Below the pieces are notes generated by a model. The model was not told the DNA's origin. It made no database searches and was given only the letters and a program-made list of their open reading frames with translations. Source: Terribacillus sp. FSL K6-0262 (GTDB taxonomy: Bacteria > Bacillota > Bacilli > Bacillales > Amphibacillaceae). Taken from it: a stretch of DNA of 64,000 nucleotides. The stretch lies in the NCBI RefSeq assembly GCF_037977385.1, contig NZ_CP150277.1, positions 2,395,001-2,459,000 of the forward strand. Direction: 5' to 3'. Made by a program: the position numbers and the translations under genes. This document shows positions 1 to 64,000 of the stretch, piece after piece. Position 1 is the first letter of the stretch. Each line of letters begins with the position of its first letter.

Positions 1-27
1 TTAACAGAAATGGGAATTCGGGATCGA

Positions 28-70
28 TAAATAGTATAACTCAGAACGGAAATATAGGTTATACTATTTA
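28..70. repeat. 13-bp AT-rich inverted repeat
   Basis: The arms TAAATAGTATAAC (28-40) and GTTATACTATTTA (58-70) are perfect reverse complements around a 17-base loop. The stem is AT-rich and lacks a following T-tract, so it is a weak terminator candidate. An operator or the tail of an upstream unit is equally possible. No gene is seen in positions 1-197. Confidence 0.4.
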
Positions 71-197
71 ATCTGTGTGAGGCGTTTATTAGGATGCAAA
101 CACAGGGGATCTGCCTGGATCTTGGCAGCAAAAGCTGTGACAGGCTTGTTTTGTCTGCTGCCAATGTATTTTCTTACTTAAAAAAGTAACAAAACTA

Positions 198-226
198 TTG
201 AAATCATTTTTGGAAGCGCATACAAT
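198..226 (+). promoter_or_regulatory. sigma-A promoter with overlapping cre site
   Basis: TTGAAA (198-203) and TACAAT (221-226) are separated by 17 bases and lie about 75 bases before the transporter start. TTGGAAGCGCATACAA (210-225) matches the CcpA cre consensus WTGNAANCGNWNNCWW at every fixed position. It covers the spacer and most of the -10 element, a position expected to give repression by CcpA on preferred sugars. Binding itself is inferred. Confidence 0.65.
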
Positions 227-299
227 GGATGTAATATATTATGCAACGCTGCTTAGGATTTGGGGGAATTGTTTCAGGAGACGATGAGGGGGATTTAGC

Positions 300-1595
300 A
301 TGTTAGCTATAATGGGTTTCTTGATGGTCTTTCTATTCATGTATTTGATTATGACAAAAAAGCTATCTGCGTTAATTGCGCTGATGATCATTCCAGCGAT
401 TTTCGCTGTACTGACAGGGCATGCCTCTGAATTAGGGGAGATGTCACTCCAAGGCATCACAGACTTGGCACCAACCGGTATCATGCTATTATTCGCGATT
501 CTTTATTTTGGAATCATGATTGATGCAGGTTTATTCGATCCAGTCGTCGGCCGCATTTTGAAAGCGGTCAAAGGGGATCCGACGAAGATCGTCATCGGTA
601 CGGCTGCGCTTGCACTTGTCGTATCCTTGGATGGGGATGGGACGACAAGTTATATGATAACGGTTTCTGCGTTCTTCCCGCTGTATCAGCGGCTGAAAAT
701 GAATCCGCTCATCCTGCCGGCAATTGCGGTCATGTGTGTGAGCTTGACCAATATGGTGCCATGGGGCGGACCGACTGCGCGTGCTGCGGCTGCCTTGAAT
801 GTGGATGTAGGCGATGTGTTCGTTCCGCTAATCCCGACTATGATCGGCGGGGCAATCTGGATATTCTTCACTGCATTCATCCTGGGTCGCCGGGAAAAGA
901 AACGTCTTGGTGTCGTTACATTCGATGATGCAGAACGGCGCACTTTGCAGCAGCAGGCTGCCACGGTCGATGCTTCGCTGAAGCGGCCGAAGCTTCTATG
1001 GGTCAACTTTGCACTGACAGTTGTCTTAATGTTCGGTCTAATCAAGGGCATCATGCCGCTGCCGGTATTGTTCATGCTAGCATTTGCCGTTGCCATCACA
1101 ATCAACTATCCGAACCTGAAGCAGCAGAAGGAACGTATCGCCGATCATGCCGGCAACGTACTCGCCGTCGTTTCCCTCGTATTCGCTGCCGGTATTTTCA
1201 CGGGTATCCTATCCGGCACCGAGATGGTGGATGCAATGGCATCCAGCCTCATTTCCATCATTCCGGATTCATGGGGACCAGCATTCAGCATCATCGTAGC
1301 AGTCACAAGTATTCCCTTTACGTTCTTCATGTCCAATGATGCGTACTATTTCGGGGTTGTACCGATTCTTGCAGAAGCCGCTGCCAACTATGGCTTCTCG
1401 GCAGCTGAAATCGCGAGGGCATCCCTGCTTGGGCAGCCTGTCCACTTGCTCAGCCCGCTTGTACCAGCAACCTATTTGCTGGTCGGGATGTCGAAGGTCG
1501 ACTTCGGGGAATTCCAGCGATTCACGATCCTGTGGGCGACAGGAACTGCATTTGCCGTTATTGCGGTGGCTATCGTAACGGGGATAATATTCTAG
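300..1595 (+). CDS. CitMHS-family citrate/metal symporter
   Basis: This 431-residue polytopic membrane protein has about a dozen hydrophobic segments and a charged central loop near residues 195-235. Length and sequence style fit the CitMHS family (CitM/CitH of Bacillus), which imports citrate complexed with a divalent metal in symport with protons. The stretch DGDGTTSYM near residue 118 and the late segment FFMSNDAYYFGVVPIL fit the family's conserved membrane motifs. The ATG follows a purine-rich GATGAGGGGGA. It stands alone between a cre-controlled promoter and a terminator, so carbon catabolite repression is likely. No CitST-type two-component pair is adjacent, unlike B. subtilis citM. Which metal or carboxylate is carried cannot be read from sequence. 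Confidence 0.85.
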   Translation: MLAIMGFLMVFLFMYLIMTKKLSALIALMIIPAIFAVLTGHASELGEMSLQGITDLAPTGIMLLFAILYFGIMIDAGLFDPVVGRILKAVKGDPTKIVIGTAALALVVSLDGDGTTSYMITVSAFFPLYQRLKMNPLILPAIAVMCVSLTNMVPWGGPTARAAAALNVDVGDVFVPLIPTMIGGAIWIFFTAFILGRREKKRLGVVTFDDAERRTLQQQAATVDASLKRPKLLWVNFALTVVLMFGLIKGIMPLPVLFMLAFAVAITINYPNLKQQKERIADHAGNVLAVVSLVFAAGIFTGILSGTEMVDAMASSLISIIPDSWGPAFSIIVAVTSIPFTFFMSNDAYYFGVVPILAEAAANYGFSAAEIARASLLGQPVHLLSPLVPATYLLVGMSKVDFGEFQRFTILWATGTAFAVIAVAIVTGIIF

Positions 1596-1603
1596 GAAAT
1601 ATA

Positions 1604-1632
1604 AAAATACCGTCCGGAATGGACGGTATTTT
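1604..1632 (+). terminator. Rho-independent terminator
   Basis: A 12-bp stem, AAAATACCGTCC (1604-1615) with GGACGGTATTTT (1621-1632), encloses a 5-base loop just after the transporter stop. The right arm ends in TTTT. Confidence 0.85.
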
Positions 1633-1650
1633 AGTGAGAAGCTTTTGCCG

Positions 1651-2446
1651 GGCCTCTGCCTGCGCCTGCGGCTTGTCAATCGGCCAGTTTTCTTTATACT
1701 TTCAGGGATAAAACTTTAACAGAAAGCAGATTCGACGCAGGTAAAGTTTTTAGGAAGAAAGTATAAGTGCAACTAGGCCTCTGCCTGCGCCTGCGGCTTG
1801 GCAGTCGGCCAGTTTTCTTTATACTTTCGGGGCATAAAACTTTAACAGAAAGCAGATTCGACGCAGGTAAAGTTTTTAGGAAGAAAGTATAAGTGCAACT
1901 AGGCCTCTGTCTGCGCCTGCGGCTTGGCAATCGGCCAGTTTTCTTTATACTTTCGGGGCATAAAACTTTAACAGAAAGCAGATTCGATGCAGGTAAAGTT
2001 TTTAGGAAGAAAGTATAAGAACAACTAGACCTCTGTCTGCGCCTGCGGCTTGTCAGTCGGCCAGTTTTCTTTATACTTTCCAGGGATAAAACTTTAACTG
2101 AGAGCAGATTCGACGTAGGTAAAGTTTTAAGGAAGAAAGTATAAGTGTAACTAGGCCTCTGCCTGCGCCTGCGGCTTGTCAGTCGGCAAGTTTTCTTTAT
2201 ACTTTCCAGGGTATTTTAACTGAAAGCAAATACCACGTAGTCAGAGCTTTTAGGAAGAAAGTATAAGTGCAACTAGGCCTCTGTCTGCGCCTGCGGCTTG
2301 CCAGTCGGCCAGTTTTCTTTATACTTTCCAGGGATAAAACTTTAACAGAAAGCAGATTCGATGCAGGTAAAGTTTTAAGGAAGAAAGTATAAGTGCAACT
2401 AAGCCTCTGCCTGCGCCTGCGGCTTGTCAGTCGGCAAGTTTTCTTT
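1651..2446. repeat. tandem array of ~126-bp repeats, 6.4 copies
   Basis: Copies begin at 1651, 1776, 1902, 2028, 2154, 2276 and 2402, giving unit lengths of 125, 126, 126, 126, 122 and 126 bases plus a partial seventh copy of about 45 bases. Each unit starts with a GC-rich block (GGCCTCTGCCTGCGCCTGCG) and continues into an AT-rich block with nested palindromes. In copy 2 the outer arms are 1818-1828 and 1883-1893, and the inner arms are 1836-1846 and 1866-1876. The fifth copy has diverged and lost its inner arm pairing. The last partial copy runs into the stop codon of the DUF2536 gene at 2445. The array fills the whole space between two convergent genes and holds no credible coding sequence. 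Confidence 0.9.
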
Positions 2447-2645
2447 ATTTCGCTTTAAAATGTGCCACAGCGCTATAAAAGCGGCGGCCGTTTTCGTCTA
2501 TATGCATATTGTGAGAGACGTGATGGAGCTCCAGCAGGATTGCTTTGTTGTGCTGGATCTGTTCGTTGATTTTCTTTTCCAAGGTGGCCAAGTCATTTGC
2601 TTCGAAGAACTCGACTTTGTCTTTCAGCATTTCCAAATCTAGCAT
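2445..2645 (-). CDS. yrzA: DUF2536 family protein (YrzA-like)
   Basis: This small soluble protein of 66 residues contains LKDKVEFFEANDLATLEKKI and resembles B. subtilis YrzA (DUF2536), whose function is unknown. A longer reading frame exists, but the ATG at 2645 has AAAGGA eight bases upstream and gives the usual family length. The upstream minus-strand acetyltransferase ends 39 bases away with no clear terminator between, so the two may be co-transcribed. Its stop codon lies inside the last partial copy of the tandem repeat array. Confidence 0.75.
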   Translation of the reverse strand: MLDLEMLKDKVEFFEANDLATLEKKINEQIQHNKAILLELHHVSHNMHIDENGRRFYSAVAHFKAK

Positions 2646-2684
2646 GATTTCGTTCCTTTCTATTACAGCTTTCACCCTATTATA

Positions 2685-3563
2685 TTATGCATGGGATATT
2701 TCGGGAAACTGGAATACAGCAGGGAGCAGCTCTGGTTTATTCACAAACAAAGTATCACGTTCGGTATGCTTGTGGCTGATAGGCTCCAAATCCGGGAAGG
2801 TCGGCGTGAAATGGAAAATGACCTCGGTAATGCCGTCCTGGGCGACGTAATCTTCTATTTGCTTCCAGACAAGCCGGGTCTGGCTGATCACTTCGTATAA
2901 GTGCATCGTCTGCCCGATCTTTTTATAAATCAGCAGGGCGGCCGGCTCCAACAGCTCGATGATCTCGATTTCCGGATCATACAATGTGTGGAAGCCGAGG
3001 AGATGCTGGGCATCCGATATGTCGAGAATATCCGACTGCGGGCAGCGTTTGCCATAGCGGTCAAGCAGCACGACCATGTCCTGGGGATTGGCAGCAGGCT
3101 GAAGCTTGCGATAATCCGGAACAGGACGGAGCTCAGGGGACACTGGAATGGAAAACAAATATTCCTCGACAGCAGTGAAGCCAAGCTTCCCATAGAATCC
3201 TTCCATCCCTGGCCGGGAAAACAAATAAATCAAATCGGTCTCATCCTCATATTGCTGGATGACACGCTGCAGCAGCTTGGTAGCCAGGCCTTGATTCTGA
3301 TAGCCAGGGTCTGTCATGACAGTGCCGATCTGGATTGCCTTCCTTTTCTGTTTGTGGATATGTACTGTGAGCGCGCTTACAGAAACATTTGCAACGATCT
3401 GTGCATCGTCTGCGAAGGCATGTGTATGATAGCGCTCATTCCACAGACCGCTTTCATATAATAATTCAAAATCGAAGCCGAAAGTTTTTCTGGCTAATTT
3501 ATTAAAACTTTTACGTAAATTCTGTTCATGTGCAAATGCAGTTACTGCTTGCAAAGCAGTCAT
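2685..3563 (-). CDS. GNAT family N-acetyltransferase
   Basis: This 292-residue protein carries an N-terminal GNAT domain. The acetyl-CoA binding signature is visible as VMTDPGYQNQGLATKLL near residues 83-99, followed by YGKLGF. The C-terminal half (about 150-292) is a second region seen in larger two-domain acetyltransferases. The substrate is unknown. Two ATG codons lie side by side; the second (3563) is better spaced from GGGGG, and the first (3566) adds one residue. Divergently transcribed from the ROK kinase gene. Confidence 0.75.
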   Translation of the reverse strand: MTALQAVTAFAHEQNLRKSFNKLARKTFGFDFELLYESGLWNERYHTHAFADDAQIVANVSVSALTVHIHKQKRKAIQIGTVMTDPGYQNQGLATKLLQRVIQQYEDETDLIYLFSRPGMEGFYGKLGFTAVEEYLFSIPVSPELRPVPDYRKLQPAANPQDMVVLLDRYGKRCPQSDILDISDAQHLLGFHTLYDPEIEIIELLEPAALLIYKKIGQTMHLYEVISQTRLVWKQIEDYVAQDGITEVIFHFTPTFPDLEPISHKHTERDTLFVNKPELLPAVFQFPEISHA

Positions 3564-3720
3564 CATGCATCCCCCATTTCTGACAAACTAATCTGGATTT
3601 TAAGATTATTAATATTTCTATTTTATAATAATTTTCGTAATTGTACAGTCTGCGCTATCTGTTGACGCAGAAGGAGAAAACTTCCATAGTAGAATAAGAG
3701 AGACGAATGAGGTGATAGTT

Positions 3721-4590
3721 TTGCGATATGGAGCTATTGAAGCTGGCGGTACAAAATTTGTTTGTGCTGTCGGAGATGAGCATGGGAATGTGGAGGAACG
3801 AGTCTCCTTCCCTACAGCAAAACCGGAAGAAACAGTCCAGCAGGTGCTCGGCTTCTTCCGTGATAAACAAATCAAAGCGCTGGGTGTCGGTGCTTTTGGA
3901 CCGGTCGATGTGAAGGAAGACAGTCCTGGCTATGGTATGATCGGCAACACACCGAAGCTGGAGTGGAAAGATTATCCGCTGCTGTCTGAGCTCAAAAGCA
4001 GGCTGGGCGTGCCGGTCAAGCTGGATACCGATGTGAATGCAGCTGCTTTAGGGGAGTATATGCACGGGGCGGCAAAAGATGCCGGAAGCTGCTTGTATAT
4101 CACAGTCGGGACAGGCATCGGGGCCGGAGCCATCGTCAACGGGGAAACGTTGCGGGGCTTTTCGCATCCGGAAATGGGTCATATGCTGATCAGACGGAGT
4201 CCGCATGACGCCTACCCGGGGAAATGTCCGTATCATCGTGATTGCTTGGAAGGCCTCGCCGCAGGCCCTGCCATCGAGGCCCGCTGGGGGGAGAAGGCGC
4301 AGAAGCTCTATCACCAGGAGGAAGTCTGGCAGATGGAAGCCTTTTATTTGGCGCAGGCAATCATGAACTACACCTTGGTGCTAAGCCCGGAAAAAATCAT
4401 CATGGGCGGCGGCGTCATGAAGAAGGACGGGCTGCATGAGATGATCCAGCAGGAGCTGGAGCAGCTTATGCATCAATATGTCCCGCTTCCGGAAAATTAC
4501 CTCGTCCCGCCTGGATTAAAGGATGACGCAGGTATCGTCGGAGCACTCATGCTGGCAAAAGATGCTCAACGAATAGAGGGATCAGGATGA
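3721..4590 (+). CDS. ROK family sugar kinase (fructokinase-like)
   Basis: This ATP-dependent sugar kinase of about 289 residues has EAGGTKF (7-13) as phosphate-binding loop, DTDVNA (102-107) with the expected catalytic Asp, GTGIGAG (130-136), and the ROK zinc signature HPEMGH (149-154) with Cys169, His172 and Cys175. It closely resembles Bacillus fructokinases GmuE/YdhR, which phosphorylate fructose or mannose. The TTG at 3721 is chosen because GAGGTGAT lies just upstream and the product then begins like GmuE; a GTG at 3712 is the alternative. A possible promoter is TTGACG (3662-3667) with CATAGT (3685-3690). Its last bases overlap the next gene (ATGA), indicating coupling. Confidence 0.85.
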   Translation: MRYGAIEAGGTKFVCAVGDEHGNVEERVSFPTAKPEETVQQVLGFFRDKQIKALGVGAFGPVDVKEDSPGYGMIGNTPKLEWKDYPLLSELKSRLGVPVKLDTDVNAAALGEYMHGAAKDAGSCLYITVGTGIGAGAIVNGETLRGFSHPEMGHMLIRRSPHDAYPGKCPYHRDCLEGLAAGPAIEARWGEKAQKLYHQEEVWQMEAFYLAQAIMNYTLVLSPEKIIMGGGVMKKDGLHEMIQQELEQLMHQYVPLPENYLVPPGLKDDAGIVGALMLAKDAQRIEGSG

Positions 4591-4844
4591 AGTACTTCGC
4601 AGCATTTCTGAAAATGGAGAAGCCGGAATTGAACCAGCAATACCGCCAGGCGCATTTGGATTTCCTGGCCGATATGGATGAGAAGGGGTATATCTTCGCC
4701 AGAGGGGCATTTGCTGACGGCGCAGGCGGTCTGGTTATCTATCAAGCAGCGGATGAGGCCGAAGCGAAGCGATTGGCTGAGCAGGATCCATATTTGATCA
4801 ATGGCGTCCGCAGCTTGGAGCTGCATGAATGGAATAAGGTCTAA
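4587..4844 (+). CDS. YciI family protein
   Basis: This 85-residue protein has the YCII fold pattern: an N-terminal strand MKYFAAFLKM, an AHLDFLADMDEKG helix, and a D-P pair (QDPYLINGVRSLELHEW) near the C-terminus, with the acidic/His residues typical of the family. YciI proteins are small dimeric enzymes or binding proteins of mostly unknown role. The start codon overlaps the stop of the sugar kinase by four bases, so translation is probably coupled. Confidence 0.75.
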   Translation: MKYFAAFLKMEKPELNQQYRQAHLDFLADMDEKGYIFARGAFADGAGGLVIYQAADEAEAKRLAEQDPYLINGVRSLELHEWNKV

Positions 4845-4915
4845 ACTTTACCATTTCTGTAAGTGAAAGCATGCTATAATTTAATTGATAATTTAGGAGA
4901 ATCGAGGGATATGCT

Positions 4916-5905
4916 ATGAAAGTGCTAGTTACTGGCGGTGCCGGCTATATCGGCTCCCACGCGGTGGCCAGACTCCTGGAAAAAGGACATGAGCCTGTAA
5001 TCATCGATAATGTGATGACCGGCCATTTGGCAGCAGTCAACAAGAATGCGGTCTTTTATGAAGGGGATCTTCGCGATGCAGCATTTTTGGATGATGTATT
5101 TGCGAAGGAAAAAGTCGATGCAGTCGTCCACTTCGCTGCCAGCTCCCTTGTCGGGGAATCAGTCGAGGAGCCGCTGAAGTACTTCGGCAATAACGTCTAT
5201 GGTATGCAGGTCCTGCTGGAAGCAATGCGCAGGCATGACGTCAAAAAAATCGTCTTCTCTTCCACAGCTGCTACATATGGAGATACGAATGTCGTTCCAT
5301 TGACGGAGGATTTGGATACGAACCCGGAGAGTCCTTATGGCGAGTCCAAGCTGATGATGGAAAAAATGATGAAATGGTGCGACAAAGCTTACGGTATCAA
5401 ATTCGTCTCCCTGCGCTACTTCAATGTCGGCGGAGCACATCCGGACGGAAAGATCGGGGAAGATCACAGCCCGGAAACACATTTGATTCCGATCATCCTG
5501 CAAACAGCACTCGGACAGCGGGAATATATCACCATCTTCGGCGACGATTATCCGACAGAGGATGGAACATGCATCCGCGACTACATCCATGTCATCGACT
5601 TGATCGATGCCCATCTGCTTGCTCTTGAATATCTGGATGATGGCGGCAAGAGTGATATCTTCAACCTCGGCTCCAGCCAAGGCTTCTCTGTCAAAGAGAT
5701 GATCGACGTTGCCCGCACCGTCACGGGCAAAGAAATCCCGGCCAAAGTCGGTCCGCGCCGAGCTGGCGATCCGGCAGTCCTGATTGCCAGCTCTGATAAG
5801 GCGAAGGAAATACTGGGCTGGAATCCAACGCGCACGGATATGAAGGACATCATCGGTGATGCCTGGAGATGGCATCAGAACCGGCCGAATGGTTATGATG
5901 CATAA
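4916..5905 (+). CDS. galE: UDP-glucose 4-epimerase
   Basis: This 329-residue short-chain dehydrogenase-type epimerase has the Rossmann motif GGAGYIGS (7-14), a serine/threonine catalytic stretch FSSTAATYG near 114-122, and the YxxxK pair Tyr141/Lys145. It interconverts UDP-glucose and UDP-galactose with bound NAD, supplying galactosyl donors for cell-surface polysaccharides such as those of the 15-29 kb cluster. It has its own terminator and 71 bases of upstream spacer, so it may be a single-gene unit or the end of the preceding pair. Full family length, no defects. Confidence 0.93.
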
Positions 5906-5915
5906 AATGACACAG

Positions 5916-5949
5916 CAAAGAACTGCCGAATGATTTCGGCAGTTCTTTG
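5916..5949 (+). terminator. Rho-independent terminator after galE
   Basis: A 15-bp perfect stem (5916-5930 with 5935-5949) and a TGAT loop, with CTTTGTCTT following. Confidence 0.85.
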
Positions 5950-5999
5950 TCTTGCACGGAGTCCATCGGCAGTGACTTTATGGAAAAAGGGGATATAAT

Positions 6000-6392
6000 A
6001 TGCATGACATTACAACAATCGAACTCATTTTGGAGGATTTCACAAGTTTCATCATACCTTCTGCATGCATAACAACATTGCAGCTGAGCCACAAAGAGCG
6101 TCATCCAAGCAATGACCATGGCGATAAAGTATTAGGCTGGCGTGCAGATGGTGTGGTATTGGGATTGAGCAGTGCAGTCAATGTCCCGACGATCATCCAA
6201 GGGAGCAAGGTTATGATGCCTTTTGACAGAATAAGAAAGTATGAAGATATAACCCATATCCAAATTGACTATATACATGGGAAATCAGATTATATAACTG
6301 TGCCATGGCCTGGAGAAAGCGATATAAGCAATGATATACAGCACTCCATTGTGAATCAGGAGAATGGTGATTTAGAGATTGAGATTGGATAG
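6000..6392 (+). CDS. hypothetical protein, 130 residues
   Basis: I do not recognise this protein. It is predicted soluble with no signal peptide or membrane segment, and has a mixed alpha/beta look with an acidic C-terminus (ENGDLEIEIG). The ATG has AAAAGGGG eight bases upstream, which supports real translation. It lies between the galE terminator and a convergent acetyltransferase gene 21 bases away. Confidence 0.55.
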   Translation: MHDITTIELILEDFTSFIIPSACITTLQLSHKERHPSNDHGDKVLGWRADGVVLGLSSAVNVPTIIQGSKVMMPFDRIRKYEDITHIQIDYIHGKSDYITVPWPGESDISNDIQHSIVNQENGDLEIEIG

Positions 6393-6413
6393 CATTCGAC
6401 TTCCCCTCTCTCC

Positions 6414-6917
6414 TTACCGTGTATAACGGTAAACCAACACATCTTTACCATAGCGTGTCATCGTTTTCCACACCACCATCCCTATTTTCTCCGCAACCCG
6501 GCGGGACGCCATATTATCAGGGAAAATCAATGCAATCACACGCGCTTTATCCAATTGATGAATGGCTGTATCCTTAAACGCTGCAGCAGCCTCGGTGGCA
6601 AACCCCTTTCCCCAATGATCCGGAGCGATCCAATACCCGACTTCCAGCTCCATCACACCATCGATTTCCTGCGGGACCAATCCTGCATGGCCGATTTTCT
6701 CACCTGTGTCTTTCTCGATCAAAACCTGCAGACCCAAGCGATCATCCCCTTTTGTGTGGGATAAATTCCAGTTGAAAAACAAGCGGGCGCCTTCCTTGGT
6801 CCTTGGTCTTCCATTTCCGATATAACGGACAACCCTCGGGTCGCCCACCAAGCTTTCCAGGAAAGTCATATCGTCCGAGGTATAAGGACGGATGAGCAGT
6901 CGTTCGGTTTCATGCAT
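6414..6917 (-). CDS. RimJ/RimL-type GNAT acetyltransferase
   Basis: This 167-residue single GNAT domain begins with ETERLLIRPYTSDD, the usual opening of the Acetyltransf_3 group. It has the acetyl-CoA loop WIAPDHWGKGFATEAAAAF near residues 95-113 and NMASRRVAEKIGM near 133-145. Members acetylate protein N-termini or small amines; the target here is unknown. The start has AGGAGG-like purines (AAGGAGGCTG) upstream. It is convergent with the 130-residue hypothetical gene and divergent from the lactonase gene. Confidence 0.8.
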   Translation of the reverse strand: MHETERLLIRPYTSDDMTFLESLVGDPRVVRYIGNGRPRTKEGARLFFNWNLSHTKGDDRLGLQVLIEKDTGEKIGHAGLVPQEIDGVMELEVGYWIAPDHWGKGFATEAAAAFKDTAIHQLDKARVIALIFPDNMASRRVAEKIGMVVWKTMTRYGKDVLVYRYTR

Positions 6918-7028
6918 ATTTCAGCCTCCTTTTCGTCGTTTCATGCTTAGAAAACATCGATTCAGGTAATAGGTAATATAGTGATATGATAACTATAGCA
7001 GTTCATACATAAAAAAGGAGTGAGGAAA

Positions 7029-7898
7029 GTGGCAGAAGCGACATTATTGATCGATGCGAAGCAAAGTCTGGCAGAAGGACCTTTTTGGCGGGAAGAGACA
7101 GAGGAACTGTATTGGGTCGATATCAACGGCAAGGCCATCCATGCTTACAATACGAAGACGAAGGAGCATCGGGAAATCCCGGTCGATCAGAAAGTTGGCG
7201 CGGCTATACTCAAGAAGGATGGCGGCATGATCCTGGCAATGGAAAACGGGATTTATGAAACGGATAGCGAACTGAAAGCAAAAGTGCTGCTTCATAGCCC
7301 GGAGACTGACAGACCCTCCAACCGCTTCAACGATGGCAAGGCCGATCCATACGGCAGACTTTGGGCAGGAACGATGCCGGAAAAAGGAAGCGGTTATAAA
7401 GGGGCTTTTTATCGGATGGAGCTGGATCAGACGCTGACCCGCATCATTGATGGCATCGGGAATTCCAATGGGCTTGCCTGGAGCCCGGATCACAAGTATT
7501 TTTATTACATCGATACACCGACAGGCGAGGTGCAATGCTTCGATTACGACGGAGAGAAGGGGGAAATCAGCAATCCGCGCACAGCTGTTTCATTCCAGGA
7601 TGGAAAACCGGACGGCATGACGATCGATGAAGAAGGCAAGCTATGGATTGCCCATTACGGCGGCTCCAAGGTCTCGCGCTGGAATCCGGAAACAGGCGAG
7701 CGGCTGGAAGATATCCATCTGCCGGTCACCCAAGTGACAAGCTGCACCTTCGGCGGCCCGGAACGGAAGACATTATATATCACGACAGCAAGACAGAACC
7801 TGACCGAAGAGGACTTGGAAAAGCAGCCCCTTGCTGGCGGCATATTCGTATACGAGACCGATGTTGTCGGAGCACCCAACTATCGATTCGGAAAATAA
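7029..7898 (+). CDS. SMP-30/gluconolactonase family protein
   Basis: This six-bladed beta-propeller hydrolase of 289 residues opens with AEGPFWREETEELYWVDI, which contains the metal-binding Glu. It carries NRFNDGKADPYGRLWAGTM near 100-118 and SNGLAWSPD near 147-155, giving the Asn and Asp metal ligands of the family. Such enzymes open sugar lactones such as gluconolactone using a divalent cation. The GTG at 7029 lies eight bases after AAAAAGGAG; an upstream GTG at 7020 overlaps that ribosome site and is unlikely. Monocistronic, with a bidirectional terminator at its end. Confidence 0.85.
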   Translation: MAEATLLIDAKQSLAEGPFWREETEELYWVDINGKAIHAYNTKTKEHREIPVDQKVGAAILKKDGGMILAMENGIYETDSELKAKVLLHSPETDRPSNRFNDGKADPYGRLWAGTMPEKGSGYKGAFYRMELDQTLTRIIDGIGNSNGLAWSPDHKYFYYIDTPTGEVQCFDYDGEKGEISNPRTAVSFQDGKPDGMTIDEEGKLWIAHYGGSKVSRWNPETGERLEDIHLPVTQVTSCTFGGPERKTLYITTARQNLTEEDLEKQPLAGGIFVYETDVVGAPNYRFGK

Positions 7899-7923
7899 AA
7901 GAACCGGCGGATGCCGGTTCTTT
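7898..7923. terminator. bidirectional terminator between lactonase and phr
   Basis: An 11-bp stem AAAGAACCGGC (7898-7908) with GCCGGTTCTTT (7913-7923) is flanked by T-rich sequence on the plus side and by TTTTATTTTCC on the minus side. It can stop both the lactonase transcript and the converging rap-phr transcript. Confidence 0.8.
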
Positions 7924-7933
7924 GTTTTTGGTA

Positions 7934-8062
7934 TTAGAAGTCCGTAAGCGCAGGAGCATTAGGTAAAGAGCCTTTTACAGCTTGATCAGAGAATGAATAA
8001 CCTGCTACTGAGCTAACTAGGGCAGCAAGTACTAGAAATGCGGCGATGCGTTTCTTTGTCAT
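7934..8062 (-). CDS. phr: Phr-type signalling peptide precursor, 42 residues
   Basis: This short gene encodes a basic N-terminus (MTKKR), a hydrophobic export segment (IAAFLVLAALVSSVAGYSF) and a polar tail ending in KGSLPNAPALTDF. That is the standard layout of Phr precursors, which are secreted, cut to a short C-terminal peptide and re-imported by the Opp permease to inhibit the cognate Rap. AAGGAGGTGATAATA precedes the ATG, an unusually strong ribosome site that overlaps the rap stop codon; the spacing is only five bases, so the pair is coupled. The tail does not match the Arg-x-x-Thr pattern of several B. subtilis Phr peptides, so the mature signal cannot be named. Confidence 0.8.
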   Translation of the reverse strand: MTKKRIAAFLVLAALVSSVAGYSFSDQAVKGSLPNAPALTDF

Positions 8063-8067
8063 TATTA

Positions 8068-9165
8068 TCACCTCCTTGAATGGAACATGACGATATTATT
8101 CTGATACCCCAAAGCTAATCGGTAATAGTAATTAGCTTTTTCAAAGTTCTTTTCATTACTGTAATATGTTGCGATTTCATCAGCGTATTTTTGCAATTCA
8201 TACATACGGTTATGTTCTTTGAAATACTCTATTGCGCTTTTTAAGGTAGAGATGTAGCTGTTTGGATTAAAGTTAGCAGCATAGAGTATTTGGAAATGCC
8301 AGTAGTAATCTTGGTCATTCTCCTTACCGACTCGCTTCAATCCTATCTCGCAAAGTTCTGCACCTTTTTCGTTTTTTCCTTCGGCAAATGCAATTTTCGC
8401 CAGGAGGTATACACTGGATATATAATCGTCAAAATTCTCATGTGTCAGCGTTTTTTCCAAATAACGCTTGGCGGCTGAGTAAAGACCTTTATTTTCATAG
8501 AGCAAACCAAGGTTATGATAAATACTCATCTGAACCATTATATTCTGTTTTGTATTGGTATCCTGTAATGCGGAATGCAGGTATTCTTCCGCTAAATCAT
8601 ATTCACCCATATCGATATAATTAAGAGCGATGAGATTCTTCATCCGTGTCAGCTTCTTCTCATAAGCTGGATACAGCTGATAGATATAAATCGCCTTCTC
8701 CGCGTAGATAGCGGATCGATTCGTATAATCCAGATAATAAAGCGCAGAAGCAAACAGATCGAAGAATTCCGCTTTTTCTATTTCATCGTGGATATAGCCG
8801 AGATAGGATTCGACTTGTCCATATTCTTCGATGGCATTGTAATAGTCTTTTGTCGAATAGAGATACATGCCTTTGAATAGGTGCAGGTAATAGAGATGTT
8901 CTTCTTTGAGGTAGGGGGAGAATCCTTCTACTTGGCTGATGAGTTTTTCGGCTTCCGCGTGATTCTTGCAGAGAATATGATGGCGGCTATGGATCAGAAG
9001 TGCCAGCTTGACGACGTCGTCATTCGCTTCCCCTTTCGCGAGCTGTTCGGATACTTCCGCTTTCAGCTTTTCCGCTGCTTGGACTTTTTTCAATTTGATG
9101 TTCATATACCACAAATTGAGCAGTTCCCTTAGCTCTTCTGAGTTGAATGTGACGTCAGAACGCAT
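8068..9165 (-). CDS. rap: Rap family TPR regulator
   Basis: This 365-residue all-helical protein has an N-terminal three-helix region (LRELLNLWYMNIKLKKVQ...) and a C-terminal series of TPR repeats (for example YHNLGLLYENKGLYSAAKRYLEKTL near 226-250). This is the Rap architecture: in Bacillus such proteins dephosphorylate Spo0F or block DNA binding by ComA-type regulators, and are shut off by a Phr peptide bound in the TPR groove. The phr gene directly downstream supports the assignment. TAGGGAGTG provides the ribosome site. The target response regulator cannot be told from sequence. Confidence 0.88.
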   Translation of the reverse strand: MRSDVTFNSEELRELLNLWYMNIKLKKVQAAEKLKAEVSEQLAKGEANDDVVKLALLIHSRHHILCKNHAEAEKLISQVEGFSPYLKEEHLYYLHLFKGMYLYSTKDYYNAIEEYGQVESYLGYIHDEIEKAEFFDLFASALYYLDYTNRSAIYAEKAIYIYQLYPAYEKKLTRMKNLIALNYIDMGEYDLAEEYLHSALQDTNTKQNIMVQMSIYHNLGLLYENKGLYSAAKRYLEKTLTHENFDDYISSVYLLAKIAFAEGKNEKGAELCEIGLKRVGKENDQDYYWHFQILYAANFNPNSYISTLKSAIEYFKEHNRMYELQKYADEIATYYSNEKNFEKANYYYRLALGYQNNIVMFHSRR

Positions 9166-9326
9166 CAGTTACACTCCCTAGTCTGTAAGTTTTTGCCTAT
9201 TACAAGCATAGCATGTTTCCTGGCGGATTTTTATTGGGAAAGTAGGTCGAATTTTGCGACATTAATAAGCTGTTTTCCGTCATGGATATACTTCCTCAGG
9301 AAAGCTGAGCTATAATCTGCTAGACA

Positions 9327-9359
9327 TAAAAAGGCCTCCGTCCATTGGAAACGGAAGCT
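9327..9359 (-). terminator. terminator of the acyltransferase gene
   Basis: Read on the minus strand, GCTTCCGT pairs with ACGGAGGC (one G-U) around a 9-base loop and is followed by CTTTTTA. Confidence 0.7.
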
Positions 9360-9367
9360 GATGGATT

Positions 9368-10375
9368 TTAAGAAACGAAAGGCTCCTTCTTTCTTACAGC
9401 CTGTGATTTTGTAAGCCGGGCCAGGAATAGGAAGGAGAGAATGGAAGACTTTTGGAATAGGACGCCGATTAGTAAAGGGATGCCTATACCGATGATGGTG
9501 TACGGTATGACCCCGTATCGAAGATCAAATAGCATCGCGATGAACATATTCACTGGAACATGGAGATACATGATGGTGACAGTGCGGACGCCCAATCTGC
9601 TGATCCAGCCAAACAGTCCATGGCTTGCAATCCGGACGCATACAGACAAAAGCAAAAGGACAAATGATAGGGGGATGATCAGATCCAAAAATATATGGTG
9701 GAAGATCCTATACTTCAGGTCGAGCTGAAATATAAATACCCCGAAATAATCCAGTGCAAGGAATGTACTGGAAATAAGGAAGCAGACAAGCAGCACTTTC
9801 CAATCCGCCATCCATTTTTTGATCCATGTCTTGCAGTAATAACCTGCTGCAAAATATGCTGCAGTTACAAGCGCGACATCCATATTAAGGGGGAAGGCCA
9901 TGTCCGGGAAACAGGCTGCCAAAAGATGTGCCAATACATAGCCGCCTCCAATACAGCTTACTTGGATTGCAAGCGTATAGCGGAGCACATATCCGAAGAA
10001 CAGCCGAGTCAGTAATAGGCAGGTGATGAACCAGAAGACAAGATGTGCGCCTTCCAGGATCTTTCCCCCATAAAGGAATTGGATGGACGTGTGTAACAGG
10101 TAGTCAATGGATGGATGAAAAACAAGGAATGATAAAATGAACAAGATACCGTATGAGGCATAAGGGATGAGCAGTTTCTGCATTTGTATCCTGCTCCATG
10201 CTTTATAGTTGAAATCCCCTGCGTATTTGAAGATGAGTCCGCTTACAAAAAAGAAAAAGGGCATACGGAACCAGGCTAGAAAGTGGTTTACTTCCAAGTG
10301 CCCGGAATGCCCGATCACAACCAAGATGATGCTCAATCCTTTTGCAATATCAATCCAATTTTCGCGATTGCTCAT
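9368..10375 (-). CDS. membrane acyltransferase 3 family protein
   Basis: This 335-residue integral membrane protein with about ten hydrophobic segments begins with the family's REN-WIDIAKGLSIILVVIGHS, where the catalytic-type His lies in the first membrane segment, followed by FRMPFFFFVSGL. Such proteins O-acetylate or succinylate sugars on surface polysaccharides, peptidoglycan or teichoic acids. A role in modifying one of the glycopolymers made in this window is an inference. It is transcribed away from nothing obvious upstream and ends with its own terminator. The MATE gene starts a separate unit 70 bases upstream. Confidence 0.8.
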   Translation of the reverse strand: MSNRENWIDIAKGLSIILVVIGHSGHLEVNHFLAWFRMPFFFFVSGLIFKYAGDFNYKAWSRIQMQKLLIPYASYGILFILSFLVFHPSIDYLLHTSIQFLYGGKILEGAHLVFWFITCLLLTRLFFGYVLRYTLAIQVSCIGGGYVLAHLLAACFPDMAFPLNMDVALVTAAYFAAGYYCKTWIKKWMADWKVLLVCFLISSTFLALDYFGVFIFQLDLKYRIFHHIFLDLIIPLSFVLLLLSVCVRIASHGLFGWISRLGVRTVTIMYLHVPVNMFIAMLFDLRYGVIPYTIIGIGIPLLIGVLFQKSSILSFLFLARLTKSQAVRKKEPFVS

Positions 10376-10445
10376 CGATTTAAGGCTCCCTATGGACTTT
10401 TACATAAAGTATACAGTACATGTGATTTTCGTTCCATATGGTGCT

Positions 10446-11804
10446 TCATGCAAGGTGCTGTGTCTCTTTGCGCTGGATGAACCGCAGCCGCAAGAAGAAG
10501 CCGATCGCAGCACAGGTCAGTCCGAGTGTGATGCCGACCCAGAAGCCGAATGGTTCCAATGTCGTGAAGCGGGACAGCAGATAGCCGCTCGGCAGACCGA
10601 CGATCCAATAGGAAATGAAAGCAATGATGAACGGGATGGTCACATCCTTATAGCCGCGCAGCACACCTTGAAGGGAGGCCTGGGCTGCGTCGGAAAACTG
10701 GTACATGATCGCAAACAGCATGAACTGCATGGCAAGCAGGACGACAGTGCGATCAGAGGTATAGAAGTAGCTGATTTGTTCCCGGAAAAGGAACAATAGC
10801 AAGCTCAAGATACCGATGATGACAAGAGCGGAACCAACACCAAGGATAGCGTATTGTTTTGCATGGTCCATCCGGCGGGCTCCGACTTCATAGGAGATGA
10901 CGATCGTCATGCCGATCGAGATGCTGAGCGGCACCATGAACATCAATGTCGTGAAGTTCAGCGCTGTCTGATGGGCGGCGATGACTGTCGTATCGAATAA
11001 CGAACCCATCAGCAAGGTGACGACACTGAAGATACTTGCTTCAAAAAACGTACTGAGCCCCATCGGCACGCCGATTTTCAATTGTTCCTTCCAAGCCTGG
11101 AAGGAAATCTTATACCAGCGGACGAACAAATGATGCGTGCGCATTTCCTTCAGCTTGAATGTCAGGAATACACTGGTACCGAAGATGAACCAATAGGTGA
11201 AGGCTGTAGCATAGCCAGCCCCTGCCCCGCCTAGCTCGGGGAAGCCGAAGTTCCCGAAAATAAGCAGATAATTCAGCAGCGCATTGATGGGCAAGGCCAT
11301 CAGCAAAACCGTCATCGATACTCTTGTGTAGCCCTGGGCATCAAAGAAATTACGCAAAACGGCACTGGCAAACAGCGGAATGATCCCGATTGCGAGTCCA
11401 TGCAGATAATCCGTTGCCACAGTATGTACATCCGCACTCAAATCCATGATCCCGAGCACTGGCTGGAGTGCAAATGCCCCGACGAACAGCACAACCAACG
11501 AAATCAAGATTGCCAAATAAAATCCTTGCATGACTGTCCGTCCGACATCGCTGCGGCGGTTGTTGCCGATCAGCTGCCCGACCATCGGCGTGATGGCCAG
11601 CATGATGCCGGTCAATCCCGTATAAACGGGCATCCAAAGGCTCGACCCGACAGCCACACCAGCCAAATCATCCGTCCCTGCCCGGCCCGACATCATCGTA
11701 TCCAGCACCGTCATGGCATTGTAGCTGATCTGCGTCACCAGGATAGGCCATAATATGTGAAAGAATAAAGACGCTTTTTCGCGTAACGTGTTCGTAGGAT
11801 ACAT
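10446..11804 (-). CDS. MATE family multidrug efflux transporter
   Basis: This 452-residue protein with twelve predicted membrane segments has the two-fold MATE repeat (WPILVTQISYNAMTVLDTMMSGRAG near the N-terminus and the matching GVPMGLSTFFEASIFSVVTLLMG in the second half). MATE pumps expel cationic drugs or metabolites in exchange for sodium or protons. The ATG at 11804 directly follows AGGAGGAGGACAG; a longer in-frame start at 11825 lies before that ribosome site and is rejected. Monocistronic by spacing. Confidence 0.88.
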   Translation of the reverse strand: MYPTNTLREKASLFFHILWPILVTQISYNAMTVLDTMMSGRAGTDDLAGVAVGSSLWMPVYTGLTGIMLAITPMVGQLIGNNRRSDVGRTVMQGFYLAILISLVVLFVGAFALQPVLGIMDLSADVHTVATDYLHGLAIGIIPLFASAVLRNFFDAQGYTRVSMTVLLMALPINALLNYLLIFGNFGFPELGGAGAGYATAFTYWFIFGTSVFLTFKLKEMRTHHLFVRWYKISFQAWKEQLKIGVPMGLSTFFEASIFSVVTLLMGSLFDTTVIAAHQTALNFTTLMFMVPLSISIGMTIVISYEVGARRMDHAKQYAILGVGSALVIIGILSLLLFLFREQISYFYTSDRTVVLLAMQFMLFAIMYQFSDAAQASLQGVLRGYKDVTIPFIIAFISYWIVGLPSGYLLSRFTTLEPFGFWVGITLGLTCAAIGFFLRLRFIQRKETQHLA

Positions 11805-11991
11805 CTGTCCTCCTCCTGTTGTCAAAAAAAAGTGAAATCACAGCAACTAGTGTAACATACCCCCTGATGTAAAGCACTTTTGCTCTGGTGCTAAAGTTTC
11901 AGAAAGCCTGTGGATAAGTCGTTTGATTTTCAGCTGGGAGGGTACATAATAAGTAACAGCATCTGCCCAGACAGGAAAGGAGTGGTAAGAA

Positions 11992-12342
11992 ATGACTTAC
12001 CCTTCATTGACGTTAAGCGTGCAGGATTTTGTCGAGCGAACAAAAAGAGGCTCGTCCATCAATGATAAATATTTTTTCGTTTTCAACCGCAAACCGATTG
12101 TGGCGAAGATAAATATAGGAAGCCATAAGATCGAAATACCCGATCTGCATGATATTGTGCTCGAGAAAGGGAAGGATGGCAAAAACAGCCTATTCTTCAT
12201 GCCCCAATCCTTCATTTATGAAAACCCGAAAGCCAAGCGGACATTGGACGATATGCCCCGCATCATCCTGGAAGGAAAAGAACTATCGATGTCGATGGAG
12301 CAAAATGAAGAAGCCTACACAATGACGATCACCATTCGTTAG
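11992..12342 (+). CDS. hypothetical protein, 116 residues
   Basis: I do not recognise this protein. It is soluble and hydrophilic, with a mixed alpha/beta pattern and no signal. GGAAAGGAGTGG precedes the ATG, so it is very likely translated. Its final codons form the left arm of its own terminator. The neighbours (MATE pump, small membrane peptide) give no clue. Confidence 0.6.
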   Translation: MTYPSLTLSVQDFVERTKRGSSINDKYFFVFNRKPIVAKINIGSHKIEIPDLHDIVLEKGKDGKNSLFFMPQSFIYENPKAKRTLDDMPRIILEGKELSMSMEQNEEAYTMTITIR

Positions 12343-12357
12343 TGTAGGCTTTTTTTA
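12311..12357 (+). terminator. terminator overlapping the end of the 116-residue gene
   Basis: AAGCCTACAC (12311-12320, inside the coding region) pairs with GTGTAGGCTT (12342-12351). The inner loop carries a further AATG/CATT pairing, and TTTTTT follows. Confidence 0.8.
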
Positions 12358-12459
12358 TATCTTGATGGAAATATGACAGAAGAAGGATATCCGGTAAAAA
12401 GATGAAACCAATCTGTCCCTCCATTCGTCTATCAAGTAACAAACATAGGAGGGAACGAC

Positions 12460-12621
12460 ATGTTCCAAATGGTTTTCTTTTCTCTAGGTGTCCTTGTCCT
12501 GCTGTTCCTGGTGGCAGAACTCGCCCGCCAGCTGACAGACCTTCGCCGGCTCATCTCACCGGAAAGCAAAAGAAAAAAGCCTGGGACAGAAGATCCTGTC
12601 CCAGGCTTTGGTGATCAATAG
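12460..12621 (+). CDS. small membrane protein, 53 residues
   Basis: A short gene encodes [20 protein letters not shown], a single membrane segment, followed by a basic tail ([19 protein letters not shown]). AGGAGGGAACGAC gives a strong ribosome site. Its 3' part coincides with the hairpin that terminates the opposing autolysin gene, and its stop overlaps that gene's end by seven bases. The overlap weakens the case, but the ribosome site and amphipathic design support it. Function unknown. Confidence 0.45.
12576..12609 (-). terminator. terminator of the LysM/NlpC gene
   Basis: A perfect 14-bp stem (12576-12589 with 12596-12609) and a 6-base loop are followed on the minus strand by CTTTTTTCTTTT. 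Confidence 0.88.
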
Positions 12622-13847
12622 AAACGTTTGTAGCTATCGAAATGCTTGCTGTAGTAAGGGTTGCTTGTGCTTGTGATGCGTACGCCATCGTTATCCGCAT
12701 GGATGAACTGACCGCCGCCAAGGTAGATACCCATATGGGAGATGCCAGATTTGTACGTACCTTCGAAGAAGATCAAGTCACCAGGCTGCGGTGAGTTTAC
12801 ATGGTAAGAACGGTTGTAGTAACCTTCCGCAGATGTACGGGAGATATCATACCCGGCATTCTTGAATGCGTAGTAGATGAATCCGCTGCAGTCGAAACCA
12901 GCAGTTGTGGCTCCGCCCCATACATATGGTTTGCCAAGCTGGGATTTAGCAACGCTGATCAGCTTGTCCACGCTCTTGGAAGTGCTTGCGGAATCCACTT
13001 GTGTGTTGTTCGCAGGCTTTGAAGAAGAGGAACCGCTACTTGCTTTCCCATTGATCTTCAATGTCTGACCGACGCGGATGACATCGGAAGACAGGTTGTT
13101 CCAGCTCTTCAGGTTCGCAACGGAAACACCGTGCTGATTCGCGATCTTCCATAGTGAATCACCGGACTTCACTTTGTAAGTGGAAGAAGGGCTGCTGCTG
13201 GATGAGCTTCCGGAATTGGAAGAAGAACTGTTGGAAGAAGAACCGCTTGCCGAAACCTTCAGCTTGTCCCCAGGATAAATCAAGTCACCGGAGATATTGT
13301 TCCATTTTCTCAAATTGCTTACGGAAACTTTGTGTTTAGCAGCAATACCGCTCAGCGTATCACCGGATTTAACCGTGTAAGTGGAAGCGGAGCTGCTGGA
13401 TGAACTTCCGGAATTGGAGGAAGAACTGTTAGAAGAAGAGGAAGAACCTCCTGCTGAAACTTTCAGCTTGTCACCAGGATAAATCAAGTATCCGGAGATA
13501 TTATTCCATTTTTTCAAGTCGCTCAAAGAAACGTTATGCTTGGCCGCAATACCGCTCAGCGTATCACCGGATTTAACAGTATATGTAGATGCACTGCCAG
13601 AAGATGACTTGGAACCAGAGTTAGACGAGCTGGAAGAACCAGAAGTCTGCAAAACTTGGTTAGGGAAAATCAAATCGTTTTTCAGATTATTGATTTTCTT
13701 TAATTCAGAAACGGACATGTCATATTTGTTTGCGATCTTCCAGAGCGAGTCGCCCTTCTGTACCTTATACGAAGCAGCGTCAACAGTTGTGGCATATGAA
13801 CTAGCAATTACCGCAGTTGCAGCAAGGGTAACAATCGTCTTTTTCAT
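12615..13847 (-). CDS. LysM-NlpC/P60 D,L-endopeptidase (LytE/CwlS-type autolysin)
   Basis: This secreted cell-wall hydrolase of 410 residues has a signal peptide (1 to about 24, [20 protein letters not shown]), four LysM domains that bind peptidoglycan (for example [16 protein letters not shown]), separated by Ser/Gly/Asn-rich linkers, and a C-terminal NlpC/P60 domain (about 300-410). The catalytic Cys is in [12 protein letters not shown] and the His in [10 protein letters not shown]. The family cuts the D-Glu to meso-Dap bond in peptidoglycan stems and acts in cell elongation or separation. LytE has three LysM, CwlS four and LytF five, so CwlS is nearest by count. The ATG at 13847 has AAAGGAG upstream; the longer frame lacks this. 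A WalR-like box lies upstream. Confidence 0.9.
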
Positions 13848-13938
13848 TCTAGTAACTTTCTCCTTTATTTTCATAATCCATAGAAATTAATCATACTATA
13901 GCATATTTTGGCACATAGATTACCAGAATTTACGTCAT

Positions 13939-13955
13939 TGTAATGTAACTGTAAT
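13939..13955 (+). promoter_or_regulatory. WalR-like direct repeat
   Basis: TGTAAT-GTAAC-TGTAAT fits the WalR consensus TGTWAH-N5-TGTWAH exactly. It lies 92-108 bases upstream of the autolysin start but on the strand opposite to that gene, so orientation is reversed for it. The rest of the 330-base gap (13848-14177) holds only promoter-like AT-rich sequence, including TATAAT at 14115-14120 before galU. Confidence 0.5.
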
Positions 13956-14177
13956 ATTAGGGTCGTATATTGTAAGGAAATGTAGAATGGATGTTATTGA
14001 GGGTTTCCAGATAGTATGTTACTATTTTTACAGTTTCAGTAAGCGGATAAGGACTTTTGTACGAGTTGTCATTTGTCCCCTCGGATAATGTTTTATCTTT
14101 TAGATGGGGGGAAGTATAATTCGTATGAAACACTCAATGCGCATTCTACATATATTACATAAAGAGGTGCAGAACGT

Positions 14178-15062
14178 ATGAAAATCAAAAAGGCCATCAT
14201 TCCAGCTGCAGGTCTTGGAACACGCTTCCTGCCAGCAACGAAAGCACAGCCGAAGGAAATGCTGCCAATCGTCGACAAACCGACAATCCAGTACATTGTC
14301 GAAGAAGCGGTGAAATCCGGCATCGAGGACATCATCATCGTCAGCGGACGGGGTAAACGCGCGATCGAAGACCACTTCGACAAATCCTACGAGCTCGAAG
14401 ATCAGCTGATCAAAAAAGACAAGATGAAGATGCTCGAGGAAATCCAGGACATCACCAATCTTGCCGACATCCACTATATCCGCCAAAAAGAAGCAAAAGG
14501 ACTTGGCCACGCCATTTCCACTGCCAAGAAATTCATCGGCAACGAGCCTTTCGCAGTCTTGCTAGGCGATGACATCGTAAAAACGGAGGGCACACCGGCA
14601 TTGAAACAATTGACGGAAGCCTTCGAAAAATACCGCGGTTCCGTCGTAGGCGTACAGCAAGTGCCAGATTCCGAAGTATCCAAATACGGCGTCGTTGCAC
14701 CACAAGGTTCCACAAGCGAACCAAACTTGATGCAAGTAAGCGACCTCGTCGAGAAGCCGAAGAAGGAAGAAGCACCTTCCAACTACGCTATCATGGGCCG
14801 CTACGTATTGACCCCGGAAATATTCGATATCCTGGAAACTCTTCCTCCTGGTGCAGGCGGGGAAATCCAGCTTACCGATGCCATCAAAGAGCTGAATAAG
14901 AAACAAGCTGTCTACGCTTGTGAATTCACTGGGGATCGCTATGATGTCGGGGATAAATTCGGATTCATCAAAGCGACGATCGAATTCGCCCTGGATCGCC
15001 CGGATCTCAAGGATCAGCTGCAGGATTATTTGAATAAATATGTCGTAGCAGAAAATAACTAA
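14178..15062 (+). CDS. galU: UTP-glucose-1-phosphate uridylyltransferase
   Basis: This 294-residue nucleotidyltransferase has the N-terminal [22 protein letters not shown] signature (residues 11-31, split here) and the sugar-binding [10 protein letters not shown] near 232-241. It makes UDP-glucose from UTP and glucose-1-phosphate (GtaB in B. subtilis), the precursor for GalE, Ugd, wall teichoic acid glucosylation and glycolipid anchors. AAGAGGTG provides the ribosome site. It stands immediately before the polysaccharide operon but is separated from it by a strong terminator. Full length and intact. Confidence 0.94.
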
Positions 15063-15065
15063 TAC

Positions 15066-15101
15066 AAAAAAACGAGTCTAATCTGATAGACTCGTTTTTT
15101 T
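15066..15101 (+). terminator. terminator after galU
   Basis: A 14-bp stem AAAAAAACGAGTCT (15066-15079) with AGACTCGTTTTTTT (15088-15101). Being flanked by A-runs and T-runs, it could act in both directions. Confidence 0.88.
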
Positions 15102-15265
15102 GTATATTTTTTTGTAATTACATGCCCCTGAATGGGAAAATTGTGGTATACTCTTCTATGTTTTTGAAATAAAACCATTAAAAAGGAACTAATACATTAT
15201 ACGGGTAAAACAAGAAAAATCAACAGAAATATGTAGCGCTTACATCCTTTCGACAAAATCTGTCA

Positions 15266-15293
15266 TTGCAAGGCTTGGGAAACCCGATATAAT
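15266..15293 (+). promoter_or_regulatory. candidate promoter of the capsule/EPS operon
   Basis: TTGCAA (15266-15271) and TATAAT (15288-15293) are separated by 16 bases and are followed by a leader of roughly 90 bases before the first gene. Nothing else recognisable is in the 15102-15390 gap apart from a near-palindrome TGTAGCGCTTACA at 15232-15244. Confidence 0.55.
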
Positions 15294-15390
15294 AAAAAAG
15301 TACTCATTTCTTTCAAAAAGTTAGCAAAAGTTAGTGTTTTTATTTGTCTTTGTACTCATCACTTTAGCATTATTCATCGGAGGGACATGA

Positions 15391-16158
15391 ATGGAAGAGA
15401 CAATCTCTTTAAAGGAAATTTTTGCAGTATTAAGAAAACGGATGTTAATGATTTTATCATTGATCATTGCATTCGCCGCAATTGCATTGCTGGTCAGTTA
15501 TTTTCTGATCACCCCTACATATAAAGCGAGTTCATCCATTGTGGTGAATCAAGAAGAAAATGTGGATGTTTCCGCATTGAATAATGCGATTCAGTCGAAT
15601 ATCAGTTTGATCAATACATATAAAATCGTCATGACCAGTCCTGTCATCTTGGATGAGGTAGCGAAGGAAATGAATCTCTCCTTATCTTCAAGCGAGTTGG
15701 CAGAGAAATTGGAAGTCACTTCGGAAGCCGATACACAAATCATCACAGTCACTGCTACGGATACGGATCAAGCAGAAGCAGCTGAGCTGGCAAATACTAC
15801 TGTCACAGTTTTCCAGAATGAAATTCCTGAATTGATGAATCTAGAAAACGTAAAACCACTATCCCTGGCGGAAACAGTGGAAGACCCATCACCAGCAAGC
15901 CCGAATATCCTCTTGAATACAGCAATTGCACTTGTATTGGGAGCAATGGTCGGGATCGGTCTGGCATTCCTATTGGAATATCTGGATAACACGGTTAAAA
16001 CAGAAGCGGATATCGAGAAGCGGATCGGCGTTCCGGTCATAGGCGTCATCAGCCATATGACGGAAGACGATATGAAAACCAATAAGCACTATGCATCCGA
16101 AACAAATAGCAGACAAGTCAGGAGAGAGTACAGTGGCCAAAAGAAAAAAACAGTTTAA
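15391..16158 (+). CDS. Wzz-type chain-length/kinase-modulator protein
   Basis: This 255-residue protein has the Wzz topology: a short cytoplasmic N-terminus (ISLKEIFAVLRKRMLMI), a first membrane segment at about 20-42, an extracellular region, and a second membrane segment at about 170-190 (LNTAIALVLGAMVGIGLAFLLEYLDN). The proline-rich PSPASPN precedes the second segment. Homologues (YveK/EpsA, CapA) set polymer length and activate the cognate BY-kinase. The kinase gene overlaps its 3' end by 26 bases, so the two are coupled. First gene of the operon, with a purine-rich site CGGAGGGACATG at the start. Confidence 0.9.
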   Translation: MEETISLKEIFAVLRKRMLMILSLIIAFAAIALLVSYFLITPTYKASSSIVVNQEENVDVSALNNAIQSNISLINTYKIVMTSPVILDEVAKEMNLSLSSSELAEKLEVTSEADTQIITVTATDTDQAEAAELANTTVTVFQNEIPELMNLENVKPLSLAETVEDPSPASPNILLNTAIALVLGAMVGIGLAFLLEYLDNTVKTEADIEKRIGVPVIGVISHMTEDDMKTNKHYASETNSRQVRREYSGQKKKTV

Positions 16159-16825
16159 GACGAATGTCCGATCTCTCATAACAAAGTTCAATCCAAAATC
16201 ACCTATTTCTGAGCAGTACCGCACCATCCGAACGAATATTGAATTTGCTTCCGTGGATCAGGAGATGCGCTCTTTGTTAGTGACTTCTTCCGGTCCATCA
16301 GAAGGTAAATCATCCACTACAGCCAATCTGGGTGTTGTATTTGCTCAGCAGGGCAAACGCGTTCTTCTGATAGATGGGGACCTTAGAAAACCTACAGTAC
16401 ATTACACTTTCAAGCTAGATAATCGAACCGGTCTAAGTACGGTACTTGTCGGGGAAAAAACTCTCGAAGAAACGATTAAAGAAACCGATGTGCCCAATTT
16501 ACAAATACTTACTTGCGGCCCGATCCCCCCGAATCCATCCGAATTGTTAGGATCCAATGCGATGAAACAAATGCTTCAGAATGCCCAGGAAACCTATGAT
16601 GTCGTCATCTTTGATACACCGCCAGTACTGGCTGTTACAGATGCACAGATCCTAGCAAATATATGCGATGGTTCCATCATTGTAGCAAGAAGCGAACAGA
16701 CGGAATACGAAGCCATTCAGAAGGCGAAGGATCTTTTGGAGCCAGCTAACGCAAAGCTTCTCGGTATTGTACTGAATGACGTTCCGCAGAAGAAATCAAC
16801 TACGTATTACTACTATGGAAGCTAA
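16133..16825 (+). CDS. bacterial tyrosine kinase (CpsD/EpsB-type)
   Basis: This 230-residue cytoplasmic BY-kinase has Walker A SSGPSEGKSS (about 52-61), Walker A' VLLIDGDLRKPT (about 77-88), Walker B VVIFDTPP, and a C-terminal tyrosine cluster (YYYYGS) that is autophosphorylated. With the Wzz-type partner it controls polymer export and length, and the PHP phosphatase downstream reverses the phosphorylation. The GTG at 16133 follows AGGAGAG; a longer in-frame start at 16091 lies deeper in the upstream gene and lacks such a site. Confidence 0.92.
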   Translation: MAKRKKQFKTNVRSLITKFNPKSPISEQYRTIRTNIEFASVDQEMRSLLVTSSGPSEGKSSTTANLGVVFAQQGKRVLLIDGDLRKPTVHYTFKLDNRTGLSTVLVGEKTLEETIKETDVPNLQILTCGPIPPNPSELLGSNAMKQMLQNAQETYDVVIFDTPPVLAVTDAQILANICDGSIIVARSEQTEYEAIQKAKDLLEPANAKLLGIVLNDVPQKKSTTYYYYGS

Positions 16826-16834
16826 CTCAATGGG

Positions 16835-16865
16835 ATATATCCTCGTTTTAACGAGGATATATTTT
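16835..16865 (+). terminator. intra-operon terminator-like hairpin
   Basis: A 13-bp AT-rich stem ATATATCCTCGTT (16835-16847) pairs with AACGAGGATATAT (16850-16862) and is followed by TTTT. A second, shorter hairpin (CTGTTT...AAACAG near 16900-16917) lies before the phosphatase start. Placed between second and third operon genes, it could attenuate expression of the downstream genes. Confidence 0.65.
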
Positions 16866-16932
16866 CGGGGAATTAATAGGAAAAAGGTCATCGGCATTTC
16901 CTGTTTAATGGAAACAGAAAGGTGAGGATAGT

Positions 16933-17700
16933 GTGATAGATATTCATTGTCATATACTTCCGGGGGTTGACGATGGGGCTCGGACGTTGGAAGACAGTAT
17001 TGAGATGGCGAGAGCGGCATCTGAGCAAGGCATCCATACCATAGTAGCTACGCCACATCACCGTAATAATCATTTTAATAATCATAGAACGGACATCTTG
17101 ACTAAAGTTGATGAACTAAATCATGTGCTACAGCAGGAGAATATACAAGTGAAAATTCTTCCTGGCCAAGAAGTGAGAATCTATGGTGATTTGATTGATG
17201 GATTGCAAGTTGAGGAGATTTTACCTGTAAATATTAAAACTCCTTACATACTTGTTGAACTCCCCACTTCAACTGTTCCTAAATATACGAATAGATTACT
17301 TAATAATTTACAAGTAGAAGGGTTTACGCCAGTAATTGTCCATCCTGAGCGGAATAGTGAACTAATCTCAAAACCGGATAAACTTTATGAATTAGTCAAA
17401 AGTGGTGTACTAACTCAAGTGACAGCGGCGAGTTTAGTGGGAAAGTTTGGAAAGAAAATTCGAAATTTCAGTCATGAGATTATTAGTGCGAACTTATCGC
17501 ACTTCATTGCCTCTGACGCTCATAATCTCCAAAATAGGGGGTTTGTTATGAGAGAAGCTATGGAAGAACTAGAGGAATTTTACGGTGCGGATATAGTATA
17601 CACTTTTCTTAATAACGCTGAGCAATTGGTCAATGGAGAAACTGTAATTGGCGATATACCCAATAAAATTATCAGGAAAAAATTTTTAGGTATCTTCTAG
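16933..17700 (+). CDS. PHP-type protein-tyrosine phosphatase (CpsB/YwqE-like)
   Basis: This manganese-dependent phosphatase of 255 residues starts with the PHP metal motif IDIHCHILPGVDDG (residues 2-15) and has further ligands in TPHHRNN, VHPERN and ASDAHN (near 195). It dephosphorylates the BY-kinase encoded upstream. The start is GTG with AAAGGTGAGGA before it. Base composition changes within this gene: its first codons look like the flanking chromosome, while the later two thirds are clearly AT-rich, placing one edge of the exchanged cassette here. Confidence 0.9.
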   Translation: MIDIHCHILPGVDDGARTLEDSIEMARAASEQGIHTIVATPHHRNNHFNNHRTDILTKVDELNHVLQQENIQVKILPGQEVRIYGDLIDGLQVEEILPVNIKTPYILVELPTSTVPKYTNRLLNNLQVEGFTPVIVHPERNSELISKPDKLYELVKSGVLTQVTAASLVGKFGKKIRNFSHEIISANLSHFIASDAHNLQNRGFVMREAMEELEEFYGADIVYTFLNNAEQLVNGETVIGDIPNKIIRKKFLGIF

Positions 17701-17718
17701 TGTAAAGGGGGTTAACTA

Positions 17719-18396
17719 ATGGGAGAATCTAAGCAACAGATTCTTAAAACTACCGAAACTGGTACAATTTTATTAAACGAGAAAGACAATTTAACATATC
17801 TTATAACAAAAAGATTATTGGACATTATTTTGTCTATAGTTGGTATTGTATTACTTTTACCATTGTGTATTATTATAGCAATCATTATTAAGATTGAAGA
17901 CAGTAAAGGAGCAATCCTATTTAAACAAATTAGGATTGGACAAAACGGAAAAAAATTCTATATGTACAAATTCCGCTCTATGGTATCTAATGCTGAGAAT
18001 ATGTTGGAAGATTTATTAGATAAAAATGAAGCAAGCGGTCCACTTTTTAAAATAAAAGAAGATCCGCGTATAACGAGAATTGGAAAGTTTATAAGAAAAA
18101 CAAGCATCGATGAACTACCACAGTTGTTAAATGTCTTAAAAGGTGATATGAGTTTAGTGGGACCACGTCCTGCATTGGAAAGGGAAGTAAAACAGTATAA
18201 TTCGAATCATATTCAAAGATTAAAAGTAAAACCGGGTTTGACATGTTACTGGCAAGTTAAAGGTAGAAGTAACCTCGGATTTGAAGAACAAGTAGAGTTA
18301 GATTTACAGTATATAAATAATAGGAATCTTTTGCTAGATATCAAATTAATATTTCAAACTTTATTTGTCTTGTTCGGTTCTAAAAATGCTTTTTAA
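17719..18396 (+). CDS. initiating undecaprenyl-phosphate sugar-1-P transferase
   Basis: This 225-residue bacterial sugar transferase has one N-terminal hydrophobic segment (about 33-55) and the catalytic core KFRSMVSNAENM, DPRITRIGKFIRKTSIDELPQL, GDMSLVGPRPALEREV and KPGLTCYWQVKGRS. It transfers a hexose-1-phosphate (Gal or Glc type) from UDP-sugar to undecaprenyl phosphate, starting each repeat unit on the inner membrane face. AAAGGGGGTTAACTA precedes the ATG. The sugar cannot be fixed from sequence. Confidence 0.9.
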   Translation: MGESKQQILKTTETGTILLNEKDNLTYLITKRLLDIILSIVGIVLLLPLCIIIAIIIKIEDSKGAILFKQIRIGQNGKKFYMYKFRSMVSNAENMLEDLLDKNEASGPLFKIKEDPRITRIGKFIRKTSIDELPQLLNVLKGDMSLVGPRPALEREVKQYNSNHIQRLKVKPGLTCYWQVKGRSNLGFEEQVELDLQYINNRNLLLDIKLIFQTLFVLFGSKNAF

Positions 18397-18411
18397 ATAA
18401 GGAGAAATAAG

Positions 18412-19500
18412 TTGGGAAAAATATATATAAACGGAAGATTCCTTACACAAAAGACAACAGGTGTACAAAGAGTAGCAATAGAAACAATAAAACAAATAGA
18501 TTTGCTGTTAGATAAGTATAGGGAGTACAATATAACACTTCTTGTTCCAAAAGGTAGTATTATCACCATTGAACTTAATAATATTATTGTAAAACAAATT
18601 GGTAAGAATAAGGGGCATATTTGGGAACAAATTGATTTACCTTTGTATGTGAAAAAAGAAACCCTCGTTAATTTCTGTAACACTGCACCTGTTTTTAAGA
18701 AAAATCAGATTGTATATATACATGATATGGCAATTCAAGATGCACCAGAAGGATTTTCAAAAAAGTTTGTATTAGTTTACAAGCTTTTATTTAAAAAAAT
18801 TACACGAAATGCAAGAAAAATAATTACGGTTTCTAATTTCTCTAAAGAGAGAATCTTGAATTATTATCCAAATGTACATAATAAGATATCAGTCTCGTAC
18901 TTAGGCGTTAACCATTTTTCTCTTGATTACAACAAACGAAAAGACCTGGAGATTCTTAAGAGTTTTAAATTGGTTGAAAGAAAGTATTTTCTTGCAGTTA
19001 GTAGTGCCAATCCAAATAAAAATTTTTCGATAATTTCACGCATGTTAGCTGAAACTTCTAATAATTGGGAGGAAGAATTTGTCTTTGTAGGTTCTAATAA
19101 CTCAACGGTTTTTAGAAACAATAATATAGAGACAAAAAGTATAAGATATTTGGGGTATGTTAGTGATGATGAACTCCATGCTTTATACAGGAATGCTAGG
19201 TTATTTATATTTCCATCTAAGTATGAGGGGTTTGGTTTACCACCGATTGAAGCAATGAGATTAGGGTGCCAGGTAATAGCTAACAAAAGTGCTTCTATAC
19301 CTGAGATATTAGAAGACAAAGCAAGATATTTTGATGGTGATAGTATAAATTCACTTGAGCAAGCTCTTAGCAATATTAATAAGAATAATCAGATTAGTAG
19401 AACTGAGTTAATGAATTTTGTAAACGAGAAATATAATTGGAAAGAAACTGCTTCTCATTTAATGAGAAAAATAAAAGAGATACAGGGAGATATAAGATGA
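18412..19500 (+). CDS. GT4 family glycosyltransferase
   Basis: This 362-residue GT-B enzyme has the donor-site signature FIFPSKYEGFGLPPIEAM near 265-282 and SASIPEIL after it, and an N-terminal acceptor domain (GRFLTQKTTGVQRVAIE). This N-terminus is typical of capsule mannosyl/rhamnosyl/galactosyl transferases of the GT4 group. It uses TTG after AAGGAGAAATAAG. It overlaps the next gene by four bases (ATGA). Specific sugar and linkage unknown. Confidence 0.85.
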   Translation: MGKIYINGRFLTQKTTGVQRVAIETIKQIDLLLDKYREYNITLLVPKGSIITIELNNIIVKQIGKNKGHIWEQIDLPLYVKKETLVNFCNTAPVFKKNQIVYIHDMAIQDAPEGFSKKFVLVYKLLFKKITRNARKIITVSNFSKERILNYYPNVHNKISVSYLGVNHFSLDYNKRKDLEILKSFKLVERKYFLAVSSANPNKNFSIISRMLAETSNNWEEEFVFVGSNNSTVFRNNNIETKSIRYLGYVSDDELHALYRNARLFIFPSKYEGFGLPPIEAMRLGCQVIANKSASIPEILEDKARYFDGDSINSLEQALSNINKNNQISRTELMNFVNEKYNWKETASHLMRKIKEIQGDIR

Positions 19501-20645
19501 GAGTTGCTATTGTGCATGATTGGCTAGTTACATATGCAGGAGCGGAAAAAGTTTTAACTGAAATATTAAGATTGTACCCTGAAGCTGACTTGTTTTCTCT
19601 TGTGGACCATTTTAATGAAGAAGATAGGAAGAAGATTTTTGGTAAAAAAGCAAATACAACATTCATACAAAATCTCCCTCTTTCAAAAACTAAATATAGA
19701 AATTATCTATCTTTAATGCCATTTGCAATTGAGCAATTAGATCTTTCGGGATATGACTTAATTATTTCAAGTTCTCACGCAGTAGCTAAAGGAGTTATCA
19801 CAGGCCCTGATCAATTGCACATTTCATACGTTCATAGTCCAATTAGATATGCTTGGGATTTACAGTATCAATACTTAAAAGAAGCAAATTTAAATAAAGG
19901 TTTTAAGAGTTTAATAGTTAAGAGGATGCTTAAAAAAATAAGAGATTGGGATTATAGAACATCTAATGGAGTAGATTATTTTTTATCAAACTCAGATTTT
20001 ATAGGGAAAAGAATCTGGAAAGTTTACAGGAGGGAAAGCTATACCATCTATCCTCCAGTTGAGATTAACAGTTTTAATAATGATATTTCGATAAAACGAG
20101 AAGACTTTTATCTTACTGCTTCAAGAATGGTTCCTTATAAAAAAATTGACTTAATAGTGGATGCATTCAATGAGATGCCAACCAAAAAATTGATAGTAAT
20201 AGGTACAGGGCCTGATTTTAAAAAGATTCAAGCTAAAGCTGGACCGAATGTTACATTATTAGGATATCAATCTTTCAAAGTCTTGAAAGAACATATGCAA
20301 AAAGCCAAAGCATTTGTATTCGCTGCTGAAGAGGACTTTGGAATAACCCCTGTGGAGGCACAAGCATGTGGTACCCCAGTTATAGCATATGGCAAAGGGG
20401 GCTTACTAGAGACAGTACATGATATTGATAGTGATAAACCAACAGGTGTGTTTTTCAGAAAACAGACTATAGAAGACATACAAAAAGCTGTAAGCACCTT
20501 TGAAAAGAATTATTCAATAATCTTATCTTCTAATTGTAGGAGTAATGCAGAAAGATTTTCGCCAGAGAACTTTAGAGATAAGTTAGAAAATTACGTTTCA
20601 TCTAAAATGAAAGAAAAGTGGAAAGTGTCTGGAGGATACAAATGA
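19497..20645 (+). CDS. GT4 glycosyltransferase, WbaZ-like mannosyltransferase candidate
   Basis: This 382-residue GT-B enzyme opens with MRVAIVHDWLVTYAGAEKVL, characteristic of the WbaZ-like GT4 subgroup, and has SSSHAVAKGV, YVHSPIRYAWD and the donor motif EEDFGITPVEAQACGTPVIAYGKGG. WbaZ-type enzymes add mannose, which fits the ManC gene at the end of the operon; the sugar is still an inference. The ATG at 19497 overlaps the previous stop; a longer frame from 19437 has no ribosome site. Confidence 0.85.
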   Translation: MRVAIVHDWLVTYAGAEKVLTEILRLYPEADLFSLVDHFNEEDRKKIFGKKANTTFIQNLPLSKTKYRNYLSLMPFAIEQLDLSGYDLIISSSHAVAKGVITGPDQLHISYVHSPIRYAWDLQYQYLKEANLNKGFKSLIVKRMLKKIRDWDYRTSNGVDYFLSNSDFIGKRIWKVYRRESYTIYPPVEINSFNNDISIKREDFYLTASRMVPYKKIDLIVDAFNEMPTKKLIVIGTGPDFKKIQAKAGPNVTLLGYQSFKVLKEHMQKAKAFVFAAEEDFGITPVEAQACGTPVIAYGKGGLLETVHDIDSDKPTGVFFRKQTIEDIQKAVSTFEKNYSIILSSNCRSNAERFSPENFRDKLENYVSSKMKEKWKVSGGYK

Positions 20646-21736
20646 TCAAAGTTAGTTTTGTACTCAATTGTATAAATAAATTGGGTGGGACTGAAAAGGC
20701 GACTATTGATTTGGCTAATTTATTAGCTATAAATAATTATCAGGTACATATAATTAGTTTATACAATAAAATAAATACAGAGCAAAACACTTACAATCTC
20801 CATAAAAATATTAAGGTCAGTTTTGTTTTCCCAAATACAATATATTTAAAAAAGCCTTTGATTTTTTATAGGTTAAAGGACTCGTTCAGTAAGAAAAAGG
20901 TTGAAAATATAATTAAATTATTGGAACCGAACTATGTGCTATACACAGATATTAAGCAAATTCCTTTTTATAGGACGACATATAAAAAGATATTAATGGT
21001 ACATAACAGTTACGAATTTTACAGAACAGGTTTAGTTACCAAGAAATTATTAGATAAGAACTATAAAGAAATTGATAACATAATCTTTCTGTCAAGTGAA
21101 GATCTACAAAAGTATAAAAATGAATTTGATAATCCTGGAAATGCAGACTATGTTTATAATATAAGTAATATTTCTCCTGAAGTTAGAACGAATCATCATA
21201 ATCGTACGATAACTTACTTAGGTCGAATAGATAATAATCAGAAACAGCTTGATCAATCACTAGATATTATCAAGAAACTTATAGATAAGAATTTGTTCAA
21301 TGATTGGATCTACAATATATACGGGAGTGGGCCAGATCAAGCAAGCGTGTATAAATTTATAAAAGATCATAATCTTGAAGATAGAATAAAGCTGAAGGGA
21401 ACTACAACAGATGTTGAAGAAGTTTTATCAAAAACTGATATTATGATACTTACATCGAAATATGAAGGGTTGCCAATGGCATTAATAGAGGCAGCATCTA
21501 GTGGCGTGCCTATAGTCAGCTATGAATGTTCAGATGGTATAAAAGAAATTGTTAAGGATAACTTCAATGGCTATCTGGTGAAAAATAATGATAGGGAAAA
21601 ATTCGTTGAAAAACTAGGTGATTTAATTCAGAATTTAGATAAAAGAGTAACTATGGGTAATAATGCTATTATCCAAGTAAAAGAGAAATTCTCTGAAGAG
21701 AGTATTTTAGAAAAGTGGAACAAAATTTTAAAATAA
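20642..21736 (+). CDS. GT4 family glycosyltransferase
   Basis: This 364-residue GT-B enzyme has the acceptor loop NKLGGTEKATIDLANLL near residues 12-28, TYLGRIDNNQKQLDQSL in the hinge, and the donor motif ILTSKYEGLPMALIEAASSGVPIVSYECSDG. GGAGGATACAA precedes the ATG, which overlaps the upstream stop (ATGA). A longer frame from 20618 is not needed. Sugar specificity unknown. Confidence 0.85.
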   Translation: MIKVSFVLNCINKLGGTEKATIDLANLLAINNYQVHIISLYNKINTEQNTYNLHKNIKVSFVFPNTIYLKKPLIFYRLKDSFSKKKVENIIKLLEPNYVLYTDIKQIPFYRTTYKKILMVHNSYEFYRTGLVTKKLLDKNYKEIDNIIFLSSEDLQKYKNEFDNPGNADYVYNISNISPEVRTNHHNRTITYLGRIDNNQKQLDQSLDIIKKLIDKNLFNDWIYNIYGSGPDQASVYKFIKDHNLEDRIKLKGTTTDVEEVLSKTDIMILTSKYEGLPMALIEAASSGVPIVSYECSDGIKEIVKDNFNGYLVKNNDREKFVEKLGDLIQNLDKRVTMGNNAIIQVKEKFSEESILEKWNKILK

Positions 21737-21752
21737 AGAGGTAGACAGATAA

Positions 21753-23090
21753 GTGGGGAATTTTAGTTCTATCAAAGTAAAAAATATATATTTTCTATTG
21801 TTTGCAATTGTTTATTGGTTAACAGTATATGCTGTATATAACACTAATCAAGACGCAATAAGCAATTTAAAGATATTCTCTCTAGTACTATTAATATTAA
21901 ATATAATAGTCATAATTATATCCCGTAAAATCCCAATACTATTAATTATATCTTTGTTCATGCTGAACTACAGCTATGTATTAACCATTCCAGCATACTA
22001 TTATCCCACAAAAATATCAGGTATACCTTTCTATAATGATAATTCGTTATTGTTAGATATTGTAATTCAATGTAGTATAGGAATGTTTTTTCTAATATGG
22101 TTTATATTTGTTAACAGTAAAGAACTGTATAGAAATAGATTTCTACAGGACAAAATAAATGAATATAGTGAGAATAAAAACGATAGTCTTGTCAGCTTTT
22201 TTGGGTTTGTAGGTTTTCTAGTGATGATTACTTTGAATAATTCTGGAAAGCAAACAAGTTTACCGTTATCGTTAACTTTTGAATATATTTTCATCTTTAT
22301 ATTTATCTATAGAATTTACTCAAAGAACAATTTAACAAACAAGATAGTTGTACATATCATGCTTATTAGTGTAGGTATAAAAACACTGATGACATCTGGC
22401 AGGATAGAATTAGTTGAAGCATTAGTTCTTCTATTTATTTTCTACTATGAAAAAAGGATACGGTCATTATTCATAATAATAGGTTCAATTTTATTGAATA
22501 TTTTTCTTGAGTTTATATCAATTATTAGAACTGGCGGAGATGTAAGTTGGTCTTCTAGTAAATTTTTTTTTAATAGATCGAATCCTCCTACTTTAATATT
22601 GGGTAATGAAGGTGACGTCACTCAGTCATCAATGGCAATGGTGGGCGTTATAAAGGATTTAATTGTAGATAATAGTATGAGATTAAATTCATTTGTTGAT
22701 ATGATAATTAGTCAATTCTTTCCCTTAGGAAGTTTTGAATCTTTTCATCCAAATGTAGCAAGATATATACAGGAAATTACGGTTACTTTAGGTGGTGGAT
22801 TTATATATTCACAATGGTATTTTTGGTTAGGAATCAGTGGAGTTATAATTTGTTGTATTTTAATAAACTATATGTTTAGAATTGCTTACTTAGCTAGACA
22901 TGTCTCTCCTCTAACTATAATGGCAATATATTCATTGGTTTTATTTGTAAGGTGGTATGCTTATTTCTTTGATTTCCTAATTAAGATTCCTTTGACTTTA
23001 TTTGTTTTATTAGTTGTAATTGGAATTATTACTGGTAGGAATTCACTAATTCACAATAAATCCTTAATTTCAAGTGTTAAAAGGATGTGA
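21753..23090 (+). CDS. wzy: Wzy-type oligosaccharide repeat-unit polymerase
   Basis: This 445-residue very hydrophobic protein has about ten to twelve membrane segments and a larger outside loop around residues 265-330 ([15 protein letters not shown]...). Sequence conservation is low, as usual for polymerases; the call rests on topology, length and position between glycosyltransferases and the flippase. It would join lipid-linked repeat units outside the membrane. GTG start after AGAGGTAGACAG. Its stop overlaps the next start. Confidence 0.75.
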
Positions 23091-23650
23091 CGATTTTGAC
23101 TTTTTTGAAGATTTTTAAGAGAATTAGATCTCAACTCATTAAAGCATATTATAAGTTCATTTTTGGAAAGAGAATTAGTTTTAAAGGTAAATTCATTATA
23201 GGAAAAAATTTTGTTGTGGATATTATGGGAAAAAATTCCAATATTAATTTTGAAGGTGATTTTGTTTGTAGAAATAACGTTTATTTTGTGTCTCAGAATG
23301 GAGATATAAATATTGGTAAAAATGTATTTTTTAACAATGGCGTTTCGGTAAGTTCATTAGAGCGTATCAGTATTGGTAGTGACACTTCACTTGGAGAAAA
23401 CGTCAAAATTTATGATCAAGATCATGAGTTTAGAAAGATTAAGAAGATAAATGTTAGTGGCTACAGGACGATGCCTGTGATTATTGGAAACAATGTTTGG
23501 ATAGGTTCAAATGTAGTTATTCTTAAAGGAGTTAAAATAGGAGATGGTTCTGTTATAGCAGCAGGATCTCTTGTCACCAAAGATGTTCCGGAAAATTGTC
23601 TATATATTGAAAAAAAACAAGCAGTGATACGCGAAATAGAAAGAATTTGA
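23087..23650 (+). CDS. left-handed beta-helix acyltransferase
   Basis: This 187-residue protein has hexapeptide repeats ([47 protein letters not shown]) typical of trimeric O-acetyltransferases that decorate polysaccharides with acetyl groups from acetyl-CoA. The His in DQDHEFR near 118 is the likely catalytic base. Start is GTG at 23087 or TTG at 23096; AAAGGATGTGA favours the TTG slightly. Overlaps the polymerase gene end. Confidence 0.82.
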
Positions 23651-23666
23651 TAGCGAGGTGAGTTAT

Positions 23667-24575
23667 TTGAATGAAGGTGTTTCAGTTATAATGACATTTT
23701 ATAATGAGAAGATTGAATGGATTGAACAAAGTATTAATTCAATAATTAACCAAACACATAACAATCTTGAGTTAATTTTAGTCTATGACAATCCAGAATA
23801 TAATTCACTCTTTAACAAAGTTCAAAGTTTAGTACACAACAATAAAAAAATAAAATTGTTCAAAAACAAAAAAAATATCGGTCTTGCAAGAAGTTTGAAT
23901 TTTGCTATAAAGCAAGCCAAATTTGATTATATTGCAAGGATGGATGCAGATGACATCGCAGAAAGAGAAAGAATATCAATACAATTAAAATCTTTGAAAG
24001 ATAATAAAGCTGATATAATAGGATCTAATTGTATATTAATAGACGAAGAGGATAACGAATTAGGAATTACAAATTATCCTACAGATCCAAAAAAAATAAA
24101 TATTTTGCTTCCTTATACTAATTGTTTAGCACATCCAACTTGGCTTGCACGGAAAATACTCTTTTTAGAGTTAGGTGGATATTTCAACTACAAGTGTTCC
24201 CAAGATTATGACTTATTATTAAGGGCCAGAAATAAGAAATTTAAATTAATTAATACTGAAAACAATTTATTGAGATATCGAGTAAGACAAAATAGCATAG
24301 GAAACTCGAGAGCATTGAATCAATACTTAACGGCCAACTATATTAGAAAAGTAAATAAAAGTAAATCGTATGATGAAAAATTAGTAAGAAACTTTGAATT
24401 GACTAAAGAATCAAATCGTACATTTTTAGAGATTATTAATTCTCCTAAGAATGTAGGCTCTATCAGTAAGATAGCTATGGAATTGCTCATACCTTTTAGA
24501 CATAAATACGGTCTGAGTTACTTAATCAATTTATATCAAACCCGAATAATAAAACATTCTATCGCGAGGAATTAA
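23667..24575 (+). CDS. GT2 family glycosyltransferase
   Basis: This 302-residue GT-A enzyme has EGVSVIMTFYNEKIEWIEQSI at the N-terminus, RMDADDIAERERI as the DxD-containing metal site near 95-107, and QDYDLLLRA near 185-193. It adds one sugar of the repeat unit from a nucleotide sugar. The TTG at 23667 is preferred because GCGAGGTGAGTTA precedes it; a GTG at 23658 overlaps that ribosome site. Donor unknown. Confidence 0.85.
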   Translation: MNEGVSVIMTFYNEKIEWIEQSINSIINQTHNNLELILVYDNPEYNSLFNKVQSLVHNNKKIKLFKNKKNIGLARSLNFAIKQAKFDYIARMDADDIAERERISIQLKSLKDNKADIIGSNCILIDEEDNELGITNYPTDPKKINILLPYTNCLAHPTWLARKILFLELGGYFNYKCSQDYDLLLRARNKKFKLINTENNLLRYRVRQNSIGNSRALNQYLTANYIRKVNKSKSYDEKLVRNFELTKESNRTFLEIINSPKNVGSISKIAMELLIPFRHKYGLSYLINLYQTRIIKHSIARN

Positions 24576-24577
24576 AT

Positions 24578-25093
24578 ATGGGTATATTTAGTAAAGATTT
24601 TCAAGCGTATTCAAATAAAAAAATTAATTTACTAAATATAATTAAACTATATTCAGTAAATATAAGCTATAGAATCTGTGTTAATTATAGAATACAGTGT
24701 TTTTTTAGGGATAAACAATGTATTAAGTTGGCAGTAATGCTTAAAAATAGAAACTATATAAAATACGGTGTTGAAATCGGTATCAATACAGTTATTGGCG
24801 AAAATTTAAGAATACACCATCCAACTGGTATTGTAATAGGTGATAGAGCAATGATTGGGGATCGTTTTGAGATATACCAAGGGGTAACATTAGGTCAGAG
24901 AAATGGAAGATACCCAACTATATTGAATGACGTTACTATATATCCGCAGTCTTTAATATTGGGAGATGTAAAACTAGGCAATTATTGCATAGTAGCAGCT
25001 AATAGTCTAGTCTTAAAGAATTTGGATGATAACTCATACTATAAGAGTAAGAATGATTATTTTGTAGAGGAATTATTGAATGAAAAAAGGTAG
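24578..25093 (+). CDS. serine-acetyltransferase-like O-acetyltransferase
   Basis: This 171-residue hexapeptide-repeat protein resembles the CysE group in its catalytic region: RIHHPTGIVIGDRAMIGDRFEIYQGVTLGQRNGRYP near residues 85-120. In capsule operons such CysE-like proteins acetylate sugars rather than serine. Its 3' end overlaps the flippase gene by 14 bases. A second acetyltransferase in the same operon suggests the polymer is acetylated at more than one position. Confidence 0.8.
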   Translation: MGIFSKDFQAYSNKKINLLNIIKLYSVNISYRICVNYRIQCFFRDKQCIKLAVMLKNRNYIKYGVEIGINTVIGENLRIHHPTGIVIGDRAMIGDRFEIYQGVTLGQRNGRYPTILNDVTIYPQSLILGDVKLGNYCIVAANSLVLKNLDDNSYYKSKNDYFVEELLNEKR

Positions 25094-26483
25094 TGCAGCA
25101 AACATTCTGAGTTTTATAAGTGGTCCAATTATTTCTGCGTTGATAGGTTTAATTACTATCCCTGTTACTACGCACTTACTTTCAGTTGAAGATTTTGGGA
25201 AGTTAAATTTATTTCTAATAACTCAAACATTTATTTATATGTTTATTTACTTGGCAATGGATCACTCATTTGTGCGATTTTACAATGAATCTAGCGGTAG
25301 CTCTTTATTGGTGAATACTCTAGTTATCCCCGTAATTGTAACAATAATTTTAATTGGAAGTACAATATTCCAGTTAGATAATATATCGCAATTGTTATTC
25401 GGAACAAATGATTATTTGTTAGTTGTTTGTTTACTAGTATCTATTCCTTTCGGTATTCTAGAACGATTCTCTCAATTAATAATAAGAATGGAAGAAAAAG
25501 GATCCCTGTTTGCTAGTTTAATTATTTTTTCAAAGTTAATTATTCTTACACTAATAATTATATTTTCTTTGTTTATCAACTTAAATTACATCTTAGTAGC
25601 AATAATATACCTAATTAGTCAATTTCTTTCTGCTACTTTGTCGTTAGTGTTTACATTTAGTCATTGGAAACGAATAAAAATGAAAGACATTAATAAAAAC
25701 GAAATATTAAAATTTCTAAAGTTTTCAATTCCTATGTATCCTTCCACTTTAATGGTATGGGGACTTAATTCTATAACTGTTGTTTTACTGAGATTTTTTT
25801 CGACTTACAATGAGGTAGGTATTTACTCTGCTGCAACCAGAGTGACTAACATTATCAATGTTCTACAAAGTGCAGTGATGAGTTTTTGGTTACCAATTGT
25901 TTATAGGTGGGAAGGAGAAAAAAAGCCACATAAAATATTTGAACTTAGTGCAAAAATAATAATTATTAGTACAAGTTTATGTTTTATATTTGTCTTGATG
26001 TTTCGAGATTACTTTATAATTCTACTCTCTTCTTCATACATTGAAGCAATCTCTTTATTGCCAATCTTATTATTTGTTCCTTTTATGAGTTTAAATTCAG
26101 AGATTGTAGGTATAGGAATAAATATCAAAAATAAGACGTATCTGAATACAATCTTTTCATTCATAACATTACTAATTTTGATGGGACTTGGTATATTTTT
26201 CATAAATGAACTTGGTGCTCTAGGGGCAGCTTTAATTAATGGAGTAGCTTATGTCTTGTTTTATTTAATGAAACTAATTGGGTCATCTATTGTCTGGCGA
26301 AACCTAGGTAGTAATTTCTTTATATCTAACTTGTTAATTTTAATTACTTTATCTACCTTGGAATACTTATTAAATAACCTCATATCAATTATTTTTATAA
26401 GTGCTGTAGGAGTTGTCTATTTGATAATTTGTTTTATCACATTATTGAGACTTAAAACTATATTAAAAGGGGAATTTAAATGA
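25080..26483 (+). CDS. wzx: Wzx-type oligosaccharide flippase
   Basis: This 467-residue membrane protein with about twelve to fourteen segments begins SAANILSFISGPIISALIGLITIPVTTHLLSVEDFGKLNL, the usual opening of polysaccharide transport proteins (MOP superfamily). It would move lipid-linked repeat units to the outer face for Wzy polymerisation. Overlaps the genes on both sides (14 and 4 bases), so it is translated as part of the operon. Confidence 0.88.
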   Translation: MKKGSAANILSFISGPIISALIGLITIPVTTHLLSVEDFGKLNLFLITQTFIYMFIYLAMDHSFVRFYNESSGSSLLVNTLVIPVIVTIILIGSTIFQLDNISQLLFGTNDYLLVVCLLVSIPFGILERFSQLIIRMEEKGSLFASLIIFSKLIILTLIIIFSLFINLNYILVAIIYLISQFLSATLSLVFTFSHWKRIKMKDINKNEILKFLKFSIPMYPSTLMVWGLNSITVVLLRFFSTYNEVGIYSAATRVTNIINVLQSAVMSFWLPIVYRWEGEKKPHKIFELSAKIIIISTSLCFIFVLMFRDYFIILLSSSYIEAISLLPILLFVPFMSLNSEIVGIGINIKNKTYLNTIFSFITLLILMGLGIFFINELGALGAALINGVAYVLFYLMKLIGSSIVWRNLGSNFFISNLLILITLSTLEYLLNNLISIIFISAVGVVYLIICFITLLRLKTILKGEFK

Positions 26484-27502
26484 AAATACTTGTGACTGGA
26501 TCAGCTGGTTTCATTGGAATGCATGTGTCAAAGAGATTACTTGAATCAGGTTATAATGTTGTTGGGATTGACAATTTAAATGATTATTATGAAGTAACTT
26601 TAAAAGAAGCAAGAAATAGTGAATTAATGAATTACAACAATTATTCATTCTACAATATTGATTTAAAAAACAGTAAAGATGTTATGAATTGTGTTAGTCA
26701 AGAGAATATAGAAGTTGTAATTAACTTGGCTGCGCAAGCAGGTGTACGCTATAGTCTAAAGAATCCATCGGTATATATTGAATCAAATATAATGGGCTTT
26801 TTGAGTATATTAGAAGCATGTAAAGAAAATAGTATTAAACACTTAATATACGCATCATCAAGTTCAGTTTATGGTGCTAATGTAAAAATACCATTTTCTA
26901 CGGAGGATAATGTAGATCATCCTGTTAGTTTATATGCCGCTACTAAGAAATCCAATGAACTTATGGCTCATACATATAGCCACTTGTACAAGTTACCGAC
27001 AACTGGATTGAGGTTCTTTACTGTTTATGGCCCTTATGGACGGCCTGATATGGCTTATTACTCTTTTACTAAAAAAATTATAAATAATGAGACAATCCAA
27101 ATTTACAATAATGGGGAAATGATGAGAGATTTTACCTATATTGATGATATAGTAGAAGGAATTGTCGGTTTAATAGATAAGGCACCTGAAGAGACAAAGT
27201 ATAATTTGGAAAGTAATCTTAAGCCAAATACAAGCTATGCACCATATAGAATATTTAATATTGGTAATAATAAGCCAACAAAATTAATGGATTTTATAGA
27301 AGAACTTGAATCAGTATTAGGAATAGAAGCTAAAAAAGAATTCCTACCTATGCAATTAGGAGATGTCAAAAGTACATTTGCTGATATAGATGATTTGAAC
27401 GAGTTAACAGGTTTTAATCCAAGAACAGATTTAAAGGAAGGTTTAAGTAAATTTGCAGACTGGTATCGTGAATTTTATATGAAGAAGGGAAGAGACAAAT
27501 GA
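26480..27502 (+). CDS. UDP-glucuronate 4-epimerase (CapI-like)
   Basis: This 340-residue extended short-chain dehydrogenase has GSAGFIGMHV (7-16), INLAAQAGVRYSLKNP (about 82-97), ASSSSVYG near 126-133 and the YxxxK pair in LYAATKKSNE. The AQAGVRYS and FTVYGPYGRPDMAYY segments are typical of CapI/WbnF-type enzymes that convert UDP-glucuronate to UDP-galacturonate. Its substrate can be supplied by Ugd encoded at 41.6 kb outside the operon. Overlaps the flippase and manC genes by four bases each. Confidence 0.85.
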   Translation: MKILVTGSAGFIGMHVSKRLLESGYNVVGIDNLNDYYEVTLKEARNSELMNYNNYSFYNIDLKNSKDVMNCVSQENIEVVINLAAQAGVRYSLKNPSVYIESNIMGFLSILEACKENSIKHLIYASSSSVYGANVKIPFSTEDNVDHPVSLYAATKKSNELMAHTYSHLYKLPTTGLRFFTVYGPYGRPDMAYYSFTKKIINNETIQIYNNGEMMRDFTYIDDIVEGIVGLIDKAPEETKYNLESNLKPNTSYAPYRIFNIGNNKPTKLMDFIEELESVLGIEAKKEFLPMQLGDVKSTFADIDDLNELTGFNPRTDLKEGLSKFADWYREFYMKKGRDK

Positions 27503-28881
27503 ATTTAGTATTATTATCTGGTGGTTCGGGAAAAAGATTATGGCCATTATCTAATGATGCAAGATCAAAGCAATTTCTCAAACTACTAAAAAACAATGAA
27601 GATGACCAGTCAGAATCTATGTTACAGAGAGTATGGAAGCAATTACATAAAAGTGGCCTATCACGAAATGCAATAATAGCTACTAGTAAATCCCAAGAAG
27701 AGATAATGTATAATCAACTTGGTTCAGAGATTACTTTAGTTACTGAGCCATATAGAAGAGACACTTTTCCAGCCATTGCTTTAGCAGCAAGTTATTTATA
27801 TTCTGAAAAAAAAATTGCAATTGACGAATCAGTAACTGTCTTACCTGTAGATCCATACGTAGATGATTTGTTTTTTGAGAAAATTCGCTCTTTAGAAGAT
27901 ATACTAACCGAGAGTAGAGCGGACTTAGCGTTAGTCGGCGTTAAACCAATTTTTCCTTCTCAGAAGTACGGTTACATAGTACCTGAGACCAGTGGTTATC
28001 AAAATAATATGTATGTACCAGTAAAATCCTTTAAGGAAAAACCAGATCTTGCATTAGCAAAAGAACTAATCTCAGAAGAAGCATTATGGAATTGTGGAGT
28101 CTTTTCTTTTAGGTTGTCGTTCATTCTGGATTATCTTAAAGAACTTAATATACCGACTGATTACAAGGTACTGGTTAATAATTATGATATGTTACCTAAA
28201 ATCAGTTTTGATTATGAAATTGTTGAGAGAGCTAAAAACATTGTTGTAGCACCTTACAATGGATATTGGAAGGATTTAGGTACGTGGAATACTCTCACAG
28301 AGGAAATGAGTAGTAACATAGTTGGTAAGGGAGTAATAAGTGATGAATTGAAGAATTCAAATATTATTAATGAACTTCAGATACCAATTGTATTGATGGG
28401 ACTTGAAAATGCGATTGTGGCAGCTAGTCCAGATGGAATACTTGTTACAGACAAGGATAGAAGTCCAGATATAAAAAAATATGCTGAAATGTTCTCAGAT
28501 AGACCAATGTTTGAAGAACGACGTTGGGGATGGTATAAAGTTTTAGAACATAATAAATATGAAGAAGGGAATCAAGTACTTACTAGACGCTTATGGGTAG
28601 AATCAGGTAAAAATATAAGCTACCAAATTCACTATCAAAGGACAGAAGTTTGGACACTAATTAAAGGTGAAGGGCTACTGATATTGGAAAATAGCATTGA
28701 GCATGTTAGAGCAGGAGATACTATAAAGATTCCTTTAGGTAAGAAACATGCTTTAAAGGCTATAACTAATATGGAGATAATTGAAGTACAGGTTGGCAAT
28801 AATATAACAGAAGACGATGTGACAAGAATTGCTTATGATTGGAATGAGATAATAGATAAACTCTCTATTACTGTTAAATGA
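27499..28881 (+). CDS. manC: mannose-1-phosphate guanylyltransferase / mannose-6-P isomerase
   Basis: This 460-residue bifunctional enzyme has an N-terminal nucleotidyltransferase with LLSGGSGKRLWPLS (5-18) and FKEKPD, and a C-terminal cupin phosphomannose-isomerase domain (about 345-460) with YQIHYQRTEVWTLIKGEG and GDTIKIPLGKKHALK. It makes GDP-mannose from mannose-1-phosphate and, through the second domain, mannose-6-phosphate from fructose-6-phosphate. No phosphomannomutase is in the window, so that step must be elsewhere. Last gene of the operon. Confidence 0.9.
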   Translation: MNLVLLSGGSGKRLWPLSNDARSKQFLKLLKNNEDDQSESMLQRVWKQLHKSGLSRNAIIATSKSQEEIMYNQLGSEITLVTEPYRRDTFPAIALAASYLYSEKKIAIDESVTVLPVDPYVDDLFFEKIRSLEDILTESRADLALVGVKPIFPSQKYGYIVPETSGYQNNMYVPVKSFKEKPDLALAKELISEEALWNCGVFSFRLSFILDYLKELNIPTDYKVLVNNYDMLPKISFDYEIVERAKNIVVAPYNGYWKDLGTWNTLTEEMSSNIVGKGVISDELKNSNIINELQIPIVLMGLENAIVAASPDGILVTDKDRSPDIKKYAEMFSDRPMFEERRWGWYKVLEHNKYEEGNQVLTRRLWVESGKNISYQIHYQRTEVWTLIKGEGLLILENSIEHVRAGDTIKIPLGKKHALKAITNMEIIEVQVGNNITEDDVTRIAYDWNEIIDKLSITVK

Positions 28882-29189
28882 TGGCATGACTATTGTACAC
28901 CGTATTGTGTTGGCTATATAGATTAGAATCTTGTCAGGCAAAATTTTTGTGCGGAAATTCACGCAGGAAATGATTGTACCCGATGTGGTGCATTATATTC
29001 CTCGAATAGCCATTAGTCTGGAAAAGTTTTTGAATTGTTAAAACCCAACAAGAAGTAGCCAGGTTGTTTGGTAATCAAATGCTTTCCTCGATGATAAATA
29101 ACAGTTTGAATACGGTAGAAGGATTAATTGCAAGGAAGAGCTTGATAGAATTGGTCGAAGAGGAATTAAGAAGATATTTACATAAAGAT

Positions 29190-29222
29190 AGCGATACAGC
29201 AGCTTCTGTGTCGCTTTTTTTA
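29190..29222 (+). terminator. terminator about 300 bases after manC
   Basis: AGCGATACAG (29190-29199) pairs with CTGTGTCGCT (29206-29215; one G-U) and is followed by TTTTTTT. It is the first plausible end of the long operon. The 820-base gap from 28882 to 29701 is AT-rich and has no convincing full gene; two short open frames in it are treated separately. Confidence 0.7.
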
Positions 29223-29448
29223 AATAATAAGATATTGGTAAGCTTTTGGATCGTCTTTTTTAATAACAATAGTAAATGACACGGCTTATACTATTACAGG
29301 CAGATATCGAACGAAATTGTTTAACAAGACTTCTTTAGTTATCTAGCAAGCACGTCGATACTTTTAATCACCTTATGCTGTACTACGAGTCAGATTTTTG
29401 TAGTCATCAAAGAAGCGGCGATAGGGGCTTAGTTTACTTGGAATGTAG

Positions 29449-29544
29449 ATGATTATAAGTATTTGCATTGTTTTAATCTTCGTCATATATTTTTCTTTTC
29501 TGATCTTCGGATGGCAGGTACATAATCTAATCAATGAAAAGTAA
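29449..29544 (+). CDS. possible 31-residue membrane peptide
   Basis: An ATG opens a short frame that is almost entirely one hydrophobic helix (ISICIVLIFVIYFSFLIFGW) with the tail QVHNLINEK. The upstream sequence CTTGGAATGTAG is a poor ribosome site. It could be a genuine small membrane protein or chance in AT-rich DNA. Confidence 0.22.
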   Translation: MIISICIVLIFVIYFSFLIFGWQVHNLINEK

Positions 29545-29701
29545 TTAAAAGTGTATTCAGCATAAAGTTAAATTAAATGGAATAGCTAATGTAAGGATTA
29601 TTTCTACTGGATATTCCTTGCAAAAATTATAAAAACTATATTCCGTATAGCCATTTCATGCTATTATCTTTAGTAGGTATTTTTTAGAAAGGCGGATCAA
29701 T

Positions 29702-30649
29702 GTGACCTTACAACGTCAAAGGCGTAAGAAAAGGAAAGTGCGAAAATTCAGGTTATTTATGATGGTATTCCTGATCGCTTTCCTGGCTATCGGTAGCTAT
29801 GCTGCGTATGAATATATTTCTGCTTCGCGGGCTGCGAATGCGGATAACAATTTGAGTGATGATGTGGTATTCAATGGCTCGGATGAAAATGTCGATAATG
29901 TAAATGTTCTCGTGCTTGGGAGTGATTCCCGCGGGGGAAGCAGTGCGCGGGCGGATACGATCATGATTGCCAATTATAGTTCGGATACGAAGCAGCCGAA
30001 GCTGATATCGATCATGCGTGACACGTATGTGGATATTCCGGGTTATGGCTTTAATAAAATCAATGCTGCTTATTCCATTGGCGGACCGGAGCTGATGCGA
30101 AAGACGATAACGGAAAATTTCGGGATCGATATCAATTACTATGCGGAGATCGATTTCAAGGGCTTTGAGAAGCTTGTCGATGCAGTGGCGCCTGATGGCA
30201 TCGAAGTCACGGTGACGCCGGAGATGACGACGGATCAGAAGGCATTGGGTGTGCAGCTGACGGAAGGCACGCAGAAGCTCCACGGCAAGGAGCTGCTGGC
30301 CTACAGTCGATTCCGCCATGATGCGAATGGGGATTACGGCCGGGTGCAGCGTCAGCAGGAGGTCCTTGGCAAGCTGAAAGAAGAAGTGGCCAGTGTGACG
30401 ACGGTTGCCAAGCTGCCGAAAATGATCGGGATTGCCAATGGCTATGTGAGTACGAATGTCCGTAATGGCTTGCTATTGTCAATGGGCACGGATGTGCTGC
30501 GTGGGAAGACCGAGGATATCGAAACGATGCGGATCCCGATGGATGACACGTACCATGATGCCCGCTATGGTGTAGGGGCCGTGCTGGAGTTCAATGTCGG
30601 CGGGTTGGAACAGAATGCCCAGGGAGCACAAACCTTCTTGAATCAGTAA
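29702..30649 (+). CDS. LCP (LytR-CpsA-Psr) family glycopolymer ligase
   Basis: This 315-residue type II membrane protein has a basic cytoplasmic N-terminus (RQRRKKRKVRKFR), one membrane segment at about 19-37 and an extracellular LCP domain with VLVLGSDSRG, RADTIMIANY, SIMRDTYVDIPGYG and YSRFRHDANGDYGRVQRQQEVL, which hold the arginines that bind the polyprenyl pyrophosphate. LCP enzymes move glycopolymers from undecaprenyl carriers to peptidoglycan. Position right after the polysaccharide operon suggests that polymer as cargo. GTG start after AAAGGCGG. Confidence 0.92.
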   Translation: MTLQRQRRKKRKVRKFRLFMMVFLIAFLAIGSYAAYEYISASRAANADNNLSDDVVFNGSDENVDNVNVLVLGSDSRGGSSARADTIMIANYSSDTKQPKLISIMRDTYVDIPGYGFNKINAAYSIGGPELMRKTITENFGIDINYYAEIDFKGFEKLVDAVAPDGIEVTVTPEMTTDQKALGVQLTEGTQKLHGKELLAYSRFRHDANGDYGRVQRQQEVLGKLKEEVASVTTVAKLPKMIGIANGYVSTNVRNGLLLSMGTDVLRGKTEDIETMRIPMDDTYHDARYGVGAVLEFNVGGLEQNAQGAQTFLNQ

Positions 30650-30697
30650 GAAAGACCTCTTCTTTTACAAATATTTTGGAAAAAGAAGAGGTCTTTC
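30650..30697 (+). repeat. 17-bp stem-loop between the two LCP genes
   Basis: GAAAGACCTCTTCTTTT (30650-30666) and AAAAGAAGAGGTCTTTC (30681-30697) are perfect complements around a 14-base loop. No T-tract follows; instead a TATAAT (30702-30707) sits five bases on. It may be a weak terminator or a processing element, with the second LCP gene having its own promoter. Confidence 0.7.
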
Positions 30698-30745
30698 GTG
30701 ATATAATATAATTTCCAGTGGCAGCAGAATAAGGGGGAAATGGTT

Positions 30746-31669
30746 TTGGGTAGGAAAGAAAGGCGAAAGAAGAAAAGAACCTGGCTGAAAGTTACTTTGA
30801 GTATAATTGCGGTATTGATCATTGCTGTGGCAGCGACAGGAATCTATGCTGCCAATAAAGCGAAATCGACAGTGAATACCATGCAAAAAGACACAGTTGC
30901 GATTGATAAGAAACAATCGGAAACAAAAGTGAAGGATAAGGAAAAATTGAACATCCTGCTGCTTGGCGTCGATGAGCGGGAAGATGATGCCGGCCGTTCC
31001 GATGCGCTGATGGTGATGTCACTTGATCCAGCCAATGATTCGATGAAGCTGATCAGCATTCCGCGTGACACCCGTACAGAGATCGTCGGCCATGGCACGA
31101 CGGATAAAATCAACCACGCCTATGCCTTCGGCGGAGTGGATATGACGATTGATACGGTCGAGAATTTCCTTGGTACCGATATGGATTACTTCGCGGAAAT
31201 GAACATGGAAGGCCTATCTGACTTTGTCGATGCCGTTGGCGGCATCACAGTCAATAACCAGCTGGACTGGATCGATGAAGGCTATTACAAAAAAGGCTAT
31301 CATTATGCGCAAGGCGAGATCCAGCTCGATGGACCGCAGGCGATGGGCTATGTCCGTATGCGCCACTTGGATCCGGATGGGGACTTCGGCCGTAATGCCC
31401 GTCAGCGTCAAGTCATCCAAGCCGTCATCGATAAGGGGGCAAGCATCAACTCGGTGAGCAAAATCGATGATATTTTAAGTGCCTTGGGTGATAATGTGCA
31501 GACCAATATGGATTTCTCCACCATGACGGATCTGTTCAAAAACTACCGCAATGTACGCCAGAACTCAGAGAATTATCAGATGCAAGGATCTGGTACGACG
31601 ATCGATGGCATCTATTACTATGAAATAGCACAGGATGAAATCGATAAAGTGCATGATATGATTTCTTGA
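30746..31669 (+). CDS. LCP (LytR-CpsA-Psr) family glycopolymer ligase
   Basis: This LCP protein of about 307 residues has basic N-terminus GRKERRKKKRTWLK, one membrane segment at about 17-35, and LCP motifs ILLLGVDERE, RSDALMVMSL, SIPRDTRTEI, YVRMRHLDPDGDFGRNARQRQVI. It shares layout with the previous LCP protein but differs in detail, so they are paralogues rather than a recent duplication. The TTG at 30746 is favoured because AAGGGGG lies eight bases before it; an ATG at 30740 is only two bases away from that site. Confidence 0.9.
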   Translation: MGRKERRKKKRTWLKVTLSIIAVLIIAVAATGIYAANKAKSTVNTMQKDTVAIDKKQSETKVKDKEKLNILLLGVDEREDDAGRSDALMVMSLDPANDSMKLISIPRDTRTEIVGHGTTDKINHAYAFGGVDMTIDTVENFLGTDMDYFAEMNMEGLSDFVDAVGGITVNNQLDWIDEGYYKKGYHYAQGEIQLDGPQAMGYVRMRHLDPDGDFGRNARQRQVIQAVIDKGASINSVSKIDDILSALGDNVQTNMDFSTMTDLFKNYRNVRQNSENYQMQGSGTTIDGIYYYEIAQDEIDKVHDMIS

Positions 31670-31679
31670 ACACATAGGC

Positions 31680-31717
31680 ATGGCCTTCCCTGAAAATAGG
31701 GAAGGCCATTTCTTTTG
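31680..31717 (+). terminator. terminator after second LCP gene
   Basis: A 12-bp stem ATGGCCTTCCCT (31680-31691) with AGGGAAGGCCAT (31698-31709), then TTCTTTTG. Confidence 0.85.
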
Positions 31718-31906
31718 TCCTCCTTTCAGCTGGAGGATCGTTTTAAAATAATCACAAAGTCTTGTTCCCACCCATGCTTTCTGGCCTGTTTTTGGCTGCA
31801 GGTCCCTGTTGCCCAATAGCTGTATCTCACTATTTATCCCTTGAATTTTTCATGCTAACCTAGAAACTGCTTTTGTTTTTCTAGATAAAGGGAAGGAGCA
31901 CGCAGC

Positions 31907-32725
31907 ATGGAGCGGACATTGAAAATTGGTTTGATTGGTATTTCCCTATTGGCATCCCTCATCGTCCTTCCTATGAACCTTGCCCCGGCCACCTATGATA
32001 AAACAAAGGTGGTTTTTCATTCCTACGATTACCTTGATTCACGCTATTATGTGACAAAAATCTATTATCAGAACGAGCTTGGCAAAGTGTCCCCGATTAA
32101 GAAAGCATATGCGAATGATGGCTTCGGAAAAGGAGCGGAAGAGGTTGTATCCTTTGCGGGACGCCAAAAGCCGAGTGTAGCCATCAATGCCAGCATTTTC
32201 AACCCGGACACGGGCGAGCCCTACGGTATGCAGATGAAAGACGGGGAGTTCCAAAAGGAAAGCAGTGACTTAGGCAATACCTGGCTGCTTGGGAGTGATG
32301 CATCGGGGCGGCTGTATACGTTTCAGTCAAGGTTTGCCGGACGGGAGATAAAATCGAAGGATATCAGGAATACCTGGCAGGGTTTCTTTCCTTTGATCGT
32401 GGAGGGGGAGTGGAAGAACTACTACCGTTCCTATTCGATTGCAAATATAAGAACGGATAATCCGCGGCAGATCATCATGCAGGATTATTACAACAATACA
32501 TATATCTATACATTCGACGGCAGGACCGAACAAAATAGCGGCATTACCTATTCAGACTTTTATCACATCATCAAAAATAAAATCAAATACATAAGATTGG
32601 CCTATGTGCTGGATGGCGGGGGAAGTACATCGCTCGTCCTAGATGGTGAGGCGAAAAACGACTTGATTGGAACTAGTAAGGAAAAATACGGGAGGAAAGT
32701 TGCTGATTTTATCTATTTTGACTGA
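31907..32725 (+). CDS. phosphodiester glycosidase family protein (NAGPA domain)
   Basis: This 272-residue protein has an N-terminal signal or anchor (IGLIGISLLASLIVLP) and the NAGPA signature INASIFNPDTGEPYG near 98-112 and VLDGGGSTSLVLDGE near 238-252, with the Asp/Gly/Ser residues of the active site. The family cleaves phosphodiester-linked sugars; bacterial members act outside the membrane on surface glycans or phage/teichoic polymers. Its place between LCP ligases and a glycerophosphotransferase-like gene suggests it trims or recycles a phosphodiester-containing wall polymer, which is inference. GGAAGGAG precedes the ATG. Confidence 0.75.
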   Translation: MERTLKIGLIGISLLASLIVLPMNLAPATYDKTKVVFHSYDYLDSRYYVTKIYYQNELGKVSPIKKAYANDGFGKGAEEVVSFAGRQKPSVAINASIFNPDTGEPYGMQMKDGEFQKESSDLGNTWLLGSDASGRLYTFQSRFAGREIKSKDIRNTWQGFFPLIVEGEWKNYYRSYSIANIRTDNPRQIIMQDYYNNTYIYTFDGRTEQNSGITYSDFYHIIKNKIKYIRLAYVLDGGGSTSLVLDGEAKNDLIGTSKEKYGRKVADFIYFD

Positions 32726-32845
32726 AAAATATCCGTACTTTCGTCGTCTTTCGCCTGGAAAAGGTTATGCCTATAATTTTAACCGAGTGTAAATATAGTT
32801 TTGTTTTTGTTAATTATTTGTAAATGAATGAGGGAAGGAGACAGC

Positions 32846-34870
32846 ATGTTGTCTGTTTACAGCGAATTATCGAATGGCGCTCTCGTTTTTAAGGATGGGT
32901 TCCTGGACTTCAATGGTTCCGTCCATTTGATTACGAGAAAGCGAAGTTCCAATAAGAAGTACTATGTGTATGATGCAGATGGCCAGGTCATTTCGGAAGG
33001 GAATGATGCGTCTCGTGGCATCATCATTAAAGATATTGTCTATCACAAAGGGAAACAAGTCATTTTTTATCTGGATAAGCGCAGCAGGTTATCGTTCATT
33101 GTGACAAGGAAACACAAAAGCCTCACAGAGGAGCAGATTATCGAAAAAGCTGAGCTGGCGCCTTCCCAGCGCGTCTGGAGTATCCCGCTTTTCCGTATGG
33201 TCCTATTCATCGGGGTCTTGCGGTTCAGGTATACGAATATCCAGGAATACGATGTCGTCCTTGGATATGACAAGAAATACAGATATCCAATTAAATACCT
33301 GTTTTCCAAAAAGATGCGGGAAAAGCATACATTCAACACCAAGAAATGGATGCTGCTGATCCATACATTCTTTTGCATCATCCCGGCCAAGGATCTGGAA
33401 AGGATTTATGTAGACACAAGTTCGATCAATTTGCCGGTGTTCTTGCGCATACATAATGAAACAGCGAATTATTATTATCCGTTCAAGAAGAATGGCTTTG
33501 ACAAGTACAGCCGCAGACACTATCTATATAACACCTTCAATTACCGGTTAAGTAAGAGCTTATCCGTATTCATCAGAAAATCAGTAACAGGACAGCTGGT
33601 GTTCGTCTATTCTAACAAGCTGCGCAAGTCGATTGTAGGCAAGGAAATGATCGCGTATGCGATTGTGAAGTTATTTGCGAGGAAAAATAATCGCATCATC
33701 CTCTTTGAGAAGTTTTGTGAGGGGGCCAGCGAGTCGGCCTATGAAATCTTCAAGTTTGCCAGACAGCAGCATGATGAGAAGGTAAGGTTCATCATCGATG
33801 CCAAATCGGACTTATATCCTGCATTGATCAAACAATTTGGAGCCAGCTATATCATCAAAAAAAATACGCTGCGAAGCTTTTATAATATCTTCAAAGCGCA
33901 TGCGCTGATTTCCTCAGACCTAGCTACGCATATTCAGCGGCGGCTTTATGATAACGACCGGCTGATCAAGAAAAAAATCCTGCAAACAAAAAATAAAATA
34001 TTCCTGCAGCATGGTGTGGCTTTAGCCACAAATGTTTTTGAAAGAGGCTACTTCAATAAACGCGTGCCGATTGCGCCGGATTATATCGTAACCAGTTCCC
34101 GGAAAGAAAGTCTCAATTTTTTGAAATATGCAAATTATGCAGATGAAGACATCATTCCTACCGGACTGCCGAATCTGGATTTGTACGTCAAATCCAAGGG
34201 GTCCGTCGCAAAAGAAGAGATAACGTTCTTGCTGACCTGGAGACCATGGGATCTGACGGGCGGCAAAACAGAGGGATCCTATGTGGGGAGATATATACAA
34301 TTCATTCGCATGATACAGGATGATCCTTATTACGAAGGGAAAAAAATCAATGTCGTGCTGCATCCGAAAGCGAAAGTGATCCTGAGAGATCAATTCCCGG
34401 AAGTATATGAGGAAATGAAGCCGACATTATATGATGGGGATATCAAGGATATCCTGCTTAAAACGAAAGTGCTCGTCTCTGATTATTCCTCCGTTACTTT
34501 TTATGCGTTTGCCGGAGGAAGCAATGTCATTTTCTATTGGGAGGATAAAGTGAAGGCGGAGAAGGAATATGGTGCCCGGAACATCCTGCAGAAGGAAAAT
34601 GCATTTGGCGATATCATTTACGAGTTCAATCAATTGAACGCTGCGATCAAAACCAATTATGAACGGGAGCAGAAGGCTGCCTTCCAATCGAAGTACAGCA
34701 TGATGGTGGAGAAGACAGACGGAAACAATACCGAGGAAACATACAGGTATATACGTAATATCCTTGATTCGGAAAGGGGACAGGCTGATGCTGCATATCG
34801 AGATAAAGGGTTCCTGCGTCACGAGGGAGTCGTTCAATTATCAGGACGGGAAAAGATACAGAGTAAATAA
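32846..34870 (+). CDS. CDP-glycerol glycerophosphotransferase-like protein (TagF/TagB type)
   Basis: This 674-residue protein has a C-terminal Glyphos_transf domain (about 285-640): KIFLQHGVAL, PTGLPNLDLY, LTWRPWD, VVLHPKAK and VSDYSSVTFYAF are the conserved elements that bind CDP-glycerol or CDP-ribitol. The N-terminal 230 residues are beta-rich and unrecognised. Such enzymes build poly(polyol phosphate) chains of teichoic acid type on the inner membrane surface. GGAAGGAGACAGC precedes the ATG at 32846. The next gene starts 83 bases before this one ends. Confidence 0.8.
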   Translation: MLSVYSELSNGALVFKDGFLDFNGSVHLITRKRSSNKKYYVYDADGQVISEGNDASRGIIIKDIVYHKGKQVIFYLDKRSRLSFIVTRKHKSLTEEQIIEKAELAPSQRVWSIPLFRMVLFIGVLRFRYTNIQEYDVVLGYDKKYRYPIKYLFSKKMREKHTFNTKKWMLLIHTFFCIIPAKDLERIYVDTSSINLPVFLRIHNETANYYYPFKKNGFDKYSRRHYLYNTFNYRLSKSLSVFIRKSVTGQLVFVYSNKLRKSIVGKEMIAYAIVKLFARKNNRIILFEKFCEGASESAYEIFKFARQQHDEKVRFIIDAKSDLYPALIKQFGASYIIKKNTLRSFYNIFKAHALISSDLATHIQRRLYDNDRLIKKKILQTKNKIFLQHGVALATNVFERGYFNKRVPIAPDYIVTSSRKESLNFLKYANYADEDIIPTGLPNLDLYVKSKGSVAKEEITFLLTWRPWDLTGGKTEGSYVGRYIQFIRMIQDDPYYEGKKINVVLHPKAKVILRDQFPEVYEEMKPTLYDGDIKDILLKTKVLVSDYSSVTFYAFAGGSNVIFYWEDKVKAEKEYGARNILQKENAFGDIIYEFNQLNAAIKTNYEREQKAAFQSKYSMMVEKTDGNNTEETYRYIRNILDSERGQADAAYRDKGFLRHEGVVQLSGREKIQSK

Positions 34871-36506
34871 ATATATCTTTCAAAAGCCTTTGAAGGTGCT
34901 CTCTTCTCCTCCCGCTGCCCTTGCAGACGAGGCTGCCATCATCAAAGAGATAAAGCTGCAGCTGACCAATAAGGAGAGTGTCAGTGATTTTGTGCTCAAG
35001 CAAGTGGGGGATAGCTTCACGAAACAGTTTATCAAGGGAGGAGCGGATTATTTCATTTTCGATTTGATCGACGAGCGGATGCCGACACTTAGGATCGGTG
35101 ATTCCTATGTCGAACGCCGTCCGGAAATACAGGAGGTTTTGGAGAGCCATGGGGTGGATTTCCTGAATGAACCGGGTAACGCAGAAGATTTGTATGGATA
35201 TATCGACACCTTCCTGCAGGATTTGCAGGAGTATTATCCATTGGACCGCGTCATCCTTCATAAAGCCTTTGCACAGTTCAAGGTTTCCGATGGCGAGCAG
35301 TTCGTGCCGCTCGCTTATACCTTCCCGGATGAAGGACATCGGAAATACAGCGCCAGGAGAGCGGTTGAGACCAATTTATTCCTGAGCTCCCTCTATGGAT
35401 ATATCGAAGCGAAGTACCCGCAGATACATATCATCGAACTGAAGCACATGGATTACCATACCACTCATGATCATGTGTACGGCCGAGGATATTATCATTA
35501 CAACGATGATTATTATCGGGATTTTCTCCATGCCCTGGATGCCATCGTGAATGGGGAGCCCATGGATGAAGAAAGGCAAAACAGCCTTGCGAATGACAAT
35601 AAGCATCTTTTTAAACTGCAGCAGAGCATCCTGGATATGACATCAGGATTTGAAACGGATGAAAGATTGATGCTTACGGAGATGCCGGATCATAAGCCAA
35701 AGGATATTTTGTTCTGCAATGCTTCCGGCATGAAAATGTACAAGCTGTATTATCCCAATGCCGCTAAAAGAGGATATATGTTTTATATCCGGAATAAGAT
35801 AATGGCAAAAGTGATCATCAAGGAAGGACGCAATTATATCTACACGCCGGATGAAACGGGGAAATTCTCAGCAGCAGCAGCTTGGAATGGAACGGGTTAT
35901 CGATTGCTGGAAGAAGCCAAACGCTTTATCGAAAAGAACAATGAGGTATCGATCATCATCAACAAGCTGCAACGTGTCAAACTCTTGTTCAGAAAAGAGG
36001 ATTTCTCTGTCTTGCTGTACAACTACAACACGTTGGTCGCAAGGTATGAGTTCCAGCACAGCTTCCTTCATACAGCCAGGGTATTCAAACCAAATGGGCA
36101 GCTCCTCGAAGTGCTGCATGCCAAAGGATACAAGCGGGCCGGAAGGATGGCATCCTCCTATACATATAATGAAGAAGGGGATTTGGAGCAGAAAACAGAT
36201 TTTTATTTAGATGGAAGTATGTATACAAAGCTGGAATACAACCCGGATGGGACATATTTCAGGAAAATATTCTATAAAAACGGCCGGCCGCATCGAGCTG
36301 TGGAGTTCCGTGATAATAAACAAATAAAGCGATTCGTCTATTATCCCGATGGCTCATCCTTGCAGCAGGAGGTCGATTTCTTCGAGGATGGTACCAGAAA
36401 GAAAATCACGATCTTCGATGAAGGCGGAAATATCAAGAGAGTATTGAGCCGTGATACTCCAGATGAAAATCTGACGGAGCTGCGTGCTTCACCGCAAATG
36501 GCCTGA
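34788..36506 (+). CDS. uncharacterised glycopolymer-locus protein (DUF6270-like N-terminus)
   Basis: This 572-residue protein opens with IEIKGSCVTRESFNY and later KHMDYHTTHDHVYGRGYYHYNDDYYRDF, a layout I associate with DUF6270 proteins of polysaccharide loci (assignment from memory). The Ser/Cys near the start and the late His/Asp cluster recall SGNH-type hydrolases, but no catalytic role is shown. The C-terminal third has YNPDG/YYPDG-style repeats (EYNPDGTYFRKIFYKNGRP, YYPDGSSLQQEVDFFEDG). The ATG at 34788 lies inside the TagF-like gene, 83 bases before its stop, so the two are tightly coupled. Function unknown. Confidence 0.6.
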   Translation: MLHIEIKGSCVTRESFNYQDGKRYRVNKYIFQKPLKVLSSPPAALADEAAIIKEIKLQLTNKESVSDFVLKQVGDSFTKQFIKGGADYFIFDLIDERMPTLRIGDSYVERRPEIQEVLESHGVDFLNEPGNAEDLYGYIDTFLQDLQEYYPLDRVILHKAFAQFKVSDGEQFVPLAYTFPDEGHRKYSARRAVETNLFLSSLYGYIEAKYPQIHIIELKHMDYHTTHDHVYGRGYYHYNDDYYRDFLHALDAIVNGEPMDEERQNSLANDNKHLFKLQQSILDMTSGFETDERLMLTEMPDHKPKDILFCNASGMKMYKLYYPNAAKRGYMFYIRNKIMAKVIIKEGRNYIYTPDETGKFSAAAAWNGTGYRLLEEAKRFIEKNNEVSIIINKLQRVKLLFRKEDFSVLLYNYNTLVARYEFQHSFLHTARVFKPNGQLLEVLHAKGYKRAGRMASSYTYNEEGDLEQKTDFYLDGSMYTKLEYNPDGTYFRKIFYKNGRPHRAVEFRDNKQIKRFVYYPDGSSLQQEVDFFEDGTRKKITIFDEGGNIKRVLSRDTPDENLTELRASPQMA

Positions 36507-36513
36507 ATGAAAC

Positions 36514-36550
36514 AAGAGCTCCTGCCCAGCTGGGCAGGAGCTCTTATTTT
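36514..36550. terminator. terminator between convergent genes
   Basis: A 15-bp stem AAGAGCTCCTGCCCA (36514-36528) with TGGGCAGGAGCTCTT (36531-36545), followed by ATTTTAGTTG. It overlaps the end of the minus-strand transporter gene. Confidence 0.85.
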
Positions 36551-38201
36551 AGTTGTTTACGGTATGCATATGCTTCGATTCCCCGAGCACGGCTTCTGCG
36601 ATGTTCACGGCGTGGTCCCCGATACGTTCCAGGTTGCTGATGATGTCTACAAAGACAATGCCGGACTGGCCGCTGCAGGAGCCCTCCGTCAAGCGCTGGA
36701 TATGCTGCTTGCGGAGCTTGCGCTCAAGTGTGTCGATTTTATTTTCTTGTTCCACCACGACTTTTGCCTGCTCTTTATCATTGTTCCGTAAGGTGAGCAT
36801 GGCATCCCTCACGGTATCCGTTGTAAGCAGGAACATGTTTGTCAGATCCTCCATTGCGGAAGTGGAGATTTTGACTTTGTTCGTCTGCTGATATTCGACG
36901 AGTTCGACGATATTCTCGAAGTGGTCGCCGATTCGCTCGATATCGCTGACCGCATCAATCAAGGCGCTGTGTTCTTCTGATTCCTGTGGCGAAAGGGATT
37001 CAGAAGAAATCTGGACGAGATAGTCCGTGATTTTGCGGTCGAAGTTATTGATGGCTTCCTCGATCTGATAAGCAGTATCAGCATGTTTCACTTGCTTGGT
37101 CTGCAAGTACTGGCTTGTTTCTTCCAATCCTTGTACAGCTATATCTCCCATGCGGACAACTTCCTGCTTGGCATTGCCCAAAGCAACGGAAGGTGACTGC
37201 TGAATGACAGCCGGATCCAAGGTTTTGGCATGGAAGTCAGCCATTTTTTCTTCACCCGGGATCAATTTAGTGACGATCCAGGCAAGTAACGCGACGAACG
37301 GAAGCTGAATCAATGTGTTCGTAATATTGAATGTTCCATGCGCGAATGCAATGGTCATGCTTGGATTCAAATCCCATGCTGTCTGCATCCAGCTGACCAG
37401 TGCGGTATATGGAATCAACAGGATCAAAAAGATCACTGTCCCGATGAGGTTGAATAATACATGGGTTGCCGCTGCTCGTCTCGCTGCAATCGAAGCACCG
37501 ATGGAAGCAAGCACGGCAGTGATCGTCGTTCCGATATTATCCCCGAATAGGATTGGCAAAGCTGCCTGCAGATCGACAAGGCCCTCGGTATAAAGGCCTT
37601 GCAGAATGCCGATTGTTGCACTGGAGCTTTGTACGACGACCGTGAATAGCGTCCCGGCTACGACAGCCAGGATAGGATTGTCGCTTAGCTGAACCGTAAG
37701 ATCATGGAAGGATTCCAGGCTGCGGAGCGGTTTCATCGCACCGCTCATCAGTTCAAGGCCGTAGAACAGTGCACCGAAGCCGAAGAAGATTTGGCCGACG
37801 TTGTTGATTTTTTTGTTTTTAAAGAAGAATAGCATCATGGCGCCGACAGCGAGGATCGGCAGTGCATAGGCACCGACATCCAATCCGATGATGAAAGCAG
37901 TGACTGTCGTTCCAATATTGGCCCCCATGATGACGCCGATTGCCTGGCGCAATGTCATGAATCCGGCACTTACCAAGCTGACGGTGATGACCGTCGTACC
38001 AGAGCTGCTCTGAATCAGGATGGTGACGAGCATCCCGGCAAGGACACCCATCAATGGGTTGGTCGTGAATTTATCCAGAATGTCACGCAATTTATCTCCG
38101 GCCGACTTCTGGAGACCGTCCCCCATCGATTTGATACCAAAAAGGAAAATACCCAATCCCCCGATAAAGGAGAAAATCAGTTCCTGTATATTTATATCCA
38201 A
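36549..38201 (-). CDS. Na/Pi cotransporter family protein with PhoU domain
   Basis: This 550-residue protein has two Na_Pi_cotrans repeats (ILIQSSSGTTVITVSLVSAGFM near 61-82 and VVVQSSSATIGILQG near 187-201; the QSSS motif is the family hallmark) with about eight to ten membrane segments, and a C-terminal helical PhoU-like region (about 345-550). It imports phosphate with sodium or, as for YjbB, may export it. Pho-box-like repeats upstream and ppx-ppk elsewhere in the window fit phosphate homeostasis. Intact length; ribosome site AGGGGTGAAAAC. Confidence 0.88.
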   Translation of the reverse strand: MDINIQELIFSFIGGLGIFLFGIKSMGDGLQKSAGDKLRDILDKFTTNPLMGVLAGMLVTILIQSSSGTTVITVSLVSAGFMTLRQAIGVIMGANIGTTVTAFIIGLDVGAYALPILAVGAMMLFFFKNKKINNVGQIFFGFGALFYGLELMSGAMKPLRSLESFHDLTVQLSDNPILAVVAGTLFTVVVQSSSATIGILQGLYTEGLVDLQAALPILFGDNIGTTITAVLASIGASIAARRAAATHVLFNLIGTVIFLILLIPYTALVSWMQTAWDLNPSMTIAFAHGTFNITNTLIQLPFVALLAWIVTKLIPGEEKMADFHAKTLDPAVIQQSPSVALGNAKQEVVRMGDIAVQGLEETSQYLQTKQVKHADTAYQIEEAINNFDRKITDYLVQISSESLSPQESEEHSALIDAVSDIERIGDHFENIVELVEYQQTNKVKISTSAMEDLTNMFLLTTDTVRDAMLTLRNNDKEQAKVVVEQENKIDTLERKLRKQHIQRLTEGSCSGQSGIVFVDIISNLERIGDHAVNIAEAVLGESKHMHTVNN

Positions 38202-38253
38202 GTTTTCACCCCTAAGGTTATAATCTGTCGCAAACAGGACTATTATGTCTAAT

Positions 38254-38303
38254 TGTTAAGTCGGTGTAAAGGTTAAAATGAAAGGATTTACAAAACCTTT
38301 ACA
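38254..38303. promoter_or_regulatory. two pairs of PhoP-box-like direct repeats
   Basis: On the minus strand TTTACA-N5-TTAACA spans 38270-38254, 53 bases upstream of the transporter start and in coding orientation. On the plus strand TTTACA-N5-TTTACA spans 38287-38303. Both fit the Bacillus PhoP repeat TT(A/T/C)ACA with 11-base period, in opposite orientations. Confidence 0.5.
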
Positions 38304-38344
38304 AAGGGAAGGGTATTATTTTAAAAGGTTCCATATAAAGGGAA

Positions 38345-38371
38345 AAAGCTATTCCTTAAGGGAACAGCTTT
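38345..38371 (-). terminator. terminator of the 38-residue gene
   Basis: On the minus strand AAAGCTGTTCC pairs with GGAATAGCTTT (one G-U) and is followed by TTCCC after a TTTTT run. It starts at the stop codon of the small gene. Confidence 0.7.
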
Positions 38372-38487
38372 TAAAATCCAAGCATTTCTTTATAGCCGGT
38401 AAATACGATATAAATCGTACCGATCATCATCACTGCAAGCAGCACGAGCATGGTGTAGAAGAAAGTCTTTTTTCCTTTGGATGGCAT
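38371..38487 (-). CDS. small membrane protein, 38 residues
   Basis: A short gene encodes a basic start (MPSKGKKTFFYTM), one membrane helix (LVLLAVMMIGTIYIVFTG) and the tail YKEMLGF. AAAAGGAGCGTCACC is a strong ribosome site, and a hairpin terminator begins directly at the stop, so it looks like a complete small transcription unit. Function unknown; similar tiny membrane proteins are common in Bacillaceae. Confidence 0.65.
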   Translation of the reverse strand: MPSKGKKTFFYTMLVLLAVMMIGTIYIVFTGYKEMLGF

Positions 38488-38589
38488 GGTGACGCTCCTT
38501 TTGCATAAGTCAATGGTATCATCATACCATGCCTGTCTTACATAATTCCAACGTTACTCCTCATACTAACAGGACGAGGAGGGAACGGA

Positions 38590-39936
38590 TTGAAAAAGCA
38601 TCCAGGTAATAAAGGGCAAGGCAAGACATCGAATACCGGGAATATGAAGTGGTGGCAGCTTTCGCTCATCGGCATCGGCTGCACGATCGGGACGGGATAT
38701 TTCCTCGGTTCCGTGATCGGAATCCATCTGACTGGGGCTTCCATTGTCATTTCCTTTGTTGCTGCCGCCATTGGTACGCTGATTGTCTTCCTATCATTGG
38801 CGAAGATGACAGCGAGTGATCCGCAGGAAGGATCATTCTGTTATTATGCAGGCAAGGCATTCGGCGGCTGGGCCGCATTCAGCTGCGGCTGGAGCTATTG
38901 GTGTTCCAATATTTTGATCATGGGAAGCCAGCTGACTGCGATTTCGCTTTTGAGCCAGTTCTGGTTCGAAAAGGTGCCCTTATGGGTGTTTTCGGCAATC
39001 TATGCCGCATTGGCCATCATCGTCGTCCTGACCGGGGCGAAGGGATTCAATAAGATGGAGAATGTATTCGCGATCGTCAAAACGGCTGCAATCACCATGT
39101 TCATAGTGTTGGCTGCCCTTGTCTTATTTGATGTCATTTCGACTGAATCGACATATAAGCCCTTCCAGGAATCTTTCCTTCACGATGGATTCAAGGGATT
39201 ATGGGCTTCGCTTATCTATGCGTTTTATGCTTTTGGCGGTATCGAGGTCATCGGGATGATGGCGATGCAGCTGAAGAAGAAGGAAGAGGCTGCCAAGGCG
39301 GGGACAATCATGCTGATCGGACTTGCCATTCTTTATGTCCTTTCCTTGCTGCTGGCCATCAGCCTGGTGAAGACACATGATTTCAAAATGAATGAAAGCC
39401 CATTCGTGACAGCGCTCAAGCAGACTCCGCTTGATTTCTTTCCGCATGTGTTCAATGCAGCCGTCATCATCGCCGGCTTCTCTACATTGTGTGCGGCGCT
39501 GTTTGCCGTGACCAATCTGCTCGTCATGCTGGCCAAAGACAAGGATGCGCCGCAGCTTTTTGCCAAAAAGCTGAAATTCAAGGACCTGCCTTTGGCGAGT
39601 CTGCTGCTCGCAGCTGTGGGGCTCCTTGCCAGTATCATCACGGCGCTATTATTGCCTGGGAAAATATATGAGTACATCACGACGGCGGCAGGTCTTTTGC
39701 TTTTGTACAATTGGCTGTTCATTTTGGCTTCTGCCTGGAAAAATGAAAAATTCAAGCTGGGCAGCAAGGTGGCTGCAATCATCGGGGCCATCCTGCTGCT
39801 TGCAGGCATCAGCGGGACGGCAGTCGAAGCGGAAGTGCGTCCCGGCCTTTATGTAAGCGGCGGCTTTGCCGTCCTGATCCTGCTTATCGGCATTTGGGTG
39901 AAGCTCAAGAAATCAGAAAACACGCAGCACGCCTAA
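38590..39936 (+). CDS. APC family amino acid permease
   Basis: This 448-residue protein with twelve predicted membrane segments has WWQLSLIGIGCTIGTGYFLGS near residues 20-40, which contains the GxGxxGxG-type substrate loop of the AAT/APC group, and FYAFGGIEVIGMMAMQLKKKEEA near 208-230. It carries an amino acid with a proton; the substrate is unknown. Start is TTG after GAGGAGGGAACGGA. Its last 24 bases overlap the convergent LysE-type gene. Confidence 0.85.
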   Translation: MKKHPGNKGQGKTSNTGNMKWWQLSLIGIGCTIGTGYFLGSVIGIHLTGASIVISFVAAAIGTLIVFLSLAKMTASDPQEGSFCYYAGKAFGGWAAFSCGWSYWCSNILIMGSQLTAISLLSQFWFEKVPLWVFSAIYAALAIIVVLTGAKGFNKMENVFAIVKTAAITMFIVLAALVLFDVISTESTYKPFQESFLHDGFKGLWASLIYAFYAFGGIEVIGMMAMQLKKKEEAAKAGTIMLIGLAILYVLSLLLAISLVKTHDFKMNESPFVTALKQTPLDFFPHVFNAAVIIAGFSTLCAALFAVTNLLVMLAKDKDAPQLFAKKLKFKDLPLASLLLAAVGLLASIITALLLPGKIYEYITTAAGLLLLYNWLFILASAWKNEKFKLGSKVAAIIGAILLLAGISGTAVEAEVRPGLYVSGGFAVLILLIGIWVKLKKSENTQHA

Positions 39937-40533
39937 ATAGCCGAAATAAATACCAAAGCCGAGCAGGGAGAGCCCGGAAACGAAAGTGATCAGCCGCAGG
40001 AGCCGATCACTCAGGAAACGGCGCAGGCTGCTTGATAAAAGGGCGATGACATTATCCCATAAAAAGACACCGATAAAGATGCTCGTCGTGTAAAGCAGCA
40101 GGTGGTCAGCCTCGCCTTGCTCGACGATTTTGGCAAGGACGGACCCATAGACACCCACCCAGAACATGATGCTGATCGGATTGACGAGCGCAAGGAAGAA
40201 TCCGTAGCGAAGACCCTGCAGCGGGGCAACCGTCGTCATGCCGGCGCGTGTCAATGTCCGCGTCTTCAGAACGCTTTCCATGCCAAGATAAAGGAAGACG
40301 AAGCTCCCGAAAAAATATAAAAAAGACTGGACGATCGGGATCATGATGACATGATAAAACCCAAGATATACGAGCAGCATATAGAGGATATCCGCCAGCA
40401 TGGCCCCGAAGCCGACGGATAAGCTTTGCAGGAATCCGCCGCGGATTCCTTTTTCCATTTGGGCAGCATTCACTGGTCCGACTGGAGCGGATAAGCTGAC
40501 TCCCAACAAAATATAGTGCAGGATATTTCCCAT
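39913..40533 (-). CDS. LysE/RhtB family exporter
   Basis: This 206-residue membrane protein with about six segments starts LLGVSLSAPVGPVNAAQMEKGIRGGF, the family signature in which the proline-rich loop follows the first helix, and continues with SVGFGAMLADILYMLLVYLG. LysE-type proteins export amino acids or related solutes. It is convergent with, and overlaps the 3' end of, the amino acid permease gene. AAAAGGAGG precedes the ATG. Confidence 0.85.
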   Translation of the reverse strand: MGNILHYILLGVSLSAPVGPVNAAQMEKGIRGGFLQSLSVGFGAMLADILYMLLVYLGFYHVIMIPIVQSFLYFFGSFVFLYLGMESVLKTRTLTRAGMTTVAPLQGLRYGFFLALVNPISIMFWVGVYGSVLAKIVEQGEADHLLLYTTSIFIGVFLWDNVIALLSSSLRRFLSDRLLRLITFVSGLSLLGFGIYFGYLGVLRVF

Positions 40534-40625
40534 GCTTGGCCTCCTTTTGACTCACTTGTACAGCCTATTCAGAGGAGGGGGAGGGTAGTCCGATTTTTTA
40601 TTTTACAAAATATTAATGCATCCTT

Positions 40626-40662
40626 GAAAACACGCGTTTCTTAATGGAAAATGCGTGTTTTC
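40626..40662. repeat. stem-loop upstream of the sigma factor gene
   Basis: GAAAACACGC (40626-40635) pairs perfectly with GCGTGTTTTC (40653-40662) and is followed by TTTGTG. It lies 90 bases from the divergent LysE-type gene and 220 from the sigma gene. It may be a terminator-like leader element or an operator. The rest of the 40534-40882 gap shows nothing recognisable. Confidence 0.5.
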
Positions 40663-40882
40663 TTTGTGCTTCAGGTTTTTGCGACAAATCCTGCAGTTAA
40701 GCTTCTGTAAAAATGGGGGCTATCCGCTTCAAGATGTCGAAAGTGGTAAATCCCCCCTTTTCTTGCAAAAACTACGATTATAAGACAGAATGGCGATGGA
40801 TGAACGAAAAGTCCTAAAAAATGTTAAGGAGGGTCGGTGTTCGTAAGCTGTTCTGCCTAAAAATCAAGAGGAGTGGATGATA

Positions 40883-41401
40883 ATGAAGGATATTCGCAAT
40901 ACCGATTTTCAGTTGATTCTCGATCAGTACAAGAACATGATTCATTACCATATCCATCGGATGAAGATACGGGATCCGCATGACGAGTTCCTCCAGGAAG
41001 GCATCATGGCACTGTTCCTTGCCTGTAATGGGTATGACGAAACGAAAGGGGATTTTAATGCCTATGTCAGCAGAATGATCCGCTTCCGCCTGATCGACTA
41101 CCTCAGAAAAATCATCCGCGAACAAGAAAAAGTCGACCTCCTCATCAATGAAACCCACACCCTTGCCGTTATCCAGGAAGAAGAAGATTTGATGGAGAAA
41201 CAGGAATTCTGGGACAAAATCAAGCAGCTCCTGACGGATAAGCAATATAAATGGGTGTACTGGAAAATCAAGCATGACTTGACGATCAAGGAAATTGCCC
41301 ATATCGAGGACACAACCGAAGATGCCGTCAAAAATTGGGGAAGGGAAGCGAAAAGGAAGCTGAAGGAACAGCCGTTCATTATGGAATGCCGAGGTAAATA
41401 A
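40883..41401 (+). CDS. sigma-70 family RNA polymerase sigma factor
   Basis: This 172-residue protein has region 2 (DPHDEFLQEGIMALFLACNGYDETKGDFNAYVSRMIRFRLIDYLRK, about 34-78) and a region 4 helix-turn-helix (LTIKEIAHIEDTTEDAVKNWGREAKRKL, about 135-162). Short length without regions 1 and 3 resembles SigH/ComX-type or ECF-like factors. No anti-sigma gene is adjacent. ATG at 40883 is spaced well from AGAGGAG; an ATG six bases earlier is closer than usual. Its regulon is unknown; ugd downstream has its own spacing and a terminator intervenes. Confidence 0.78.
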   Translation: MKDIRNTDFQLILDQYKNMIHYHIHRMKIRDPHDEFLQEGIMALFLACNGYDETKGDFNAYVSRMIRFRLIDYLRKIIREQEKVDLLINETHTLAVIQEEEDLMEKQEFWDKIKQLLTDKQYKWVYWKIKHDLTIKEIAHIEDTTEDAVKNWGREAKRKLKEQPFIMECRGK

Positions 41402-41410
41402 GGAATGACT

Positions 41411-41434
41411 AAGGGTGCATCTTCATGCACCCTT
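41411..41434 (+). terminator. terminator after sigma factor gene
   Basis: AAGGGTGCAT (41411-41420) pairs with ATGCACCCTT (41425-41434) around a CTTC loop. Only a weak T-rich tail follows (TACATAT). Confidence 0.65.
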
Positions 41435-41451
41435 TACATATACATGAAAAA

Positions 41452-41479
41452 TGTAAAATTAATGAAAAAGTTATGTAAA
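41452..41479 (+). promoter_or_regulatory. three TGTAAA-type repeats with 11-base period
   Basis: TGTAAA (41452), TGAAAA (41463) and TGTAAA (41474) are spaced exactly 11 bases apart. On this strand they match WalR half-sites; on the other strand they read TTTACA/TTTTCA/TTTACA, like PhoP boxes. They lie 120-147 bases before ugd. Confidence 0.4.
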
Positions 41480-41598
41480 TAATATCCGCAAATTGGATAA
41501 TTTATAGTAAACTATTATCATTATCGCAGCAGTATTCAGTTTGATTTATAGCTTGACAGAAGTGTTTATACACCTCGAAATAAGAAGGGATCGTAAAA

Positions 41599-42942
41599 AT
41601 GAAGAAAATTGCAATTGTTGGCACAGGATATGTAGGCTTAGTGACTGGAGTGGCACTATCGGATATCGGACATGATGTAACATGCGTGGATATCGATGAA
41701 GCGAAAGTCGCCAAAATGAACCAAGGCTTATCTCCAATTTATGAGCCGGGTCTGGCAGAATTGATGACCAAAAATATCGAAAAGGGCAATCTTCATTTCA
41801 CGACTGACCACAGCGTCGCTTTTAAGGATGCGGATGCCATCTATATAGCAGTAGGTACACCGGAAAGGGCGGACGGTTCTGCCAATCTTGACTTCGTGCA
41901 GCAGGTGGCAAAAGACATCGCTGCCAATGTGTCGGATAAAGGAGCCGTTGTCGTTACGAAAAGTACGGTGCCGGTCGGTACGAATAAGCTTGTGAAGCAT
42001 TGGATTACCGAAGCGCTTGATCGCGATGTGCAAATCGAGGTTGTATCCAATCCGGAATTCCTTCGGGAGGGCTCGGCTGTCTACGATACATACTATGGCG
42101 ACCGGATCGTGATCGGAGCGGAAAGCCCGGCTGCAGCGGATTTGATCGAAGAAATCAATAAGCCGTTTGGCGTTCCTGTATTCCGTACGGATATCGAGAG
42201 TGCCGAAATGATCAAATATGCATCCAATGCCTTCCTGGCAGCGAAAATCAGCTTCATCAATGAAATCGGTACGATTTGCGGCAAGCTAGGGGCCAATATC
42301 GAGGATGTTGCCAAGGGAATGGGCATGGACAAACGGATCGGCGACAAATTCCTGAATGCCGGCATCGGCTATGGCGGTTCCTGCTTCCCGAAAGATACGA
42401 AGGCTCTTGTTCAGATCGCCGGTGACGTGAATCATAAATTCGATTTGCTGGAATCCGTCATCAATGTAAATAACCAGCAGCAGCAAATTCCGGTTGATAT
42501 CGCCCAAATGGTCGTACGCGGCGGACTGGAAGGCAAGAAAGTCGCCATGCTCGGCCTGGCGTTCAAGCCAAACACCGATGATATGCGCGAATCAGCCAGC
42601 ATCGTCTTGGCACGGAAATTGACGGAGCTTGGTGCGAACATCTCCGCATTCGACCCGATCGCGATGGAAAATGCGAAGCGTCTGCTTCCGGAGACTGTGC
42701 ATTATGCAGCCAGCACGGAGGAAGCATTAAAGGATGCCGATGTCGCGATCATCGTGACAGAGTGGGATGAATTCAAAGACTTGCCATTGACTGTCTTTGA
42801 AAAGCAAATGAAGCAGCCGATCGTCATCGATGGCCGCAACTGCTATCCGTTAAGCTATGTGGAAACAGCGAATATCGATTATCACAGCATTGGACGACCT
42901 TCTGTCATCCGTGCGAAGAAATCAAATCAGCCAGCAAATTAA
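41599..42942 (+). CDS. ugd: UDP-glucose 6-dehydrogenase
   Basis: This 447-residue enzyme has the NAD motif GTGYVGL (8-14), the substrate segment FLREGSA (154-160), the catalytic region GIGYGGSCFPKDT with nucleophile Cys262, and the C-terminal GLAFKPNTDDMRESAS. It oxidises UDP-glucose twice to UDP-glucuronate (TuaD/Ugd). The product feeds the CapI-like epimerase of the polysaccharide operon 14 kb upstream and may also serve a teichuronic-type polymer. GC content is like the chromosome, not like the AT-rich cassette. AGAAGGGATCG precedes the ATG. Confidence 0.93.
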   Translation: MKKIAIVGTGYVGLVTGVALSDIGHDVTCVDIDEAKVAKMNQGLSPIYEPGLAELMTKNIEKGNLHFTTDHSVAFKDADAIYIAVGTPERADGSANLDFVQQVAKDIAANVSDKGAVVVTKSTVPVGTNKLVKHWITEALDRDVQIEVVSNPEFLREGSAVYDTYYGDRIVIGAESPAAADLIEEINKPFGVPVFRTDIESAEMIKYASNAFLAAKISFINEIGTICGKLGANIEDVAKGMGMDKRIGDKFLNAGIGYGGSCFPKDTKALVQIAGDVNHKFDLLESVINVNNQQQQIPVDIAQMVVRGGLEGKKVAMLGLAFKPNTDDMRESASIVLARKLTELGANISAFDPIAMENAKRLLPETVHYAASTEEALKDADVAIIVTEWDEFKDLPLTVFEKQMKQPIVIDGRNCYPLSYVETANIDYHSIGRPSVIRAKKSNQPAN

Positions 42943-42961
42943 TCACATAAGATAAACGAAA

Positions 42962-42999
42962 GGAGGCTGCTGTCCATTGTGGGACGGCTGCCTCTTTTT
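42962..42999 (+). terminator. terminator after ugd
   Basis: GAGGCTGCTGTCC pairs with GGACGGCTGCCTC with one internal mismatch and one G-U, followed by TTTTTC. Confidence 0.75.
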
Positions 43000-43016
43000 C
43001 ATTTTGGCGGATCCAT

Positions 43017-43097
43017 TCAAGGGTGCAGGAAGTATCTGCCGACGATCATGAATAGATTAAACATAATGAAAAGACATAAAGCGCTGATCATGATCAT
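43017..43097 (-). CDS. possible 26-residue hydrophobic peptide
   Basis: A short frame encodes MIMISALCLFIMFNLFMIVG followed by RYFLHP, essentially one membrane helix. It starts 15 bases after the stop of the 43-residue gene on the same strand. No clear ribosome site (GAGACG is weak), so it may not be translated. Confidence 0.25.
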   Translation of the reverse strand: MIMISALCLFIMFNLFMIVGRYFLHP

Positions 43098-43112
43098 GTC
43101 AAATATACGTCT

Positions 43113-43244
43113 CTAGTGTGTACTCGGTTTATGGTCGGCGCTCTCCTCATCCTTGTTATATGTGAGCAATTCTTCTTCTATCTCTTCATTCAGTTTTTTT
43201 AAAGCTTCCGCTTCTTCGTTTTTATTACGCTCCTGTTCCGGCAT
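43113..43244 (-). CDS. small acidic coiled-coil protein, 43 residues
   Basis: A short gene encodes MPEQERNKNEEAEALKKLNE then EIEEELLTYNKDEESADHKP and STH, a highly charged helical peptide. It begins five bases after the stop of the Mur-ligase-like gene, whose last codons supply AAAAGGGTGA as ribosome site, so translation is probably coupled. Function unknown. Confidence 0.55.
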   Translation of the reverse strand: MPEQERNKNEEAEALKKLNEEIEEELLTYNKDEESADHKPSTH

Positions 43245-43249
43245 TGCGT

Positions 43250-45433
43250 TCACCCTTTTAAGCCAGTCTTGATCAATGATTTCTTTTCGGCCTGCTCATA
43301 TAGTTCCAGAATATTCTCCACTATCTGCTGGGAAGATACTGCCCCGATGATACAGAACATGAATCCGTTCAGGAAGGCGAGGCAGCTCTTTCTTTCTGAA
43401 CCAAAGATGATGCCTCTCACATCAGCTGAAGCGGGGTTCATTATTGTTGGCAATTGCTGCTCCATGCCTTTCTTTCGCATCGAGGAACCGACTAAAAATA
43501 GGTCGTTTACATCATAGGATTGCTGCTCTTTGACACGATACCGGCCTGTGATATTCAAAGATGCTGCATCTGATAGGCGGAAAGACTGAGCCAATTTCAA
43601 AATTTGTTCCATGGCAGCCTTTCGACTATTGAAATATCTGTAAGCCAGTTCAAAAATCACACTTGGATGCTGCGTCATATATAGTTCCTCCAACAGCTCT
43701 TCGTAAAGGAAAGGCTCTCCTTTCCGGAATGGCTTGCCATGGATGCTGCTGCCATTGTTGGTAGGCCAGTCACTCAGGGTTAGTTCCCCTTTTTTCAATC
43801 CTTTCTCCAGGAGTGAATACAAGAGGAGCAAGGGACCCAAACCGTCAATTGTCTGGCTCTGTGTGTTTCCTTTTTCGTAAACATTTTTATCATCCTCATC
43901 GTAAAGCCTCGCAGCGAATGAACAATCGAGCAATTCTGCCAATTCGGATGGCTCATGACTGATGGCTTGTCTGCTGGATTGTTTTAGTTGTTCCGGAAGA
44001 TAATGACTCGTTAAGCGAAAGTCACTTCCCGATACAGAACCTTTAAGCAAAATGAGGGAGTCATCAGAACAATATAACGGGATTCTTCTTGCTAGATCGT
44101 GTGCGTTATTAAACCAGCCGCCTACCTTGGAAGAAGGAATTTGCTTGATCACCTGTCTCATATATTTGCCATGCCCAAACACATAGTCAAATCCTGCATC
44201 CAAAATTTTTGGGAGGAGCTTATCGTGCAGCTGCTGACTGTTTTCACCCAAGTCTGCAACCTGCCCCAAGACCAATATCTTATTGCCCTTGTAAAACTTT
44301 TGTCTGGTACGAAAAGTGTCCAAGGCGTTCTCCATTGCTGGTATGGAAGCATTATGGGAATCATCGAGAATATCGACGGATCTTTGATCGGCGGTAGTGA
44401 GTGTTTTTAATTCCATGATTCGGTCCAGTGATTTGAAATGCAATAATTTCGGAATGAAGTGCTGCAGATCATAACCATTTTCACCCAAGTATAATAATAC
44501 GGCCAGGGTGTTCTCGATGGTGCCTTTTCCGGCCAATTTCATCTGGAATTCGTACTCATCCCCCCGATAGCAGACAGTGGCGGATGTGACATATTTATCA
44601 CTGGCGATATGCTTGAGATAAAGGTCTGCTTCGCTGCTTGTCATGCTGTATGTCCTGATTCGATCCGTTCTCTGCTTCGCTTTATCATAAAGAATATCAA
44701 ATTCCTTGGCAGCGATATCCTGGTTGATGATTGCCAAGCCATCTTTTTTCAAGCCTTCAAAGATCCTCGCTTTGAACCGTGCTATGTTCGCTGTCGAGTG
44801 AAGGGTGGATAAATGCGCCTCCCCTATGGCAGTTACGATACAAGCGTCAGGCTCGATGTTCAAGGCTTGATTCCCTCTATTATTCAAAGCATTCAAGCTT
44901 ATTTCCAATATCGCAAAATCGGGATTCGTGCATAATTTCGCACCATATAACGGAACGCCGGCTTGGGTATTATGATTGCCCCTGGTGGCTACAAGGGTAT
45001 GTTCCTCTTTCAGCAAATGCTCGAATAAAAGCCGGGTGGTGCTTTTGCCGACGGATCCAGTAATCCCGATTACGGGATTCGTCATTTTCTTTCGGGAAGC
45101 TTTGGCTAACTGGGAAATAGCCCGGTAGCTGTCCTTGACGATCAATTGAGGGATCGAGTCCTTCAATGCTGGAATGGCTTTTTCCGTGATGATTAAACTG
45201 CATTTCTCAGAATGGCCCAATATTCTTTTGTTTCCATCCACCCATTGTGTTTGTTTGTTTTTGTGGGCAGCTTCCCATCTTTTTTTGGAAATGGAGATAA
45301 AGCAGTTCCCTTTTACGGGCTGAAAATGTCTTGGTTCGATTTCAAAGTTAGTAATCAAGCAATCCTTGCTGCTGTCATCATTCCAATAATATCCATCCAA
45401 TATTTCCTGTATCTCACGTAAACTGTATCCCAT
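43250..45433 (-). CDS. MurF-like ligase fused to a degenerate carboxypeptidase-type domain
   Basis: This 727-residue protein has two parts. The first (about 1-455) has the MurF layout: LITNFEIEPRHFQPVKGNCFI as UDP-sugar-peptide domain, GITGSVGKSTT (123-133) as P-loop, GNHNTQAGVP, AIGEAHLSTLHS, and DDSHNASIPAMENALDTF. Mur ligases join an amino acid or dipeptide to a carboxylate using ATP. The second part (about 465-727) follows the order of S11 D,D-carboxypeptidases (AARLYDEDDKNVYEKGN, LLLLYSLLEKGLKKGEL, GSSIHGKPFRKGEPFLYEELLEELYM, LSDAASLNITGR) but the SxxK and SxN motifs are absent. Probably a non-housekeeping ligase with a peptide-sensing pseudo-enzyme domain. ATG at 45433 follows AAAGGA. 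Confidence 0.75.
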   Translation of the reverse strand: MGYSLREIQEILDGYYWNDDSSKDCLITNFEIEPRHFQPVKGNCFISISKKRWEAAHKNKQTQWVDGNKRILGHSEKCSLIITEKAIPALKDSIPQLIVKDSYRAISQLAKASRKKMTNPVIGITGSVGKSTTRLLFEHLLKEEHTLVATRGNHNTQAGVPLYGAKLCTNPDFAILEISLNALNNRGNQALNIEPDACIVTAIGEAHLSTLHSTANIARFKARIFEGLKKDGLAIINQDIAAKEFDILYDKAKQRTDRIRTYSMTSSEADLYLKHIASDKYVTSATVCYRGDEYEFQMKLAGKGTIENTLAVLLYLGENGYDLQHFIPKLLHFKSLDRIMELKTLTTADQRSVDILDDSHNASIPAMENALDTFRTRQKFYKGNKILVLGQVADLGENSQQLHDKLLPKILDAGFDYVFGHGKYMRQVIKQIPSSKVGGWFNNAHDLARRIPLYCSDDSLILLKGSVSGSDFRLTSHYLPEQLKQSSRQAISHEPSELAELLDCSFAARLYDEDDKNVYEKGNTQSQTIDGLGPLLLLYSLLEKGLKKGELTLSDWPTNNGSSIHGKPFRKGEPFLYEELLEELYMTQHPSVIFELAYRYFNSRKAAMEQILKLAQSFRLSDAASLNITGRYRVKEQQSYDVNDLFLVGSSMRKKGMEQQLPTIMNPASADVRGIIFGSERKSCLAFLNGFMFCIIGAVSSQQIVENILELYEQAEKKSLIKTGLKG

Positions 45434-45450
45434 CTCCAAAATCCTTTCTA

Positions 45451-45924
45451 TCAGCGAACTTTTGAGGGAATACCCTCTGTGCCTCCTGCTATTCCTAATC
45501 TTACATAAAAAGTCTTTTGATGTAATGGATTTCCCTGTATAAAAATGGCATACGCTGTTAATTCATTCGTGCAATAGCTGAGCCAATGATCATGATTCTT
45601 CCAGTAATCTTTCTCGATAAAGTGATCAAATGCTTTTTCCACAGCATCGATCCATTTCTGCTGCTTATCCAGCCGGTACAGTCTCATCAGGGCAAATGCT
45701 GCTTCTCCATCGTAGTAAATGATACGGAATCTCTCTTTCACTTGAAGGGATGGATAGTGAAGCACATGCATGAATTCCCCATTTTCCAGCTGCAAATTCA
45801 AAATCCCTTGCGCAAGCTTTTGGGCATGGGGTAGATAGGAAAAGTCATCAAATACTTCCGCTAAACCAGAGCGGAGATATTTTGAATTCGGATTGAAGAA
45901 TGTAAGCGATAAGCTGGATTTCAT
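45451..45924 (-). pseudogene. inverted N-terminal fragment of a disrupted gene
   Basis: This minus-strand frame encodes a convincing protein segment from about 45864 to 45547 (AEVFDDFSYLPHAQKLAQGI, IIYYDGEAAFALMRLYRLDK, HDHWLSYCTNELTAYA). It then runs into unrelated residues. The segment looks like alpha-helical repeat protein (toroid-type, as in AGE-family epimerases and related glycan enzymes). It ends precisely where the plus-strand frame at 45866 takes up what reads as the continuation. If the stretch 45547-45865 is turned round in place, the two form one open protein. No good ribosome site precedes this frame. Confidence 0.6.
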
Positions 45925-46255
45925 CTATCATCGGAATACCACCTTCCCTACATTTTTAGAGCTGACCCTGGCAACAAGCAAAATGATCGATCGCCTGAAG
46001 GAAACAGGACACAGCGATCTGTTGGACAGCTTCGATGAGGAAAAATTGGAAAATACGATTCATAAAAGAGCGGAATATCAGCGGAACGGTCACTTTTATC
46101 CGGAATTGGCCATGTACTGCAAGAACCCTGGCCGCATACTGGGCAGCTTCTTCATCAGACACCATTCTTTCCGCGCCCGTATAGATGACATCGAGCATTA
46201 TTTGTCAGGCTACTGCGCCTACTATCAGCGATATGCAGGGGCAAAGCAGTCATGA
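45866..46255 (+). pseudogene. C-terminal fragment of the same disrupted gene
   Basis: From 45866 the plus strand reads PERRYFEFGLKNVSDKLDFI, then YHRNTTFPTFLELTLATSKM and, near the end, GSFFIRHHSFRARIDDIEHY. This is the compact C-terminal half of a helical protein. It lacks its N-terminal portion and has no credible start or ribosome site; a TTG at 45893 lies in the middle of conserved sequence. The sortase gene follows 44 bases after its stop in the same direction. The protein family is not identified with confidence. Confidence 0.6.
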
Positions 46256-46299
46256 CGGCAATAAGCGGATGCCATTCATCTTGATCGGGAGGTAATATC

Positions 46300-46875
46300 G
46301 TGAAGATAATTGGAAATGGTCTTATCCTGGCAAGTGTCATATTGCTAGCGGTCTTCGGTTATCAATATTTTACGCAAAAGCAAGAACAAAACCATTCCTT
46401 CATTGAAGCGGAAGAAAAAATAAATGAAGAAGGGAAGGCCATCGACGAGCCCTCCATCGCAGATTTTAAAGCGGAAGAAAATGAAGCCTTTGCCATTTTG
46501 GAAGTCCCTAAATTAAAAAAATCCTTACCTATCATAGAAGGAACGGATCCAGATGATTTGAATAAAGGGGTCGGACATCTGACCGATTCCGTATATCCTG
46601 GACAAAAGGAACAAATTGTTTTGTCGGGGCATCGTGATACTGTTTTCCGGAGCTTCGGCGAGTTGGAGCTGGGAGATCGATTTATCGTGAAGATGCCTTA
46701 TGGTACCTACACCTATGAAATCAAAAGCACCGACATCGTACCCGAGGATGATACAACAGTGATTCGCAAAATGGGGGAGGAAGTATTGGTAGTCACTACT
46801 TGCTATCCATTTCACTACGTGGGCAGCGCACCGGAAAGGTTCATCTTTTACGCTTATCCTGTCGCCGAATCATGA
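46300..46875 (+). CDS. class D sortase
   Basis: This 191-residue transpeptidase has an N-terminal membrane anchor (about 4-22), and the sortase core with catalytic His111 in LSGHRDT, Cys168 in VVTTCYPF and Arg180 in SAPERFIFYA. Spacing and the TTCYPFHYVGSAPERF segment fit class D (YhcS/SrtD-like). It joins LPxTG-type proteins to peptidoglycan. GGGAGGTAATATC precedes the GTG. No protein with an LPxTG sorting signal was found in the window, so substrates must be elsewhere. Confidence 0.88.
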   Translation: MKIIGNGLILASVILLAVFGYQYFTQKQEQNHSFIEAEEKINEEGKAIDEPSIADFKAEENEAFAILEVPKLKKSLPIIEGTDPDDLNKGVGHLTDSVYPGQKEQIVLSGHRDTVFRSFGELELGDRFIVKMPYGTYTYEIKSTDIVPEDDTTVIRKMGEEVLVVTTCYPFHYVGSAPERFIFYAYPVAES

Positions 46876-46976
46876 TCAGTCATGACAAAATTCAGCCGGC
46901 AGCGGATACTGTCGGCGTTCCTTTGCTTGGAATCAGCGCGTGATGGAAACAAAATGTCAGGAACTTTGACGGGTGG

Positions 46977-47008
46977 ACACCTTGCTGCACTGCAGGGTGC
47001 TTTTTTTC
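46977..47008 (+). terminator. terminator after sortase gene
   Basis: CACCTTGC (46978-46985) pairs with GCAGGGTG (one G-U) and TTTTTTT follows at 47001-47007. Confidence 0.75.
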
Positions 47009-47135
47009 TGTGTGGAAATGAATCTATTATACTATTAAAAATTGTAAATGCAGTTACAAAAGTGCTAGATTTCACCACAAAATTCTGCGAGTTTTGTTAT
47101 AATTGAAACAACAAAGCTGGAAAAGGTTGATAGTG

Positions 47136-49673
47136 ATGCAGGAACAACAAGCTAGTCAGAATGAAGTGACAAAATCGGCTGTAACTGTCGGTCAAATGAG
47201 AATAGAACGGATTAAGCCCGGCAGTGTCTGGACGAGGATCGAGACATGTAAGCTGACGGCGGTGACGGCTCCCTCCGGCTATGGCAAGACGACCATGCTG
47301 CAGGAGTGGGCAGCACGGACGCATTTGGACGTGGGCTGGGTCAGCTTGGAGGAAGAAGATATCCAGCGAGTCCCTTTCTGGAAGAAGCTGATCCTGCATA
47401 TGCCAGGTTTGCCGGAACAGGATCGGAAAAATTTATTGGATATCATACAGTCTGCTTCCTATTCGCCGACTCATTTCATTGCAACATGGTGTGCTTGCTT
47501 GCGTAATCATCAAGTCACCGGTGCATTGATCATCGATGATTTTCATTTGATGACAAATTCCAACGAATTATATGAAATGACAACATTATTGGAAGAGATG
47601 CCGGATACATTCCACATCATCGTTTCGGGGCAGTTCTTTCCCGGCCTGTCTTTAAAACGCCTATCGCGGCAGCGTCAGGTACTGCAAATAACAAAGTGCG
47701 ATCTTATCTTTACAGAAGAAGAGATCGCATCGTACATCAGGAATCATCTGCAAAAGGAGCCGACCGAAGCGGCAGTCCGGGATATCATGCAGCAGACGCA
47801 GGGCTGGGCTGCCGGTATCCAGCTGATCCACATGTACGAGCAGTTCCAGGAGGATTATTCCGAGCTGATGTTTTCGAATGTCATGGTCGCAAGGCAGCTG
47901 ATACAGGAAATTGTCTATAGTCTGCATGAAAATGAGCGGAATTACTTGCTGTCCACCTCCATCTTGAATGTGATGCATGTTCGCTTATGCGATTATATTG
48001 CCGGTACAAGGCGCGGCCGCGTGGTGATGAGAAGATTAAGGGATCAAGGCTTGCTGAATGAACTGCAGGATGAGCCGGGCTGGTTCACCTATAACAAGCA
48101 TCTCCGTACATATTTGAAAGAAATGCTCGATATGCAGAATATCGATGTCAAGGAATTGTATAAACGGGCCAGTATCTGGCATGAAAATGAGCAGATGCTG
48201 CTTACGGCCATTCAATATGCTTGGAAGGCTGGTGATCACACACGTGTCAGACAGCTCCTGATCAAAGCAGCTCCCCGCCTTCTCCAGGAAGGGCGCATCG
48301 ATCAGCTGCAGGAATGGATCAATAAGCTGCCGCGCAAATATATTTACCAGATGGAACTTGGTATCATCTATGGCTGGGTGGAGTGCCTCCGTTATCAGCC
48401 GAAGGTGGCCCAGCGGCATGCCCATATGATAGAGGAGCAGCTGCTTCGCCGCGAATTGCAGTTCAGTGAAGAGGAAGAGAAACGGCATTTTGCTGATTTG
48501 TATACATTGAAAAGCTTCATTTCCCTATTGGAGGATGATGTGAAAAGTACGATGGATTATGCCAGCAAGGCACTGGTATACAGTAAGGATTCCAGCAGAT
48601 ACTTTTCACATTCCTTCGATTATAATCGGCATGACGCCACCATCCTTCATTCCCCGCTTGGAGGAGGCGGTGATTTGCGGGCGGTCCAGCGTGTCTATGA
48701 AAGTTTGGCGCACACGATTTCAGGCGAATCCGTGTTCAGCGGCTATTATCATCTGAGTCTGGCCGAGCTTGCCTATGAATGGGGAATGTCGGCCAAAGCG
48801 AAAAGTCACTTGGGAAAAGCGTTGTCCATTGCGGATTTATTCGGATTGCCAGGTCTGCTCGTCCCTGCATACATATTGAAATCCCGTCATGAATTGGAGC
48901 AGCAAGGTGATGCACAATCGGCCAAGGTGACGCTGAACAGGCTGAAGGACATGCTGACAAGGAGCAATGCTTCGGCAGATTGGTTCAAGAAAGCAGAAGC
49001 GGCAAGGATTCATATAGCGATCGATCAAGGTGATACGAAAAGGATACATAATTGGCTGACGCTGTTTTTCATGCAGGAGCCTCCGATTGAACAAAAAACC
49101 TTGTTTGAATACATGACCCTCATATGGGCTTATACAGCACTCGGTGAAGTCGAAGCAACACAGAGATATATCAAGAAGCTGCTGCCGCTTGTCAAATTCA
49201 GCAATCGGATCAGTGCAGGGATCGAATTGCATATCATCCAAGCGATACTGCTGTATCCAGCTGATAAGCAGCAAGCCCTCCTTTCCTTGAAAGAAGCACT
49301 GCGTCTCAGCGCTGATCATAAATATCTGCGCACCTTCTGGCGGGCCGGCGAGACGGTGCGCGATATGCTGCATGAACTGCTGTCATCAGGCAGTGTGGCG
49401 AAAAGGCAGCAGAAGTATGTGGAACAGATCCTGTCGTATTGGTCCGAGGAAACCGATGATCAAAAGCTGCAAAGCAGGCTGACAACCAGGGAATTGCAGC
49501 TTGTCTATCACTTGCAGCTTGGCAAACGGAACAATGAGATAGCCCAGGAGCTTGATTTATCACTCGGTACCGTCAAGGTCTATTTCCACCGGATATATGA
49601 AAAGCTTGGTGTGAAAAATCGCAAGCAAGCGAAGGAAATTGCCGCTGGTCTTGATTTCTCCGCTATTTTGTAA
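47136..49673 (+). CDS. MalT-type LuxR family transcriptional regulator
   Basis: This 845-residue STAND-class ATPase regulator has Walker A TAPSGYGKTTM (about 43-53), Walker B ALIIDDFHLM, a long TPR-like helical middle, and a C-terminal LuxR helix-turn-helix (LTTRELQLVYHLQLGKRNNEIAQELDLSLGTVKVYFHRIYEKL, about 780-822). Such regulators bind an inducer and ATP, oligomerise and activate promoters; the inducer and target are unknown. ATG at 47136 follows AAAAGGTTG. A longer frame starts with a TTG overlapping the likely -10 TATAAT (47098-47103). It has no adjacent transporter or enzyme genes that would reveal its role. Confidence 0.85.
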   Translation: MQEQQASQNEVTKSAVTVGQMRIERIKPGSVWTRIETCKLTAVTAPSGYGKTTMLQEWAARTHLDVGWVSLEEEDIQRVPFWKKLILHMPGLPEQDRKNLLDIIQSASYSPTHFIATWCACLRNHQVTGALIIDDFHLMTNSNELYEMTTLLEEMPDTFHIIVSGQFFPGLSLKRLSRQRQVLQITKCDLIFTEEEIASYIRNHLQKEPTEAAVRDIMQQTQGWAAGIQLIHMYEQFQEDYSELMFSNVMVARQLIQEIVYSLHENERNYLLSTSILNVMHVRLCDYIAGTRRGRVVMRRLRDQGLLNELQDEPGWFTYNKHLRTYLKEMLDMQNIDVKELYKRASIWHENEQMLLTAIQYAWKAGDHTRVRQLLIKAAPRLLQEGRIDQLQEWINKLPRKYIYQMELGIIYGWVECLRYQPKVAQRHAHMIEEQLLRRELQFSEEEEKRHFADLYTLKSFISLLEDDVKSTMDYASKALVYSKDSSRYFSHSFDYNRHDATILHSPLGGGGDLRAVQRVYESLAHTISGESVFSGYYHLSLAELAYEWGMSAKAKSHLGKALSIADLFGLPGLLVPAYILKSRHELEQQGDAQSAKVTLNRLKDMLTRSNASADWFKKAEAARIHIAIDQGDTKRIHNWLTLFFMQEPPIEQKTLFEYMTLIWAYTALGEVEATQRYIKKLLPLVKFSNRISAGIELHIIQAILLYPADKQQALLSLKEALRLSADHKYLRTFWRAGETVRDMLHELLSSGSVAKRQQKYVEQILSYWSEETDDQKLQSRLTTRELQLVYHLQLGKRNNEIAQELDLSLGTVKVYFHRIYEKLGVKNRKQAKEIAAGLDFSAIL

Positions 49674-49763
49674 AGAAGCAATGATATTTGCGGATTTATG
49701 CTGAATGGAGGATTTTTTTGTAGTAGAATGGAAGAAATGGAAAATGCGGAAGGAGGCGGCACC

Positions 49764-50159
49764 TTGCTGCAGGCTGTGCATCATATTGCAATCATTTGTT
49801 CGGATTATGCAGAATCCAAACGCTTTTATACCGAAATATTGGGGCTGCGGATCATTCGGGAAGTGTACCGTGAGGAGCGTGATTCATATAAACTGGATCT
49901 TGCCCTCGGAGATACCTACGTCATTGAACTATTTTCCTTCCCGAATCCTCCGGAGCGGCCGAGTTATCCGGAAGCAGCGGGATTGCGCCACCTTGCATTC
50001 TCCGTGGATGACGTCGAAAAAGAAGTGGCCCGTCTTCGGGACATGGGTGTGAAGACGGAGCCAGTCCGGGTCGATCCTTTTACAGAAAAAGCATTCACAT
50101 TCTTCCAGGATCCGGATGGCTTGCCGATCGAGCTGTATGAAGAGGGGGCCTCGGTGTGA
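49764..50159 (+). CDS. VOC family (glyoxalase-fold) protein
   Basis: This 131-residue protein has two beta-alpha-beta-beta-beta modules: AVHHIAIICSDYAESKRFYTEILGLRIIREVYR in the first and AGLRHLAFSVDDVEKEV ... FFQDPDGLPIELYE in the second. The metal-type ligands are His (HHIA), Glu (VIELFSF), His (LRHLAF) and Glu (IELYE). It closely resembles B. subtilis YwkD, whose role is not established. TTG at 49764 follows GGAAGGAGG and gives the family length; a longer frame from 49698 is not supported. Its stop overlaps the next start. Confidence 0.82.
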   Translation: MLQAVHHIAIICSDYAESKRFYTEILGLRIIREVYREERDSYKLDLALGDTYVIELFSFPNPPERPSYPEAAGLRHLAFSVDDVEKEVARLRDMGVKTEPVRVDPFTEKAFTFFQDPDGLPIELYEEGASV

Positions 50160-50866
50160 AAAAGGAGACAATGCTGATTGGGACATTCATCGTTTTCCTT
50201 GGTATCGCAGTTTCTGCTTTCTTCTATGTACAGAACAAATCGGTGACGAGCAATTCCCTGAAGGCGAATGAGCAGAAAGAGCAATCCTATGCTGCCAAGG
50301 CAAAGGTGACAGAGGAGCCTAAGGAACTGAAAGCCGAGCACATCGAAGGGGAATTTGCCCTTCAGAAAGAAATGATCACAGATGAAGAAAAGGAAGCTGC
50401 CGGACCAGAACCCGAGGTACAGGAAGAGGAAGTGCTGACGACCGAAGAACCAGTCATCGCAGAAGATGACACGGAAGAAGTCGATGGCTCTGATTCCACT
50501 TACCAAGCACCTGCCCCGAGCTATACTGCACCAGTGGGCGGATCATCAGGCAGTTCCCCGAGTTATAGCGGCAGCTCTGGCAGTTCCGGCAGCTATAGCG
50601 GCGGCGGAACTTCAGGCAGCAGGGGATCATCAGGCAGCAGTTCCGGCAGCAATGGATCTTCCAAAGAGCCGGAAGAGGAAAAATCGGCAGATCCAGCGAC
50701 TGCCCCTCCTGAAGAAAAGGAAGGACCAGCAGCAAAACCTGATACAACCCCGAAGCCGGCTGAGGATGAGCCGGACGAGGAAACGGTACAGGAGCAAGAG
50801 CCTGCACCAGAGCCTGAGCCCGATGTCCCTGCCGGAGACGATGAAGAAATCCAGGCAGTTGGATGA
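50156..50866 (+). CDS. membrane-anchored Ser/Gly- and Glu/Pro-rich low-complexity protein
   Basis: This 236-residue protein has one N-terminal membrane segment (MLIGTFIVFLGIAVSAFFYV) and no recognised domain. The rest is low complexity: an acidic stretch to about residue 115, a Ser/Gly/Tyr block (SSGSSPSYSGSSGSSGSYSG) to about 165, and a Glu/Pro/Ala-rich tail. It looks like an extracellular spacer or wall-spanning region. It ends EEIQAVG with no sorting signal. Its GTG overlaps the VOC gene stop; an ATG after AAGGAG 15 bases on is an alternative. Confidence 0.65.
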   Translation: MKKETMLIGTFIVFLGIAVSAFFYVQNKSVTSNSLKANEQKEQSYAAKAKVTEEPKELKAEHIEGEFALQKEMITDEEKEAAGPEPEVQEEEVLTTEEPVIAEDDTEEVDGSDSTYQAPAPSYTAPVGGSSGSSPSYSGSSGSSGSYSGGGTSGSRGSSGSSSGSNGSSKEPEEEKSADPATAPPEEKEGPAAKPDTTPKPAEDEPDEETVQEQEPAPEPEPDVPAGDDEEIQAVG

Positions 50867-50874
50867 TGCCGTAT

Positions 50875-50901
50875 AGTCGCACATTTGTGCGGCTTTTCTT
50901 T
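50875..50901 (+). terminator. terminator after low-complexity protein gene
   Basis: AGTCGCACA (50875-50883) pairs with TGTGCGGCT (50886-50894, one G-U) and is followed by TTTCTTTT. Confidence 0.7.
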
Positions 50902-50972
50902 TAGCGACTATGTTATGTTGGCTGCTCTATGGGTAATATGGAGAGAAAGGCTTTCACATGAGGGGAGTAGTT

Positions 50973-52520
50973 ATGAAAACAAGGTACTATGCCATCATTG
51001 ATATTGGATCCAATACAATGCGTCTTGTCGTATATTTGCGTGACAAGAACGGAAGAATCAAAGAAAAAGAGAATGTAAAGGTCGTCGCGCGTCTGCGCAA
51101 TTATTTGACAGCAGAAGGAATCCTTGATGGGCAAGGGATCCGGATATTGCTTAAGACATTGCACAGCTTCCAGGAAGTGACACGCTATTATGAATTGGAA
51201 GAGACGACCTGTGTGGCGACTGCTACGGTTCGGCATGCGAAGAATCAGCAGGATATATTGGATATGGTGGCAAAAGAGACGGACTTCACCATCCGGGTCC
51301 TTTCGGATTATGAAGAAGCGTATCTAGGCTACTTGGCAGTGACGAACAGCATGCCATTCCAGGATGGGATCACGATAGATATCGGCGGCGGCAGTACCGA
51401 GCTGACATATTTCAAGGATCGGCAGCTGCAGTTCTATCATAGCTTCCCATTCGGGGCCCTGTCGCTGAAGCGGCAGTTTGTCGCCGGGGATAAGCCGACA
51501 GCAGAGGAGCTGGATCAGATTCATACGTATGTATACGGGCAGCTGCAGACCTTGGAATGGCTGGCGGACAAACAGCTGCCTGTCATCGCCATCGGCGGAA
51601 GCGCACGGAATGTGGTCCAAATACACCAGGAAAAGGTGGGCTATCCTTTAGCAGGACTGCATCAATACAAGATGAAGAAGCAGGATATCGAGGATATGGA
51701 AGCAGAGCTTGCTCCGCTGGACTTTGCGGAACTGCAGAAGGTCGATGGCCTCTCGAAGGATAGGGCTGATATCATCCTCCCGGCGATGCAAGTATTCCGC
51801 TGCCTGCTTGATATCGTAGGTACGACGGATTTCGTCCTCAGCCGCAAAGGCTTGCGGGATGGTTTGCTCTATGAGGTGCTCAGGCGCCGGGATCAGATGA
51901 CATTGTTCGCCGATGTGCTGGAACGCAGCTTCGAGGAATTGGCGAAGGATTTCGAGATTGACCGTGCGCATGCGCTGGAGCGGCAGGGGACAGCCTTGCA
52001 GCTGGCGGAGCTGGTGGAGGGCCTTGGCCTTGCGGAATGGAATGCAAACGATAAGTTCCTCGTCAGGTATGCAGCTTTTGTATATAATATCGGGGCTTAT
52101 ATCGATACGGAATCCGGAAACCAGCATACGTTTTACCTCCTTGCCAATCGGACGATCGATGGTTTGCTGCATAAGGATCGAATCATCCTGGCGCTGCTGG
52201 CGTCCTTTAAGAACAAGTCCTTCTATAATCGGAATGCAGAAGTGTTCCGATCCTGGTTCAAGGGGGAGGAGCTGGCCCATTATCGTTTGCTGGGAGCCAT
52301 CATAAAGCTTGCCAACAGCCTGCATGCGACAAAGCGGAATATCGTCGCGGGCATCGAGCTGCAGGATGAAGGGGGGGATTTGGTGCTTATCGTGACATGC
52401 AATAAGGACTGGCAGGCAGAAAAGTACCAAGTCGAAAAACAGAAGAAGCATCTCGAAAAACAGCTGCGGCGAAATATCCAGCTTGTTTTCCGGGAAGATG
52501 CACATTCCAATATAAGCTAA
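50973..52520 (+). CDS. ppx: Ppx/GppA exopolyphosphatase
   Basis: This 515-residue protein of the ASKHA fold has IIDIGSNTMRLV (about 8-19) as phosphate loop 1, TATVRHAKNQ, and ITIDIGGGSTELTYF (about 133-147), where the Glu acts in catalysis. The C-terminal half is an HD-type helical region. It removes phosphate from polyphosphate ends or from pppGpp. The ATG at 50973 follows GAGGGGAGTAG; an upstream ATG at 50958 overlaps that site. It precedes ppk on the same strand, a standard polyphosphate pair. Confidence 0.9.
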   Translation: MKTRYYAIIDIGSNTMRLVVYLRDKNGRIKEKENVKVVARLRNYLTAEGILDGQGIRILLKTLHSFQEVTRYYELEETTCVATATVRHAKNQQDILDMVAKETDFTIRVLSDYEEAYLGYLAVTNSMPFQDGITIDIGGGSTELTYFKDRQLQFYHSFPFGALSLKRQFVAGDKPTAEELDQIHTYVYGQLQTLEWLADKQLPVIAIGGSARNVVQIHQEKVGYPLAGLHQYKMKKQDIEDMEAELAPLDFAELQKVDGLSKDRADIILPAMQVFRCLLDIVGTTDFVLSRKGLRDGLLYEVLRRRDQMTLFADVLERSFEELAKDFEIDRAHALERQGTALQLAELVEGLGLAEWNANDKFLVRYAAFVYNIGAYIDTESGNQHTFYLLANRTIDGLLHKDRIILALLASFKNKSFYNRNAEVFRSWFKGEELAHYRLLGAIIKLANSLHATKRNIVAGIELQDEGGDLVLIVTCNKDWQAEKYQVEKQKKHLEKQLRRNIQLVFREDAHSNIS

Positions 52521-52607
52521 AAAATTACAAAAACTTCATAAAATCTCATGATTAGCTGCTGATATACTAAAATTGATAGAATATTGTCGAAAAGTGGTGC
52601 ATGGAAA

Positions 52608-54728
52608 TTGAGAACAGAGGAACAGCTTCGGGTGGATTTGAATAACCCGAATAATTACAATAACCGAGAGTTGAGCTGGCTTGCATTTAATGAACGAGTG
52701 CTGGAGGAAGCGCTTGATGAGCGCAACCCTTTGTTGGAAAGGCTAAAGTTCCTATCGATTTTCAGTTCCAATCTGGATGAGTTTTTCATGGTTCGTGTAG
52801 CAGGTTTGAAAGACCAGGTGAAGGCCGGCTTCAACCGTCCGGAAAACAAAGCGGGCATGACACCGAAACAGCAGCTCCAGAAAATCGGAGCGAAAGCGCA
52901 TCGTCTCGTCGAGATGCAGAATAGTTTGTTCCAGGATATCATCATACCCGAATTGAGGGAAGAGAAGGTGGAGCTATTGGGGATGGAGCAGCTGTCGAAC
53001 GCGCAACTGCTGCGCCTGGAAACATACTTCGAGGAAGAGATATTCCCTGTCCTTACACCGATGGCAATCGATGCGTATCGTCCGTTCCCGATGCTGTTGA
53101 ACAAGAGTCTGAATCTTGCGGTATCTTTGCTGGATGAGCATGAAGCCGATGAGGCATCCCAGCATAAAACGGCCATCGTACAAGTGCCGGCTGTCCTGGA
53201 TCGTTTCATCCAGCTGGAGGACACGGAGGAAGATGCCCTTCACTTCGTCTTATTGGAAGACGTCATCAGTCATTATATGCATAAGTTATTCCGCGGTTAT
53301 CATATCAAGTCCGTCACTGTCTTCCGGATCACACGGAATGCGGATATGACCATCCATGAAGAAGGTGCCCGCGACCTGCTGAAAGTGATCGAGAAAGAAC
53401 TGAAGAAGCGCAAATGGGGAGCGGCTATCCGGCTGGAAATCCCGAAACGGGAGTATGACTATAAAATGGTCACCTACCTGACGGATATATTGGATATCCA
53501 CCGTAAAGATGTCTATGAAATAGATGGACCAATCGATCTGACAAGCCTGATGCAATTTTACAAAATAGTGGCTGCCAGGCGGGAGCATCTGGTCTATGAA
53601 ACACTCATCCCGCAGCCGCCAGCTGAAATCGGGACCGATGAGAATCTGTTTGATGCAATCAATGACCGGGATATTTTCCTGCATCATCCGTATGAATCAT
53701 TCGAACCCGTCGTTGATTTCGTTTCGAAGGCGGCGGATGATCCCGATGTGCTGGCCATCAAGCAGACGCTCTATCGGGTGAGCGGGGATTCCCCCATCAT
53801 AGACGCGTTGAAGCGTGCAGCCGAGAAAGGGAAGCAGGTCACCGTTTTGTTCGAGCTGAAGGCCCGCTTTGACGAGGAGAATAATGTGCAGTGGGCAAAG
53901 GAGCTGGAAAAGTCCGGCTGTCATGTAATCTATGGGATGACGCATTTGAAGACGCATAGCAAGATCACACTTGTCGTGCGGAAAAAGCATAACCGGATCG
54001 AGCGCTTTGTCCATCTTGGAACGGGGAACTATAATGATCAGACGGCCAAGCTGTATACGGATATGGGGCTGTTTACCTCCAAACGTAAATTCGGCATCGA
54101 TGCGACGAATTTCTTCAATTACTTGAGCGGCTATACCGAGAAGCCCACCTTCCATCATCTTTCGGTGGCGCCATTTGACATTCGCTCGGATATGATCGGC
54201 ATGATCGATGAAGAAATACGTTTACATAAAAAGCATGGTAATGGACGTATCATCATGAAAATGAACTCCATCACCGATAAACCGATCATTCAAAAATTAT
54301 ATGAAGCATCGATCGCCGGTGTGAAGATCGATTTGATCATCCGGGGCATTTGCTGCCTTCGTCCCGGCATCAAGGGTATCAGTGAGAATATCAAGGTGCG
54401 GAGTATCGTCGGAAGATACTTGGAGCATACACGAATCTATTACTTCCACCATAACGGGGAGGAAAAGATCCATCTGTCTTCGGCCGATATGATGACAAGG
54501 AATATGGAGAAGCGAGTGGAGATCCTTTTCCCTATATTCAACGGATCGATCAAGCGCAGGATCCGCGGTATCCTCGCTGTGATGCTGCAGGATAACTGCA
54601 AAGCAAGGGAACAGGATGAAAACGGCGTCTATCATTATGTGAAACGCGTTGATCAGGAGGAGTTGATCGATAGCCAGCTGATTTTGTTCAATGAAGCATA
54701 TCACCATGTAATGGAAGACGAGGAATGA
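52608..54728 (+). CDS. ppk: polyphosphate kinase
   Basis: This Ppk1 enzyme of about 706 residues has an N-terminal domain YYNRELSWLAFN-type (NNRELSWLAFNERVLEEA), the FSSNLDEFFMVRV segment, and two phospholipase-D-like domains. The catalytic His is in RFVHLGTGNYND, and the second in YLEHTRIYYFHH. It makes polyphosphate reversibly from ATP. Start is uncertain: TTG at 52584 lies almost on the predicted transcript start (TATACT at 52563-52568), TTG at 52608 follows GTGGTG, and GTG at 52632 follows AGAGGA. Ends with a hairpin terminator. Confidence 0.92.
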   Translation: MRTEEQLRVDLNNPNNYNNRELSWLAFNERVLEEALDERNPLLERLKFLSIFSSNLDEFFMVRVAGLKDQVKAGFNRPENKAGMTPKQQLQKIGAKAHRLVEMQNSLFQDIIIPELREEKVELLGMEQLSNAQLLRLETYFEEEIFPVLTPMAIDAYRPFPMLLNKSLNLAVSLLDEHEADEASQHKTAIVQVPAVLDRFIQLEDTEEDALHFVLLEDVISHYMHKLFRGYHIKSVTVFRITRNADMTIHEEGARDLLKVIEKELKKRKWGAAIRLEIPKREYDYKMVTYLTDILDIHRKDVYEIDGPIDLTSLMQFYKIVAARREHLVYETLIPQPPAEIGTDENLFDAINDRDIFLHHPYESFEPVVDFVSKAADDPDVLAIKQTLYRVSGDSPIIDALKRAAEKGKQVTVLFELKARFDEENNVQWAKELEKSGCHVIYGMTHLKTHSKITLVVRKKHNRIERFVHLGTGNYNDQTAKLYTDMGLFTSKRKFGIDATNFFNYLSGYTEKPTFHHLSVAPFDIRSDMIGMIDEEIRLHKKHGNGRIIMKMNSITDKPIIQKLYEASIAGVKIDLIIRGICCLRPGIKGISENIKVRSIVGRYLEHTRIYYFHHNGEEKIHLSSADMMTRNMEKRVEILFPIFNGSIKRRIRGILAVMLQDNCKAREQDENGVYHYVKRVDQEELIDSQLILFNEAYHHVMEDEE

Positions 54729-54731
54729 AAA

Positions 54732-54757
54732 TGGGACGCAGCCAGCGTCCTATTTTT
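54732..54757 (+). terminator. terminator after ppk
   Basis: GGACGC (54734-54739) pairs with GCGTCC (54745-54750) around AGCCA, followed by TATTTTTG. Confidence 0.7.
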
Positions 54758-54841
54758 GCTTTTCGACAAAAACTGCTGGGAATCATTGCTATAATATAGA
54801 CTGGCACTTTTCTAACACTTCCGGCAGAGGGGAGAAAAGCA

Positions 54842-55489
54842 GTGAAGGCATTTTACATTACGTTACTAAGTATTGGTTTACTTGCAATAGTCGGTACTGG
54901 TGTCTACTTCTTCCTAGCACAGGAAGAAGACAATTCGGCAAGCGGGAAAGAGAGCGTGCCGCCGGTGCAATCACAGCAGCCAGAGGGAGCAAAGGATAAA
55001 GATATAAAACGAGAAGGAGCTTCCCAGCTGGAGGAACTGACTGGTGGTACGAAGGATTTCCTCTCTACGTTCTCTTATGAGGAATATGATGAACCGATTG
55101 CTTATCAGGATGAAGAGCTTGTCAAACAGATCATCAGTGATCAGCATGCCTATTTGAATGATCTGACCGGCTGGGGGCATATCGACAATGTAGACACTGC
55201 TTATCTGGCCAAATCAGATGAATGGCAAAAGCTGCAGGATGATGTGGAACGTCTGCGCACGGAAGGATTCGCTCCATCGGAAGCAGTGAATGATATGTGG
55301 AACGCCGAGGCCTTCATGCGAATCGCTGCAGACAGCGCGGATTTGAACAGCCTGCGATATGTGCACCGGATCTTTCATGACATGGATGCCGAAATCAATG
55401 GTGCCGAGGTGGATAAAATCTGGGGGGCGACGCGTGCATTCGGTGCGGAGCTGGAGACGCAGGAGCTATATGCTTATATCAAAGGATAA
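54842..55489 (+). CDS. hypothetical membrane-anchored protein, 215 residues
   Basis: This protein has an N-terminal membrane segment (FYITLLSIGLLAIVGTGVYFFL), a Ser/Gln/Glu-rich spacer to about residue 65 and a helical acidic domain (EELVKQIISDQHAYLNDLTGWGHIDNV, YVHRIFHDMDAEINGAEVDKIWGATRAF). It resembles uncharacterised Bacillaceae proteins (DUF6241 is my best guess from memory). Likely located outside the membrane. GTG start after GAGGGGAGAAAAGC. It is convergent with the GH8-like gene, sharing a hairpin. Function unknown. Confidence 0.6.
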   Translation: MKAFYITLLSIGLLAIVGTGVYFFLAQEEDNSASGKESVPPVQSQQPEGAKDKDIKREGASQLEELTGGTKDFLSTFSYEEYDEPIAYQDEELVKQIISDQHAYLNDLTGWGHIDNVDTAYLAKSDEWQKLQDDVERLRTEGFAPSEAVNDMWNAEAFMRIAADSADLNSLRYVHRIFHDMDAEINGAEVDKIWGATRAFGAELETQELYAYIKG

Positions 55490-55491
55490 AA

Positions 55492-55519
55492 ACGGAGCAG
55501 TCCTCAATGACTGCTCCGT
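55492..55519 (-). terminator. terminator shared by convergent genes
   Basis: ACGGAGCAGTC (55492-55502) pairs with GACTGCTCCGT (55509-55519). A T-run follows on the minus strand only, so it mainly ends the minus-strand operon, whose last codons it overlaps. Confidence 0.8.
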
Positions 55520-56538
55520 CCTGCTTCATAAAGCCGTGCTGCATAGGAGGCATACATGTAATCAAAAAAATGAATATCCGTATAGGATGGAGACGCCTGC
55601 ATCGGTGCTTGCTTCTGCAGCTTGAGGAACCATTCATCAGCCATTTCCTGATCATGTACAGCCAAGCTGTAAAGTACAGCCAGCGCATACACCGAGCTGG
55701 ATTCATAGCTGGATGCTGGTGCAGCAGTAGTCCGGTTGTAGCGTCCATGAAGAACGTTATCTGCTTTCGCTTGTTTTTGCAGCCAGTCATGGAATTTCGA
55801 TGGTGTTTCATTTGTGCTTTTCACATACTGCATTGCAATCAGGAATTGATCGATCATGTTTACCGTTTCTGGATCAGCCGTATGATAGCTTTTGTCCCGG
55901 GGATGATAGATTTCGATAAAAAAAGGTGTGTCTGTCTGGCCACCCCTCAGTATCCGCTTGTATTCTTCCAAATTAGGCGCCCTCATATCTTCCAATACAG
56001 TGAAATTTATATAACTGAGATGCATTTCGGAAGATTGCTGTTTCCATGATCTATCATAGAAGTCCGTGATAAGGCCATCCGTGAGCTGCGTGCGGATCAT
56101 GGTATCCCAAATCTGTTCTGCCAGGTCGGTATAGGCCGCATCATGGAATTTTTCCCCGCCGGCCATCAGCACCTCTATTATCCGGAAATCATCCACGGAA
56201 GCATTGGTGGAGATGTTTTCCCCGATCTGCCACTTCAGATGGATTTCTCCCGCTTGTTCCACTGCGAAATGCTCCTGCAGCAGCTGAAATTGCTCCTCGA
56301 ATCCCTTTTGATCATCGGCCAATAACAAATACTCCATATATTGACCCATACTTTCAAGGAGGATGGGGCTGCTATCACGTCGTTCATCCCCATAGCTGCT
56401 GATCAGCCTGTCGCTGTTTTGGTAGTGGCGTCCGACAGTGCGGGTCACCGATTCCGTAACGGGCAAGGCGGAGAAGTTAAGAAACAATGCCATGCAGCAA
56501 ATCAACAGTATGGTCCCTTTCACAGCATAGCTGTTCAT
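55504..56538 (-). CDS. GH8-like glycan hydrolase (YdaJ-like)
   Basis: This 344-residue protein has an N-terminal signal or anchor (GTILLICCMALFLNFSALP) and an (alpha/alpha)6 helical domain with LLLADDQKGFEEQFQLLQEHF, ASVDDFRIIEVLMAGG and AASSYESSSVYALAVLYSLAV, the last being typical of glycosyl hydrolase family 8 relatives found in exopolysaccharide operons (BcsZ, YdaJ). It probably cleaves the polymer made by the neighbouring synthase, outside the membrane. The upstream gene overlaps it by four bases, so it is the last gene of a coupled three-gene operon. Confidence 0.7.
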   Translation of the reverse strand: MNSYAVKGTILLICCMALFLNFSALPVTESVTRTVGRHYQNSDRLISSYGDERRDSSPILLESMGQYMEYLLLADDQKGFEEQFQLLQEHFAVEQAGEIHLKWQIGENISTNASVDDFRIIEVLMAGGEKFHDAAYTDLAEQIWDTMIRTQLTDGLITDFYDRSWKQQSSEMHLSYINFTVLEDMRAPNLEEYKRILRGGQTDTPFFIEIYHPRDKSYHTADPETVNMIDQFLIAMQYVKSTNETPSKFHDWLQKQAKADNVLHGRYNRTTAAPASSYESSSVYALAVLYSLAVHDQEMADEWFLKLQKQAPMQASPSYTDIHFFDYMYASYAARLYEAGRSSH

Positions 56539-57764
56539 GCAGCATCATCCTTGAATCTTTCCGTCTTATCCCATTGCATGGTTTTCCTGGTCACTCGGCT
56601 CCATAGATAGGCTACGCCACTCCGCAAAAGCAGGAGCAGGAAGATCTGCGCATATGTGAAATACATTATCAATCCAATAAGGACATTGAATGGCGTGATT
56701 GTTCCTTCGAGCACCATCGCGCTGATGATTTGGGCGGTATATACCACATAGCTCATGAACCAGAACAACAGCAGCGGCGACTCGAAATCAGGCAGATCGA
56801 CCCCCAGCAAGCTGAGGACAAACCATATATTGGAGAACAGCAGCAGCAGTACGAATAAAAGATACGTCATGACATGCTGCAAGCTATGGACGAATGTCCG
56901 TCCCTTCCAGTATCGCCATTCATGAAATGATTTCTCCAACAAATAAATATTGCCTGTCAGCCATCTAGTGCGCTGTCTGATAAAAATGCCTATCTTTTCA
57001 GGCTCTTGTTCCCATGTCCTGGAATGATGGACGACAGGTAATTTCCATCCAAGGGATGTCAGTCTTACCGTCAGCTCCGCATCTTCCGCTAAAGCATACA
57101 CATCATAGCCGCCAGCTTCCTGAAGGACACTTCTCCTGAGCAGCATGTTCGTCCCCGCCAGGGAACCAGTTTTGAACATTTTCCATCTGCCGCTTTGCAT
57201 CAAGAGCTGGAATACTTGAAATTCGATGGAGATCATCCTGGTCAGGATGTTCCGATGCGCATTGATTGTCTTGACATAACCTACTGCGCCGCCGGCCTCG
57301 GGTGTGGATTCGGCAGCATGTACAAGCTCGATCACACTGTTTTCATCAGGCTGGTTATCTGCATCGAATACGATGAAGTAATCGGATTCCGTTACCGACA
57401 GACCATAGTTCAATACCCTGGATTTTCCCTTCGGTGATCCAGGAGGAACCTTCAGATAATGGATCCGTGAAAAGGTGCTGCTGAATTTCTGGATGATGTC
57501 GGCTGTATCGTCAGTGGAGGCATCATCCAGCACATAGACATCCAGCGTCCCGGGATATTTCAGGCGAAGCATGGCATCCAAGGTTTGTTTGATCACTATC
57601 CCTTCGTTATGTGCTGGAATCAAGACAGCCACCGAAGGATAAGCAGGTAAGGTGATGCCATTTTTCTTTTGTAATCGCTGAAGGACCCCGGCGATCGTAA
57701 GGATGGAGTAATAAATGAGCAGAATCCAGAAAAAGGCAATGACTGCTATCAGAATTATCTTCAT
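56535..57764 (-). CDS. processive GT2 polysaccharide synthase (YdaM/PgaC-like)
   Basis: This 409-residue membrane glycosyltransferase has an N-terminal helix (about 2-22), a GT2 domain with VAVLIPAHNEG, VLDDASTDDT, VFDADNQPDEN, EDAELT and the processivity motif QRTRWLTGN (QxxRW), and three C-terminal membrane helices. It would polymerise a beta-linked glycan and push it through the membrane. In B. subtilis the ydaJKLMN operon has the same combination with GH8-like and degenerate GGDEF proteins. Overlaps both neighbours by four bases. Confidence 0.85.
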   Translation of the reverse strand: MKIILIAVIAFFWILLIYYSILTIAGVLQRLQKKNGITLPAYPSVAVLIPAHNEGIVIKQTLDAMLRLKYPGTLDVYVLDDASTDDTADIIQKFSSTFSRIHYLKVPPGSPKGKSRVLNYGLSVTESDYFIVFDADNQPDENSVIELVHAAESTPEAGGAVGYVKTINAHRNILTRMISIEFQVFQLLMQSGRWKMFKTGSLAGTNMLLRRSVLQEAGGYDVYALAEDAELTVRLTSLGWKLPVVHHSRTWEQEPEKIGIFIRQRTRWLTGNIYLLEKSFHEWRYWKGRTFVHSLQHVMTYLLFVLLLLFSNIWFVLSLLGVDLPDFESPLLLFWFMSYVVYTAQIISAMVLEGTITPFNVLIGLIMYFTYAQIFLLLLLRSGVAYLWSRVTRKTMQWDKTERFKDDAA

Positions 57765-58387
57765 CTCACAGCTCCTTCCAACGGACGGTCCATTTCCGTC
57801 CCCTCATCCATCTCTTCTTCTTTCATGATTTCACATAAGAGCGGAGGATCGATCAAGTTGAATTGATCACGAAGCTTATTCCTCAACCTTTCCACCACGA
57901 TATGGCAGCCAGCTTCATTTGTATTCTGCAGGAAAACAAGAAACTGCTCGGGATTCCTTTGGGTGACCAAATCGAATTCAGCACGGATGGAGCTTAAGAT
58001 ACCCTCACTTATGGTGTGGGATAGGGACGCAAGCGTTTCGGGTTTTCCGGCAGGTGTCAAAATCGAGACAAGGAGATAATGATTGCTTTCATTCCTGCGT
58101 CTGGTGCCGGTGGTGATCAGCTTCACACGGCTTTGGAATTCGGACTCTGTCAGCAGATTGGTGGAACCGGCATATTTTTCAAGTGTTTGGATCCGTTCCT
58201 TTAATGCTATATTTTCAGATTGATAGCGGGAGGTGATTCCATAGATGAGCCAGATCAAGATGATCGCCGCCGTCACGAAAATATGACGAAGCATGAAATG
58301 AATCTGATCCTGGAGAGATACATGTGTAAATAACGCATCGAACAGTAAGTAGAAGCCAAAGGCAAGACTTAGCGATAGCAGCGTCAC
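57761..58387 (-). CDS. degenerate GGDEF-domain protein (YdaK-like), probably 5'-truncated by frameshift
   Basis: The readable part encodes two membrane helices (LLSLSLAFGFYLLFDALF, FVTAAIILIWLIYGIT), a short coiled linker and a diguanylate-cyclase-like domain (LLTESEFQSRVKLI ... RNPEQFLVFLQNTNEAGCHIV, then ERLRNKL). The catalytic GGDEF is replaced by NPEQF, so it cannot make c-di-GMP. YdaK of B. subtilis is a c-di-GMP receptor of this kind that controls its synthase operon. The GTG start has no ribosome site. Upstream, in the other frame, 48 residues with two more helices occur, and this frame itself stays readable (HLFHAGSFTRQF), both pointing to a frameshift near 58410. Confidence 0.75.
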   Translation of the reverse strand: MTLLSLSLAFGFYLLFDALFTHVSLQDQIHFMLRHIFVTAAIILIWLIYGITSRYQSENIALKERIQTLEKYAGSTNLLTESEFQSRVKLITTGTRRRNESNHYLLVSILTPAGKPETLASLSHTISEGILSSIRAEFDLVTQRNPEQFLVFLQNTNEAGCHIVVERLRNKLRDQFNLIDPPLLCEIMKEEEMDEGTEMDRPLEGAVR

Positions 58388-58530
58388 GAACTGTCTGGTA
58401 AAGCTTCCGGCATGGAAAAGATGGCCAAAACCAAAATCAAGCCATCAACAGCAGGTATCGTGGAGGAGGTTGTATACGATAAGGCTATCAAACTCAAAAA
58501 CAGACATGTCAGCAAGATACGTAGTTGCAT
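58384..58530 (-). pseudogene. out-of-frame N-terminal part of the YdaK-like gene
   Basis: This frame encodes MQLRILLTCLFLSLIALSYT and then a second hydrophobic stretch (VDGLILVLAIF), stopping at a TGA that overlaps the GTG at 58387. AAAGTAGGTATTGC precedes the ATG. Joining it by one base shift at the TTTT run near 58410 to the downstream frame gives a four-helix membrane domain plus degenerate GGDEF, about 255 residues, close to YdaK size. Alternatively it is a separate small protein coupled by GTGA overlap. Confidence 0.5.
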
Positions 58531-58561
58531 GCAATACCTACTTTCTTTTGTATATGATGAA

Positions 58562-59596
58562 TTGTAATATTAAGTGCGACACCTTTTGAAAATAGAAAAG
58601 CCCATGTTTCCTCGTGTAAGATGAAGTTACCATACCTAATCTTAAACGGAGGAAAACATGAGCTATTCCCATCTTACTACAATTGAACGAGGAAAACTAG
58701 AAACACTATACAAGCTTGGCTGGTCTGCACGTCGTATCGCAAAGGAGTTAGGGAGACACCATTCGACTATTTCCAGAGAATTGGAGCGTAACAGTGAGGG
58801 CAGCTATAAAGCTGACTCTGCTGACAGAATGTATCAAAAACGACGGGAATTTTGTATTCCTAAAGGTAAATGGAAAGAAGAGCTTAGAGTGGTTATTGAG
58901 GAGAAATTAAAGCTCACTTGGTCACCTGAACAAATTCAAGGAAGGCTGGGTATCATCAGCTTCAAAACCATCTATCGTTGGATGAATCAAAGACGATTCT
59001 CTGTCGATCATCAGGTCTTCCGTCAAAAAGGAAAAAGGCAAAAACCCCGGGAAACGAGAGGTCGATTCAATATTGGTACGTCGATAAAGGAGCGTCCAAA
59101 AGATGTGAAGGACCGAAAATCGGCAGGCCATTGGGAACTAGATACAGTAGTATCAAGCCGTGGAAAAAGTAAAGGATGCTTCGGAACGTTTGCCGAACGC
59201 AAAACGCGTTTCTTTCTCGCAGTTAAAATGAACGATCGAAGTGCACGCTCTATGAAGGAAGCTATCTCACAAGTGGCAGCTTCTATGCCTAAGGAAATAT
59301 TTAAGACAGCGACCACAGATCGAGGGAAAGAATTTGCTTGTTATCAAGAAATCGAAAATGAAATGGATATCTCGGTTTACTTTGCCGATCCGTATGCCCC
59401 ATGGCAGCGAGGAACCAATGAAAACAGTAACGGGCTGCTTCGGGAGTTCTTCCCAAAGAAAACAGACTTAGCCTCTGTTTCAGAAGATGAAATCCACCAA
59501 GCACTATACCTAATTAATCATCGCCCGCGAAAAATATTAGGATGGAAAACTCCTTACGAGGCTTTCCAGGAGGAACTGTCGCATTTAGATTGACAA
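58562..59596 (+). mobile_element. IS30-family insertion sequence
   Basis: The element of about 1.04 kb is bounded by imperfect inverted repeats: TTGTAATATTAAGTGCGACA (58562-58581) at the left, and at the right 59577-59596, whose complement reads TTGTCAATCTAAATGCGACA, 14 of 20 positions agreeing. One transposase gene fills it. Exact target duplications were not visible. Its left end is 31 bases from the start of the YdaK-like gene, so it separates that operon from whatever lay upstream. Confidence 0.8.
58658..59593 (+). CDS. IS30 family transposase
   Basis: This 311-residue protein has an N-terminal helix-turn-helix (LTTIERGKLETLYKLGWSARRIAKELGRHHSTISREL, 6-42) that binds the inverted repeats, and a DDE integrase core with Asp162 (WELDTVV), Asp221 (TTDRGKEF) and Glu255 (RGTNENSNGLLREFFP). 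It cuts and joins the element ends. The frame is complete and intact, so the element may still be mobile. AACGGAGGAAAAC precedes the ATG. Confidence 0.93.
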   Translation: MSYSHLTTIERGKLETLYKLGWSARRIAKELGRHHSTISRELERNSEGSYKADSADRMYQKRREFCIPKGKWKEELRVVIEEKLKLTWSPEQIQGRLGIISFKTIYRWMNQRRFSVDHQVFRQKGKRQKPRETRGRFNIGTSIKERPKDVKDRKSAGHWELDTVVSSRGKSKGCFGTFAERKTRFFLAVKMNDRSARSMKEAISQVAASMPKEIFKTATTDRGKEFACYQEIENEMDISVYFADPYAPWQRGTNENSNGLLREFFPKKTDLASVSEDEIHQALYLINHRPRKILGWKTPYEAFQEELSHLD

Positions 59597-59608
59597 ACTA
59601 TCATATAT

Positions 59609-59635
59609 AAAAAAAACGCCATCAGAATGGCGGTT
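59609..59635 (-). terminator. minus-strand terminator right of the IS
   Basis: On the minus strand CGCCAT pairs with ATGGCG around a 4-base loop and TTTTTTTT follows. No complete minus-strand gene feeds into it. A 30-residue open fragment just upstream (about 59640-59740; QQKLIYYVSRNEAVIHYLHV then GTWIMRS) may be the remains of one. Confidence 0.6.
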
Positions 59636-59963
59636 GCACTACTAGCTCCTCATTATCCAAGTGCCCACATGCAGATAATGAATCACAGCTTCATTTCTAC
59701 TGACATAATATATCAATTTTTGTTGAAATGTCCATTGTTATATTCTGCCGTATGCCAAATTGTATAGACTTGTCCAGAATAAGCAGATCATTCCCCTGCG
59801 TTTCTGCCCGGCTGCCATCCCATCACACGGCAATTTTGAATTTCGCTCCGCCGTACTCCATTATGCTTCTTCACAAGCAACCCTTCCATATTATAGTGGA
59901 GAATGCAGATAATTATGTGCCTTATTTTCCAAGGTGCAGTCTGCTGAACTGGCCGGTGCATCA

Positions 59964-59984
59964 TTTTGTGTATTTTACACAAAA
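59964..59984. promoter_or_regulatory. palindromic operator-like site before putB
   Basis: TTTTGTGTA (59964-59972) and TACACAAAA (59976-59984) form a perfect 9-bp palindrome with a 3-base centre. It sits 30 bases before the -35 element of putB. It resembles the PutR activator motif as I recall it (TTGTGG-N6-CCACAA), with differences in the inner bases and spacing. Confidence 0.45.
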
Positions 59985-60013
59985 ACAACTGAATTGTTTG
60001 TTTTTTCAGCATA

Positions 60014-60042
60014 TTGAAAGCCCTTCAATTCGATTCTACAAT
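60014..60042 (+). promoter_or_regulatory. sigma-A promoter of putB-rocA
   Basis: TTGAAA (60014-60019) and TACAAT (60037-60042) with a 17-base spacer, ending 42 bases before the putB start. The remaining part of the 59597-60084 gap holds the terminator and palindrome listed separately and no gene. Confidence 0.6.
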
Positions 60043-60084
60043 ATTGGTATAGCACATGTGCAAGTGAATTGGGAGGTGTCACAG

Positions 60085-61002
60085 TTGGAAGCTTTATCTC
60101 GCAATTTTTTCTTGTATTTATCAAAGAATCAGCCATTGAACAAGCTGGCTAATTTATATGGCATACGGATGGTCAAGGGCAAGATCGTCGGAGGTATATC
60201 CTTCGATCAGGCCATCCCATTCATCAGGAAACTGAATGAGGACGGAATGAGTGTGACCGTCGATCATCTTGGTGAATATGTGGCCGATCCGCTGATTGCC
60301 GTGGAGCGGGCAGGTGAGGCTGTCGCGGCCCTTGAGATGATCAAAGAAGTGGGCCTGGATGCACAGGTTTCCCTGAAACTGACATCACTCGGACTCGATA
60401 TCAGTGAAGAGCTTGTCCGATTGAATTTGCGCCGGATATTGACAGCGGCTGATCGTCTCGGTGTCATGGTGACGATCGATATGGAAGATTCCGAACGCTG
60501 TCAAAGGACATTGGATTTATTCCAGGAGCTGAAAGCGGAGTATCAAAATGTGAGTACCGTCATACAGGCTTATCTTTACCGCAGCAATGATGATTTGGAT
60601 ATGATGGCGCATCTGCAGCCCTTCATCCGCTTGGTCAAAGGGGCATATAAAGAGCCGAAATCCGTTGCATTCCAGGAAAAACGGGATGTGGACGGCAACT
60701 ACCGTAAGCTGATTGCCAAGCAGCTCGATGCTGGCAGCTATACGGCTATCGCGACCCATGATGACCGGATGGTGTCCTTTGCCAAACATTATGCCTTGGA
60801 AAAAGGGATCGGGAAGGATAAATTCGAGTTCCAAATACTTTACGGCATGCGGCAGCAGCTGCAGCAGGAGCTCGTCAGACAGGGTTATAAGGTCCGCATT
60901 TATTTGCCTTATGGCGATGATTGGTATGGTTACTTCATGCGCAGGCTGGCAGAGCGCCCGGCGAATATCGCATTTGCCTTCAAAGGGATGACCAAAAAAT
61001 AA
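60085..61002 (+). CDS. putB: proline dehydrogenase
   Basis: This 305-residue flavin enzyme has the PRODH TIM-barrel motifs [68 protein letters not shown] and [22 protein letters not shown], where the last arginines bind the proline carboxylate. It oxidises proline to pyrroline-5-carboxylate, handing electrons to quinones at the membrane. The TTG at 60085 follows GGGAGGTGTCACAG; the open frame continues 357 bases further upstream but lies across the promoter and is not coding. The dehydrogenase for the next step follows directly. Confidence 0.93.
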
Positions 61003-61021
61003 ATCAAAGGAGCGATTGATC

Positions 61022-62569
61022 ATGACGACACCTTATACACATGAACCATTCACGGATTTCACGCAGGAGAAGGAGCGCCAGGCTTTCAGTAAAGCGCTGG
61101 AGCAGGTACAAGGGGTGATGGGGGAATCCTACCCGCTTGTGATTGACGGTGAAAGAGTGACGACCGATGGGAAAATCGTCTCCATCAACCCAGCAAATAA
61201 AGAAGAAGTGGTCGGCGAGGTATCCAAAGCATCCCGTCAGCATGCCGAACGTGCAATCGAAGCTGCAGCAGCTGCATTTGAAACATGGCGTTACACAAAG
61301 CCGGAGGAACGGGCGCATATATTGATGCGCGCGGCTGCGATTGTCCGACGCAAGAAGCATTATTTCTCGGCATTGCTTGTCAAGGAAGCCGGCAAGCCGT
61401 GGAAGGAAGCTGACGCGGATACAGCAGAAGCGATTGATTTCATGGAATATTACGCACGCCAGATGATGGAGCTTGTTCCAGGTAAGGCAGTCCAATCACG
61501 TGAAGGGGAAGCGAACCGTTATATCTACACCCCGACAGGCGTCACAGTCGTCATTTCGCCGTGGAATTTCTTGTTCGCCATCATGGCTGGGACGACTGTT
61601 GCCCCGCTGGTGACAGGGAACACCGTTGTATTGAAGCCGGCAAGTGCCACTCCTGTCATCGCCGCCCAGTTCGTGGAGGTGCTGGAGGAAGCGGGCGTTC
61701 CGAAAGGTGTCATCAACTTTGTACCGGGAAGCGGCTCGGAAGTGGGCGACTATCTCGTCGAACACCCGAAAACAAGCATCATTACATTCACAGGCTCGCG
61801 CGATGTCGGTACGCGTATTTTTGAAAAAGCTGCCAAAGTACAGCCTGGGCAGCAGCATTTGAAACGTGTCATTGCAGAAATGGGCGGGAAGGATACAGTC
61901 GTCGTCGATGAAGATGCCGATATCGAGCTGGCAGCAGATGCAATCGCCGTTTCTGCCTTTGGCTTCGCTGGTCAGAAATGTTCCGCCGGGTCCCGTGCTG
62001 TCGTCCACGAGAAGGTATACGATGCTGTATTGCAGCGCGTCATCGAAATCACGGAATCCCGGATCACAGCAGCGCCGGAAAGTGCGGATGTCTATATGGG
62101 TCCTGTCATCGATCAAGCTTCTTTTGATAAAATCACGGAGTATATCGAAGTGGGCAAACAGGAAGGCAAGCTTGTAAGCGGCGGCTCCAGCGATGACAGC
62201 AAAGGCTTCTTCATCCAGCCGACCATATTCTCCGAGCTGTCGCCGACCTCCCGCTTGATGCAGGAGGAAATCTTCGGGCCAGTCCTTGGCTTTTCGAAGG
62301 TATCCAGCTTCGAGGAAGCAATCGATGTTGCCAACAATACGGAATATGGCCTGACTGGCGCAGTCATCACCAAAAACAGGGCCCATATCGAATACGCCAA
62401 AGAACGATTCCACGTCGGCAATTTGTACTTCAATCGCAACTGCACAGGCGCCATCGTCGGCTACCACCCATTCGGCGGCTTCAAAATGTCCGGCACCGAC
62501 TCCAAAGCCGGAGGACCAGACTATCTCCAGCTTCACATGCTGGCGAAGACGGTTAGTGAGATGTATTAA
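61022..62569 (+). CDS. rocA: 1-pyrroline-5-carboxylate dehydrogenase
   Basis: This 515-residue aldehyde dehydrogenase has [31 protein letters not shown] (NAD site), [29 protein letters not shown] with catalytic Glu, and [15 protein letters not shown] with the catalytic Cys; the C-terminal [18 protein letters not shown] is typical of RocA/PutC. It turns glutamate semialdehyde into glutamate, completing proline use. ATG at 61022 lies after AAAGGAG, 19 bases behind putB. Intact. Confidence 0.94.
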
Positions 62570-62676
62570 GAAAAGTGGAAGAAATCGATTAGAAACGGAG
62601 CGTTAAGCAAGGGCGCCCGAAGCGGGTGTATTCCCCACGCAGATTCAAACTGTGAAACCCGTCCCAAAAACGAGGA

Positions 62677-62706
62677 AAGCGTGCCATCGAGGCACGCTTT
62701 TTTATA
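62677..62706 (+). terminator. terminator about 110 bases after rocA
   Basis: AAAGCGTGCC (62677-62686) pairs with GGCACGCTTT (62692-62701), then TTTTTA. Confidence 0.85.
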
Positions 62707-62752
62707 TGTGGAAATAAAAAAGAAGGAAGATAGAGGGAGAAGCATATCAGCT

Positions 62753-62863
62753 ATCCGTCTCTTCTTCATTCTCTGGCTCACTCAATTTTGTCAGCCAGTC
62801 CCTGAATTCAGCATCATCTTTGCAATGGATTACCTCTGGTGTCTCGTCTAGTTTGTTGTTCAT
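62753..62863 (-). CDS. small acidic protein, 36 residues
   Basis: A short gene encodes MNNKLDETPEVIHCKDDAEF then RDWLTKLSEPENEEDG. AAAAGGAGAGATTATAC is a strong ribosome site. No membrane segment; acidic with one Cys and one His. It is divergent from the Zur-controlled gene 205 bases away. Function unknown. Confidence 0.5.
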
Positions 62864-62999
62864 GTATAATCTCTCCTTTTCGATGATTCAACCAGATTAT
62901 ACCCGACCAAGGATATAATGAAACCTATTTTACAGACTCTTCATCAATCTAACAAAGACTTTGTAAACTTATCTTCCGGACAATTTTTAGGGAAGGGAC

Positions 63000-63050
63000 T
63001 TTACAACTGGTGGAGCATCCTGTATGATTTAAATCGTAATAATTACGAAT
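63000..63050 (+). promoter_or_regulatory. promoter with Zur box
   Basis: TTTACA (63000-63005) and TATGAT (63023-63028) have a 17-base spacer. Immediately downstream TCGTAATAATTACGA (63034-63048) is a perfect palindrome matching the Bacillus Zur operator TCGTAATNATTACGA. A zinc-loaded Zur dimer there would block transcription, so the next gene should be switched on when zinc is scarce. Confidence 0.85.
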
Positions 63051-63067
63051 TGAATCGAGGTGTCTAT

Positions 63068-64000
63068 ATGTCCGAAGGAATGAATAAGATTCCGGTGACT
63101 ATCCTGACGGGGTTTCTAGGAGCTGGGAAGACAACGCTATTGAACCGGATGCTTCGCGATGTGCGAAGCAGCAATATGGCAGTCATCATCAATGAATTCG
63201 GGGAAACAGGAATCGATGGCAAGTTTGTGGAGCAAACAAAGGAAGAAATCATCGAAATCAATAATGGCTGTATATGCTGCAATGTACGCGGGGATTTAAT
63301 CAGGATACTCAAAGATATGCTCGTACGGGTCCATAAGGAAGGAACGGAACTGAAACGGGTGATCATAGAGACGACAGGATTGGCCAATCCTGCTCCTGTC
63401 ATCCAGACATTCCTGATGGATGATGTGATGCGCTACTGGTTTACACTTGATTGTGTTTGTACCGTAACCGACGCTTTGCATCTGGATCGGCAATTACATG
63501 AGCATGCCGTTGCCAGGGAGCAGATTGCTTTTGCGGATAAAATCATCATCAATAAACAGGATCTTGTTTCAGAAGGGGATCTTGATCATCTGCAGGACCG
63601 CATTCAAAAGATGAATCCGGAAGCAGAGCTGTTTTTCGCTCAGGACAGTAAGGTGCCGCTGTTCAAGCTATTGGATGTATTCAGTTTCTCCCTGGATCAA
63701 AAGCTGAGTGTCCGTCCGGATATGCTTGAACATCATCATCACCATCATGACGATGTACAAGCAGTCGTACTGAAAGATGAGCGTCCGATCGATCCGGAGC
63801 GGCTGGATAGGTGGTTCTCTTATTTAGTCCAAATAAAGGGGGAGAGCTTATTCCGTTATAAAGGCATCCTTCATGTCAAAGGGCAGGATCGCCGGCTTTT
63901 ATTCCAAGGTGTACATATGCTATTTGCCAGTACCGCCGACAGGAGATGGAAGCAAGACGAAAGGAAACAGAATGAACTTGTTTTCATAGGCCGGGACTTG
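63068..64000 (+). CDS. Zur-regulated G3E GTPase zinc chaperone (YciC/ZagA-like), cut by window end
   Basis: At least 311 residues are present. Walker A LTGFLGAGKTTLLNRML (about 13-29), the metal site INNGCICCNVRGDL with CxCC (about 65-78), Walker-type IIETTGLANPAPV, and IINKQDLV (NKxD, about 159-166) define the COG0523/CobW group. A His-rich stretch HHHHHH near residues 222-227 can hold zinc. The Zur box upstream marks it as the zinc-starvation member that delivers zinc to client enzymes. The C-terminus continues past position 64000. Confidence 0.88.
   Translation, partial: MSEGMNKIPVTILTGFLGAGKTTLLNRMLRDVRSSNMAVIINEFGETGIDGKFVEQTKEEIIEINNGCICCNVRGDLIRILKDMLVRVHKEGTELKRVIIETTGLANPAPVIQTFLMDDVMRYWFTLDCVCTVTDALHLDRQLHEHAVAREQIAFADKIIINKQDLVSEGDLDHLQDRIQKMNPEAELFFAQDSKVPLFKLLDVFSFSLDQKLSVRPDMLEHHHHHHDDVQAVVLKDERPIDPERLDRWFSYLVQIKGESLFRYKGILHVKGQDRRLLFQGVHMLFASTADRRWKQDERKQNELVFIGRDL

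Follow-up and report, generated by a model that had tools for sequence, protein, structure and literature searches.

The locus and its genes

The window analysed here is a stretch of 64,000 nucleotides from the genome of Terribacillus sp. FSL K6-0262. On its minus strand we identified an open reading frame of 727 residues (43250-45433) that starts at an ATG at 45433, preceded by a plausible ribosome-binding site. The initial annotation described its product as a MurF-like ligase fused to a catalytically dead carboxypeptidase-like domain, and Pfam, NCBIfam and profile comparisons confirm that description. The gene lies in a slot of variable content, with the following features (L numbers denote loci of other genomes).

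41599..42942 (+): UDP-glucose 6-dehydrogenase-like gene, left edge of the variable slot (family profile, congener comparison)
43017..43112 (-): membrane-segment part of a small gene, severed by an in-frame stop (counterpart comparison)
43113..43244 (-): small coiled-coil gene, 43 codons and then an in-frame stop; counterparts in L123-L126 run on into the membrane segment
43250..45433 (-): MurF-type Mur ligase with dead S11-like domain, 727 aa (ORF, Pfam/NCBIfam matches, full-length relatives)
43253..44035 (-): S11 (DacA-like) domain without catalytic residues (profile and HMM-HMM comparison, motif check in 21 proteins)
44036..44386 (-): Mur ligase C-terminal domain (Pfam PF02875)
44492..45064 (-): Mur ligase central, ATP-binding domain; P-loop, Glu, His and Lys retained (Pfam PF08245, comparison with 30 Mur ORFs)
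45484..45849 (-): remnant of a toroid (GtfC-family) gene, middle part, about residues 344-440 of Listeria L070 (tblastn, 54-66% identity)
45866..46252 (+): toroid remnant, C-terminal part, about residues 442-570 of L070 (tblastn, 53-63% identity)
46300..46875 (+): class D sortase, LPxTATN type (NF058671, 226 bits against a cut-off of 140; 60-64% identical to the cassette sortases of L124-L126)
47103..49673 (+): large ORF, right edge of the variable slot (ORF list, congener comparison), by its looks presumably a MalT/LuxR-type regulator

The ligase half is nearest to MurF but is not the housekeeping enzyme

Pfam places Mur_ligase_M at residues ~123-313 (6e-34) and Mur_ligase_C at residues ~349-465 (1e-9), and finds no ATP-grasp domain in the protein. 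By family profile the closest solved family is MurF (1gg4, E 8e-47). The NCBIfam murF model TIGR01143 scores 223.5-224.9 bits, below its curated cut-off of 288.6, and the cyanophycin synthetase model TIGR02068 gives 24.4 bits against a cut-off of 850. A separate housekeeping murF is present in the same genome (G000:C1:293658-294902, 425 bits), which contains one ddl gene over cut-off.

MurF is the UDP-MurNAc-tripeptide:D-Ala-D-Ala ligase, and the DSR triplet in its N-terminal part has a role in UDP-substrate binding. We compared 13 adhesin-linked MurF-like proteins, the window protein included, with 30 Mur ORFs that were chosen automatically (one of them, from L001, is a neighbouring MurE). 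The window ligase and MurF have the ATP-binding residues in common; among the 13 proteins the ATP-site His is retained in 12 and the other residues in all. In contrast to MurF, the N-terminal DSR triplet is found in none of the 13, and the His of the DGH motif, invariant in the comparison ORFs, has become Asn in 10 of 13. Retention of the ATP site together with these losses fits a new acceptor. An Arg and a Tyr, each invariant across the 30 comparison ORFs, are retained in only two of the 13, so that in Bacilli the donor may differ from D-Ala-D-Ala; this loss argues, at the level of sequence, against an unchanged use of D-Ala-D-Ala there. The family further differs from MurF in its additional C-terminal domain and in the adhesin neighbourhood of its relatives.

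The initial annotation had regarded this ligase as not housekeeping, and we agree, given a second murF-type gene that falls below the murF cut-off and has adhesin-linked relatives. UDP-MurNAc peptides, which it named for ligase assays, are not supported as the target: nothing points there, with the DSR triplet absent from all 13 proteins and the linkage being to adhesin stalks. A spare housekeeping MurF carrying a fused carboxypeptidase-like regulator would agree with MurF as closest solved family, but the sub-cut-off score, the adhesin-linked relatives and the missing N-terminal signature make this very improbable. A phage gene was rejected as well; 27 phage records match the ligase, none over at least 80% of the protein, and among the 20 matches listed the alignment ends by residue 484.

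The C-terminal half is a conserved, inactive S11-like domain

The C-terminal ~262 residues alone return no meaningful Pfam E-value, and reach PBP3 at only E 0.079. A family profile of five rows matches Streptococcus pneumoniae PBP3 (1xp4) at 1.9e-7 and Staphylococcus aureus PBP4 at 0.011-0.02, and at E<=1e-5 has matches in 273 of 397 genomes of the window's order. We took 29 further loci from these order-wide matches, excluding the window's own, and each of the 29 encodes a DacA-type ORF of 330 aa or more in which both KTG and an SxxK-type motif are present. HMM-HMM comparison of the S11-like domain with these loci gives a probability of 97.2 (P 4.6e-11). The relative L080, which yields the one direct Pfam match, passes the cut-off of Peptidase_S11 (PF00768) at 1.4e-7. 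By sequence, then, the second half of the window protein is S11-related, as the initial annotation had held. With this kinship and the separate murF, neither of the two outcomes that the annotation had named as refuting it came up.

The same annotation noted that SxxK and SxN are missing, and the HMM-HMM alignment bears this out: GLGP stands opposite SxxK (SMTK), QHP stands opposite SxN (SGN), and the KTG position is a gap immediately ahead of FGS. With all three motifs missing there, an active carboxypeptidase was rejected. In 21 of 21 proteins that combine Mur and S11-like domains (the window protein and 20 ORFs; L123 repeats L079 and L175 repeats L130), the sequence at the SxxK position is (I/V)(E/D)Gx(G/A/S)P. 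Since the loss is common to all 21, we interpret the domain as conserved in its dead state rather than as the product of a recent lesion. L080, outside this set, also lacks SxxK, yet carries the triplet SPN close to where SxN would stand. The letters KTG occur elsewhere in some members, for example in the last residues of the window protein.

Relatives lie in cassettes with stalk adhesins

A first scan of genome contigs with the single window protein returned no relative, and the single S11-like sequence, searched against 397 genomes of the order, gave a strong match to the window itself and six weak ones (E 2e-4 to 9e-4). Plasmid records contain four full-length relatives in staphylococci (34-35% identity). 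A genome scan recovered nine loci of the same architecture, in Cerasibacillus, Bacillus sp., B. norwichensis, Siminovitchia terrae and five staphylococci. At eight of the nine a toroid gene lies directly beside the ligase or within ~1.6 kb of it, and the same eight also hold 10 or more Asp-X repeats in a row, as part of an adhesin with a long (Asp-Ala/Asp-Ser)n stalk; the ligase of S. americanisciuri (L131) has neither toroid nor stalk. The gene order in L124-L126 is stalk adhesin (cut by the contig end), toroid, D-Ala-D-Ala ligase, MurF-like ligase, small coil/membrane gene and class D sortase (L125 and L126 are close relatives of each other). Extra ddl genes thus accompany a MurF-like gene in L124-L126, and one occurs without a MurF-like gene in L074. 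In L080 a PGA_cap domain is fused behind the Mur and S11 domains.

The association with stalks extends to the wider set of loci. Among the 65 loci with a toroid or a ligase (1.10 Mb), 49 have a run of at least 10 Asp-X repeats, versus 0 of 78 control loci (0.39 Mb); the 65 count two loci twice (L079/L123 and L130/L175). Of 27 further toroid neighbourhoods from the class sample, 23 have such a run. By eye, other Asp-rich repeats occur in some of the 16 loci without a long Asp-X run.

Beyond Gram-positive bacteria, Agrobacterium and Sulfitobacter have toroid-MurF fusions whose neighbours are Bap-type adhesins containing Asp-Ala runs, and Nitratireductor has a separate MurF-like gene. The alphaproteobacterial MurF partners (L069, L198) have no S11 domain. 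Other loci carry different partners: YheC/D-type or other ATP-grasp ligases (L074, L174/L177/L181/L182/L185 and Agrobacterium Tul002, whose toroid is fused to three ATP-grasp regions), RimK-like ATP-grasp regions (L204), or a GT4-like glycosyltransferase, either adjacent to the toroid or joined to it in one protein (Staphylococcus epidermidis L202 and L203; Klebsiella L207, a fusion with a Ser stalk). In Acinetobacter L197 the toroid is adjoined by PGA_cap. We infer from this distribution an adhesin-stalk cassette in Gram-positive and Gram-negative bacteria whose chemistry would be interchangeable.

The initial annotation envisaged a peptide-modifying or peptide-linking pathway. For the relatives this stands, in that they lie in what appears to be a peptide- or amino-acid-modifying pathway tied to surface proteins; in the window itself the neighbours are wrecked, and the ligase is therefore probably an orphan.

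Long Asp-Ala stalks are known from characterized adhesins. BapA of Paracoccus denitrificans has 891 Asp-Ala repeats and migrates at a higher mass than calculated, and its authors leave room for a modification (PMC5588039); Listeria Lmo1799 has 226 Ala-Asp repeats (PMC8687577). The stalk is what these proteins have in common with the present loci; the parts of the two reports available to us describe no modifying enzyme. At the Listeria stalk locus L070 a toroid adjoins the stalk gene, and no ligase was found. Judged by title or start of abstract, no paper among the literature matches listed connects Mur ligases with dipeptide-stalk adhesins.

The toroid is a GtfC-family protein

All six tested gtfC/gtfD primers of a study of Pls glycosylation (PMC5230774) match L171 with 0 mismatches. 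The toroid ORF contains the sites of GtfC-F/R and the adjoining glycosyltransferase ORF those of GtfD-F/R, which identifies the toroid as the GtfC family. According to the available text of that study, GtfC and GtfD are both needed for the full level of Pls glycosylation and COL GtfD alone gives a weak one, CAZy predicts no glycosyltransferase in GtfC, and the Pls sugar sits on the repeat region (PMC5230774). Likewise, we recognized no glycosyltransferase family in the toroid members scanned.

Of 398 genomes sampled from the class to which the window belongs, 30 encode a member of the family. When 15 sequences of this class are aligned with one from Agrobacterium, 36 columns are invariant. Pfam reports no family over cut-off for the toroids of L048, L070, L123 and L198, with only weak GH88/GH127 matches for L070, and a PDB profile search returns only alpha-1,6-mannanase (E 0.01). 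Our label 'toroid', for an (alpha/alpha)-barrel, is a guess from these weak GH88/GH127 and mannanase matches.

The Pls-GtfC-GtfD system and the cassettes described here have in common an Asp-rich dipeptide stalk adhesin followed by a GtfC-family toroid, with a second enzyme next door that, as the available text has it for Pls, modifies the stalk (PMC5230774). L171 joins the two, in that a MurF-like gene adjoins gtfD on the same strand. The difference is that the partner here would be an ATP-dependent carboxylate-amine ligase and not a glycosyltransferase, with stalks that are Asp-Ala or mixed.

Partner enzyme and stalk composition

We tabulated partners within 6.5 kb for 51 loci with a toroid and a countable stalk. 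These remain from 69 surveyed loci (L123 excluded) after removal of L131 (no toroid), 15 loci whose stalk was not countable, and L126 and L130. A ligase (MurF-like, ATP-grasp or Ddl) is present at 28, a glycosyltransferase only at six, and neither at 17. Ala occurs in the stalks of all 28 ligase loci, making up at least 0.23 of Ala+Ser, and all six glycosyltransferase-only loci have Ser stalks (Ala share <=0.08). The 17 loci without a nearby partner have 15 stalks with Ala and two with Ser; a linked ligase is thus not required by the toroid. Four ligase-bearing toroid loci (L067, L085, L170, L199) stand outside the table, their stalks not being countable.

With thresholds set post hoc and phylogeny ignored, Fisher tests on the 51 loci associate ligases with stalks that contain Ala (p 0.0008) and glycosyltransferases with stalks that contain Ser (Ala share <0.9; p 0.024). 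When toroids are clustered at 70% identity (31 clusters from 53 loci, with L126 and L130 restored), the association of ligases with Ala-containing stalks loses significance (p 0.10) and that of glycosyltransferase with Ser-majority stalks has p 0.008. These data are suggestive, and not proof, that partner type varies with stalk composition.

Probable acquisition and decay of the window's copy

Queries with ligase, toroid and sortase returned nothing in any of nine congeners (0/9), so the ligase is not an ordinary feature of the genus. Eight of the nine have different genes in the slot, recognizable by inspection as those of a sugar kinase and a GH1 enzyme and one further ORF; in the ninth it is nearly empty. 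Acquisition is the simplest explanation of a cassette absent from all nine congeners. Most simply, sequence comparison suggests that the cassette was acquired and is now decaying: the toroid survives as two opposed pieces, with its first 315-345 residues missing, and the small gene downstream of the ligase, starting at an ATG at 43244, is interrupted. The initial annotation had drawn attention to an adjoining sortase and a small coupled gene; the class D sortase is present, divergent in orientation from the ligase, but relatives of the small gene lack its in-frame stop.

No stalk adhesin, recognized by 10 or more Asp-X repeats in a row, was found in the window. Among the sorting-signal proteins of the genome that we inspected (all those over cut-off, four for LPxTATN and six, overlapping with these, for LPXTG, and one weaker), none has an Asp-X run of even four repeats. 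The ligase ORF itself is intact amid its damaged neighbours. We consider it probable that the window ligase is a relic without current substrate, its reading frame still intact because the neighbours were lost recently. The broken toroid, the interrupted small gene, the inspected sorting-signal proteins and the absence from congeners favour this reading; against it, the reading frame is uninterrupted over all 727 codons and no residue of the ATP site is lost. A relic in the window is compatible with stalk modification as the function of the family.

Proposed function and mechanism

We propose that the window protein belongs, as a carboxylate-amine ligase, to a cassette that modifies (Asp-X)n adhesin stalks by amidating Asp side chains, a reading to which we assign a probability of roughly 0.55 from the sequence comparisons. 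The GtfC-family toroid would handle the stalk before export, presumably in the cytoplasm. An exchangeable partner would do the chemistry: Ser stalks would be served by a GT4-like glycosyltransferase, Asp-Ala stalks by a ligase of MurF-like or ATP-grasp type. The Asp carboxylate is the only reactive side-chain group that a pure Asp-Ala repeat offers, and the ligase partner families are all ATP-dependent carboxylate-amine ligases. The MurF-like enzyme would use ATP to phosphorylate the beta-carboxylate of Asp, the likely acceptor, and then couple it to an amino acid or short peptide.

As the putative donor, the additional Ddl genes of four loci and the kinship with S11 enzymes suggest D-Ala-D-Ala or a similar dipeptide. 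The role of the dead S11 domain may be to bind the amine that is coupled, or the product, with a D-Ala-D-Ala-like dipeptide as a plausible ligand. That the pseudo-enzyme could bind D-Ala-D-Ala peptides was already suggested in the initial annotation; this suggestion gains support from the extra D-Ala-D-Ala ligase gene in the operon of three close relatives.

The same Ddl genes may be read differently. The MurF-like ligase, with the extra Ddl, could make an altered lipid II stem peptide that serves as a special sortase anchor for the adhesin, similar to van-type remodelling. Sortases adjoin many of the Gram-positive loci, extra Ddl genes occur in L124-L126 and L074, and an S11-type protein lies beside the cassette on a staphylococcal plasmid. 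However, Gram-negative bacteria with Bap-type adhesins also have MurF partners, separate or fused to the toroid, at loci annotated with type I secretion genes and no sortase (the plasmid annotation is incomplete). With the DSR triplet absent from all 13 proteins as well, we regard this alternative as unlikely.

Similarly doubtful is that the enzyme builds a short homopolymer on the stalk, for example gamma-glutamyl, resembling capsule poly-gamma-glutamate, with the PGA_cap domain handling the polymer. PGA_cap behind Mur and S11 in L080 and next to the toroid in Acinetobacter, and the RimK-like ATP-grasp regions of L204, would be in keeping with this. PGA_cap is, however, near the toroid in only two of the 68 toroid loci surveyed, and L079 and L124-L126, the loci most closely related to the window in that survey, have none near theirs. 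Within the preferred reading, amidation of stalk Asp, the PGA_cap domains of L080 and Acinetobacter L197 hint at polymeric additions in some lineages.

For the proposed amidation the closest parallel is cyanophycin synthetase CphA1, in which, according to the available text, a Mur-like domain couples Arg to poly-Asp (PMC9262961). Common to both would be a Mur-ligase-like domain that adds an amino acid to the Asp side chains of an Asp polymer, which for the stalks is our proposal by analogy. The difference lies in the backbone: the ATP-grasp domain of CphA1 also builds it, as described in the text available (PMC9262961), whereas here it would be the ribosomally made stalk.

Taken further, and with little confidence on our part, bacteria of at least two phyla might use a repurposed Ddl-MurF pair to turn the Asp residues of (Asp-Ala)n stalks into side chains bearing D-Ala-D-Ala or a similar dipeptide. 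Such a stalk would be a ribosomally made mimic of the stem peptide of peptidoglycan, cross-linkable by D,D-transpeptidases to the wall or to neighbouring stalks, and the dead S11 domain would read the D-Ala-D-Ala end.

Implications

For genome annotation, the genes labelled 'poly(glycerol-phosphate) alpha-glucosyltransferase' in these records are corrected to the GtfC-family toroid. If our main reading is true, carboxylate-amine ligation on Asp-Ala stalks is a type of protein modification not met in the literature searched. Pure Asp-Ala stalks such as those of Lmo1799 and BapA offer no Ser or Thr in the repeat for glycosylation, and the exchange of a glycosyltransferase for a ligase would, on the same condition, explain why such stalks are made in this form.

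The small gene downstream of the ligase and the second toroid locus

In the Bacillaceae cassettes (L123 from Cerasibacillus and the ddl-bearing L124-L126), the ligase is followed by a small gene encoding a coiled coil and a membrane segment. The window carries a copy, which is split by an in-frame stop:

43017-43244 (-), small coiled-coil and membrane-segment gene, with counterparts in L123-L126

Like the toroid (GtfC-family protein) gene of the window, the second toroid locus in this genome is damaged:

G000:C1:2037565-2038863 (L082, 9554-12044), second toroid locus

Some 145 residues are missing from the N-terminus of this toroid. The adhesin next to it has 397 aa, versus at least 2815 aa in the congener G008.

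Neighbours of cassettes elsewhere

Several other loci were noted:

L067:3917-4687 (-), 'serine hydrolase' adjoining the cassette of a staphylococcal plasmid
L197:9618-11400, short ORF and PGA_cap protein 3' of the Acinetobacter toroid
L072:7502-8476, terpene-synthase-family ORF
L171:9832-13453, MurF-like gene and gtfD, same strand

In the L067 protein, a match to the S11 C-terminal half precedes one to a beta-lactamase-type N-terminal half, an order that looks as if it were circularly permuted. In Acinetobacter, the position of the ligase is taken by the PGA_cap protein and the short ORF, which lies beyond the toroid and has a weak S11 match (Pfam E 0.049). The terpene-synthase-family ORF comes from one genome of the family to which the window belongs, where it lies after a toroid and a sortase. 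At L171, where the adhesin stalk is mixed Ser/Ala, the MurF-like gene directly adjoins gtfD.
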